This document shows, piece by piece, positions 1 through 35,178 of a DNA stretch of 35,178 bases; position 1 is the stretch's first letter, and the number at the start of each line of letters is the position of its first letter. The DNA is from Anaerolineales bacterium (lineage in GTDB: Bacteria; Chloroflexota; Anaerolineae; Anaerolineales; Villigracilaceae): positions 1-35,178 of the forward strand of contig JAEURH010000031.1 of NCBI GenBank assembly GCA_016789365.1, given 5' to 3'. The notes below the pieces were generated by a model, which saw only the letters and a program-made list of their open reading frames with translations, did no database searches and had not been told where the DNA came from. The position numbers were made by a program, and so were the translations under genes.

Positions 1-41
1 GATACGACACTCGCTATCGCTCTCGTCTACTCGACCATCGG
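1..41. repeat. Partial copy of a GGTC...GACC dispersed repeat
   Basis: The segment carries GATACGACACTCGC and ends in CTACTCGACCATCGG directly after the stop codon of the dehydrogenase gene. Two related copies lie at 2903-2948 and 2982-3025; all share GATA near one end and ACT(C/T)GACCA at the other. The left part is cut off by the window edge. It may fold as a weak hairpin downstream of the lysine operon. Confidence 0.5.
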
Positions 42-1046
42 TTAAGAATTAATTCTTTGAATCACTCTTTTCGTCACTTGACCAGTTGTCAAACTTCCAC
101 CTAAATCAGGCGTGGACTCTTTCTTTGAGATGCAATCTTGAACGGCATTGTGTAATTGTTCTGCTGATTCTTTTTCATGTAGATAATCTAACATCAAGGC
201 AGTTGCTAAAAACATTGCAATTGGATTTGCTTTGCCCGTGCCGACCAACGGAGGAGCACTTCCGTGAACAGGTTCGAAGACTGAAGTATGAACTCCGATA
301 TTTCCCGAAGCGGCGACTCCGAGTCCGCCGACAAACATGCAAGCTTCATCACTTAAAATATCGCCAAATAAATTTGTGGTGACGATGATTTCAAATTGTT
401 CAGGTACGCGGACTAATTCCATGGCACAAGTATCCACAAGCATTTCAATCATTGTGATCTCTGGATATTCTTTTGCAACTTCTAATGCGACGGTACGAAA
501 CAGTCCGCAGGTTTGACGAAGCACATTGGCTTTATGAACCACATGAACGGACTTGCGATTTGTTTGCTTGGCAAGGTCAAATGCTTTGCGAATGATTCGT
601 TCTGAACCTTTGCGGGTGATGACTCTTTCTGTAATGGCTTTATTGCCATCATCTTCGACTCGTTCAATGCCTGAATACAGCCCTTCTGTGTTTTCACGGA
701 CGATAATGATGTCAATATTTTCTTTAGATGATTCATGTGGAATCGATTTGCATGGACGAAGATTTGCATACAAATCCAAGGATTGGCGCATTCGCACAAT
801 CGGAGAAAAATATCCAGCGAGGTTAGGTGGTGTTGTAACAGCACCAAGTAAGGTTGCGGAAGAGAGGCGGATTTGTTCGAGAGTCGAATCAGGTAATGGT
901 GTGCCGAGTCGCTCGTAGGCACCGAATCCAATATCTGCGCGAGTGAATTCAAAATCCAATGGCAATGCAGATAAAACTTGTTCGGCGCAATCAATCACTT
1001 CTGGTCCGATACCATCGCCAGGCAAAAGGCAAATTTTATAGGTCAT
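42..1046 (-). CDS. lysB: Homoisocitrate dehydrogenase (AAA lysine pathway)
   Basis: 334 aa, a full-length member of the isocitrate/isopropylmalate dehydrogenase family, NAD-dependent beta-decarboxylating. The likely reaction is homoisocitrate to 2-oxoadipate plus CO2, the last step of chain elongation in lysine synthesis. Visible motifs are the N-terminal LPGDGIGPEV nucleotide site, YANLRPCKS, the substrate-binding VRENTEGLYSG block, VHKANVLR with the catalytic Lys, TTNLFGDILSDE with metal-binding Asp residues, and FEPVHGSAP near the C-terminus. Wording and length follow the Thermus-type enzyme more closely than LeuB. The start overlaps the end of the homoaconitase small-subunit gene by 4 bp (ATGA), implying translational coupling. 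Isopropylmalate dehydrogenase or a broad-specificity enzyme cannot be excluded by eye. The symbol follows archaeal naming. Confidence 0.82.
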   Translation of the reverse strand: MTYKICLLPGDGIGPEVIDCAEQVLSALPLDFEFTRADIGFGAYERLGTPLPDSTLEQIRLSSATLLGAVTTPPNLAGYFSPIVRMRQSLDLYANLRPCKSIPHESSKENIDIIIVRENTEGLYSGIERVEDDGNKAITERVITRKGSERIIRKAFDLAKQTNRKSVHVVHKANVLRQTCGLFRTVALEVAKEYPEITMIEMLVDTCAMELVRVPEQFEIIVTTNLFGDILSDEACMFVGGLGVAASGNIGVHTSVFEPVHGSAPPLVGTGKANPIAMFLATALMLDYLHEKESAEQLHNAVQDCISKKESTPDLGGSLTTGQVTKRVIQRINS

Positions 1047-1540
1047 GCAAGCAAATCCTGAATGTCATGTGTTTTCAAAAAGTTGACGATGCCACCCGCA
1101 TCCGCGATTTTCAAAACAAAATCAGGCAAGGCTTGCGCTTGATATTGATGTCCGTTCGTGCGATTAAAAATTTCACCAGTGGATAAATTAACATCAATAT
1201 CATCGCCTTCGGTAATATCCGCAACGGCTTCGGGACATTCTAAAATTGGTAAACCAATGTTGATAGCGTTGCGAAAAAAGATTCTTGCAAACGATGGTGC
1301 AATGATACATTTTGCTTGCGAGCCTTTGATTGCAATTGGTGCGTGTTCGCGCGATGAACCACAGCCAAAGTTTTGTCCACCAACGATGACATCACCAGGT
1401 TGCATTGTTTTTGCATATTCAGGTTTGACTTCGCAAAAAACATTTTTTGCAAGTTCAAGCGGGTCAATCGTAATATTGTAACGACCAGGGATGATTTCAT
1501 CCGTGTTCATGTTTTCGCCAAATGTCCAAGCTTTTCCCAT
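1043..1540 (-). CDS. lysU: Homoaconitase small subunit (swivel domain)
   Basis: 165 aa from the ATG at 1540, chosen over an in-frame upstream ATG at 1576 because AAAGGA lies just ahead of it and the protein then begins MGKAWTFGENMNTDEI, as in the family. It is the swivelling domain of the heterodimeric aconitase superfamily. The substrate-specificity loop reads NTDEIIPGRYN, and the conserved QNFGCGSSREHAP block is present. With the large subunit it should convert homocitrate to homoisocitrate. The Thermus-like loop, unlike the YLxT-type loop of isopropylmalate isomerase, supports the homoaconitase call, but LeuD remains possible. The gene is 4 bp overlapped with the downstream dehydrogenase and separated from the large subunit by a palindromic repeat. 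Confidence 0.8.
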   Translation of the reverse strand: MGKAWTFGENMNTDEIIPGRYNITIDPLELAKNVFCEVKPEYAKTMQPGDVIVGGQNFGCGSSREHAPIAIKGSQAKCIIAPSFARIFFRNAINIGLPILECPEAVADITEGDDIDVNLSTGEIFNRTNGHQYQAQALPDFVLKIADAGGIVNFLKTHDIQDLLA

Positions 1541-1561
1541 AATATTGTCCTTTGATGATTT

Positions 1562-1624
1562 ACCACAAAGTGTCACAACGGCTCACAAAGGAAAATCAAT
1601 TAAACCTTTGTGTTACTTCGTGGT
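1562..1624. repeat. Palindromic ACCAC(A/G)AAG...CTTCGTGGT intergenic repeat
   Basis: Imperfect inverted repeat of about 63 bp between the two homoaconitase genes. Outer arms are ACCACAAAGTG and TACTTCGTGGT; inner arms are CACAAAGG and CCTTTGTG. It overlaps the last base of the large-subunit stop codon. A related half-copy lies inside the coding sequence at 19587-19615. Confidence 0.7.
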
Positions 1625-2883
1625 TAAAAAATAGTTTCTAAAAATTCTCGTGGGTCTGTGATTTTTCCAGTGAGTGCAGTTGCCGCCGCTGTAGCAGGGG
1701 ATGCCAAATAAATTTCAGAAAGCGGGCTGCCCATGCGACCAATAAAATTGCGATTCATTGTTGTCAATGCGCGTTCACCTGGTGCAAGGATTCCGCCATG
1801 ACGACCAATACATGCACCACAACCAGAACCTGTGACTGTGCAACCTGCATCCATCAAAATTTCAATCAAGCCATTTTTCAATGCTTTCTTGTAAATGCGG
1901 TCACTGGCAGGCGTGACGATGACACGCACAAGCGGATTTACTTTTTTGCCTTTCAACATGTTCGCCACAATTTCTAAATCTTCATAGCGTGCATTGGTAC
2001 AAGTGCCAATATAAACTTCATGCACGTCTAAGCCTTCAACTTCAGTCAAAGGTTTGACGTTATCAACATCAGGATGACATGCGACTTGTGGCGTTAATGT
2101 TGAGACATCAATTTCAAGCACACGTTCATATCTTGGGTTGATTGGATACAACGCTTCAAACGGACCTGTGGCAGGCGTCTCGTTTTCGAGATAGTTAATT
2201 GTCACTTCATCCGCCGCGATTAATCCACATTTTGCACCAATTTCAGTGGACATATTTGGGAAAATAATTCGTTCGTGCATTGGCAAGTTATTAATATATT
2301 CACCGCTAAATTCAATAGAACGATATGTGCCGCCATCCATACCGAGCAAGCCCGCAATATGAATCATTACATCTTTGGCATACACTCCTGCTTGAGCTTG
2401 TCCACTTAATTCAACACGAATCGTTTCAGGAACTTTGAACCAACATTTTCCTGTTATCCATGCAACGCCGATTTCTGTAGAACCAAGCCCCGTGCCAAAT
2501 GCTCCCATTGCACCATAAGTGTTTGAATGTGAATCCGCACCGATGACAATTGATCCAGGTGTGATGTAACCTTCTTCAATCATCACTTGATGACAAACGC
2601 CTTGATGTAACAAGTGTGGCAATTCTTGCTCTTTGACAAACTCAATAATCTTTTTGTGATTTTCCGCCGCTAAAACATTTGGGGCAGGGTAGGCATGGTC
2701 AAAATGAATCACGATTTTGTTTTTATCTAAGATTGGTTTCCCAATATCACGAAATGCCTTGATGGCAAGTGGCGTGGTGTTGTCGTGACTCATGATGTAG
2801 TCCACATCTAACAACAAAATTTCACTTGCTTGCACTTGTTTACCTGCTCTGCGAGAAAAAATTTCTTCAATCAATGTGCCCAT
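1624..2883 (-). CDS. lysT: Homoaconitase large subunit ([4Fe-4S])
   Basis: 419 aa, an aconitase-family large subunit carrying the iron-sulfur cluster; it pairs with the small subunit encoded next to it. The start is placed at the ATG at 2883, preceded by AAAGGAG, giving MGTLIEEIFSRRAGK. An upstream in-frame extension to 2949 would run through a dispersed repeat and has no ribosome site. Motifs include DHAYPAP, VIGADSHSNTYGAMGAFGTGLGS, the cluster cysteine in YIGTCTNARYEDL, and the second and third cysteines in TGSGCGACIGRHGG, followed by NRNFIGRMGS near the C-terminus. Homoaconitase is preferred over LeuC because of the flanking homocitrate synthase; sequence alone does not decide. Confidence 0.82.
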   Translation of the reverse strand: MGTLIEEIFSRRAGKQVQASEILLLDVDYIMSHDNTTPLAIKAFRDIGKPILDKNKIVIHFDHAYPAPNVLAAENHKKIIEFVKEQELPHLLHQGVCHQVMIEEGYITPGSIVIGADSHSNTYGAMGAFGTGLGSTEIGVAWITGKCWFKVPETIRVELSGQAQAGVYAKDVMIHIAGLLGMDGGTYRSIEFSGEYINNLPMHERIIFPNMSTEIGAKCGLIAADEVTINYLENETPATGPFEALYPINPRYERVLEIDVSTLTPQVACHPDVDNVKPLTEVEGLDVHEVYIGTCTNARYEDLEIVANMLKGKKVNPLVRVIVTPASDRIYKKALKNGLIEILMDAGCTVTGSGCGACIGRHGGILAPGERALTTMNRNFIGRMGSPLSEIYLASPATAAATALTGKITDPREFLETIF

Positions 2884-2902
2884 AGATTCTCCTTTGATTT
2901 CG

Positions 2903-2948
2903 TTGGTCGAGTAGCCGCGCTCTTGTTCTTTGCGGTTTATCGAGACCA
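2903..2948. repeat. GGTC...GACC dispersed repeat, inverted copy
   Basis: TTGGTCGAGTAGCC at one end and TTTATCGAGACCA at the other make an imperfect hairpin of about 46 bp immediately upstream of the homoaconitase large-subunit ribosome site. It is in the opposite orientation to the copies at 1-41 and 2982-3025. Confidence 0.6.
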
Positions 2949-2981
2949 CAAGTTTTCAAATTACAATTTTTTATTCAACTG

Positions 2982-3025
2982 TTGGTCTTGATACAGTCTC
3001 GCTGTCGCTTGACTTACTTGACCAA
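2982..3025. repeat. GGTC...GACC dispersed repeat
   Basis: TTGGTCTTGATACAG ... CTTACTTGACCAA, with 6-bp perfect outer arms, located just downstream of the homocitrate synthase stop codon. Same orientation and same position relative to a stop codon as the copy at 1-41. Confidence 0.6.
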
Positions 3026-3029
3026 CGGA

Positions 3030-4412
3030 TTATTTATTGCTTCCGTTATATTTTTTCAAAACCATGCGTGTTTCTGTGCGTTTAACTCCTTGTACCGTTC
3101 GAATTTCTTCAATTAAATTGTTCAATGCAGAAACATTTTCAACATTGATAAATGCGCTGATATCAAAGTCACCTGTGATTTCGTAAACATTGGAAACATT
3201 TGTAAACCCACGCATCCGACGAACCACCGAAGACGTGTACACATGCGATTCGACTTCGACCATTAACATCGCACTGATATCTCGTGGAATCACATCGATC
3301 TCTCTACCCGTGACTTGCTCAGCGATCTCCAAAATGTCCGCATCGAAGAGTTGTTTTCTTTCATCGCCGATATTTTTGATTCTTGAAACAATTACTTCCA
3401 ATTCAGCATTGCTGACTTCGATGTCATATTCTTTCAAACGTGCAGCGACTGCGCTTTTACCTGTGTATTTATCAATGACAATTTTTCTTTCACGCCCAAG
3501 CATGGCTGGGTCAAATGGTTCATAAGTTCTTGGGTCTTTCAACACACCATTCGTATGGACTCCGCTTTTGTGGCTGAATGCGTTTTGACCTGTAATCGGT
3601 TTGTTGGGAGATAGAAAGAAGCCAGATATTTTTTCGAGATAACTGGAAAGTTCCATCAACAGTTGAATGTTATATTTTTGAATCCCCTCCAAATTATGAA
3701 AAGATAAAATCGCTTCGGCTAAATCGGGGATGCCAGTGCGTTCGCCTAATCCGTTCACTGTGGTGTGAATACAATTTGCACCTGCACGAATCCCTGCCAT
3801 GGCATTTGCAAGTGCAAGTCCATAATCATCGTGGCAATGTAAATCAATTTGGCATGAAAGCAATGACTCACGCAATGCAGAGACTCTTTCAAACATGGTA
3901 TGTGGTTGCATGATTCCCAAAGTATCTGCAAAACTGATTCGATCTGCGCCTGATTCGATAGCGGCATTACAAATTTGAACGAGAAATTCAAAATCAGTAC
4001 GAGTTGCATCTTCTGGTGTGTAGCGGACTTTTAAACCTAAACTCTTTGCATAAGAAATATGCTCACGAATAATTTCAATGGCTTGTTCTTGTGTTCGATG
4101 AAGTTTGCTATCCAAATGAATCTTGGACGTAGCATAAAAAATGGCAACACGATTTGCACCACAGACTTTGGCACGGTCAATGCTTGGGCGAGATGCAATG
4201 CTGTGGGCGACCACCTCAGCATGAAGTCCGAGAGAGGCGATTTTTTCTATTGCTTTGGCAACATTGGGCGAAACAGATGGATCGCCTGCTTCAATCATGT
4301 CCACGCCAATACAATCTAGCATTTTGGCAATTTCAATTTTTTCTTCCACACTGAAGTTAACATACGGTGTTTGTTCACCTTCACGCAATGTTGTATCTAA
4401 AATTTCAAGCAT
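3030..4412 (-). CDS. lysS: Homocitrate synthase with C-terminal Lrp/AsnC-type RAM domain
   Basis: 460 aa. Residues 1 to about 265 are the HMGL-like TIM barrel: DTTLREGEQ at the start, VNFS, TSKIHLDSK, RYTPEDATRTD, the metal-binding HCHDDYGLALANA, and TTVNGLGERTG. A linker domain with GQNAFSHKSGVHTNG follows. Residues about 380-456 form a second, unrelated domain: SAMLMVEVES, YEITGDFDIS, LNNLIEEIRTVQGVKRTET is the pattern of the ligand-binding RAM domain of Lrp/AsnC regulators, here without any DNA-binding part. The enzyme condenses acetyl-CoA with 2-oxoglutarate, the committed lysine step; the RAM domain probably binds lysine for feedback control, as inferred from archaeal homocitrate synthases that carry it. 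The start has GAGGA at normal spacing. 2-isopropylmalate or citramalate synthase is less likely, since those end in the LeuA dimer regulatory domain. Confidence 0.85.
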   Translation of the reverse strand: MLEILDTTLREGEQTPYVNFSVEEKIEIAKMLDCIGVDMIEAGDPSVSPNVAKAIEKIASLGLHAEVVAHSIASRPSIDRAKVCGANRVAIFYATSKIHLDSKLHRTQEQAIEIIREHISYAKSLGLKVRYTPEDATRTDFEFLVQICNAAIESGADRISFADTLGIMQPHTMFERVSALRESLLSCQIDLHCHDDYGLALANAMAGIRAGANCIHTTVNGLGERTGIPDLAEAILSFHNLEGIQKYNIQLLMELSSYLEKISGFFLSPNKPITGQNAFSHKSGVHTNGVLKDPRTYEPFDPAMLGRERKIVIDKYTGKSAVAARLKEYDIEVSNAELEVIVSRIKNIGDERKQLFDADILEIAEQVTGREIDVIPRDISAMLMVEVESHVYTSSVVRRMRGFTNVSNVYEITGDFDISAFINVENVSALNNLIEEIRTVQGVKRTETRMVLKKYNGSNK

Positions 4413-4424
4413 ATATTCCTCATG

Positions 4425-4463
4425 GATAAAACAAAAAACGCTCTCCGTTATCGGAGAGCGTTT
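4425..4463 (-). terminator. Intrinsic terminator in the lysine operon leader (candidate attenuator)
   Basis: A 12-bp perfect stem (arms at 4436-4447 and 4452-4463, loop of 4) is followed on the minus strand by TTTTTTGTTTT. It sits between the operon promoter and the homocitrate synthase ribosome site, with no gene in between that it could end except candidate leader peptides. That position is typical of an attenuator. Confidence 0.8.
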
Positions 4464-4487
4464 AGGTAAGCAGATAAAAATAAAAAG

Positions 4488-4592
4488 TTATTTCTGTTTT
4501 CTGTTTAACCGAAACAAAACCAAACCCGACAACATTGGTTGCAGATTTGGCTTGCGCTTTGATTTGGTTTCATAACAGAAAATAGAAAGCAT
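4488..4592 (-). CDS. Candidate leader peptide, Lys/Arg-rich (34 aa)
   Basis: An ATG about 8 nt from the predicted transcript start opens a 34-codon frame. It has two basic runs, KSKRK at residues 10-14 and RLNRKQK at the very end, with AAA-CAG-AAA just before TAA. The stop lies 25 nt ahead of the leader terminator. There is no Shine-Dalgarno sequence, so initiation would be near-leaderless. Basic codons before the terminator of a lysine operon suggest a sensing role, but coding is unproven and the overlapping frame at 4505-4573 competes with it. Confidence 0.35.
   Translation of the reverse strand: MLSIFCYETKSKRKPNLQPMLSGLVLFRLNRKQK
4491..4588 (-). promoter_or_regulatory. Nested long-range hairpin in the lysine operon leader
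   Basis: Fifteen bases at 4574-4588 pair with 4491-4505 with a single mismatch (AACAGAAAATAGAAA against TTTCTGTTTTCTGTT). Inside it, TTTGGTTT (4563-4570) pairs with AAACCAAA (4517-4524), and CAAC/GTTG (4530-4533, 4538-4541) closes a small loop. The fold would involve nearly the whole RNA between transcript start and terminator and would compete with translation of the leader frames. Confidence 0.55.
4505..4573 (-). CDS. Alternative candidate leader peptide, Cys-rich (22 aa)
   Basis: A second short frame in the same leader begins MKPNQSASQ and ends CNQCCRVWFCFG. Four cysteines and two phenylalanines plus one tryptophan near the end are unusual. It has no clear ribosome site. It may simply be a chance frame; it is recorded because it overlaps the hairpin in the leader and could also be translated. 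Confidence 0.25.
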   Translation of the reverse strand: MKPNQSASQICNQCCRVWFCFG

Positions 4593-4606
4593 AAAGATTG
4601 AGCCGA

Positions 4607-4634
4607 ATTCTACTCGTGATATGAAATATGTCAA
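4607..4634 (-). promoter_or_regulatory. Promoter of the lysine operon
   Basis: On the minus strand TTGACA (4634-4629) is followed after 16 nt by TAGAAT (4612-4607). Transcription would begin near 4600, giving a leader of about 190 nt before the homocitrate synthase start. Confidence 0.7.
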
Positions 4635-4644
4635 CCTTTTTGTA

Positions 4645-4660
4645 TTACCCAAATGGATAA
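4645..4660. promoter_or_regulatory. Degenerate TACCC/GGGTA palindrome between lysS and gltB
   Basis: TTACCC-AAAT-GGATAA, one mismatch from a perfect dyad. It lies between the divergent promoters, 11 nt upstream of the lysine operon -35 box and about 20 bp upstream of the perfect gltB site. Its spacing to the lysine promoter differs from the other sites, so its role there is uncertain. Confidence 0.45.
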
Positions 4661-4678
4661 CATTCATTTTTCAATAAG

Positions 4679-4721
4679 TACCCATATAGGGTATTGAAAA
4701 TAGTTTTTTGCTCACTATCAT
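4679..4721 (+). promoter_or_regulatory. gltB promoter with nitrogen-type operator
   Basis: The perfect palindrome TACCC-ATATA-GGGTA (4679-4693) directly abuts TTGAAA (4694-4699), followed after 16 nt by TATCAT (4716-4721). The centre of the palindrome falls near -41 relative to the expected start, the usual place for a class II activator. The same arrangement is seen before the sRNA, amt and glnA promoters. Confidence 0.65.
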
Positions 4722-4761
4722 TAAAAGAATTTATCAATTCCTAACTGAGATGAGGCGCACC

Positions 4762-7700
4762 ATGAAAAATATACTTGTAAATACAGAGGATGACCAGCAG
4801 AAAAAAAATAATTTATTTAATTGGTTAACTGCTGAACATACCAAAACATGGTTAGAGGAAAGAGATGCTTGTGCTTTAGTAGCATCTGTTCGTAAGAATG
4901 GTGAAGCGTCACATGGAAATCTAAAACGGGCACTCGCTGCATTAAGCATCATGGGGCACCGCAGTGGGGAAGTGAATGGCGAAGGGGATGGTTGTGGAGT
5001 CATGACAGACATTCCACGTTTGTTATGGTCGCAAGCATTAGAACAAGAAGGTAAACCCGGTTGGTTGGCAGAAGACCGTCGTTTTTTTGTGGGGCATTTG
5101 ATGATTCCGAATACTGAAACGGAACTTTCAAATTTAAAGTTACAAGTTATCACTATGTTAAAAGAAAAAGGCATTGACCTTTTACTCGAACGCCCTATTC
5201 TTACACGTCCGCAAGTGTTGGGGAAAATGGCACAACAACAAGCACCATATCTTTGGCAAATTGCTGGCATGGTTAGTAGTGGTCCCATTGAACATGTTGA
5301 ACGCACACTTTTTCAATTAGGTCTTTATATCGAAAAAAATACCAATGTCTCTATTGCTTCGCTTTCAAGTAATGTGGTTGTTTATAAAGTGCGTGGTTCG
5401 ATTGAAACGTTGTATCAATATTATCCAGAACTTCGCAATCCAGATTTCACAACTGCCATCACCATTGGTCATGCGCGTTATTCAACCAATACTGCTACAA
5501 GTTTTGAACGTGTGCAACCATTTAGTTTGTTAGGTCACAATGGTGAAATTAACACCATTGCACGTTTGCGTGAACAATCTGAAATGCTAGGCGTTGACCT
5601 TCCACGCGGTGGCAGTGATTCACAAGACCTTGACCGTTTGTTAGAAACATTGATTCATCAATATCATTTTTCATTAACTGAATCAATGGAACTTGCATTT
5701 CCTCCACTCATTAGTGAAGTAGAAAAACTTTCTCCTGAATTACAAACCATTTATAAATATTATCGTCAGGCATTTGGTCCGTTTGCACAAGGTCCCGCTG
5801 GAATTATTTCACGTTATGGCGATGAATGTGTTTTCAGTGTCGATGCACTGGGTCTGCGTCCGTTATGGTTTGGTGATACTGAAAAAGAATATTTCTTTTC
5901 TTCTGAAAAAGGTGTCTATCATCTTGACACAATGAATGTGGATCCGATTCCACTTTCGCCCGGTGAAAAGATGCGTTTACGAATTCATCGTGGAAGAAAT
6001 GTAGAAGTCTTTGATTATCCTGCTATTCAACAACGCATGTTAAATCTTTCAATAAGAAGATTTGGTTCACTCGAAACGATGAGTCGTCGTTTACAGCATC
6101 AAGATGAATCACAAACCCGCTTCATTCTTGACCTGAAACCTGATTCGCCAAACCTCGACAATCGTTTATCTGCTTTTGGTTGGGGACGTGAAGACCGTGA
6201 ATGGGTGAGTGAACTTGCTAAAAATGGAGTTGACCCCATCAGTTCACTTGGCTTTGATGGTCCACTTGCGCCATTATCATCAGAACGCCAAAATATTGCG
6301 GATTATTTCAAAGAAGCAGTTGCAGTAGTGACGAATCCCGCTATTGACCGTGAACGTGAAGTAGAACATTTTTCTACACAAATAGTATTAGGTTCACGTC
6401 CGCCACTCATGCCGAACGAACTTGGTAATGATGTCACTTTTACCTTAGATACTCCACTTTTGCTAGAATATCCCAGTGGTGCTGTAGAGACGATTGCATC
6501 CGATTCTGGTTGCGGCACATTGCATCAATTATTTTCAAAATTTTCCGAGCCGCAAATTGCTCACATACAAACCGTCACCCAACCTAATGAAAATACAGAG
6601 CAGGCTTTAGAACGAATCGCTCAAAAATCTATTGAATCAGTTAAGAATGGTGCACGAATTGTTCTACTTGATGATTCATCTGCTTTTCAGAATGAAAATG
6701 GCTGGCTAGACCCAATGCTTGTATTAAGTATCGTTGACCTTGCTTTGCGGCGCACTTTCATTGAAGTTAATACTTCTGAAGCACCAACTCCGCTTTCATT
6801 AAATATAAATGGAAAAATTGATTTAGGTTTAATGGCATCACATCACTCAATTAATTTACGCAGACAAGCTTCGATTGTCTTACGCAGTGGGGCAATCCGC
6901 AATTTGCATGATTTGATAATGTCTATTGGCATGGGAGCAGATGCAGTTTCACCGTATTTGATTTTTGAATCTGCTACCAAAGATAAAGTTGAATTAACAA
7001 ATGAAGAAATTAATACTCGTTTGAAACATGTATTGAAAGCATTACGTTCTGGCGTTGAAAAATGTACTAGCACAATGGGCATCCACGAATCACGCGGCTA
7101 TGGACGTTTGTTTGCTAGCATTGGGTTGAGTCCACAAGTTGCATCTGCATTGGGTACAGTTAATTATGGTGGTTCATCACAAGGTGGTTTGCAATGGAAA
7201 GATATTGATGCAGATATTGAAGCACGTGCTAAGTCATATCACAGTGTAGGGCGTGGTGAACTTTCACGCGTGAATCATTTTTATCCAAAAATTTGGAAGG
7301 CGGCTGGCAAGTTGGGGAAACAAGAATCAACTTGGAGCGAGTATGAAGCGCATACCCAATCTACTGCAAAATCAAATCCAGTCACCATTCGTCACATTCT
7401 TGATTTTCGTTATCAAAATGAATCAAATATTGATTCGCAAAAAGTAGATGCCAGTATTACATCACATCAATTACCATTTTTGATTGCATCTATGTCGTTT
7501 GGTTCGCAAGGTGAAGTTGCCTATCGTGCCTATGCAGAAGCGGCGTTTCGTTTGAAGATGCTTTCGGTCAATGGGGAAGGCGGTGAGATTCCTGATTTGT
7601 TGGGAAGGTATCCGTTCAATCGTGGTATTCAAATTGCATCGGGTCGTTTTGGAATTACTGCTGAAACAATCAATGCAACCAACTTAATTGAAATTAAAGT

Positions 7701-9558
7701 TGGTCAAGGTGCCAAGCCCGGCGAAGGTGGACATTTACCTGCGCGTAAAGTGACTCAAAAAGTTGCGAATGCACGCCATGCTCAAAAAGGTGTTGATTTA
7801 ATTTCGCCATCGAATAATCATGATATTTATTCCATTGAAGATTTGGCGCAATTTATTGAAGAACTAAAAACAATAAATCCAAAAGCGCGCGTGGCTGTAA
7901 AAGTTCCTGTTGTGCCGGGCATTGGCATCATTGCAGTTGGTATTGCAAAAGCCGAAGCCGATATTATTTACTTAACAGGCTTTGATGGTGGAACAGGTGC
8001 AGCACGTTCACATTCATTAAGATATGTTGGTTTGCCTGCTGAAATTGGAATTGTAGAAGCGCATCGTGCTTTAAGTGAATCTGGTTTGCGCGCGAAAGTG
8101 GAGATTTGGGCTGATGGTGGAGTCCGCTCCGCGGATGACACAGTTAAGTTAATGTGTTTGGGTGCAAATCGCATTGGCTTTGCTACATTACCAATGGTTG
8201 CAATTGGTTGTACGATATGTAGAGATTGTCAAAGTGGCACATGCCATGTCGGTATCACCACCCAACTTGAAACAAAAGATGAAGCGACTCATTTAGGCAT
8301 CAAACATTTTGCTCCGCGAGATTTTGAAAGTGCAACGCAGTCATTGGTTAATGTGTTTACAGGTTTAGGCGATGGGGTAAAACAAATTGTTGCCAAACTT
8401 GGTTTTGATAATGTGCAAGATATTGTCGGAAGGTCTGATTTGCTCGTGCAAGTATCACATTGCGAAAAAATTGATTTGAATGAAATGCTCATCCCTGCTG
8501 ATGAATATTTATTAGCAAAACAACCTGTAAAAATTTCACTGCCTGTAAATGAAACAGTGAGTATTGACCGTGGTCCATTGCATCGTCCACGTAATCACTT
8601 AACAACTGTAATTTCAAACCTTGTGATGGAAAGTTTTACAACCTATCAACAAGACGTGGTTTTGTTTGAAGATGATAAAGTCACGCCTGTTGACCGTGCG
8701 TTAGGTACGCATTTGACTGGTGCATTGACTCGCTTCAAAAAGAATTGGGATTGGTCACCGGGGCATGGTGGTTTAGGTGGGAATCGTGAAACGTGGCGTT
8801 TGCCAATGAAGAAACAAGAAATAGATGCTGATTCTGTGCCACGTACATCATTGCACTTTACCAGCAGTTCTGTGCCAGGCAATGGATTAGGTGCTTATAA
8901 TGCTGACCCTGTTCATATTCTTGTAGAAGGTGGTGCACAAGATGGAGTTGCTAAAGGAATCTCTGGTGGGCGCGTTGTGATTATGAAAGGCTATAACCAT
9001 GATGGTAAGTTGATTGATGGTTCTGTTGGGAAAAGCCTTGCCTATGGTGGTATTGGTGGCACTGTGATTGTGCAAGGCAATGCAGACTCACGTGCTTGCA
9101 TTCGTTTGTCCGGTGCAGATGTGATTATTGGTGGTGAAATCACGAAGCCATTAAATGATAGTCTTGGATTCATTGGAGCACGCGCAAACATCAAAGGCTT
9201 CTTATGTGAATATATGACATCTGGTCGTGTAGTAGTGCTTGGTGACCCAGGTCCATGGATGTGTGCAGGTATGACAGGTGGTGTTTTATATTTACGTTTG
9301 CAACCACATTTGAATTTTGACCAATCTGCGATTCAAAGAAGGTTGGCAAAAGGTGCTAAAGTGGTTGTACAAGAAGTGAATGAAAATGATTTGAAAAATT
9401 TGAAAGAGTTGCTCACTGTCTACACCGAAGAACTCAAACACAATCATCAAAATGAAGAAGCGTATAAAGTGAATAATCTATTGGTAGATTGGAAGAATAC
9501 ATTTGTAAAAGTGATTCCATTATCACAACAAGAAGACCAAAGATTCTCAACAGAATAA
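4762..9558 (+). CDS. gltB: Glutamate synthase large subunit (GOGAT)
   Basis: 1598 aa. The ATG at 4762 is chosen because GAGG precedes it; an upstream TTG frame at 4708 would lie within the promoter. An N-terminal prosequence of about 36 residues ends at Cys37 (ERDACALV), the class II glutamine amidotransferase nucleophile. Then come the central domain, the FMN/2-oxoglutarate domain with GQGAKPGEGGHLPARK, and the 3Fe-4S cluster cysteines C1150, C1156 and C1161 in the spacing C-X5-C-X4-C, with an extra cysteine at 1153. The GXGXG beta-helix (GGxGGxxxVxG-type repeats, about 1360-1540) closes the protein. It transfers the glutamine amide to 2-oxoglutarate. No small subunit (gltD) is adjacent, so the electron donor is either ferredoxin or a GltD encoded elsewhere. 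It ends at a terminator shared with the candidate sRNA. Confidence 0.95.
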   Translation: MKNILVNTEDDQQKKNNLFNWLTAEHTKTWLEERDACALVASVRKNGEASHGNLKRALAALSIMGHRSGEVNGEGDGCGVMTDIPRLLWSQALEQEGKPGWLAEDRRFFVGHLMIPNTETELSNLKLQVITMLKEKGIDLLLERPILTRPQVLGKMAQQQAPYLWQIAGMVSSGPIEHVERTLFQLGLYIEKNTNVSIASLSSNVVVYKVRGSIETLYQYYPELRNPDFTTAITIGHARYSTNTATSFERVQPFSLLGHNGEINTIARLREQSEMLGVDLPRGGSDSQDLDRLLETLIHQYHFSLTESMELAFPPLISEVEKLSPELQTIYKYYRQAFGPFAQGPAGIISRYGDECVFSVDALGLRPLWFGDTEKEYFFSSEKGVYHLDTMNVDPIPLSPGEKMRLRIHRGRNVEVFDYPAIQQRMLNLSIRRFGSLETMSRRLQHQDESQTRFILDLKPDSPNLDNRLSAFGWGREDREWVSELAKNGVDPISSLGFDGPLAPLSSERQNIADYFKEAVAVVTNPAIDREREVEHFSTQIVLGSRPPLMPNELGNDVTFTLDTPLLLEYPSGAVETIASDSGCGTLHQLFSKFSEPQIAHIQTVTQPNENTEQALERIAQKSIESVKNGARIVLLDDSSAFQNENGWLDPMLVLSIVDLALRRTFIEVNTSEAPTPLSLNINGKIDLGLMASHHSINLRRQASIVLRSGAIRNLHDLIMSIGMGADAVSPYLIFESATKDKVELTNEEINTRLKHVLKALRSGVEKCTSTMGIHESRGYGRLFASIGLSPQVASALGTVNYGGSSQGGLQWKDIDADIEARAKSYHSVGRGELSRVNHFYPKIWKAAGKLGKQESTWSEYEAHTQSTAKSNPVTIRHILDFRYQNESNIDSQKVDASITSHQLPFLIASMSFGSQGEVAYRAYAEAAFRLKMLSVNGEGGEIPDLLGRYPFNRGIQIASGRFGITAETINATNLIEIKVGQGAKPGEGGHLPARKVTQKVANARHAQKGVDLISPSNNHDIYSIEDLAQFIEELKTINPKARVAVKVPVVPGIGIIAVGIAKAEADIIYLTGFDGGTGAARSHSLRYVGLPAEIGIVEAHRALSESGLRAKVEIWADGGVRSADDTVKLMCLGANRIGFATLPMVAIGCTICRDCQSGTCHVGITTQLETKDEATHLGIKHFAPRDFESATQSLVNVFTGLGDGVKQIVAKLGFDNVQDIVGRSDLLVQVSHCEKIDLNEMLIPADEYLLAKQPVKISLPVNETVSIDRGPLHRPRNHLTTVISNLVMESFTTYQQDVVLFEDDKVTPVDRALGTHLTGALTRFKKNWDWSPGHGGLGGNRETWRLPMKKQEIDADSVPRTSLHFTSSSVPGNGLGAYNADPVHILVEGGAQDGVAKGISGGRVVIMKGYNHDGKLIDGSVGKSLAYGGIGGTVIVQGNADSRACIRLSGADVIIGGEITKPLNDSLGFIGARANIKGFLCEYMTSGRVVVLGDPGPWMCAGMTGGVLYLRLQPHLNFDQSAIQRRLAKGAKVVVQEVNENDLKNLKELLTVYTEELKHNHQNEEAYKVNNLLVDWKNTFVKVIPLSQQEDQRFSTE

Positions 9559-9559
9559 T

Positions 9560-9600
9560 CCCTTTGGGTAATTGATAATAATTGTTCTATTGAATAGAAT
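9560..9600 (+). promoter_or_regulatory. Orphan promoter with nitrogen-type operator after gltB
   Basis: CCC-TTT-GGGTA (9560-9570) is followed at once by TTGATA (9572-9577), a 17-nt spacer and TAGAAT (9595-9600). Dyad, -35 and -10 have the same relative order and spacing as in the gltB, amt and glnA promoters. No protein gene begins before the terminator at 9659. Confidence 0.6.
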
Positions 9601-9606
9601 TCAGGA

Positions 9607-9696
9607 ATGGTTGGCTTACGTTTCTAGCCTATACCTCTCCTTGTTAGCCCTCATGGGCAATGACGTGAATAATTTTTTATTCACGTCATTTTTCTT
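9607..9696 (+). ncRNA. Candidate nitrogen-regulated small RNA
   Basis: The stretch from the predicted start (about 9607) to the terminator at 9659-9696 is roughly 90 nt and has no plausible gene; the only ATG frame is six codons (MVGLRF). It contains the pyrimidine-rich TATACCTCTCCTTG, complementary to Shine-Dalgarno-like sequence, which would be single-stranded upstream of the terminator stem. The element is supported by promoter plus terminator architecture, not by homology. It could instead be a processed 3' end of the gltB transcript. Confidence 0.5.
9659..9696 (+). terminator. Strong intrinsic terminator after gltB/sRNA
   Basis: A perfect 14-bp stem (9659-9672 with 9677-9690; core TGACGTGAATAA) with a TTTT loop, followed by TTTCTT. 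It would end both gltB and the short RNA and separates them from the ammonium transporter promoter. Confidence 0.85.
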
Positions 9697-9763
9697 AATG
9701 CTCCATTTGGGTTAGAAATATTTTACTTTTTATTACCCAATCAAAATAAAAATACCCGTAAGA

Positions 9764-9807
9764 TACTCCATAGGGGTAATAGCCTTTCTATCTCGATTCC
9801 ATACAAT
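9764..9807 (+). promoter_or_regulatory. Ammonium transporter promoter with nitrogen-type operator
   Basis: TACTC-CATAG-GGGTA (9764-9778) with one mismatch in the dyad lies 23 nt ahead of TACAAT (9802-9807); the -35 region (ATAGCC or AATAGC) is weak, as expected of an activator-dependent promoter. Further half-sites, TTGGGTT at 9708, TTACCCAA at 9733 and TACCC at 9753, lie upstream. Confidence 0.55.
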
Positions 9808-9887
9808 GAGTAATGATTATCTAGCTGTATCCAAGTTAATAAACTTCATTAGTTGGATACAAATCTATAAGTATAGGAGATAGAGCA

Positions 9888-11276
9888 ATGAAAAAAGAAA
9901 TTACCCTAAAATCTTTGAAGTGGGTTCGCTGGGTATTGCTTCCTGCATTTTTTGCCGCCGTATTTTTGTATGCCACCCCGGCGTATGCACAGGAACCAAG
10001 CCCAATTGATGAACTCACGCGCGGTTTGAACACGCTGTGGATTTTACTAACCGCGTTTTTAGTGTTTTGGATGCAGGCTGGCTTTGCGTTGGTTGAAGCA
10101 GGTCTAACCCGCGCCAAGAATACAACCAATATTCTTTTCAAAAACTTGATGGACTTTGTTTTTGCAACACTTGCCTTCTGGGCCTTTGGTTATGCCTTTA
10201 TGTATGGCTCCTCAGCAGGTGGCTGGATAGGCACGAGCGGTTATTTTATAGACGCTTCGTTTGATGATGTGGTAGGTGTTCCTGTATTGGCTTTCTGGTT
10301 CTTCCAACTTGTTTTTGCTGGAACAGCAGCCACTATCGTTTCTGGTGCAATGGCAGAACGAACTAAATTTTCGGCGTACTTAATCTATAGCTTCTTCATT
10401 ACTGCAATTATCTATCCAATCGCTGGGCATTGGGTATGGGGCGGTGGCTGGTTATGGACGCTTCCATTTGGCGACGGATTTAGAGATTTTGCAGGTTCGA
10501 CAGTTGTACACAGTGTTGGTGGTTGGCTTGCATTGATTGGTGCGATTGTGCTTGGACCTCGTCTCGGTCGCTTCACAAAAGATGGGAAAGCGATTGCTAT
10601 TCCTGGACATTCGATTACGCTTGTAACATTAGGTGTATTCATTCTCTGGCTCGGTTGGTTTGGTTTCAATCCTGGTAGTCAACTCGCCATTCATGGTGGC
10701 AATGCAGATGCTGTGGCATTAGTAGCTACCAACACTACTCTTGCCGCTGCTGCTGGCGCAATATCTGCAATGCTTATCACTTGGTTGTTCGTTACCAAAA
10801 AACCCGACCTTGCTACAACACTTAATGGAGCTTTGGCTGGTTTGGTTGCGATTACAGCCCCTTGTGCTTATGTGACACCAGGCTACTCTCTCTTAATTGG
10901 TGCAATCGGTGGTGTGATTGTTGTATATGGTGCCATCTTGCTTGAAAGACTCAAAATTGACGACCCCGTTGGTGCCGTGCCAGTTCACTTATTCAACGGA
11001 ATTTGGGGAACGTTATCCATTGGTATTTTTGGCACAGTAGGGATTGGTAGTTTAGTCACAGGTGATACAGGTCAGATTGTGGCGCAATTTATCGGTGTCC
11101 TTGCTTTTGGTGTATGGTGCACAGTGACAGGTTCGGCTTTATTCCTTGGCATCAAAGCCACCAATGGCTTGCGTGTTTCGCGTGAAGAAGAAATTAAAGG
11201 TTTGGATATTGAAGAACATGGTTCCCAAGCCTATCCTGAAGATGCAGTTGCAGGCGCATTAAGTGGTGCAGACTAA
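9888..11276 (+). CDS. amtB: Ammonium transporter (Amt/MEP/Rh family)
   Basis: 462 aa. An N-terminal signal-like segment (LLPAFFAAVFLYATPAYA, cleavage probably after Ala34) precedes the 11 membrane helices of the Amt fold. The twin pore histidines are visible as His208 in STVVHSVGG and His367 in VPVHLFNGIWG. The tail REEEIKGLDIEEHGSQAY is the conserved cytoplasmic C-terminus that in related proteins contacts PII. The ATG at 9888 has AGGAG upstream. It has its own promoter and terminator between gltB and glnA; no PII (glnK) gene is adjacent. It imports ammonium for the GS-GOGAT pair flanking it. Confidence 0.95.
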   Translation: MKKEITLKSLKWVRWVLLPAFFAAVFLYATPAYAQEPSPIDELTRGLNTLWILLTAFLVFWMQAGFALVEAGLTRAKNTTNILFKNLMDFVFATLAFWAFGYAFMYGSSAGGWIGTSGYFIDASFDDVVGVPVLAFWFFQLVFAGTAATIVSGAMAERTKFSAYLIYSFFITAIIYPIAGHWVWGGGWLWTLPFGDGFRDFAGSTVVHSVGGWLALIGAIVLGPRLGRFTKDGKAIAIPGHSITLVTLGVFILWLGWFGFNPGSQLAIHGGNADAVALVATNTTLAAAAGAISAMLITWLFVTKKPDLATTLNGALAGLVAITAPCAYVTPGYSLLIGAIGGVIVVYGAILLERLKIDDPVGAVPVHLFNGIWGTLSIGIFGTVGIGSLVTGDTGQIVAQFIGVLAFGVWCTVTGSALFLGIKATNGLRVSREEEIKGLDIEEHGSQAYPEDAVAGALSGAD

Positions 11277-11302
11277 TTAATTTTTTGAAATGCTTCAAAG
11301 CG

Positions 11303-11338
11303 CATGGTGGTTGGGATATCCAATCACCATGTTGTTTT
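11303..11338 (+). terminator. Terminator after the ammonium transporter
   Basis: CATGGTG (11303-11309) pairs with CACCATG (11325-11331) and TTGG with CCAA, loop GATAT, followed by TTGTTTT. Confidence 0.75.
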
Positions 11339-11341
11339 AAG

Positions 11342-11386
11342 TACCCGTTTGGGTAATAGACTTACCCTACCCACAAACCCTATAAT
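11342..11386 (+). promoter_or_regulatory. glnA promoter with nitrogen-type operator
   Basis: TACCC-GTTT-GGGTA (11342-11355), a perfect dyad, lies 25 nt ahead of the consensus -10 TATAAT (11381-11386). The best -35 candidate, TAGACT at 11357-11362, follows the dyad with an 18-nt spacer. Expected start is near 11393, leaving a leader of about 40 nt with AAGGAG. Confidence 0.7.
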
Positions 11387-11433
11387 GCCGAAGTTGAAAT
11401 AATTAATAAAATTCATTAGTAAGGAGTTTATCC

Positions 11434-12840
11434 ATGGCAAAGACAGTGAAAGATGTTTTGGAATTAGCAAAAAACGTGCAAGTAGTAGATTTACGCTTCA
11501 TTGACCTCCCTGGAACTTGGCAACATTTCACCATTCCAGTTCAACGTTTTACAGAGGATTTTTTGAAAGAAGGTATTCCTTTTGATGGTTCCTCTGTTCG
11601 TGGTTTTCAAGAAATTCACGAATCAGATATGCTTCTCAAAGCAGACCCTGAAACTGCATTTATTGACCCAACTTCTGAAACACCAACTTTGGTTCTTTCT
11701 TGTAATGTGTTCGACCCATTCACAGAAGAACCTTATTCACGTGACCCACGTTATGTAGCACAAAAAGCCGAAGCGTATTTAAAAAGCACAGGCATAGCAG
11801 AAACAGCTTACTTCGCGCCAGAAGCGGAGTTCTTCGTCTTCGATGGCATTCGTTATGTATCTACTCCAAACGAAGCAAGTTTTTCTATCGAATCATCCGA
11901 AGCATGGTGGAGTAGTAATGAAGCAGGTTCCAAAGGTGGGCAAGTACAACCAAAGCGTGGTTACTTCCCAACTTCACCAACTGATACTTTGCAAGAACTT
12001 CGCAACAAATTTATGTTAGCCATGATTCAAGCAGGCGTGCCAATGGACTTGCATCATCATGAAGTTGCAACCGCTGGTCAAAGCGAAATGAGCATGACCT
12101 ATACCACACTCACGCGCATGGCTGATGATTTATTGTTATACAAATACATTATCAAGAATGTTGCTCGTCAAAATGGTAAGACTGTAACTTTCATGCCCAA
12201 ACCAATTTTTGGTGACAATGGTTCTGGTATGCATGTTCACTCTTCATTGTGGAAAGGCAAGACCAACGTTTTCTTTGATGAAAAAGGGTATGCGGGTCTT
12301 TCACAAACTGCAAAATATTACATCGGTGGTTTGCTCAAACATGCTCCTGCTTTGTTAGCACTTACTTCACCAACTACAAATTCATATCGCCGCTTGGTGC
12401 CGGGTTATGAAGCACCTGTAAACATTGCTTACTCACAACGCAATCGTTCTGCGATTTGTCGTATTCCTGCAAACAAAAGTTCCAAAGCAAAACGTGTTGA
12501 ATTCCGCGCGCCTGATGCAACTAGTAATCCATATCTCGCTTTCTCTGCAATTCTCATGGCTGGTCTCGATGGTATCTTAAACAAGATTGACCCAGGTGAC
12601 CCACAAGACCGTGATTTATACGAATTGCCTGCTGAAGAAAAGAAACTCATTAAACAAGTTCCTAGCTCATTGGGTGAAGTGCTTGATGCGCTTGAAGCCG
12701 ACCACGCTTTCTTGTTACAAGGTGGAGTCTTCACTCCTGACTTACTTGAAGAATATATCAAATACAAACGTGTGCATGAAGTGGATGCCGTTCGCTTACG
12801 ACCAACTCCACATGAATACGTTCTTTACTTTGACGCATAA
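11434..12840 (+). CDS. glnA: Glutamine synthetase type I
   Basis: 468 aa, the usual GSI length. It makes glutamine from glutamate, ammonia and ATP. Motifs include IPFDGSSVRGF, the ligand block APEAEFFVFD, the FMPKPIFGDNGSGMHVHSS ATP/ammonia site, and NRSAICRIP. The sequence DRDLYELPAEE places Tyr396 in the context of the adenylylation site of GSI-beta enzymes, so control by an adenylyltransferase is possible. AAGGAG precedes the ATG. The gene has its own nitrogen-type promoter and a terminator at 12869-12919, so it is probably monocistronic. With gltB and amtB it completes the ammonium assimilation set. Confidence 0.96.
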   Translation: MAKTVKDVLELAKNVQVVDLRFIDLPGTWQHFTIPVQRFTEDFLKEGIPFDGSSVRGFQEIHESDMLLKADPETAFIDPTSETPTLVLSCNVFDPFTEEPYSRDPRYVAQKAEAYLKSTGIAETAYFAPEAEFFVFDGIRYVSTPNEASFSIESSEAWWSSNEAGSKGGQVQPKRGYFPTSPTDTLQELRNKFMLAMIQAGVPMDLHHHEVATAGQSEMSMTYTTLTRMADDLLLYKYIIKNVARQNGKTVTFMPKPIFGDNGSGMHVHSSLWKGKTNVFFDEKGYAGLSQTAKYYIGGLLKHAPALLALTSPTTNSYRRLVPGYEAPVNIAYSQRNRSAICRIPANKSSKAKRVEFRAPDATSNPYLAFSAILMAGLDGILNKIDPGDPQDRDLYELPAEEKKLIKQVPSSLGEVLDALEADHAFLLQGGVFTPDLLEEYIKYKRVHEVDAVRLRPTPHEYVLYFDA

Positions 12841-12868
12841 CCCGCGCCACTGACATCGCCTCCTACCT

Positions 12869-12919
12869 AGCCGACAGTTGGTTGCTGACCTGTGAGTTTG
12901 CATCTGGCTGTCGGTTTTT
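12869..12919 (+). terminator. Terminator after glnA
   Basis: CCGACAG (12871-12877) pairs with CTGTCGG (12908-12914), extended inward by G-U pairs, with TTTTT behind it. The loop is long (about 30 nt), so efficiency is uncertain. Confidence 0.65.
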
Positions 12920-12933
12920 CATTAAACAATGGG

Positions 12934-13020
12934 GTGCGTCGCACCTTACTTAAGAAGAGAATCTCAACGTGTAGTTTTCTCTGATTTACAAGATTATCTA
13001 ACCCGTCTGGTGCGACGCAC
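12934..13020. repeat. Inverted repeat GTGCGTCGCACC / GGTGCGACGCAC
   Basis: Perfect 12-bp arms at 12934-12945 and 13009-13020 bound about 63 bp that also contain a weak inner stem (AGAGAA...TTCTCT). Each arm is itself palindromic. It fills the gap between glnA and the LysE-type gene and resembles a small non-autonomous repeat; no second copy is seen in this window. Confidence 0.55.
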
Positions 13021-13043
13021 TCTTTCATAACAAATTAAAAATT

Positions 13044-13670
13044 ATGATTCCTCTTCTTATATCTTCCTTTATTCTCGCAATCTCATTTTGTGCTCCGCCG
13101 GGAGTCGTCACAGCCGAAACCATTCGGCGTGGTTCTGCTCGCGGATTTATCCCCGCTTTATATGTTCAATTTGGTTCATTAGTAGGTGATACCACTTGGG
13201 CAATCATTGCATTAACAGGTTTAGCATTTGTGATTCAGAATCCAATTGCCAAAACGATTCTTAGTTTAATCGGCGCTACGCTTATGCTTAAACTAGCATG
13301 GGATGCTTTCAAAGATGCACGTGAAAATAAAAGCTTAGATATTTCTGCCTCTGCTTCCACTCGTGGAGATTTTGCCAGTGGTGCATTTCTTTCATTGGGA
13401 AATCCAATGAACATCGTCTTTTGGACTGGCCTTGGGACAACCGCATTTGCATCTATTGCAGGTAGTCCGCAACCGATTCATTTTGCTGTTTTCTTTGCAG
13501 GCTTTTTGTTTGGTGCCATTGCATGGTGTTTTGTAATGGCTGGCTTAGTGGCTTGGGGACGAAAATTCTTAACCCCGACTTTTTTTCAAGGTCTCAACTT
13601 GATTTGTGGATTGGCACTTGCATATTTTGCATTTCGCCTGAGTGTTAATTTGATTCAAAATCTTATATAA
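13044..13670 (+). CDS. LysE/RhtB-family amino acid exporter
   Basis: 208 aa with about six hydrophobic segments, typical length for the LysE superfamily. The N-terminus carries the family pattern APPGVVTAETIRRGSARGF, and GAFLSLGNPMNIVFWTGLG is the second conserved block. The likely role is export of an amino acid or similar solute across the cytoplasmic membrane; the substrate cannot be read from sequence. There is no clear ribosome site before the ATG. It is followed after 11 bp by the histidine kinase gene, so the three genes to 16980 probably form one operon. Confidence 0.75.
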   Translation: MIPLLISSFILAISFCAPPGVVTAETIRRGSARGFIPALYVQFGSLVGDTTWAIIALTGLAFVIQNPIAKTILSLIGATLMLKLAWDAFKDARENKSLDISASASTRGDFASGAFLSLGNPMNIVFWTGLGTTAFASIAGSPQPIHFAVFFAGFLFGAIAWCFVMAGLVAWGRKFLTPTFFQGLNLICGLALAYFAFRLSVNLIQNLI

Positions 13671-13681
13671 CTGGAACTTGC

Positions 13682-15904
13682 ATGGATAGCCAACCGATGG
13701 GAAAATCATCTTTAATTCACGCACATCCAATATTTGAGATGACTACTCAACCTTTCTCTACTTCTGATAATGACCCGCGCTTGCTAGAAGCCTTACGCAT
13801 TCTGAATCAAATCAGTTTGGCGATTAATCGCATTGGTTCACAAGATTCTAGTCAGAACGCTTTAAGTCTGCAATTAATTGTAGAGAGTGCTATTCGCGTT
13901 GTGCCGGGCTCATCAGCAGTAATTTATACCTATGACCAAAGCTTGGGGCAATTTGAAAAAGAAATGCGTGTTTCAGCCCAACCAGATGAACGCACACCTG
14001 TTTCTATTCCAACCCATGCAGATGATGAACCTCGCCCAAATGGTATTGGAATACGTGCCATTCAAAATCGTCATAGTCGTTTTTCGTATGAAGAAGCAGA
14101 TTTAGATGTCCATCCCTATCACGCCGCTTTGGGAGTCAAGGCAGTTGCTTGTTTCCCATTAATCGTCGCGGAGCAAGTAGTGGGAGTGCTGTATATCTAC
14201 TTATATGAAGAGAGGCAGTTCTCTCCCTTAGAGCAATTGATGTTAGATAACTTCGTCAATCAAGCCGCTATGGCAATTTACCATACCAGACGGCTCGCAG
14301 GAATCCAACGTGATTTGTTACGAAAAGAAGAAGAATTAAATCAACTTCGTCGAGCAGGATTATTAATTTCTTCTCGTTTACGACTCGAAGAGACGCTCGA
14401 TTCTATCTTGCAGTTGGCACTTGAAATTACAAATGCTCAATACGGAATCTTCCGCTTGCTAGACAAAAATGGAGAATTTCTCGTCACTCGTGCTGTTAGT
14501 GGATTGATGCTTGAACGTCCACTCGTAGAAAAATTACCTTTAGATGGTAACAGTGTTATGGCACATGTAGCTCGCACACGTGAGCCGTTATTGATTTCAG
14601 ATTTACGTCAAGAGCCATGGAAAGATATTTATTATCCGCTTGATTCAAAAATTGAGATGCGCTCTGAATTAGCAGTGCCATTAATCAATGCCAGTGGACG
14701 ACTAGAAGGTGTGTTGAATCTTGAAAGCCCGAAGTTAGGTGCTTTCTCTGAAAGTGATAATCATTCACTACAATCGTTAGCAACCTATGCCATTACTGCT
14801 ATTCAAGAAGTGCGTTTGTTAGATGCGTTACAAGAAGCGGCACAGTTATTAATTTCTCAACCTACACAAAAAGTATTAGACCGTTTATGTGTCATGGCAA
14901 ATGATTTGTTGAATACATCAGTCAGTGCGATATGGCTGAAGAATGAATCAAGTGAATTACAACTGATTGCTTCTGATGGTGCAAAACAAAAGATTGAATC
15001 ATTTTCAGAAATGAAGAAACAAAATAATGCTTTGATACTTCCGTTAGGGGAGGAGGCTGGGGCGTTGGGAATGTTTGGGGTCTTCAACCCAACTACAAGC
15101 GAGGAAAGAAGCGTTAAATCTGAATGGGATAAAAAAGTGTTGGCATGTCTAGCAAATTATGCGGCATTGTCTGTTCAGAATAAATCGAGTCAAGAAACTT
15201 TAAGAAGAACACAAGAACAACATTGGACTGCGGAAACATTTGCGGCGGTGGGTGATATTTCTGCAAACTTGTTGCATAACATGAATAATAAAGTGGGTGC
15301 CATTCCAGTGCGCGTGCAAGCCATTCAAGATAAATATGCACAAACGTTGGAAGCCGATGCGTATTTATCAAACACATTAGCAGAGATTGAACATAGCGCC
15401 ATGGAAGCCATGCAAATTGTGCAAGAGAATCTTTCGCATTTGCGCCCGATACGTATGGAAAAAGTAAACATTGCTGTTTGTATGAAAGATGCCATTCATG
15501 CTACCCAAATTCCAGCAGATGTGAAAATTGAAATCAATTCATTAAATGATTTACCAATGGTCACTGCTGGCAAACAAAGTTTAACTTTTGTGTTTAGAAA
15601 TTTAATTGAAAATGCGATTGCCGCCATGAAAGGAAATGGCTCAATCATTATTCAAGGTTTATATACAACCAAATGGGTAGAAGTTTCATTAACGGATAGT
15701 GGTCCAGGGATTGCACCTGAATACCATAACCAAATTTTTGAATTAAATTTTTCACGCACGGGTTCACATCCTGGCAAGTTAGGATTTGGTTTGTGGTGGG
15801 TAAAAACTTTAATGACACGCTTAGGTGGTTCAGTGCATGTTGAAAGTGATGGTGAACATGGTACAACCTTTCGATTGCGTTTGCCAATTGTGGAGCGCGT
15901 ATGA
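13682..15904 (+). CDS. Multi-GAF sensor histidine kinase
   Basis: 740 aa, no membrane segments, so probably cytoplasmic. Domains: GAF about 50-200 (ending GVLYIYLYEERQFSPLEQ), GAF about 225-365 (ending GVLNLESPKLGAFSES), a degenerate third GAF about 370-490, a dimerisation region with His532 in NLLHNMNNKVGAI, and a C-terminal HATPase_c domain (N box FRNLIENAIAAM, G1 DSGPGIAP, G2 KLGFGLWWVK). The phosphoacceptor context lacks the usual HExxNPL form. It overlaps the response regulator by 4 bp (ATGA), so the two are a cognate pair. The signal is unknown; position behind glnA does not by itself prove a nitrogen role. Confidence 0.85.
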   Translation: MDSQPMGKSSLIHAHPIFEMTTQPFSTSDNDPRLLEALRILNQISLAINRIGSQDSSQNALSLQLIVESAIRVVPGSSAVIYTYDQSLGQFEKEMRVSAQPDERTPVSIPTHADDEPRPNGIGIRAIQNRHSRFSYEEADLDVHPYHAALGVKAVACFPLIVAEQVVGVLYIYLYEERQFSPLEQLMLDNFVNQAAMAIYHTRRLAGIQRDLLRKEEELNQLRRAGLLISSRLRLEETLDSILQLALEITNAQYGIFRLLDKNGEFLVTRAVSGLMLERPLVEKLPLDGNSVMAHVARTREPLLISDLRQEPWKDIYYPLDSKIEMRSELAVPLINASGRLEGVLNLESPKLGAFSESDNHSLQSLATYAITAIQEVRLLDALQEAAQLLISQPTQKVLDRLCVMANDLLNTSVSAIWLKNESSELQLIASDGAKQKIESFSEMKKQNNALILPLGEEAGALGMFGVFNPTTSEERSVKSEWDKKVLACLANYAALSVQNKSSQETLRRTQEQHWTAETFAAVGDISANLLHNMNNKVGAIPVRVQAIQDKYAQTLEADAYLSNTLAEIEHSAMEAMQIVQENLSHLRPIRMEKVNIAVCMKDAIHATQIPADVKIEINSLNDLPMVTAGKQSLTFVFRNLIENAIAAMKGNGSIIIQGLYTTKWVEVSLTDSGPGIAPEYHNQIFELNFSRTGSHPGKLGFGLWWVKTLMTRLGGSVHVESDGEHGTTFRLRLPIVERV

Positions 15905-16980
15905 ATCAAGTAATGCGTGCCTTAGTTGTTGAAGATGACCACTCATGGCAACAAATCATCAGTGAAATTTTGCGTGATTGTGGTTTAGAAGTTGACCTTG
16001 CTACAAATTTGGACGATGCCACGCTTGCTTTAAAATCTAATACACATCGTGTTGCTGTTATTGATCTTTCATTATCTCCCAACGACCACAATAACATTGA
16101 TGGTTTGCGCGTTTTAGATACAGTTCGCAAACTTGACCCGAATTGTCGCGCAATTCTTTTAACTGGATTTGCTACTGTTGAATTGGCTGTGACTGCGTTA
16201 ACTGATTACGGTGCATTTACATTTTTACGAAAAGAAAGTTTTCATCGCAGTCAATTTCGTGACATTGTTTATCGGATACTAGTCAGCCCGCCGCTTCAAG
16301 CTCCGCCTGTACCTGCTCCTGTTTCTTCGACATCTGCGTTGCCTCAAAAATTTCAACCACCTGTTACAAAACTCCAAAGTGAAAAAGCACTCGTAGTTGA
16401 AGATGATGCAGGTTGGCGAAGCATTATTGAAGAATTATTAAATGATTTAGGCTTTCAAGTATTAACTTGCGCCAGTTTTGGAGACGCACTTGGTTCATTG
16501 CGCCGTGAAAAATTTTCATTAGCAGTCATTGATTTATCTTTGCAAGGCATCAATAACATCGTGTGGGATAAAAATTCACAAGATGCTGAATTGGAAGGCT
16601 ATCAACTATTGACCACGACTCAAAGCAAAAATATTCCTACCATTGTTGTCAGTGGTATTACTGAAACAGATGAAATTCAACGTGTTTATTCACAATATCA
16701 AGTCTCTGCTTATGTTGAAAAACAGGCTTTCGACCGCGCTACTTTCCGCCGCATTGTAGAAGAGACTCGCAAAACACATCAATCATTCAGCGAATTAAGT
16801 ACACTCACTGACCGTGAACGCGAAGTATTGGAATTATTAGCAAAGGGGTTAACCAATAAAGAAATTGCTGAACAACTTGTGATTACAACCAATACAGTCA
16901 AACGACATCTCAAAGCCATCTTTGAAAAATTAGATGTGCATACCCGCTCCGCCGCCACTGCCAAAATTGCGGGGAAGTAA
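15901..16980 (+). CDS. Response regulator with two receiver domains and a LuxR-type HTH
   Basis: 359 aa. Receiver 1 (about 6-130) has E11-D12-D13, phosphoacceptor Asp55 in VAVIDLSL, LTGF and Lys in FLRKE. A proline-rich linker (APPVPAPVSS) follows. Receiver 2 (about 160-295) has E167-D168-D169, Asp211 in LAVIDLSL, VSGI and YVEKQ; it carries a short insertion after the Asp. Residues about 297-357 form a GerE/LuxR winged helix (LTDREREVLELLAKGLTNKEIAEQL). Both receivers keep all catalytic residues. It is translationally coupled to the kinase upstream. Target genes are unknown. Its stop codon is 1 bp from that of the convergent gene. Confidence 0.88.
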   Translation: MNQVMRALVVEDDHSWQQIISEILRDCGLEVDLATNLDDATLALKSNTHRVAVIDLSLSPNDHNNIDGLRVLDTVRKLDPNCRAILLTGFATVELAVTALTDYGAFTFLRKESFHRSQFRDIVYRILVSPPLQAPPVPAPVSSTSALPQKFQPPVTKLQSEKALVVEDDAGWRSIIEELLNDLGFQVLTCASFGDALGSLRREKFSLAVIDLSLQGINNIVWDKNSQDAELEGYQLLTTTQSKNIPTIVVSGITETDEIQRVYSQYQVSAYVEKQAFDRATFRRIVEETRKTHQSFSELSTLTDREREVLELLAKGLTNKEIAEQLVITTNTVKRHLKAIFEKLDVHTRSAATAKIAGK

Positions 16981-16981
16981 A

Positions 16982-18502
16982 TTAACTTAACATTATCTTG
17001 GGGCGATATTGCAAAGCCTCTGCTAAATGCGGGGATTGGATTTCTTCGCTTCTTGCTAAATCTGCAATTGTTCTGGCAAGTTTAAGAATGCGATGATAAG
17101 CCCGCGCTGATAAATTCATTTGACTCATTGCCGCTCGCATCAAACTCTGACCTTCAGGCTGTAGATTGCAAAACTGCCGAATCTCACCCACACGCATATC
17201 TGAATTGCAGACGATGTCTGAATTTGCAAAACGTTTCGATTGAATATCTCTTGCTGTTTGCACTCGTTTGCGAATCGTTTCGGATGTTTCGCCTAATTTG
17301 TTTCCGCTTAACTTTTCATAATCCACTCGTGGAACTTCGATATGAATATCAATTCGGTCTAGCATTGGACCTGAAATTCGTTTTTGATATTTCGTTACAA
17401 CGGCAGGCGCGCAAGTGCAAGGTTTTTGCGAGTCACCATAATATCCGCAAGGGCATGGATTCATTGCCGCAATCAATTGAAAGTTTGCAGAAAAAGTTAA
17501 TGAACCTTTGGCTCGGCTAATCGTCACAACTTTATCTTCCATAGGTTGACGCATGACTTCGAGTACACGCGAACCAAATTCAGGAAATTCATCTAAAAAT
17601 AAAACGCCACGATGCGCAAGAGAAATTTCTCCGGGTTTGGGAATATTCCCGCCACCGACTAAACCAGCATGTGAAATCGTATGATGTGGTGCACGAAATG
17701 GACGATGTTTGATTAATGGTGTCCCTGCGGGGAGTTGGTCTGCGACTGAAAAGATTCTAGTCACATCTAATGATTCTTCAATAGACATTTCTGGAAGAAT
17801 ACCGGGCAATGCTCTGGCTAATAAAGTTTTGCCACTGCCCGGCGAGCCCACCATAAGTACATTATGTCCTCCAGCGGCGGCGACTTCTAATGCACGTTTT
17901 ACGTGTTCTTGTCCTTTGATTTCGGAAAAATCTGTTGGGGTGAATAGTGGTTCAATAGAGTCGCTTGAAGGAAGATAAGGCTCAATTAAATGGCGACCAG
18001 CAAGATGGTCGTAGAGATGCGCAAGTGTTTGAACAGGATACACTTCAAGGTCAGGAATCAAAGCCGCTTCACCAGCATCCGATTCAGCGACGAAGATTTT
18101 TTTAAATCCATTTGCACGAGCGGCGGCTGCCATTGGTAAAACGCCGCGTGTATGACGAACAACGCCATCGAGTGAAAGTTCGCCAACGAACATTGCGCCT
18201 TCAATTGAATCTTGTGGAAGAAAACCTGCGAGGATAATGACGCCGAGTGCAATTGGCAAATCATAGGCGGGACCTTCTTTGCGAATGGCGGCAGGAGATA
18301 AATTTACAACGATACGATGGCGGGGAAAATGCAAGCCTGCGTTTTTTACAGCAGTTTGCACGCGCTCGCGACTCTCTTGCACAGCGGCATCAGGTAAACC
18401 AACGATAGTAACGCCGGGCAAACCGTTGGTGTAATCTACTTCAACTTCGACGATAACACCTTCAAGACCCACTACGGCGCAGGAGTAAACTCGTGAGAGC
18501 AT
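16982..18502 (-). CDS. comM: ComM/YifB-like magnesium chelatase-type AAA+ ATPase
   Basis: 506 aa, full length. The N-terminal ChlI domain (VGLPDAAVQESRERV, VNLSPAAIRKEGPAYDLPIAL) precedes the AAA+ core: Walker A GSPGSGKTLLAR, Walker B GVLFLDEFPEF, and the Cys-rich NPCPCGYYGDSQKPCTC, followed by the C-terminal domain LSARAYHRILKLARTIADL. In naturally competent bacteria ComM is a helicase that promotes branch migration during integration of incoming DNA; elsewhere its role is unclear. No other competence gene is in the window. The start codon lies directly after a large palindrome, with no clear ribosome site. Confidence 0.9.
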   Translation of the reverse strand: MLSRVYSCAVVGLEGVIVEVEVDYTNGLPGVTIVGLPDAAVQESRERVQTAVKNAGLHFPRHRIVVNLSPAAIRKEGPAYDLPIALGVIILAGFLPQDSIEGAMFVGELSLDGVVRHTRGVLPMAAAARANGFKKIFVAESDAGEAALIPDLEVYPVQTLAHLYDHLAGRHLIEPYLPSSDSIEPLFTPTDFSEIKGQEHVKRALEVAAAGGHNVLMVGSPGSGKTLLARALPGILPEMSIEESLDVTRIFSVADQLPAGTPLIKHRPFRAPHHTISHAGLVGGGNIPKPGEISLAHRGVLFLDEFPEFGSRVLEVMRQPMEDKVVTISRAKGSLTFSANFQLIAAMNPCPCGYYGDSQKPCTCAPAVVTKYQKRISGPMLDRIDIHIEVPRVDYEKLSGNKLGETSETIRKRVQTARDIQSKRFANSDIVCNSDMRVGEIRQFCNLQPEGQSLMRAAMSQMNLSARAYHRILKLARTIADLARSEEIQSPHLAEALQYRPKIMLS

Positions 18503-18528
18503 AAGAAGATTTTATCAGAATTAAAAGA

Positions 18529-18564
18529 AAAGACCTGACAAGTTTATAAACTTGTCAGGTCTTT
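18529..18564. terminator. 36-bp perfect palindrome, terminator-like in both directions
   Basis: AAAGACCTGACAAGTTTA and its exact reverse complement, without spacer. On the minus strand the stem is followed by CTTTTAATT-type sequence, fitting a terminator for the DUF3597 gene that ends at 18582. Perfection of the dyad suggests a repeat element as well. Confidence 0.75.
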
Positions 18565-18581
18565 ATTGTAAAAGTTAATTC

Positions 18582-19025
18582 TTAGTCTAAAAGTTCTTTT
18601 GGAATGTTGCCACCGTTTGCGGCAATTTTTCTGAGAACTTCTTTGTGAAGCCAAGTATTCAAGCGAGCAGAATCGCCAGTGACATCGGCAGGGGCATTTA
18701 ATTCTTTTGCTAATTCTTCGCGTGCTTCACGGCTGGAGTCAAGTTCAAGCAATTTGAGCAAGTCTACAATCGAAACTTTCCAATTGAGGTCTTTGCCTTT
18801 GGCTAAACCTTCTAATTTTGCAACCACGTCCACGACTGAAACAGGGGCTGGATTAATAACGCCTGCTTGTTGAGGAACAGTGCGGGCTGGCGCATTAGTG
18901 CCAACTTGTGGTTTGCTAGCAACATCATCTTTTGCTTTCATACCACCTTTGGCTTCGCCGCCAATTTCTTTTTCCTCTTTCTTTTTAATACCAATCTTTT
19001 CTAAAATTTTGTCGAAGAAACCCAT
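18582..19025 (-). CDS. DUF3597 family protein
   Basis: 147 aa from ATG at 19025; the ATG three codons upstream would lie against the AAAGGA ribosome site, so the inner start is preferred. Layout: a short basic/amphipathic N-terminus (MGFFDKILEKIGIKKKEEKE), a low-complexity linker rich in Ala, Pro and Gly to about residue 60, and a conserved C-terminal domain VDVVAKLEGLAKGKDLNWKVSIVDLLKLLELDSS ... LNTWLHKEVLRKIAANGG, which I recognise as DUF3597. The function of this family is unknown. It is predicted soluble. It sits alone between a divergent promoter region and a palindromic terminator. Confidence 0.8.
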   Translation of the reverse strand: MGFFDKILEKIGIKKKEEKEIGGEAKGGMKAKDDVASKPQVGTNAPARTVPQQAGVINPAPVSVVDVVAKLEGLAKGKDLNWKVSIVDLLKLLELDSSREAREELAKELNAPADVTGDSARLNTWLHKEVLRKIAANGGNIPKELLD

Positions 19026-19151
19026 AGTACACATCCTTTCAAACTTTTGAAATTAAGATACATAAGGCAAATAAATGAACTTCATCCTTATAAATTTATT
19101 ATAACCAATTTTTCGGGCAAAATCATTAAGAAATAAAGTTAAAACAAAATT

Positions 19152-19181
19152 TTAACATTCACTAAAAAGGTATTATATAAT
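19152..19181 (+). promoter_or_regulatory. Promoter for a possibly leaderless transcript
   Basis: TTAACA (19152-19157), 18 nt, TATAAT (19176-19181). The expected start coincides with the ATG at 19188, and no Shine-Dalgarno sequence is present, so the mRNA may be leaderless. Confidence 0.55.
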
Positions 19182-19187
19182 CACAAA

Positions 19188-20000
19188 ATGGATAATAAAC
19201 AAAAACCAATTTGGACTCGTGATTCATCTATTTTGCTCGGCGGATTTTTCGTCACCATTTTTTTAATCGTTTATATTTGGTGGCCCCTTGCCGAAGAAGT
19301 TTTATCTTACATTGATTGGAACGGACCCTGGTGGTTATATATGGATTGGCTTTTGCTTGGCATCTTCCTTTTCATGTCTATCACCATTGTGGCGCGCGCA
19401 AACCTCAAAACAGATTTACTTATCGTCTTCGTCGGCATTTGTGGTGGCTTAGCAATCGAATCATGGGGAACACAAACAAATCTTTGGCATTATTACACAG
19501 CCGAAAGACCACCGCTTTGGATTATCCCTGCTTGGCCCATTGCGAGTCTTTCAATTGATAGAATTACAAGATTTTTGAATTTGTTAACCACAAAGTTTAC
19601 AAAAGAGCACGAAGGAAATCTTTTTGTTTTCAAAGTTTTATATTGGATGACTTTCGCTTCATTCTTGACCTTGATGCTGGTTTTTGTCTCCCCAACCTTT
19701 GACAAATCCTACACATGGCTTGCAACCATTTTGTGCATTTTATTAATTATCACCCCAACCGATTATCGTTTTGCTTTATTAACTTTTATCGCAGGTTCTG
19801 GGCTTGGATATTATCTCGAACTATGGGGCACAACTCGTCAATGTTGGATTTATTATACAAATGAAACACCTCCATTGTTTGCAGTGCTTGCACATGGTAT
19901 GGCGGCAGTTGCATTTTGGCGAGCAGGCTTGTTGACTAAGATGGTGGGGGAGAAAGTTTTCAGAAGAAGAGAACAAAGAATGGAAAGTAGTAATTCGTGA
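19188..20000 (+). CDS. Unknown integral membrane protein with internal duplication
   Basis: 270 aa with about seven hydrophobic segments; not recognised. Two copies of one motif are visible: ESWGTQTNLWHYYTAERPPLWIIPAWP (about 91-117) and ELWGTTRQCWIYYTNETPPLFAVLAHG (about 214-240), each after a membrane helix, so the protein probably arose by duplication of a three-helix unit. The shared residues W-G-T, W-YY, E-PPL could form a binding or catalytic site at the membrane face. Between the two halves lies TTKFTKEHEG (residues 134-143), which is not family sequence but the translation of an intergenic repeat (19587-19615). Carotenoid- or lipid-modifying membrane enzymes have similar topology, but no function is assigned. 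Confidence 0.7.
   Translation: MDNKQKPIWTRDSSILLGGFFVTIFLIVYIWWPLAEEVLSYIDWNGPWWLYMDWLLLGIFLFMSITIVARANLKTDLLIVFVGICGGLAIESWGTQTNLWHYYTAERPPLWIIPAWPIASLSIDRITRFLNLLTTKFTKEHEGNLFVFKVLYWMTFASFLTLMLVFVSPTFDKSYTWLATILCILLIITPTDYRFALLTFIAGSGLGYYLELWGTTRQCWIYYTNETPPLFAVLAHGMAAVAFWRAGLLTKMVGEKVFRRREQRMESSNS
19587..19615. repeat. In-frame half-copy of the ACCACAAAG repeat inside a gene
   Basis: ACCACAAAGTTTACAAAAGA onward matches the left arm of the palindrome at 1562-1591 at about 23 of 30 positions. It is read in frame as TTKFTKEHEG in the loop between the duplicated halves of the membrane protein. Confidence 0.6.
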
Positions 20001-20013
20001 TGCGTAATTCGTA

Positions 20014-20046
20014 AAAATCCGTGAGAACATTTTGCGGATTTTTTAT
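20014..20046 (+). terminator. Terminator after the 19188 membrane protein gene
   Basis: AAAATCCG (20014-20021) pairs with CGGATTTT (20035-20042), followed by TTTT. Confidence 0.7.
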
Positions 20047-20201
20047 TTGGCTGAGTCCGCTTTAGCGGGCTTTGTAAATATAGCGCATGGGATTTACTTG
20101 TACTCTTTAGAGTATCCCCGCGCGAGGATGGGGTGAAGAAAAGTTCCCGAAGCAGAAACAGGCATCAGGTCAGGGGAGAGGCGTTAAGAATCCTCTTGAC
20201 A
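20014..20201. repeat. Terminator-to-promoter repeat cassette, copy 1
   Basis: About 190 bp closely related (roughly 80% by eye) to 29425-29617. Order: terminator AAAATCCG...CGGATTTTTT (20014-20046), hairpin GTCCGCTTTAGCGGGC, conserved TTTACTTGTACTCTTTAGAG, a GC hairpin CCCCGCGCGAGG, a purine-rich tract, and a final -35 box CTTGACA. Homology stops at the -35; the -10 and operator downstream differ between copies. Confidence 0.8.
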
Positions 20202-20252
20202 AACTGCTAAATAATCTGTAAGATATGTTACCGTTCACATGAACGGTAACAT
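20196..20252 (+). promoter_or_regulatory. LacI-operon promoter and perfect self-operator
   Basis: TTGACA (20196-20201), 17 nt, TAAGAT (20219-20224). Directly behind the -10 lies a perfect 13-bp dyad, ATGTTACCGTTCA-CA-TGAACGGTAACAT (20225-20252), covering the expected start of transcription and ending 5 bp before the LacI start codon. Binding there would block initiation, so autoregulation of the whole sugar operon is likely. Confidence 0.8.
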
Positions 20253-20257
20253 AAACC

Positions 20258-21268
20258 ATGTCACTTTCACGCCCAACCATTCGTGATGTTGCTCGGCAGG
20301 CTGGTGTTTCGCACCAAACCGTTTCGCGTGTGATAAACGGCAGTGATGATGTGTTGCCAGAAACCCGTGCCATTGTTGAGGCGGCAATTTCAGATTTGGG
20401 GTATCGCCCCCATGCTATTGCTCGTTCTATGGCAAGCGGGCTAACCAATACCTTAGCCATTATTTCCCCAAACTTAACAGACTATACCTTTGCCAGCATT
20501 ATTGAAGGTGCTGAGCAAGAAGCCCGCCAGCAAGGCTATTTTATGCTTTCATCTTCTGCAACCGACCCGCAGGCTTTTCACGAATTGGTAGATGAACTTG
20601 TGGGGCATCGTCGGGTAGATGGGTTGATTGTGATTAACCCGTATGCTGATGAACGCTATAAATTTATGCCGAAAGATTTTCCGTTGGTGTTTGTGGGCGC
20701 ACGCTCGCATGATGAAAATATTTGCTCCGCTTCGTTAGATGATGAAATGGTTGCTTATGAAGCCACCAAACATTTGATTTCACTTGGGCATAAAAAAATT
20801 GCTTTGGTGACGGGACCCATGAGCGAAGATTGTTCACAAGACCGCACCAATGGTTTTCGCCGCGCTTTGTATGAATCGAATATTTCTTACGACTCAAAAT
20901 TAGTTTATGAAGGTGATTGGTCTGCATCCTCAGGTCAAAATGCTTTGTTGCATTTTGTGAATCAAAGTCATGTGCCGAGTGCGGTTTTTGCTCAAAACGA
21001 TAGGATGGCAATGGGTGTATTACGCGCCGCACGCGATGTGAATTTACAAGTGCCGACTCAACTTTCGGTGATTGGTGTGGACGACATGCCTTTATCTTCT
21101 TATTTTGACCCGCCTCTGACGACCATGCGGCAGGATATGCCTTCTATTGGGCAGTTTGCTACGCGGATGCTTTTTGACATTTTGCAAGGCAAGAAACCTG
21201 AAGTTCGTGAATTAAAGTTTCCCGCCGAATTGGTTGTTAGGCAATCTACGGTTAAAGGGGGTGATTGA
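20258..21268 (+). CDS. LacI-family transcriptional regulator
   Basis: 336 aa. The N-terminal HTH is PTIRDVARQAGVSHQTVSRVINGSDDVLPETR with the hinge helix GYRPHAIARSMAS; the rest (about 60-335) is a periplasmic-binding-protein-like sensor domain with LVFVGARSH, LISLGHKKIALVTGP and VIGVDDMPLSSYFDPPLTTMRQ. It most likely senses a sugar and represses the transport genes directly downstream. The promoter carries a perfect dyad fitting LacI-type sites. No Shine-Dalgarno sequence is seen; the leader is short (about 27 nt). The gene is the first of the 20258-29419 cluster. Confidence 0.93.
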   Translation: MSLSRPTIRDVARQAGVSHQTVSRVINGSDDVLPETRAIVEAAISDLGYRPHAIARSMASGLTNTLAIISPNLTDYTFASIIEGAEQEARQQGYFMLSSSATDPQAFHELVDELVGHRRVDGLIVINPYADERYKFMPKDFPLVFVGARSHDENICSASLDDEMVAYEATKHLISLGHKKIALVTGPMSEDCSQDRTNGFRRALYESNISYDSKLVYEGDWSASSGQNALLHFVNQSHVPSAVFAQNDRMAMGVLRAARDVNLQVPTQLSVIGVDDMPLSSYFDPPLTTMRQDMPSIGQFATRMLFDILQGKKPEVRELKFPAELVVRQSTVKGGD

Positions 21269-21334
21269 ATCACAAGATAAACACCCGCTCTATTTCGCTC
21301 AATGATTGTCTTAAATTCCAAGGAGAAGAATAAA

Positions 21335-22720
21335 ATGAAAAATAATTTGCTCATGAAACTTTTGAGCCTGCTCGTGTTAGCTTCCTTTGTGTTAGCCGCT
21401 TGCGGTGGTCCAGCACCTCAAGCCTCAGCTACTGAAGAAGCGATGACTGAAGCCCCTGCTACCGAAGCAGTGACCGAAGCCCCAGCCGCTGACGATGTTG
21501 CACTCCGCTGGCGCACTCGTCCAGATAATCAAGAAGAAATTAACGTCTATAGCCAAATCAGTTCTGAATTAGATGCGCAATTAGACGGCATTTCTTTAAC
21601 TTATGAACCAGGTGGCTCTGAAGGCGCGAACTATCAAGACCAACTCCGCGCTGAAATTGCCGCTGGCACTGCGCCTGATGTTTTCTGGATTCCTGGAACC
21701 GATGTTGCCGATTTTGCTACTCGCGGTTTGATTCTCAATGCCGCTGACCTCGCTGGTGCAACTGATGGTTATACAGCAGAGAACTTCTATGCTGGTCCGA
21801 TGTTCCACCTCACATATAACCCTGAAACAGGTGCTTCTGGTGATGGCTCTGGTGCTGTATGGGGCTTACCACGCGATGTATCTACTTTTGCTTTGTACCT
21901 CAATTTAGATTTGATTGCTGAAGCAGGTGCCGCAGACCCACGCGAACTCGCCGCTAATGGTGAATGGGACTGGGATGCTTTCCTTGATGTAGCCCAAAAG
22001 ACTCGTGCTCTCGGACCAGATATTTATGGTTATGGTGCTAGTGCTTGGTGGGGTCCTTATGGTGTGTGGTTGAATGCTTCTGGTGGTGGTTTCTTTACTG
22101 AAGACCGCACTGCTTGTAACCTCAACAGTGAAGAATCACTCGCTGGTTTAGAATTCCAACGCTCGCTCTACCAAGATTTTGATGTAGCCACTCCTTATGG
22201 TGAAGACCCAGAACCTCCATTCCGTGCTGGTAATGTTGCTATGTTCCAAAACGGTCGTTGGGCAACTCCGGGCATCCGCACTGTAGATTTTAATTGGGAT
22301 GTGGTTGAACTTCCCAATGGACCACAAGGAACACCAGGTAACTGGTTATTCTGGGGTGCTTATGTCATCAATGCCAATACCGAACATCCTGAAGAAGCAT
22401 GGGCATTGGTTCAAGCACTCACCACTGCCGAAACACAAGGGCAAGTTTCTGCTTTAGGTGCCAACATCCCAAGCCGTGTGAGCCAAGAGGCTTTGGATGC
22501 ATTCCTCACCTTCACCCCGCCAGATAACAATCAAGCCTTCTTAAATGGTATTGCTCCAGATGCAAACCCAACTGCTGAAGGTCCATTGTGGGCTGGCTCA
22601 TGGCCCGAATTTGACAAGATTATGGGTCCTGCCATTCAAGGTGTGTTGACAGGTGCAACGTCTGTTGAACAATTCGGCGCAACCATTTGTGACGAAGCCA
22701 ACAAAGCCTTTAATCAATAG
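21335..22720 (+). CDS. Sugar ABC transporter substrate-binding lipoprotein
   Basis: 461 aa from the ATG at 21335, preceded by AAGGAGAAG at good spacing. The signal peptide ends in the lipobox LAAC with Cys23, so the protein is lipid-anchored outside the membrane. A short acidic Ala/Thr/Pro-rich tether (about 26-50) precedes a family 1 solute-binding domain: GTAPDVFWIPGTDVADFA, GVWGLPRD-type segments, FQNGRWATPG and a Trp-rich C-terminal half that fits carbohydrate stacking. The sugar is unknown. It lies 66 bp behind the LacI gene and is followed by a strong hairpin that may set its mRNA level above that of the permeases. Confidence 0.9.
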   Translation: MKNNLLMKLLSLLVLASFVLAACGGPAPQASATEEAMTEAPATEAVTEAPAADDVALRWRTRPDNQEEINVYSQISSELDAQLDGISLTYEPGGSEGANYQDQLRAEIAAGTAPDVFWIPGTDVADFATRGLILNAADLAGATDGYTAENFYAGPMFHLTYNPETGASGDGSGAVWGLPRDVSTFALYLNLDLIAEAGAADPRELAANGEWDWDAFLDVAQKTRALGPDIYGYGASAWWGPYGVWLNASGGGFFTEDRTACNLNSEESLAGLEFQRSLYQDFDVATPYGEDPEPPFRAGNVAMFQNGRWATPGIRTVDFNWDVVELPNGPQGTPGNWLFWGAYVINANTEHPEEAWALVQALTTAETQGQVSALGANIPSRVSQEALDAFLTFTPPDNNQAFLNGIAPDANPTAEGPLWAGSWPEFDKIMGPAIQGVLTGATSVEQFGATICDEANKAFNQ

Positions 22721-22734
22721 CATGTTGTAAGTAA

Positions 22735-22766
22735 AACGGGGCAGATGTTAATTCATCTGCCCCGTT
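22735..22766 (+). terminator. Hairpin after the binding-protein gene
   Basis: Thirteen perfect pairs, AACGGGGCAGATG with CATCTGCCCCGTT, loop of 6. There is no T run behind it, so partial termination or 3'-end protection of the binding-protein message is more likely than full termination. Confidence 0.65.
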
Positions 22767-22922
22767 CATAAATTTAGTAAGCTAAGTACAGCGATATTTG
22801 TATCGCCATACAAGTAAAACTACAAACATAATTCAATCTCCCAAATTCAATTTGTGATTTTGAAATGCGTTTGTAAAAAATTCTCATCAGCCGTGTATAA
22901 AAAGAATCGAATGGAGAAACCC

Positions 22923-24587
22923 ATGCACTCTCATTCATCTGAACAAACTAAATTAACCCTTCATATTCATTTCGTATGGCGAATCGTTTTTGCTTTTTTG
23001 ATGATAGTGGGCATGTATGTTTTATGGACAAGCCCTGCTGAAAGAGAATCTTGGCAAAAAATTATTGTTACGGTTGTTTGTTCACTTGCGGCAATATTAA
23101 GTATATATGGCGCAACACAAATTAACAAAGGCAATCACAGCGGGCGCATGATTGCCCTGTTATTAGATTATTTAGGATTTGCGACAGCATTGGTGATGGC
23201 ATTAAACACTGGCGAAATTTTTATCGGTATTGATGCACTTGGTCAAACATTTCCGCAAGGCATTCCATACCTCGGTATTGTAATTGTGGGTTATTTTTTA
23301 GGTTCATTAGATGAATACTTACCAACTAAAAAAGCCACATCAGAAAATAGTTTGAAAACTGTCGGGCGATGGATAATGTTGCTAGGCGGTATCCTCTTCC
23401 TATGGCAAATCGAAGCGGTGAACGGGGCAGTATATTTCTTCAGCAAATTAATCCAGCCACTTGGCATTGCATCTGTCATCGCTATCATCATCTTTGGTAT
23501 TTCATTATGGAGCATGTCTCGCCCACACATCGCACAAGCGCTCGGGGTCAAAACGGGTCACGAACAAATTATCAATGGCTGGTTATTTTTATCACCAAAT
23601 TTATTAGGTTTCTTAATATTTTTTGCGGGTCCGCTTGTGCTGTCGCTTTATTTTTCATTCACCGACTCAGATGCTTTCAATACACCAAATTGGGTTGGCT
23701 TTGATAATTACGCTCGCATCTTAAATGTTCGTTTTGCTTTGTTAGAAACCCCCACTCAACTTGCGCGCGAAGTTGTAGATATAAAAATTTATGATGAAGT
23801 AGATAGATTTGTGATTGGCAACACAGGAATTTTATTTGCCGCGGCGGATAAATTCTTCTGGCTCGCGCTTCGCAATACATTGACCTTCGTGCTGTTTGCT
23901 GTTCCATTGAGCGTTATCCCTGCTTTGATTTTGTCCAACGTTCTTAATAGCAAATTGCCAGGCATGAAGTTTTTTAGAGCGGTGTATTTTATGCCCAGCA
24001 TTGCCGCTGTCGTTGGGATTGCTTTAGTTTGGCAATGGCTATACAACGCTACCATTGGTTACATTAATTATTTCATCACACTAGGCATTGAGTTTTGGAA
24101 TAATTTATTTAACCTTGCAATTGTGGACCCAAAAATTCAATGGGTTTCAGATGAACGTACCGCTTTATTGGCAGTGGTTATTATTGCCGCTTGGCAAACC
24201 ATGGGCTTCAATACCGTTTTGTTTTTAGCGGGCTTACAAAATATTCCAGGTGAATTATACGAAGCCGCCACCGTAGATGGTGCTGGCGCGTGGGATAAAT
24301 TTTGGGGCATTACATTGCCAATGCTCGCACCGACAACTTTTTATGTGGTCTCAACTACAACCATTCAAGCCATGCAAGTATTTGAACAAGTGTTTATTTT
24401 GATGAACCCACCCGAAGGACCAAACAACTCAACCATTACTTTAGTTTTATATTTGTATCGGAGTGGCTTCCAAAACTTCCAACAAGGCTATGCTTCAGCA
24501 ATTGCTTGGGTGCTGTTCATCGTTATTTTTGGATTAACACTGATTCAATTCCAGCGCCAACGCCGTTCTAGTATTTATGAAAGTTAA
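22923..24587 (+). CDS. Sugar ABC permease, MalF type, with a large N-terminal membrane extension
   Basis: 554 aa from the ATG at 22923 (GGAG eight bases upstream; an alternative ATG is at 22911). The C-terminal part from about residue 216 (GWLFLSPNLLGFLIFFAGPLVLSLYFSFTD) is a normal MalF-like permease with the EAA loop EAATVDGAGAWDKFWGITLP that docks the ATPase. The first 215 residues are not usual for this family, which is generally about 300 aa: they hold about six hydrophobic helices with short loops and no recognised motif. A further insert of about 50 residues after VGFDNYARIL (LLETPTQLAREVVDIKIYDE) widens the first external loop. It pairs with the next gene as a heterodimer. Confidence 0.88.
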   Translation: MHSHSSEQTKLTLHIHFVWRIVFAFLMIVGMYVLWTSPAERESWQKIIVTVVCSLAAILSIYGATQINKGNHSGRMIALLLDYLGFATALVMALNTGEIFIGIDALGQTFPQGIPYLGIVIVGYFLGSLDEYLPTKKATSENSLKTVGRWIMLLGGILFLWQIEAVNGAVYFFSKLIQPLGIASVIAIIIFGISLWSMSRPHIAQALGVKTGHEQIINGWLFLSPNLLGFLIFFAGPLVLSLYFSFTDSDAFNTPNWVGFDNYARILNVRFALLETPTQLAREVVDIKIYDEVDRFVIGNTGILFAAADKFFWLALRNTLTFVLFAVPLSVIPALILSNVLNSKLPGMKFFRAVYFMPSIAAVVGIALVWQWLYNATIGYINYFITLGIEFWNNLFNLAIVDPKIQWVSDERTALLAVVIIAAWQTMGFNTVLFLAGLQNIPGELYEAATVDGAGAWDKFWGITLPMLAPTTFYVVSTTTIQAMQVFEQVFILMNPPEGPNNSTITLVLYLYRSGFQNFQQGYASAIAWVLFIVIFGLTLIQFQRQRRSSIYES

Positions 24588-24602
24588 TCAGGAAAAAAAA
24601 TT

Positions 24603-25823
24603 ATGAAACTCCAATCCTATCGTCTCATTCGTTTTCTCAATAACTTTTTTATATACTTTGTTTTGACGCTGTTTGCTTTCATTATGCTATTTCCGTTTAT
24701 GTATATGCTATCAACATCGTTCAAAATTCCAGCAGATACATTTCGCTATCCGCCACGCATGTTGCCGCGTGACCCTGTCACAATTGAAGTAGATGGATTT
24801 GAAAAGCCTTTACCATTGTATTATGTTGAAATCAATGGCGAGCAAAAAGAATTTGCCTTAGCACAAAGCAACATCAAAATTGGAATTTATGCTCCAGCAG
24901 ATAATTTGTCTGCGACTGTAGAGCGTCGCCTCACGGAGGTTAAACCCACAGGGGGAGCAACCAACCAGCAAACCGTAGTCGTGAACGACAAAGAAGAAAA
25001 ATTGTTTGATGTTGAAGTGGACGGTCAAATTATCCCTATGATTTTAATCAGCCAAACTACCGTTGGCGAATTTATTAACCCTGAAAATCCCGATGAAAAA
25101 GTATCTCAAAATGTGCGCTTGAGTACGCCTGTTGAAAGCATTAGTTGGCACCCTGAAAACTACAAGCAGATTGTTGAATTAAATAACATGGCGCGTGCAT
25201 TGACGAATACAGCCCTTGTCACTATTTTGGTTGTGATTGGTCAATTGGTAACTTCAGTATTTGGTGGTTACGCCTTTGCTCGCCTCAAATTTCCTGGTCG
25301 CGATACGCTTTTTGTTTTTTATCTTGGCACGATTATGATTCCATTTGTGATGTTGATTGTCCCGCTGTATCAACTCATGGTTGTAATTGGCTGGACAGAC
25401 CGTCTCGCCGCTTTAATCATCCCGTGGATATTTACCGCCTACGGCACATTTTTGATGCGCCAGCATTTCATCACTTTTCCAAAGGAAATTGAAGAAGCCG
25501 CCTTATTAGATGGCGCATCTCGTTTTCAAATTTTGAAAAACATTATTATCCCTGCTAGCGTGCCTGCGCTTGCAACGCAAGCCACCTTTACATTTTTATA
25601 TGCGTGGAACTCGTTTATCTGGCCCCTCGTGATTATCAACGTTGGTAACGAAAAAAATCATGTGTTGACCTTAGCATTAAACGTTTTACGCGGGCGCGCC
25701 TCTGATACGCCGAATTTAATTTTGGCTGGCGCGGCAATTGCCATCATTCCACCACTCATTGTATTTATCTTAGGTCAACGCTTCTTTGTAGAGAGTGTTG
25801 CCAGCAGTGGCGTGAAGGGATAG
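24603..25823 (+). CDS. Sugar ABC permease, MalG type, with a large extracytoplasmic insertion
   Basis: 406 aa against about 280 for the family. After the first helix (FIMLFPFMYMLSTSFK) and the PPRMLP motif, an insertion of about 125 residues (about 57-180) contains repeated short beta-like segments (VTIEVDGFEKPLPLYYVEINGE, VEVDGQIIPMILIS) before the family sequence resumes at WHPENYKQI. The EAA loop EEAALLDGASRFQILKNIIIP is intact. Topology places the insert outside the membrane, where it could contact the binding protein. It begins 15 bp after the MalF-type gene. No ATPase gene follows, so a shared ATPase encoded elsewhere must energise the system. Confidence 0.9.
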   Translation: MKLQSYRLIRFLNNFFIYFVLTLFAFIMLFPFMYMLSTSFKIPADTFRYPPRMLPRDPVTIEVDGFEKPLPLYYVEINGEQKEFALAQSNIKIGIYAPADNLSATVERRLTEVKPTGGATNQQTVVVNDKEEKLFDVEVDGQIIPMILISQTTVGEFINPENPDEKVSQNVRLSTPVESISWHPENYKQIVELNNMARALTNTALVTILVVIGQLVTSVFGGYAFARLKFPGRDTLFVFYLGTIMIPFVMLIVPLYQLMVVIGWTDRLAALIIPWIFTAYGTFLMRQHFITFPKEIEEAALLDGASRFQILKNIIIPASVPALATQATFTFLYAWNSFIWPLVIINVGNEKNHVLTLALNVLRGRASDTPNLILAGAAIAIIPPLIVFILGQRFFVESVASSGVKG

Positions 25824-25887
25824 TACAATCTAGTTTGTTTTGCTTGACTAAGTTAATACTTGACCGCTGACTGCTGACACAGACGCT

Positions 25888-25920
25888 CCCTCTCCCTTTG
25901 GGAGAGGGTAGGGGTGAGGG
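25888..25920. repeat. CCCTCTCCC/GGGAGAGGG hairpin repeat, copy A
   Basis: CCCTCTCCC-TTT-GGGAGAGGG followed by TAGGGGTGAGGG. It is nested in wider imperfect arms GACCGCTGAC (25862-25871) and GTCGGCGGTC (near 25931-25940), making a dyad of about 80 bp ahead of the next gene. Confidence 0.85.
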
Positions 25921-25982
25921 AAGTCCGCTGTCGGCGGTCATTCATTAAGCAATTATTTTATTTTCAAGGAGAAAGTGCTCAC

Positions 25983-27506
25983 ATGCTACAACAGAAAGAC
26001 GGACGATATGAAGTGTACGGAAATCCTATCTCAAAAAGGCAAAGCCGCGCCGCAGATAAATGGAAGGAAATGCTGGCGAAAAAATTTAACTACAACCCAA
26101 ATGAAACCTATAACTTAAGTGTTGAAGACCACCCACAAGGAAATGAAATTTTCGGATTAAAAAACATCGTCCGTGATGGCAGTGGCAAGCCGCTGAACAA
26201 AAAAAACGGAGTTATTGTTAGCACCATTCGCATGGGGTTTGGACATTATCGCATCGCCATGGCGGGTGTCTCTGCCGCCAAAGCAATGGGATTTACACCC
26301 TACTGGCTAGATTTGCTCGGCATCCCAGGCATTTCAACAGATGTTATCAATTGGTGTAACACAAATTACAGCAAATACTCGCGCATCTCACAACGCTATG
26401 CTTGGTTCGATAAATATGTTTGGGAATCGCTCACCACGGGCGAACCTACGTTACCCATCTTGAACGAAATTTTTAATTATGCCATCAGTACTTGGCCCTG
26501 GCGTTTTCTTAAAACCGAAGTCAAAGATTACAAAATGAGCGAGTTATTCAAAAATTTATATGGCACATTACCATCCGATATGCCCATTCTCACATCACAC
26601 ATGTGGAATTGCATGGGCGCAGTGGCAGGCGGCATGACCAATGTAGTAGATATGATGTTCGACAACTGGCCCATGGCATTTCAATTAACCGAAGGCGCAA
26701 AACATGCCGTGCAATCCCCATCAGGTTATTATGGCTTCCGTGCCATGCGCGGATTTGACGACAAAGGAAAAATTCTCAAACCTGTTCCAGCAGATGCGAT
26801 TCATTTTACAGGTCATCATGTTGACCATGAACTCGTTGAAAACATTGAAAAAGATTGCGCCGATAGACTCCGCCGTATGAAAGCCAAAGAACCACGCCGA
26901 TTCCTCGTCACAATGGGCGGCGCAGGCGCACAACGCGAATTATTCAAAGCCATTATCGAACACGCTATTCCATTAATCAAAAAAGATAAAGTTGCGCTTT
27001 TCATTAATCTGGGCGACCATAAAAATAATTGGGAATGGTTGCAAGGTGAACTTGCACAACACAAAGATTTAATCAATACCCATTTCACATGGGACGATAC
27101 CCAAAAATTCACCGACTCAATTCGCAAAAAACCAGCACATGGTTTGCATGTCTTTTTGCATGATAATACTTTCCATGCCGTATATGCCACAAATTATTTA
27201 ATGCGTGTGATGGATGTGATGATAACCAAACCCAGCGAACTTGCTTTTTATCCTGTGCCAAAAATTTTCAACGCGCGTGTAGGTGGGCATGAAATGTGGG
27301 GCGCAATTCGCGGCGCAGAAATTGGCGATAGCACCGTTGAAACCCGCACCATTCCACAAACATTACAAGCCATTGATTTGCTCACCGAACATGATGATTT
27401 ATTAAACATGTTCTGCGATTGCATCATAAAAAACAAAAGCATCGGCATTTACGATGGCGCGTATAAAAGTGTAGAACTTGCAACTGGTAAAAAGTTTAAG
27501 CGATAA
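25983..27506 (+). CDS. GT-B-fold glycosyltransferase-like protein, function unknown
   Basis: 507 aa from the ATG at 25983 (AAGGAG upstream at long spacing; a longer frame from 25914 begins within a repeat). N-terminal half: VIVSTIRMGFGHYRIAMAGV, with R83-M-G-F-G-H88 in place of the G-G-G-H loop of MurG/MGDG-synthase (GT28-like) enzymes. C-terminal half: FLVTMGGAGAQRELFKAI (T310 onward), the phosphate/sugar-nucleotide loop region, and MRVMDVMITKPSELAFYP, matching the D-x-x-x-T-K-P donor-binding helix of GT28. No membrane segment or signal peptide is seen, so it should act in the cytoplasm. It lies in the sugar transport cluster, which suggests coupling of an imported sugar to an acceptor or phosphorolytic breakdown, but neither donor nor acceptor can be named. 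Confidence 0.6.
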   Translation: MLQQKDGRYEVYGNPISKRQSRAADKWKEMLAKKFNYNPNETYNLSVEDHPQGNEIFGLKNIVRDGSGKPLNKKNGVIVSTIRMGFGHYRIAMAGVSAAKAMGFTPYWLDLLGIPGISTDVINWCNTNYSKYSRISQRYAWFDKYVWESLTTGEPTLPILNEIFNYAISTWPWRFLKTEVKDYKMSELFKNLYGTLPSDMPILTSHMWNCMGAVAGGMTNVVDMMFDNWPMAFQLTEGAKHAVQSPSGYYGFRAMRGFDDKGKILKPVPADAIHFTGHHVDHELVENIEKDCADRLRRMKAKEPRRFLVTMGGAGAQRELFKAIIEHAIPLIKKDKVALFINLGDHKNNWEWLQGELAQHKDLINTHFTWDDTQKFTDSIRKKPAHGLHVFLHDNTFHAVYATNYLMRVMDVMITKPSELAFYPVPKIFNARVGGHEMWGAIRGAEIGDSTVETRTIPQTLQAIDLLTEHDDLLNMFCDCIIKNKSIGIYDGAYKSVELATGKKFKR

Positions 27507-27512
27507 TCTTTC

Positions 27513-27551
27513 GCTCTTGCTGGGGCTTAGCCCCAGCAAGAGCATTTTTAT
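27513..27551 (+). terminator. Strong intrinsic terminator before the GH31 gene
   Basis: A perfect 14-bp stem (GCTCTTGCTGGGGC, loop TTA) followed by ATTTTTATTT. The T run ends 2 bp ahead of the GH31 start codon. Confidence 0.88.
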
Positions 27552-27553
27552 TT

Positions 27554-29419
27554 ATGAACATTCAACTCTCAACCACCACAAACCCCTTCACCGTTTCTTT
27601 TAAAAAAAATAATCTCTTGATGATGACCGTTCGGCTTGATTCTGACACCAAGCCTATTCTCCGTACCGATTCAGAATCAATCACTGCAACATTCCCACGC
27701 TTCACACTTGACCTCAAACTGGTTGCTGACCACTGGGCATTGACCACATCCCCAACCGATTCGCCCATTGAAATCAAAATTAAATTAAATGGTCACTGGT
27801 ACGGACATGGCGAATTAATCAATCAACAATTTCCATTAAACAAAATCATGCTTCAATCGAGTCCCTTGCACACATTTGATAATGGACCCACTGGCTTAAG
27901 CGGCAAACTGAATCCAGCATGGTTTTCATCGAATGGAACATTAATCATCGCTGAAGCATTTGACGAAATGGGAATCAATCAACCACCTGAACATTATCCG
28001 CGTTACAAATGGCAATTCCACGCCGAAGGTCGCGGACCTTTCTCTCACCGCCCATTTTTAGATGAAAACAAAAATGGCGATGGATTGTTCACATTCAAAT
28101 CATCCCCCTCTCCCTTAGGGAGAGGGGCTAGGGGTGAGGGCATAAACCTCAAATTTTATTTTACAGAAAACGCCATTGAAGCCTACAAAAAACAAGTGGA
28201 TTATTTTGGTCATGCAAAATCTATACCACCTGAAAGTTTGTTTCAAAAACCGACATGGACAACTTGGGCAAAATACAAAACGCAAATCAATCAGCAAGTG
28301 ATTTTAGATTTTGCAAATGAAATTATTGAACATGATTATCCTTACAACGTCTTAGAAATTGATGACCGCTGGCAAGTGCATTATGGCGACTTAGAATTTG
28401 ACCCGCAAAGATTCCCTAACCCGAAAGCGATGATTGATGAATTACATGAGAAAGGATTCAAAGTCACAACTTGGGTTATCCCGTTTTTAGATAAAGAATC
28501 GCAAGCCTTTGTTGAAGGCTCAAAAAATAATTGGCTGGTGAAAAATCAAAATGGCGAGCCGTATCTTGTGGCATGGTGGCAGGGGAATGGCGGCTTGCTC
28601 GACGTAACGAATCCGTCAGCCATTGACTGGTTTTTTCGGAGGCTGAACCAACTACAAGTCACGACAGGATGCGATGGATTCAAATTCGATGCGGGCGAAG
28701 CCTGTTTTCTTCCATCTGATGCAGTTACATATCAAACCATTCATCCAAATCAATATACACAAAGATATGTAGAAGCAGTTACAAAACATTATGGCTTGAC
28801 AGAAGTGCGCGCAGGTTGGAAGAATCAAATCGCGCCGATATTTTTTCGTCAATGGGATAAAACAACTTCGTGGGGTTTAGATAATGGTTTACATTCGGTG
28901 TTGACTGGAATGTTGGCTTTAGGCTTGGCGGGCTATCCATTCATTTTGCCAGATATGATTGGTGGAAATGAATATGAAGAAAAAGCAACTGCTGAGTTAA
29001 TGATTCGTTGGACGCAATTAAATGCTTTGTTACCTGCAATGCAATTTAGCCTAGCCCCGTGGGATTATGGAGCGGAATGCAATGAAATATGTAAACGCTA
29101 TGCAAACTTGCATGTCCAATTTTCAGAAAAGATATTAAGCATTGCAAACGAAACTACAAAAAATGGATTGCCTATTATCCGCCCAATTTTTTGGTTAGAT
29201 GTTAATGATGAAATTGCATTAACTTGCGATGATGAATTTTTGTTAGGTGCTGATATTTTGGTCGCGCCAATCTTAAAGCCAAATACTTATCAACGTGATA
29301 TTTATTTACCAAAAGGTACTTGGAAAAATTATTGGACAAGTGAAATTTATGTTGGCGCACAGTGGTTGAAAAATTATGCTGTGCCGTTAGATGCGCTTCC
29401 AATTTTTGAAAGGGTATAA
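27554..29419 (+). CDS. GH31 family glycosidase (alpha-glucosidase/alpha-galactosidase type)
   Basis: 621 aa, no signal peptide, so cytoplasmic. An N-terminal beta-sandwich (1 to about 230; YGHGELINQQFPL) precedes the (beta/alpha)8 barrel starting at PTWTTWAKYKTQINQQ. The nucleophile is Asp379 in GFKFDAGE and the acid/base Asp435 in RQWDKTTSWG; their spacing and the KFDAGE wording resemble the MYORG-like branch of GH31. C-terminal beta domains end at DALPIFERV. It would hydrolyse the imported glycoside. Residues 183-196 (SSPSPLGRGARGEG) are the translation of a genomic repeat inserted in frame. The ATG has no ribosome site and follows directly on a terminator, so expression is odd; a later start such as the ATG near 27620 would remove part of a beta-strand. 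Confidence 0.87.
   Translation: MNIQLSTTTNPFTVSFKKNNLLMMTVRLDSDTKPILRTDSESITATFPRFTLDLKLVADHWALTTSPTDSPIEIKIKLNGHWYGHGELINQQFPLNKIMLQSSPLHTFDNGPTGLSGKLNPAWFSSNGTLIIAEAFDEMGINQPPEHYPRYKWQFHAEGRGPFSHRPFLDENKNGDGLFTFKSSPSPLGRGARGEGINLKFYFTENAIEAYKKQVDYFGHAKSIPPESLFQKPTWTTWAKYKTQINQQVILDFANEIIEHDYPYNVLEIDDRWQVHYGDLEFDPQRFPNPKAMIDELHEKGFKVTTWVIPFLDKESQAFVEGSKNNWLVKNQNGEPYLVAWWQGNGGLLDVTNPSAIDWFFRRLNQLQVTTGCDGFKFDAGEACFLPSDAVTYQTIHPNQYTQRYVEAVTKHYGLTEVRAGWKNQIAPIFFRQWDKTTSWGLDNGLHSVLTGMLALGLAGYPFILPDMIGGNEYEEKATAELMIRWTQLNALLPAMQFSLAPWDYGAECNEICKRYANLHVQFSEKILSIANETTKNGLPIIRPIFWLDVNDEIALTCDDEFLLGADILVAPILKPNTYQRDIYLPKGTWKNYWTSEIYVGAQWLKNYAVPLDALPIFERV
28105..28140. repeat. CCCTCTCCC/GGGAGAGGG hairpin repeat, copy B, inside the GH31 gene
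   Basis: CCCCTCTCCC-TTA-GGGAGAGGGG then CTAGGGGTGAGGG, the same unit as the three intergenic copies. It is read in frame as SPSPLGRGARGEG between two beta-strands of the N-terminal domain. Confidence 0.9.
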
Positions 29420-29424
29420 CGCTG

Positions 29425-29459
29425 AAAATCCGTGAGATAAACATCTCGCGGATTTTTAT
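29425..29459 (+). terminator. Terminator after the GH31 gene
   Basis: AAAATCCG/CGGATTTT with inner GAGAT/ATCTC, loop AAAC, followed by TATT. Confidence 0.8.
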
Positions 29460-29617
29460 TTGACGGAGTCCGCTTTAGCGGGCTTCGTAAACATAGCATG
29501 GGGATTTACTTGTACTCTTTAGAGTATCCCCGTGCGGGGATGGGGCGAAGAAAATTTTTCCACGAAACAGAAACAGGCATAAAGTCAGAAAAGAGGCGGG
29601 TACGAATCCCCTTGACA
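29425..29617. repeat. Terminator-to-promoter repeat cassette, copy 2
   Basis: Counterpart of 20014-20201, same order: terminator, GTCCGCTTTAGCGGGC hairpin, TTTACTTGTACTCTTTAGAG, GC hairpin CCCCGTGCGGGG, purine tract ending AGAAACAGGCAT and AGAGGCG, then CTTGACA. Confidence 0.8.
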
Positions 29618-29670
29618 GACGGGGGAATCGTCCTATAATGTGACCTTCTGGTCATGTGACCACCTAGTCA
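29612..29670 (+). promoter_or_regulatory. Consensus promoter with tandem TetR-like operators before the ABC exporter
   Basis: TTGACA (29612-29617), 16 nt, TATAAT (29634-29639). Immediately behind are two dyads of identical form: TGACC-N4-GGTCA (29641-29654) and TGACC-N4-AGTCA (29657-29670), 2 bp apart, covering the transcription start. Such sites are typical of TetR-family repressors, and a TetR gene lies at 33655 in the same cluster. A consensus promoter under tight repression fits an inducible exporter. Confidence 0.75.
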
Positions 29671-29695
29671 CATTTCGCAGGGAAAAGGATGAAGA

Positions 29696-30550
29696 ATGAT
29701 TCAAGTTGAAAATCTTACGTTTACGTATGCGGGTACAAATCAGCCTGCCATTAAAGATTTAAGTTTTGCGGTTCAGCCCGGTGAAGTTTTTGGTTTCCTC
29801 GGACCAAGTGGTGCAGGAAAATCTACCACGCAAAAAATTTTGTTTCGTTTGTTGCAGGGCTTTCAAGGTTCTGTAAAAGTGTTTGAGCGTGACTTGCGCG
29901 AGTGGGGCTACGATTATTATGAGCAAGTGGGCGTGAGTTTTGAAATGCCGAATCATTATTCAAAATTAACTGGTGTTGAAAATTTACGTTACTTCGGTTC
30001 GTTGTATCAAGGTGATGTGATGAAACCTGAAACATTATTGGATATGGTCGGTTTGAAAGATGACGGCGAGATGTTGGTTTCGCAATATTCCAAAGGCATG
30101 AAGAATCGTTTAAGTGTGGCGCGTTCTTTGGTGAATAATCCGCGTTTGTTATTTATGGATGAACCCACTGCGGGGTTAGACCCTGTGAATTCACGCAAGA
30201 TTAAAGATTTAATCAAAGCGCAAAAAGATGCAGGTCGCACTGTGTTTTTGACCACGCATGATATGACGATTGCCGATGAACTTTGTGACCGTGTGGCATT
30301 TATTTTTGACGGTCAAATTGCTTTGATTGATTCACCAAGCGAATTGAAATTGCGCTATGGCAAACCAGAAGTGCGTGTTGAATTTGGTTTGAATGGAAAA
30401 AATGAATTTCAAAATTTTTCATTAGAAGGTTTAGCAGAGAATCAAGAATTTTTGAAAACCTTACGCGAGAAACATATCCGCACATTGCACACGCAAGAAG
30501 CCACACTTGAAAATATTTTCATTCAAGTGACAGGAAGAAGGTTGGAATGA
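29696..30550 (+). CDS. ABC exporter ATP-binding protein
   Basis: 284 aa. Walker A GPSGAGKST (36-44), signature YSKGMKNR (131-138; S-K-G-M in place of S-G-G-Q), Walker B LLFMDEP with Asp155-Glu156, and H-loop His188 in TTHD. A C-terminal extension of about 75 residues (VRVEFGLNGKNEF ... ENIFIQVTGRRLE) is typical of the DRA/NodI-type drug and polysaccharide exporters. It drives the two membrane proteins encoded next, whose frames overlap each other and this one by 4 bp (ATGA). The resemblance in layout is to the three-gene fluoroquinolone-type exporters of actinobacteria; the substrate here is unknown. Confidence 0.92.
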   Translation: MIQVENLTFTYAGTNQPAIKDLSFAVQPGEVFGFLGPSGAGKSTTQKILFRLLQGFQGSVKVFERDLREWGYDYYEQVGVSFEMPNHYSKLTGVENLRYFGSLYQGDVMKPETLLDMVGLKDDGEMLVSQYSKGMKNRLSVARSLVNNPRLLFMDEPTAGLDPVNSRKIKDLIKAQKDAGRTVFLTTHDMTIADELCDRVAFIFDGQIALIDSPSELKLRYGKPEVRVEFGLNGKNEFQNFSLEGLAENQEFLKTLREKHIRTLHTQEATLENIFIQVTGRRLE

Positions 30551-31257
30551 ATCGTTTACTTTCAACCGCTCGTTGGGATGTAAGTTTGCAATATCGCAAC
30601 GGCTTTTATTTCGTGTCTGCGTTTGTGGCGGTGTTCTTCATTATTTTGCTTCGCCAATTTCCAAGTGTAGATTGGTCTTATTGGTGGCCCGCTATCATCA
30701 CAGGCAACTTAGCCATCAATTCGTTTTACTTCATGGCGGCAATTGTTCTGCTTGAAAAAGGTGAAGGCACATTAGAAGCGCAAGTGATTACACCATTACG
30801 CCCGTGGGAGATTCTTTTATCAAAAGTTCTCACACTCGGCTTGCTTTCGTTATTTGAAACAATTTTGATTATCGTGTTGGTGCAAGGCGTAAACTTCAAT
30901 TGGTTTTTGTTAGTCAGTAGCATTGTCTTTTACATTGCTATGCTTTCACTGTATGGATTTTTTGTCGTGGCACGTTATGACTCAATCAACGAATTTCTTT
31001 TACCGTCTGTGCTGTGGACGATGGGATTCTCATTGCCATTATTGTATTACTTTGATATATGGCGCAATCCAATTATGTTTTTACATCCACTACAAGCAAT
31101 TTTGATTTTGATTCAAAGTGCTTTCGCTTCAGTGCCAACGTGGCAACTTGTGTACGGCTTCGGATACTCGATTCTATGGACAGGCATTGCAATGTATTTT
31201 AGTTTGCGAGCCTTTCATAAATTTGTAGTTGTAAAAGAAGGAGTAAGAAAAAAATGA
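30547..31257 (+). CDS. ABC-2 type exporter permease 1
   Basis: 236 aa with six hydrophobic segments. The early motif LEKGEGTLEAQVITPLRPWEILLSKVLTLGLLS is the coupling region of ABC-2 permeases. It starts within the stop codon of the ATPase gene (ATGA) and ends within the start of the second permease, so all three are made together. It should form half of the membrane channel. Confidence 0.85.
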   Translation: MNRLLSTARWDVSLQYRNGFYFVSAFVAVFFIILLRQFPSVDWSYWWPAIITGNLAINSFYFMAAIVLLEKGEGTLEAQVITPLRPWEILLSKVLTLGLLSLFETILIIVLVQGVNFNWFLLVSSIVFYIAMLSLYGFFVVARYDSINEFLLPSVLWTMGFSLPLLYYFDIWRNPIMFLHPLQAILILIQSAFASVPTWQLVYGFGYSILWTGIAMYFSLRAFHKFVVVKEGVRKK

Positions 31258-31994
31258 ACATGACCAAAGTTCTTCGCTCATTAGGACCCATTGACATTCG
31301 CAACATCCGCCGCGATAGTTTAGTAGCATGGATGATTTATATTCCAATCTTGATGGCATTACTCGTTCGTTTCGGCGCTCCGCCGCTCACTGCTCGTTTG
31401 CTTGAACAATACAATTTTGACTTAACGACATACTATCCCGTTTTGCTTTCTTATTTCTTTATTGGGATGTGTCCGATGGTGTTTGGTGCAGTGATAGGTT
31501 TTCTTTTATTAGATGAAAAAGATGACCGCACATTAACTGCTTTACAAGTCACACCGATGCCATTGAGCAGTTATCTCATCTATCGTGTGTCTGTGCCAAT
31601 CATTCTGACGATTGTTATGTTTTTCATTGTCTTTCCATTGGCAAACTTAACCACATTTGATGCACATATGATTTTGATTTGCGGTATTGCCGCCGCGCCG
31701 ATGGCTCCCATGTTGGCGTTATTCCTTGCTTCAATTGCTGACAATAAAATTCAAGGCTTTGCTTTGATGAAATTAACGGGAGTCTTTGTACTCGCCCCCA
31801 TCTTCGCCTATTTCGTGACTTCAAACTGGGAGCTGGCATTCGGGCTTTTGCCTACCTACTGGCCCCTCAAAGTGTATTGGATGTTATCCGCTGGCGAGAC
31901 GAATGTTTGGTTGTATGTAGTGATTGCCATCGTTTATCAATTGCTCATCACAGTCTTTTTTGCAAAAAGATTTTACAAGGTGTTACATCAATAA
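31254..31994 (+). CDS. ABC-2 type exporter permease 2
   Basis: 246 aa, about six membrane segments. FLLLDEKDDRTLTALQVTPMPLSSYLIYRV is the coupling motif equivalent to that of the first permease (E/D-K/R-E/D-x-x-T-L). The N-terminus DIRNIRRDSLVAWMIYIPILMALLVRFG fits the family. It probably forms a heterodimer with the 30547 product. It is followed by a hairpin repeat and a gene for a small membrane protein. Confidence 0.85.
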   Translation: MNMTKVLRSLGPIDIRNIRRDSLVAWMIYIPILMALLVRFGAPPLTARLLEQYNFDLTTYYPVLLSYFFIGMCPMVFGAVIGFLLLDEKDDRTLTALQVTPMPLSSYLIYRVSVPIILTIVMFFIVFPLANLTTFDAHMILICGIAAAPMAPMLALFLASIADNKIQGFALMKLTGVFVLAPIFAYFVTSNWELAFGLLPTYWPLKVYWMLSAGETNVWLYVVIAIVYQLLITVFFAKRFYKVLHQ

Positions 31995-32008
31995 AAGAAT
32001 TCCTTCAT

Positions 32009-32044
32009 CCCCTCTCCCGTTTTGGGAGAGGGTTAGGGTGAGGG
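32009..32044. repeat. CCCTCTCCC/GGGAGAGGG hairpin repeat, copy C
   Basis: CCCCTCTCCC-GTTTT-GGGAGAGGG followed by TTAGGGTGAGGG, between the second permease and the small membrane protein gene. Confidence 0.85.
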
Positions 32045-32066
32045 TTAAAAAACAAGGAGAAAAATT

Positions 32067-32273
32067 ATGGATACATTAACTATCATCGCGTACGCACTTA
32101 TTTTTTACGGAGTTTTCACTTTGTATATTGCCCTTGTCAAACCTAAAGCAATTTGGAATATAGGCAAGATACAAGGCTTCGTACAACTGCTTTCTGAAAA
32201 AGGGACAGTACTCTTTTTCAGCATTGTCGGTATCGCCACAATTGTTGGCGGAATCTATTTACTATTGAATTAA
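32067..32273 (+). CDS. Small membrane protein, unknown
   Basis: 68 aa with a good ribosome site (AAGGAG, 8 nt). Two predicted membrane helices, IIAYALIFYGVFTLYIALV and GTVLFFSIVGIATIVGGIYLLL, joined by a loop with basic residues (KPKAIWNIGKIQGF). Not recognised. Its place directly behind the exporter permeases suggests an accessory or stabilising subunit, which is an inference from position only. Confidence 0.65.
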   Translation: MDTLTIIAYALIFYGVFTLYIALVKPKAIWNIGKIQGFVQLLSEKGTVLFFSIVGIATIVGGIYLLLN

Positions 32274-32279
32274 ATAAAA

Positions 32280-32332
32280 CGTCCCGCAGGTTTTTTCTGT
32301 CAACTTGATTTTAAGATGAAACCTGCGGGACG
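32280..32332. repeat. 14-bp inverted repeat CGTCCCGCAGGTTT / AAACCTGCGGGACG
   Basis: Perfect arms at 32280-32293 and 32319-32332 with a 25-nt loop, between the small membrane protein and the hydrolase gene. No T run follows on the plus strand, so it is a hairpin repeat or an inefficient terminator. Confidence 0.7.
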
Positions 32333-32349
32333 GTATAAAAAGAGGAAAA

Positions 32350-33543
32350 ATGACTAACGAAAATACTGCTTTCGCTCAACGCAGTTTAGAAAAAATTCAC
32401 TTTGACCATAAAGACATGGATTATTACCTATCTTGGATTTTGGGTCGTGAAATTTATGATGGTGCTGATAAAGCCGAATGTATGGAAACTGTACAAAAAA
32501 TTCCAAATGCTAATGTAGAGGCTTGGTACACAGAATGGTCTGCGTTAGCAAGACGAATTGAATCACAAGCCGAAGAAGCATCGAAACGCGGTGACAAAGA
32601 ATCCGCACGCAAAATGTTTTTACGCGCTTGCACATATCATCGTGCGCCGTTGTTTATCATGGGTCAAAAACATGCTGATTTTTATAAACATTGGCAGAAC
32701 ATGCAAGATTGCTTTCGTAAAGCCGCGCAACTTTTTGAGACACCGATTGAAACGATTGAAGTTCCATTTGGTGATAAAAAGTTAACAGGATATTTTTGGA
32801 GCGTAGATAAAAGCCGAACAGCAAGACCAACTCTCATCGTAGTCGGAGGCGTGGAGACTTGGGCTGAGGATTGCTACTTCATGGTGGCATCATTTGCTAC
32901 AGCCCGTGGATATAACGTCATCACTGCGGATTTAGCAGGGCAGGGGATGAATCCTGACCAGGGTTTGCATTTTGGTGCGCGCATGGAAGTGACTGCCAAA
33001 GCGTTGGTTGATTATGCACTTTCACGCCCAGAAGTTGATGCAAATAAAATTGCGATGTTTGGATTCAGTTGGGGCGGACACATTGCTTTCAAAGCCGCAA
33101 GATTTGATTCACGTTTGAAAGCGATGATTGCCAACCCGCCCATGCCAGATGTATTTCGCTCTGTCTTAGCACAACAAAAAGGTCATAATAGACACGACCC
33201 GATTAGTCGCATCGCGTTTGACCAAATTGTTTGGCGTTTTGGTTTGAAGATTAGTTTTAATCCGAAAGATATTGCCGCGCGTTTTGCAAAGGCTTGGGAT
33301 TATTTAACGAATGGCAAAGTGGATGTGAAACAAATTCAAATCCCTGCGTTGTTGTTGGCTGGTGATGGTGAAGCCGATGTGACTTTAAAAATTGTACGTG
33401 AATGTTTTGAACAACTGCCTAACCCGCAAAAGAAAATGGTTATCTTCACCAAAGAACAAGGCGGTGAAGCGCATTGTCAAGTCAATAATTTAGCATTGCC
33501 CAATCAAACCATGTTTGATTGGTTAGATGAAGTGTTGAAATAA
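32350..33543 (+). CDS. Alpha/beta hydrolase (FrsA / acyl-peptidase-like)
   Basis: 397 aa. An N-terminal helical part (about 1-135) with WYTEWSALARRIESQAEEA and RGDKESARKMFLRACTYHR precedes the hydrolase fold. The nucleophile is Ser240 in GFSWGGH; Asp343 in GDGEADV is the likely acid and His375 in EAHCQ the base. The oxyanion region reads VVGGVETWAEDCYF. Helical cap plus fold resembles the FrsA / C-C bond hydrolase group (for example 2,6-dihydropseudooxynicotine hydrolase). It could process the compound handled by the neighbouring exporter; the substrate is not known. AGAGGA precedes the ATG. The TetR gene follows about 110 bp on. Confidence 0.8.
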   Translation: MTNENTAFAQRSLEKIHFDHKDMDYYLSWILGREIYDGADKAECMETVQKIPNANVEAWYTEWSALARRIESQAEEASKRGDKESARKMFLRACTYHRAPLFIMGQKHADFYKHWQNMQDCFRKAAQLFETPIETIEVPFGDKKLTGYFWSVDKSRTARPTLIVVGGVETWAEDCYFMVASFATARGYNVITADLAGQGMNPDQGLHFGARMEVTAKALVDYALSRPEVDANKIAMFGFSWGGHIAFKAARFDSRLKAMIANPPMPDVFRSVLAQQKGHNRHDPISRIAFDQIVWRFGLKISFNPKDIAARFAKAWDYLTNGKVDVKQIQIPALLLAGDGEADVTLKIVRECFEQLPNPQKKMVIFTKEQGGEAHCQVNNLALPNQTMFDWLDEVLK

Positions 33544-33564
33544 AAATAAGAACACCCCACAGTT

Positions 33565-33599
33565 CCCTCTCCCAAAATGGGAGAGGGTTAGGGTGAGGG
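33565..33599. repeat. CCCTCTCCC/GGGAGAGGG hairpin repeat, copy D
   Basis: CCCTCTCCC-AAAAT-GGGAGAGGG followed by TTAGGGTGAGGG, between the hydrolase and the TetR gene; nearly identical to copy C. Confidence 0.85.
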
Positions 33600-33654
33600 T
33601 TTTGAAATTAATCTTTGAAAATAAATTAAGTTTTAGAATGGATTGATGCAAGTT

Positions 33655-34335
33655 ATGCCCAAACAAACTTTTCTGAATTTACCTGAAGAAAAACGAAATA
33701 CGATTATCAATGCCGCCATAGATGAATTCGCTGAATATGGTTTAGAGAATGCTTCTACGAATCGTATTGTTGCGAACAGCGGCATTGCCAAAGGAAGTTT
33801 TTATCAATACTTTGAAGACAAGCAAGATGTCTTCATGTATTTGATGTCTGTGCTTGAAAATGAAAAAATGGAATTTTTCAAAAGCAAACATCCACCAAGT
33901 ATGCACATGGATACATTTCAATACTTCCGCTGGATGATTAAAACTGGTATGGAATTTAATTCTGCTTATCCGCGCCTCACGCAAGCCATTAGCCGTGTCT
34001 TACTTAGCGAAGGTTTGTATTACGGAAAAACATTTGAAGAGCAACGTCAAAAAGCAAATAAAGCAATGCACATGATGATTGAACAAGCCATCAAAAGCGG
34101 AGAAGTTGACCCGAGTGTAGATATTGAACTAGCGGTAATGGTTATGGAAACTTGGAGCAATGCCATCAGCAATTACATTTTGCAAGAAGGCTTGAAACAA
34201 AAAGATATTATGAAATGGATACGTTCTAAGAAAACACAAGAAATGATAGACAAACTTTTGTATGTAATGGAATACGGCTTGCGAAAAACCGAATCAGATT
34301 TTTCAGCAAGTTTCAAAGAAAGGAATAAATCATGA
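33655..34335 (+). CDS. TetR-family transcriptional regulator
   Basis: 226 aa from the ATG at 33655, giving MPKQTFLNLPEEKRNTI, the common beginning of this subfamily; ATG or TTG starts 9-12 bp upstream are possible. The HTH is TNRIVANSGIAKGSFYQYFEDKQDVFMYL (about 37-65). The remainder is all-helical ligand-binding sequence. The tandem TGACC/GGTCA dyads at the exporter promoter are the best target candidate in the window. It overlaps the following FtsX-type permease by 4 bp (ATGA), so both the upstream exporter and the downstream transporter may belong to its regulon. Confidence 0.9.
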   Translation: MPKQTFLNLPEEKRNTIINAAIDEFAEYGLENASTNRIVANSGIAKGSFYQYFEDKQDVFMYLMSVLENEKMEFFKSKHPPSMHMDTFQYFRWMIKTGMEFNSAYPRLTQAISRVLLSEGLYYGKTFEEQRQKANKAMHMMIEQAIKSGEVDPSVDIELAVMVMETWSNAISNYILQEGLKQKDIMKWIRSKKTQEMIDKLLYVMEYGLRKTESDFSASFKERNKS

Positions 34336-35178
34336 CACTTTATCTAAAACTCGCATGGCGAAATATTTGGCGTCATCGTCGTCGCACCCTCATCATTGCA
34401 ATTGCAATGGGGCTTTCGCTTGGCTTTATGATGTTTTACGATGGCTTAACCGCTGGCTTCAATGATGCCATTGCTGGAAATGCCGTGCGTGTGCTTGGCG
34501 GAAATATTCAAATCCATGCACAAGGCTATCGTGAAAAAGTGGATAGCAATCCGCTTCTTCCGCTGACCGACGACATGAGCGTTGTCACTGCGGCATTATC
34601 TCAGCCTGATGTAATTGCCGCGACGCGACGCATTCAAACTGGTGGACTGCTTAGCAACCGTGAAGGCGCATTTCCTTTAAGCATCATTGGCATTGAACCC
34701 GAAGCCGAAGCGCCAATTAGTTTGATTGCCGAAAACATTGTAGAGGGTCGCTTCTTGCAATCATCTGATGAAGATGTGATTCTCATCGGCAGAGGCTTAG
34801 CAGATGCGTTGCTACTTAATGTAGGTGACCGCGTCACGATGGTTGGAAGCGACATCAACAAACAAAACCGTCAACGCACAATGACCGTGATTGGTATTTA
34901 CGACATCGGAATGCCGTCTCTTGAAAAGAGTGCAGTGTATGTTTCTTTAGCAGAGGCGCAAAGTTTGTTTGGCTTGCGCGGGCAAGTGACTGAGGTTCAA
35001 ATCACCCTGAGTCAGGTTGGGAAAGAAGCGGCTGTTATATCTGCTTTGGCTCCTTTGTTACCGGGGTACGAAGTTGAATCATGGGCGCAAACGTATCCAG
35101 AACTTGGCACTGCCATTACATCGAAAAACGGTGTCATGGATATTTTCAGCATCGTGATTGTGGCGATTGCCGGGATTG
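34332..35178 (+). CDS. FtsX/MacB-type ABC permease, 3' end beyond the window
   Basis: 282 codons are present, open at the window edge. The N-terminus LAWRNIWRHRRRTLIIAIAMGLSLGFMMFYDGL is the basic stretch plus first helix of lipoprotein-release/MacB-like permeases. A large extracytoplasmic domain follows (VRVLGGNIQIHAQGYREKVD, IIGIEPEAEAPISLI, IVEGRFL, VILIGRGLADALLLNVGDRV), and a second helix begins at DIFSIVIVAIAGI. It is translationally coupled to the TetR gene. A partner ATPase would be expected just beyond the window. Confidence 0.85.
   Translation, partial: MTLYLKLAWRNIWRHRRRTLIIAIAMGLSLGFMMFYDGLTAGFNDAIAGNAVRVLGGNIQIHAQGYREKVDSNPLLPLTDDMSVVTAALSQPDVIAATRRIQTGGLLSNREGAFPLSIIGIEPEAEAPISLIAENIVEGRFLQSSDEDVILIGRGLADALLLNVGDRVTMVGSDINKQNRQRTMTVIGIYDIGMPSLEKSAVYVSLAEAQSLFGLRGQVTEVQITLSQVGKEAAVISALAPLLPGYEVESWAQTYPELGTAITSKNGVMDIFSIVIVAIAGI

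What the first reader, a model, noticed from the sequence alone, without database searches (positions are those of the whole stretch)
9560..9696. Orphan nitrogen-type promoter driving a short RNA between gltB and amt
A dyad, TTGATA-17-TAGAAT and a 14-bp-stem terminator enclose about 90 nt without a gene. A CCTCTCCTT stretch could pair with Shine-Dalgarno regions, such as the AAGGAG before glnA. The layout parallels nitrogen-regulated sRNAs of other phyla, but the sequence is not one I recognise.
Basis: partly seen in the sequence, partly recalled or inferred. Interest (0 to 1): 0.8.

Follow-up and report, generated by a model that had tools for sequence, protein, structure and literature searches.

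The report
Nitrogen-linked small RNA of Anaerolineales bacteria
A short RNA gene next to the ammonium-uptake and glutamine genes of an uncultured Anaerolineales bacterium is conserved in related genomes; it carries a segment that could cover the ribosome-binding sites of messages and looks like a new nitrogen-linked regulatory RNA whose targets are still unknown.

Summary
Between gltB and amt lies a free-standing small-RNA gene: operator dyad (9556-9572), -10 (9595-9600), RNA from about 9607 with core CUCUCCUUG (9635-9643), a GCCC/GGGC hairpin and a terminator (9659-9690). Two close relatives keep 54/58 and 55/58 bases of the RNA body, while the terminator drifts with pairing kept. Covariance models, motif scans and reading give 21 copies in 20 of 57 genus genomes, at or within 4 kb of glnA, amt or gltB. 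Fifteen have their own dyad promoter, spaced like glnA's; six lie in the amt 3' UTR, core 13-30 nt after the stop codon. Rfam has no match. No convincing copy was seen outside the genus in 400 genomes drawn from the order, only the stronger hits being read. Most likely it is a trans-acting sRNA, co-expressed with glnA and amt, that blocks translation by pairing with Shine-Dalgarno sequences. Transcription, nitrogen control and targets are inferred. Target tests gave one post hoc lead (sugar-type binding protein), a null for glnA and a failed prediction.

The parts
9556..9572 (+). operator dyad TAATCCCTTTGGGTAAT (TACCC-N4-GGGTA type), overlapping the gltB stop codon
9572..9577 (+). -35-like hexamer TTGATA, overlapping the dyad end; no shared -35 among copies
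9595..9600 (+). -10 hexamer TAGAAT, 22 nt after the dyad's AAT
9607..9695 (+). predicted small RNA (start inferred from the -10; end at the T-run)
9609..9635 (+). hairpin 1, GGU.GGCU / AGCC...ACC; 2 of its 3 outer pairs change on both sides in the 5-sequence alignment
9635..9645 (+). conserved core CUCUCCUUGUU, complementary to AACAAGGAGAG (Shine-Dalgarno type)
9647..9658 (+). hairpin 2, GCCC-UCAU-GGGC
9659..9695 (+). intrinsic terminator, 14-bp stem and T-run
9699..9715 (+). second dyad (TGCTCCATTTGGGTTAG), 65 nt upstream of the amt promoter dyad
9764..9782 (+). amt promoter dyad TACTCCATAGGGGTAATAG; -10 TACAAT 21 nt after its AAT
11342..11359 (+). glnA promoter dyad TACCCGTTTGGGTAATAG; -10 TATAAT 23 nt after its AAT
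4679..4693 (+). dyad TACCCATATAGGGTA upstream of gltB (lacks the AAT; its spacing to a -10 was not measured)
4642..4657 (-). dyad TCCATTTGGGTAATAC between gltB and the divergent homocitrate-synthase-like gene

Best explanation
A genuine small-RNA gene. A regulator that binds the TACCC-N4-GGGTA dyad, probably as an activator placed at about -42 where a -35 box would be, switches it on together with glnA and amt (and probably gltB), presumably under nitrogen limitation. The RNA (about 85-90 nt here) folds into hairpin 1, an exposed CUCUCCUUGUU core, hairpin 2 and a terminator. The core pairs with Shine-Dalgarno sequences (AAGGAGA) of a set of mRNAs and lowers their translation. In some relatives the same RNA is part of the amt 3' UTR instead of having its own promoter. 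Shown by sequence: conservation of the body, pair-preserving changes in terminator and hairpin 2, the shared promoter layout, and the nitrogen-locus context. Inferred: transcription, nitrogen control, activation rather than repression, trans-action, and translational repression.
For: Body identity 54/58 (G011) and 55/58 (G004) against 76% at gltB third codon positions and 55% in the downstream spacer for G004. In G011 the downstream amt is a different paralogue (35% identity), yet the RNA stays. R1, built from 5 sequences, ranks 13 hits at E <= 0.0012; the 8 outside its build set all carry the core (one, G019, as CUCUCCUAAG) and lie at a nitrogen-assimilation locus. On the 15-sequence alignment 94.2% of cells pair, 17 of 19 pairs change on both sides, covariation 0.73 against 0.21 shuffled and at most 0.12 slid. 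Dyad-to-minus-10 gap is 21-22 nt in all 13 stand-alone copies listed and, by eye, in 2 more; 22-23 in 26 of 26 glnA promoters listed (G051 was not in that list). As background, 208 of 3311 TAAT/GAAT anchors (6.3%) have a -10-like hexamer at 21-23. Six of six copies without a dyad promoter start 13-30 nt after the amt stop.
Against: No transcript data. Targets unresolved: no better own pairing for glnA (P 0.41); G019, whose core is CUCUCCUAAGU, has no ACTTAGGAGA start site among its 13 pattern hits. Core accessibility is only moderate when upstream bases are included: mean P(unpaired) 0.70 or more in 6 of 19, median 0.57, window 0.43. Hairpin 1 is weakly conserved (64% of cells paired) and G023 has a degenerate core inside a stem. 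The dyad at 2 mismatches is not clearly above its reversed control genome-wide (30/26/30 against 19/21/21). One search's alignment was fitted to the structure, so its counts lean towards it. 7 of the 27 genus genomes with this glnA lack a clear copy.
Confidence: 0.66

Rival explanations
1. It is only the gltB transcription terminator with a chance promoter-like stretch; no separate RNA with a function.
For: It lies directly after gltB; the sigma-70-like site alone is at chance level; the terminator dominates folding.
Against: The body before the terminator is better conserved than the terminator and the spacer beyond it; the same core and hairpin recur after amt, after a second glutamine synthetase gene and before glnA, 15 of 21 with their own dyad promoter.
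Confidence: 0.07
2. It is a cis-acting leader or riboswitch/attenuator for the next gene (amt or glnA).
For: In many genomes it lies upstream of amt or glnA.
Against: It ends in a strong terminator, and where amt or glnA follows a separate dyad promoter stands in between. In G011 the downstream amt is a different paralogue; in G009, G040, G002, G048 and G027 the RNA lies almost 4 kb upstream of glnA. No Rfam riboswitch or leader match to it.
Confidence: 0.06
3. It is a real small RNA but works otherwise: as a protein-binding decoy, a sponge for another RNA, or a general anti-Shine-Dalgarno brake on translation rather than a regulator of particular mRNAs.
For: No target is established; the core resembles the 3' end of 16S rRNA (recalled), and AAGGAGA-type start sites are common.
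Against: For one binding-protein family own pairs are better than swapped ones (P 0.0002 for 14 genomes; 0.002-0.003 with one clade collapsed; 0.014 for 7 not found through the pattern). That test is post hoc and not corrected for relatedness.
Confidence: 0.21

Closest known systems
GlnZ of Enterobacteriaceae (abstract seen, PMC9731577)
   Same: A nitrogen-limitation sRNA from the 3' UTR of a nitrogen-assimilation mRNA (glnA), with a conserved seed and links to carbon/nitrogen balance; 6 of 21 copies here lie in the amt 3' UTR.
   Different: Parent gene is amt, not glnA; 15 copies have their own promoter, including the window's; the core is complementary to Shine-Dalgarno sequences, while GlnZ pairs far upstream of sucA's start; Hfq and RNase E dependence unknown here.
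NsiR4 of cyanobacteria (abstract PMC9196836; passages of review PMC9170634)
   Same: sRNA under a nitrogen regulator, acting near ribosome-binding sites.
   Different: NtcA-controlled in a different phylum; no Rfam match here; different operator (NtcA's site is recalled); gifA and pirA homologues were not looked for.
IsrR and FsrA, C-rich sparing-response sRNAs of Firmicutes (passages of PMC9410917)
   Same: C-rich single-stranded region(s) beside hairpins, aimed at Shine-Dalgarno sequences; in IsrR conserved 5' stems and a poorly conserved terminator.
   Different: Iron control; other sequence and phylum; IsrR has three C-rich regions, here one core is shared by the copies.
sRNA154 of Methanosarcina mazei (passages of review PMC9170634)
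   Same: Nitrogen-linked sRNA acting on the nitrogen assimilation network.
   Different: Archaeal, NrpR-controlled (recalled), acts on nifH, nrpA and glnA mRNAs; no homology was tested beyond Rfam.

Membership tests
Nitrogen-regulated trans-acting sRNA (functional class) | independent RNA gene with own promoter and terminator, conserved as RNA | tested here: met
   15 stand-alone copies, conserved body, covariation; sequence evidence only, no transcript
Nitrogen-regulated trans-acting sRNA (functional class) | expression changes with nitrogen supply | not testable with these tools
   only the promoter architecture shared with glnA and amt
Nitrogen-regulated trans-acting sRNA (functional class) | base-pairs with defined mRNAs | tested here: inconclusive
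   glnA null, P 0.41; binding protein P 0.0002-0.016, post hoc; G019 prediction not met
GlnZ family | located in the glnA 3' UTR | tested here: not met
   window copy lies after gltB; the 3'-UTR copies lie after amt
GlnZ family | released by RNase E with Hfq | not testable with these tools
   none
Any Rfam 15 family (riboswitch, leader, sRNA) | covariance-model match at or above the gathering score | tested here: not met
   0 matches in the window; in 9 loci with copies only two sub-threshold matches at E <= 0.5, both outside the RNA
cis leader / riboswitch of amt or glnA | lies in the 5' UTR of the regulated gene, co-transcribed with it | tested here: not met
   terminator plus a separate dyad promoter before the next amt or glnA; RNA kept when the amt gene differs; co-transcription itself not measured
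CRP/FNR-type class II activator site | 14-bp 5-N4-5 dyad centred near -41.5 with no -35 box | tested here: inconclusive
   geometry fits; the regulator was not identified and the family signature is recalled

The most novel reading that the evidence does not exclude
A lineage-specific carbon/nitrogen-balance sRNA: under nitrogen limitation a not yet described activator of Anaerolineales turns on assimilation genes and this RNA, which shuts off translation of sugar-type periplasmic binding proteins (and perhaps glutamate dehydrogenase). During evolution the RNA has changed places between a stand-alone gene and the 3' UTR of amt while staying in the same regulon.
Probability: 0.25. Interest if true: 0.78.

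Novelty: new member of a known kind. Interest (0 to 1): 0.6.

Why it matters
If right, it is a new RNA family with a predicted nitrogen operator in a group of uncultured bacteria for which my two paper searches listed no described regulatory RNA. It also gives a set of natural variants in which one sRNA is either a gene of its own or part of the 3' UTR of a transporter mRNA, so how sRNA genes are born from, or absorbed into, mRNA tails can be studied directly.

Tried and rejected
The 15-bp palindrome at 9585-9599 as operator: rejected because G004 breaks it.

glnA as target: own pairing no better than swapped (P 0.41, 20 genomes).

Target search with extended complement plus ATG: one search gave 17, 21 and 20 sites in G000, G004 and G011 (reversed control 0, 1, 0); one search gave 13, 12, 8, 12 and 14 in G019, G052, G040, G027 and G018 (control 1, 1, 2, 5, 3); one search gave 21, 3, 17, 13, 20 and 17 in G049, G055, G048, G002, G030 and G020 (control 4, 0, 1, 1, 3, 2). 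I read the genes behind all sites, 30 of 59 and 44 of 91. Recurrent families: binding protein (7 of the 8 genomes, all but G019), argininosuccinate-synthase-like, glutamate-dehydrogenase-like (G040, G048, G002), cystathionine-synthase-like. These names, except the binding protein (Peripla_BP_4), come from reading the sequences. Orthologues keep strong Shine-Dalgarno sequences anyway, and binding-protein genes in genomes without the RNA have similar leaders (G046, G031), so recurrence alone proves nothing. The binding-protein test used 14 of the 20 sRNA genomes: G025 and G051 gave no start in my start finder, G002 had an ambiguous start, G020, G023 and G030 had no hit at 1e-40; for G009 one of two genes was used, for G040 a contig-end fragment; two paralogue types are mixed. 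Own pairing was worse than the mean of the others in G019, G009 and G014.

A hit in sister-genus genome G057 (L266, core-like CTCCTCCTTAGT after a surE-like gene, no dyad seen) was taken as chance. G035 has a degenerate CATCTCCTCTTTC element before glnA and was not counted. The other R1/R2 loci that I read are bare terminators or unrelated; weak hits without a locus, and L155, were not looked at; most loci were only scanned with a core pattern. AlphaFold, Foldseek, plasmid, phage and E. coli searches were not used.

Full report
What is there. Named relatives are Anaerolineales/Anaerolineae MAGs, for example ES-bin-309, whose contig length of 129131 equals that of G049's contig. The promoter alone is no better than chance.

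Close relatives. A DNA search of 151 genomes found the segment in G004 and G011 (E 1e-51 and 4e-44); the other hits at E <= 1 (81 genomes had one) were short fragments of at most about 50 bases. In both relatives it follows gltB. The body from CAGGAATGG to GGGC keeps 55/58 and 54/58 bases. The terminator arms are largely rewritten in G011 (55% identity) with pairing kept; in G004 they keep 82%. The spacer beyond is 55% (G004) and 48% (G011) identical, and gltB third codon positions 76% (G004, last 4500 nt) and 74-78% (G011, last 300-900 nt; longer stretches lose the frame). In G011 the following amt is a paralogue at 35% identity, so the RNA is not tied to one amt gene.

The family. More distant copies were first seen by reading and pattern: G049 between gltB and amt, G020 directly before glnA, G055 before amt. 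Model R1, built from 5 sequences, searched 201 genomes: 30 had a hit at E <= 1, of which 16 were recognised as members on reading and a 17th (G051) later. The 13 hits at E <= 0.0012 are all members, 8 of them outside the build set. A motif scan added G048 and a second copy in G025; model R2 (15 sequences) added G051 and G023. The total is 21 copies in 20 genomes: G000, G002, G003, G004, G009, G011, G014, G018, G019, G020, G023, G025 (two), G027, G030, G040, G048, G049, G051, G052, G055. R2 on 400 genomes drawn from the order, genus members included, gave 46 genomes with a hit at E <= 0.05; I read 13 of the 14 fetched loci outside the genus and all 13 are bare terminators. R2 with laxer filters on the 37 other genus genomes plus G057 gave hits at E <= 0.5 in 30 of 38; a core pattern over the fetched loci, and reading of eight, showed no clear member.

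Of the 57 genus genomes, 27 hold the window's type of glnA (73% identity or more, one of them a 113-residue piece) and 20 of these have the RNA; none of the other 30 do (Fisher P 7e-10, not corrected for relatedness).

Anatomy. The shared core is YUCUCCUURGU or close to it (variants: CUCUCCUUAGU in G052 and G040, CUCUCCUAAGU in G019, CUUCUCUCUUUGG in G023). It is followed by a hairpin, mostly CCC-N4-GGG, and a long terminator, and preceded by a weaker hairpin often of the form CAGYC...GRCUG. On the model-fitted alignment of 15 copies, hairpin 2 and terminator pair in 96.7% and 100% of cells, with changes on both sides in 3 of 4 and 12 of 12 pairs; hairpin 1 pairs in only 64%. On the MAFFT alignment of 5 the covariation score is also above all 500 shuffles. 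In the window the core is mostly unpaired if the RNA starts at about 9607. With upstream bases included it can pair with AGGA; over 19 copies the median P(unpaired) is 0.57.

Where the copies lie. Four are between gltB and amt (G000, G004, G011, G049); G055's lies before amt, with no gltB in the 6.3 kb held. Six are in the amt 3' UTR, with the core 13-30 nt after the stop (G003, G014, G019, G025 first copy, G051, G052). Five lie after a second glutamine synthetase gene (G009, G040, G027, G030; G002 by reading only), one beside the homocitrate-synthase-like gene (G048), and four before glnA (G018, G020, G023, G025 second copy).

Promoter. Thirteen stand-alone copies and two more by eye have a dyad of the TACCC-N4-GGGTA type whose AAT is 21-22 nt before the -10. 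All 26 glnA promoters's list have 22-23; G051, not in that list, has its dyad further upstream of glnA. The amt promoters of G000, G004, G011 and G049 have 21. The gltB dyad at 4679 lacks the AAT and was not scored. No -35 sequence is shared. This is the layout of a class II activator site (inference; the 5-N4-5 spacing recalls CRP/FNR-type sites, from memory). Genome-wide at 2 mismatches the motif is only slightly above its reversed control. Among the sites with at most 1 mismatch in G000 are glnA, gltB/homocitrate synthase and the region upstream of an argininosuccinate-synthase-like gene; the other two have no such context. The regulator is unknown.

Function. The core is complementary to AAGGAGA start sites, which suggests translational repression as for C-rich sRNAs of Firmicutes. 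I looked for targets in two ways. Extended complements before ATG gave lists of ordinary genes. Own-versus-swapped duplex energies gave nothing for glnA (P 0.41). For a periplasmic binding protein of sugar type (Peripla_BP_4) they gave P 0.0002 (14 genomes), 0.002-0.003 (one clade collapsed, 11), 0.016 (one paralogue type, 10) and 0.014 (7 genomes not found through the pattern). G049 shows a 13-nt perfect match. Against this, G019, G009 and G014 pair worse with their own gene than with the mean of the others, genomes without the RNA have similar leaders, and the gene was chosen after looking. I treat it as a lead.

Known relatives. Rfam has no match in the window at gathering scores, and none to the RNA in 9 loci at E <= 0.5. 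By function the nearest are GlnZ (abstract), NsiR4 (abstract; review passages) and IsrR/FsrA (passages). Paper searches: nitrogen + sRNA + Chloroflexi (16 papers, 12 listed, none on point by title; one, PMC2864571 on candidate structured RNAs, was not opened), Anaerolineae + small regulatory RNA (1 paper, off topic by title), and Anaerolineae, nitrogen regulation, transcription factor and glnA (at least 3 of 4 terms; 10 of 144 listed, none of these with Anaerolineae). They showed no description of it; the library lacks most subscription journals.

Verdict. A real, genus-level small-RNA family by sequence evidence, linked by promoter and place to nitrogen assimilation; mode of action plausible, targets open.

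Noticed in passing
window 9699-9715 and 9764-9782; L065 6746 and 6811, 6977 and 7040: The dyad often comes in pairs 63-67 nt apart (about six helical turns) before amt and before the sRNA of G049, suggesting two bound regulators.
   Followed up: partly
G000:C398:5032-5047 and G004:C63:63668-63683: The same dyad lies upstream of an argininosuccinate-synthase-like gene, on the opposite strand, so the regulon may include arginine synthesis.
   Followed up: no
window 3030-4412 (- strand): A homocitrate/isopropylmalate-synthase-like gene with an AsnC-type ligand-binding domain, next to aconitase and isocitrate/isopropylmalate-dehydrogenase-like genes, lies divergent from gltB with a dyad between them; probably lysine or leucine synthesis tied to nitrogen.
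   Followed up: no
L072 (G025): Two copies of the small RNA in tandem between amt and glnA: the first in the amt 3' UTR, the second with its own dyad promoter; a possible snapshot of a 3'-UTR RNA becoming a separate gene.
   Followed up: partly
L080 / L254 (G035:C39:6053-6172): A degenerate version of the RNA (CATCTCCTCTTTC core) directly before glnA, with a TATAAT but no dyad that I could recognise.
   Followed up: no
G048:C25:9798, G002:C222:2169, G040:C295:26289: Glutamate-dehydrogenase-like genes (named by reading) with start sites of the form TTACCAAGGAGAATAA, a biologically sensible target; orthologues in the other genomes could not be searched.
   Followed up: no
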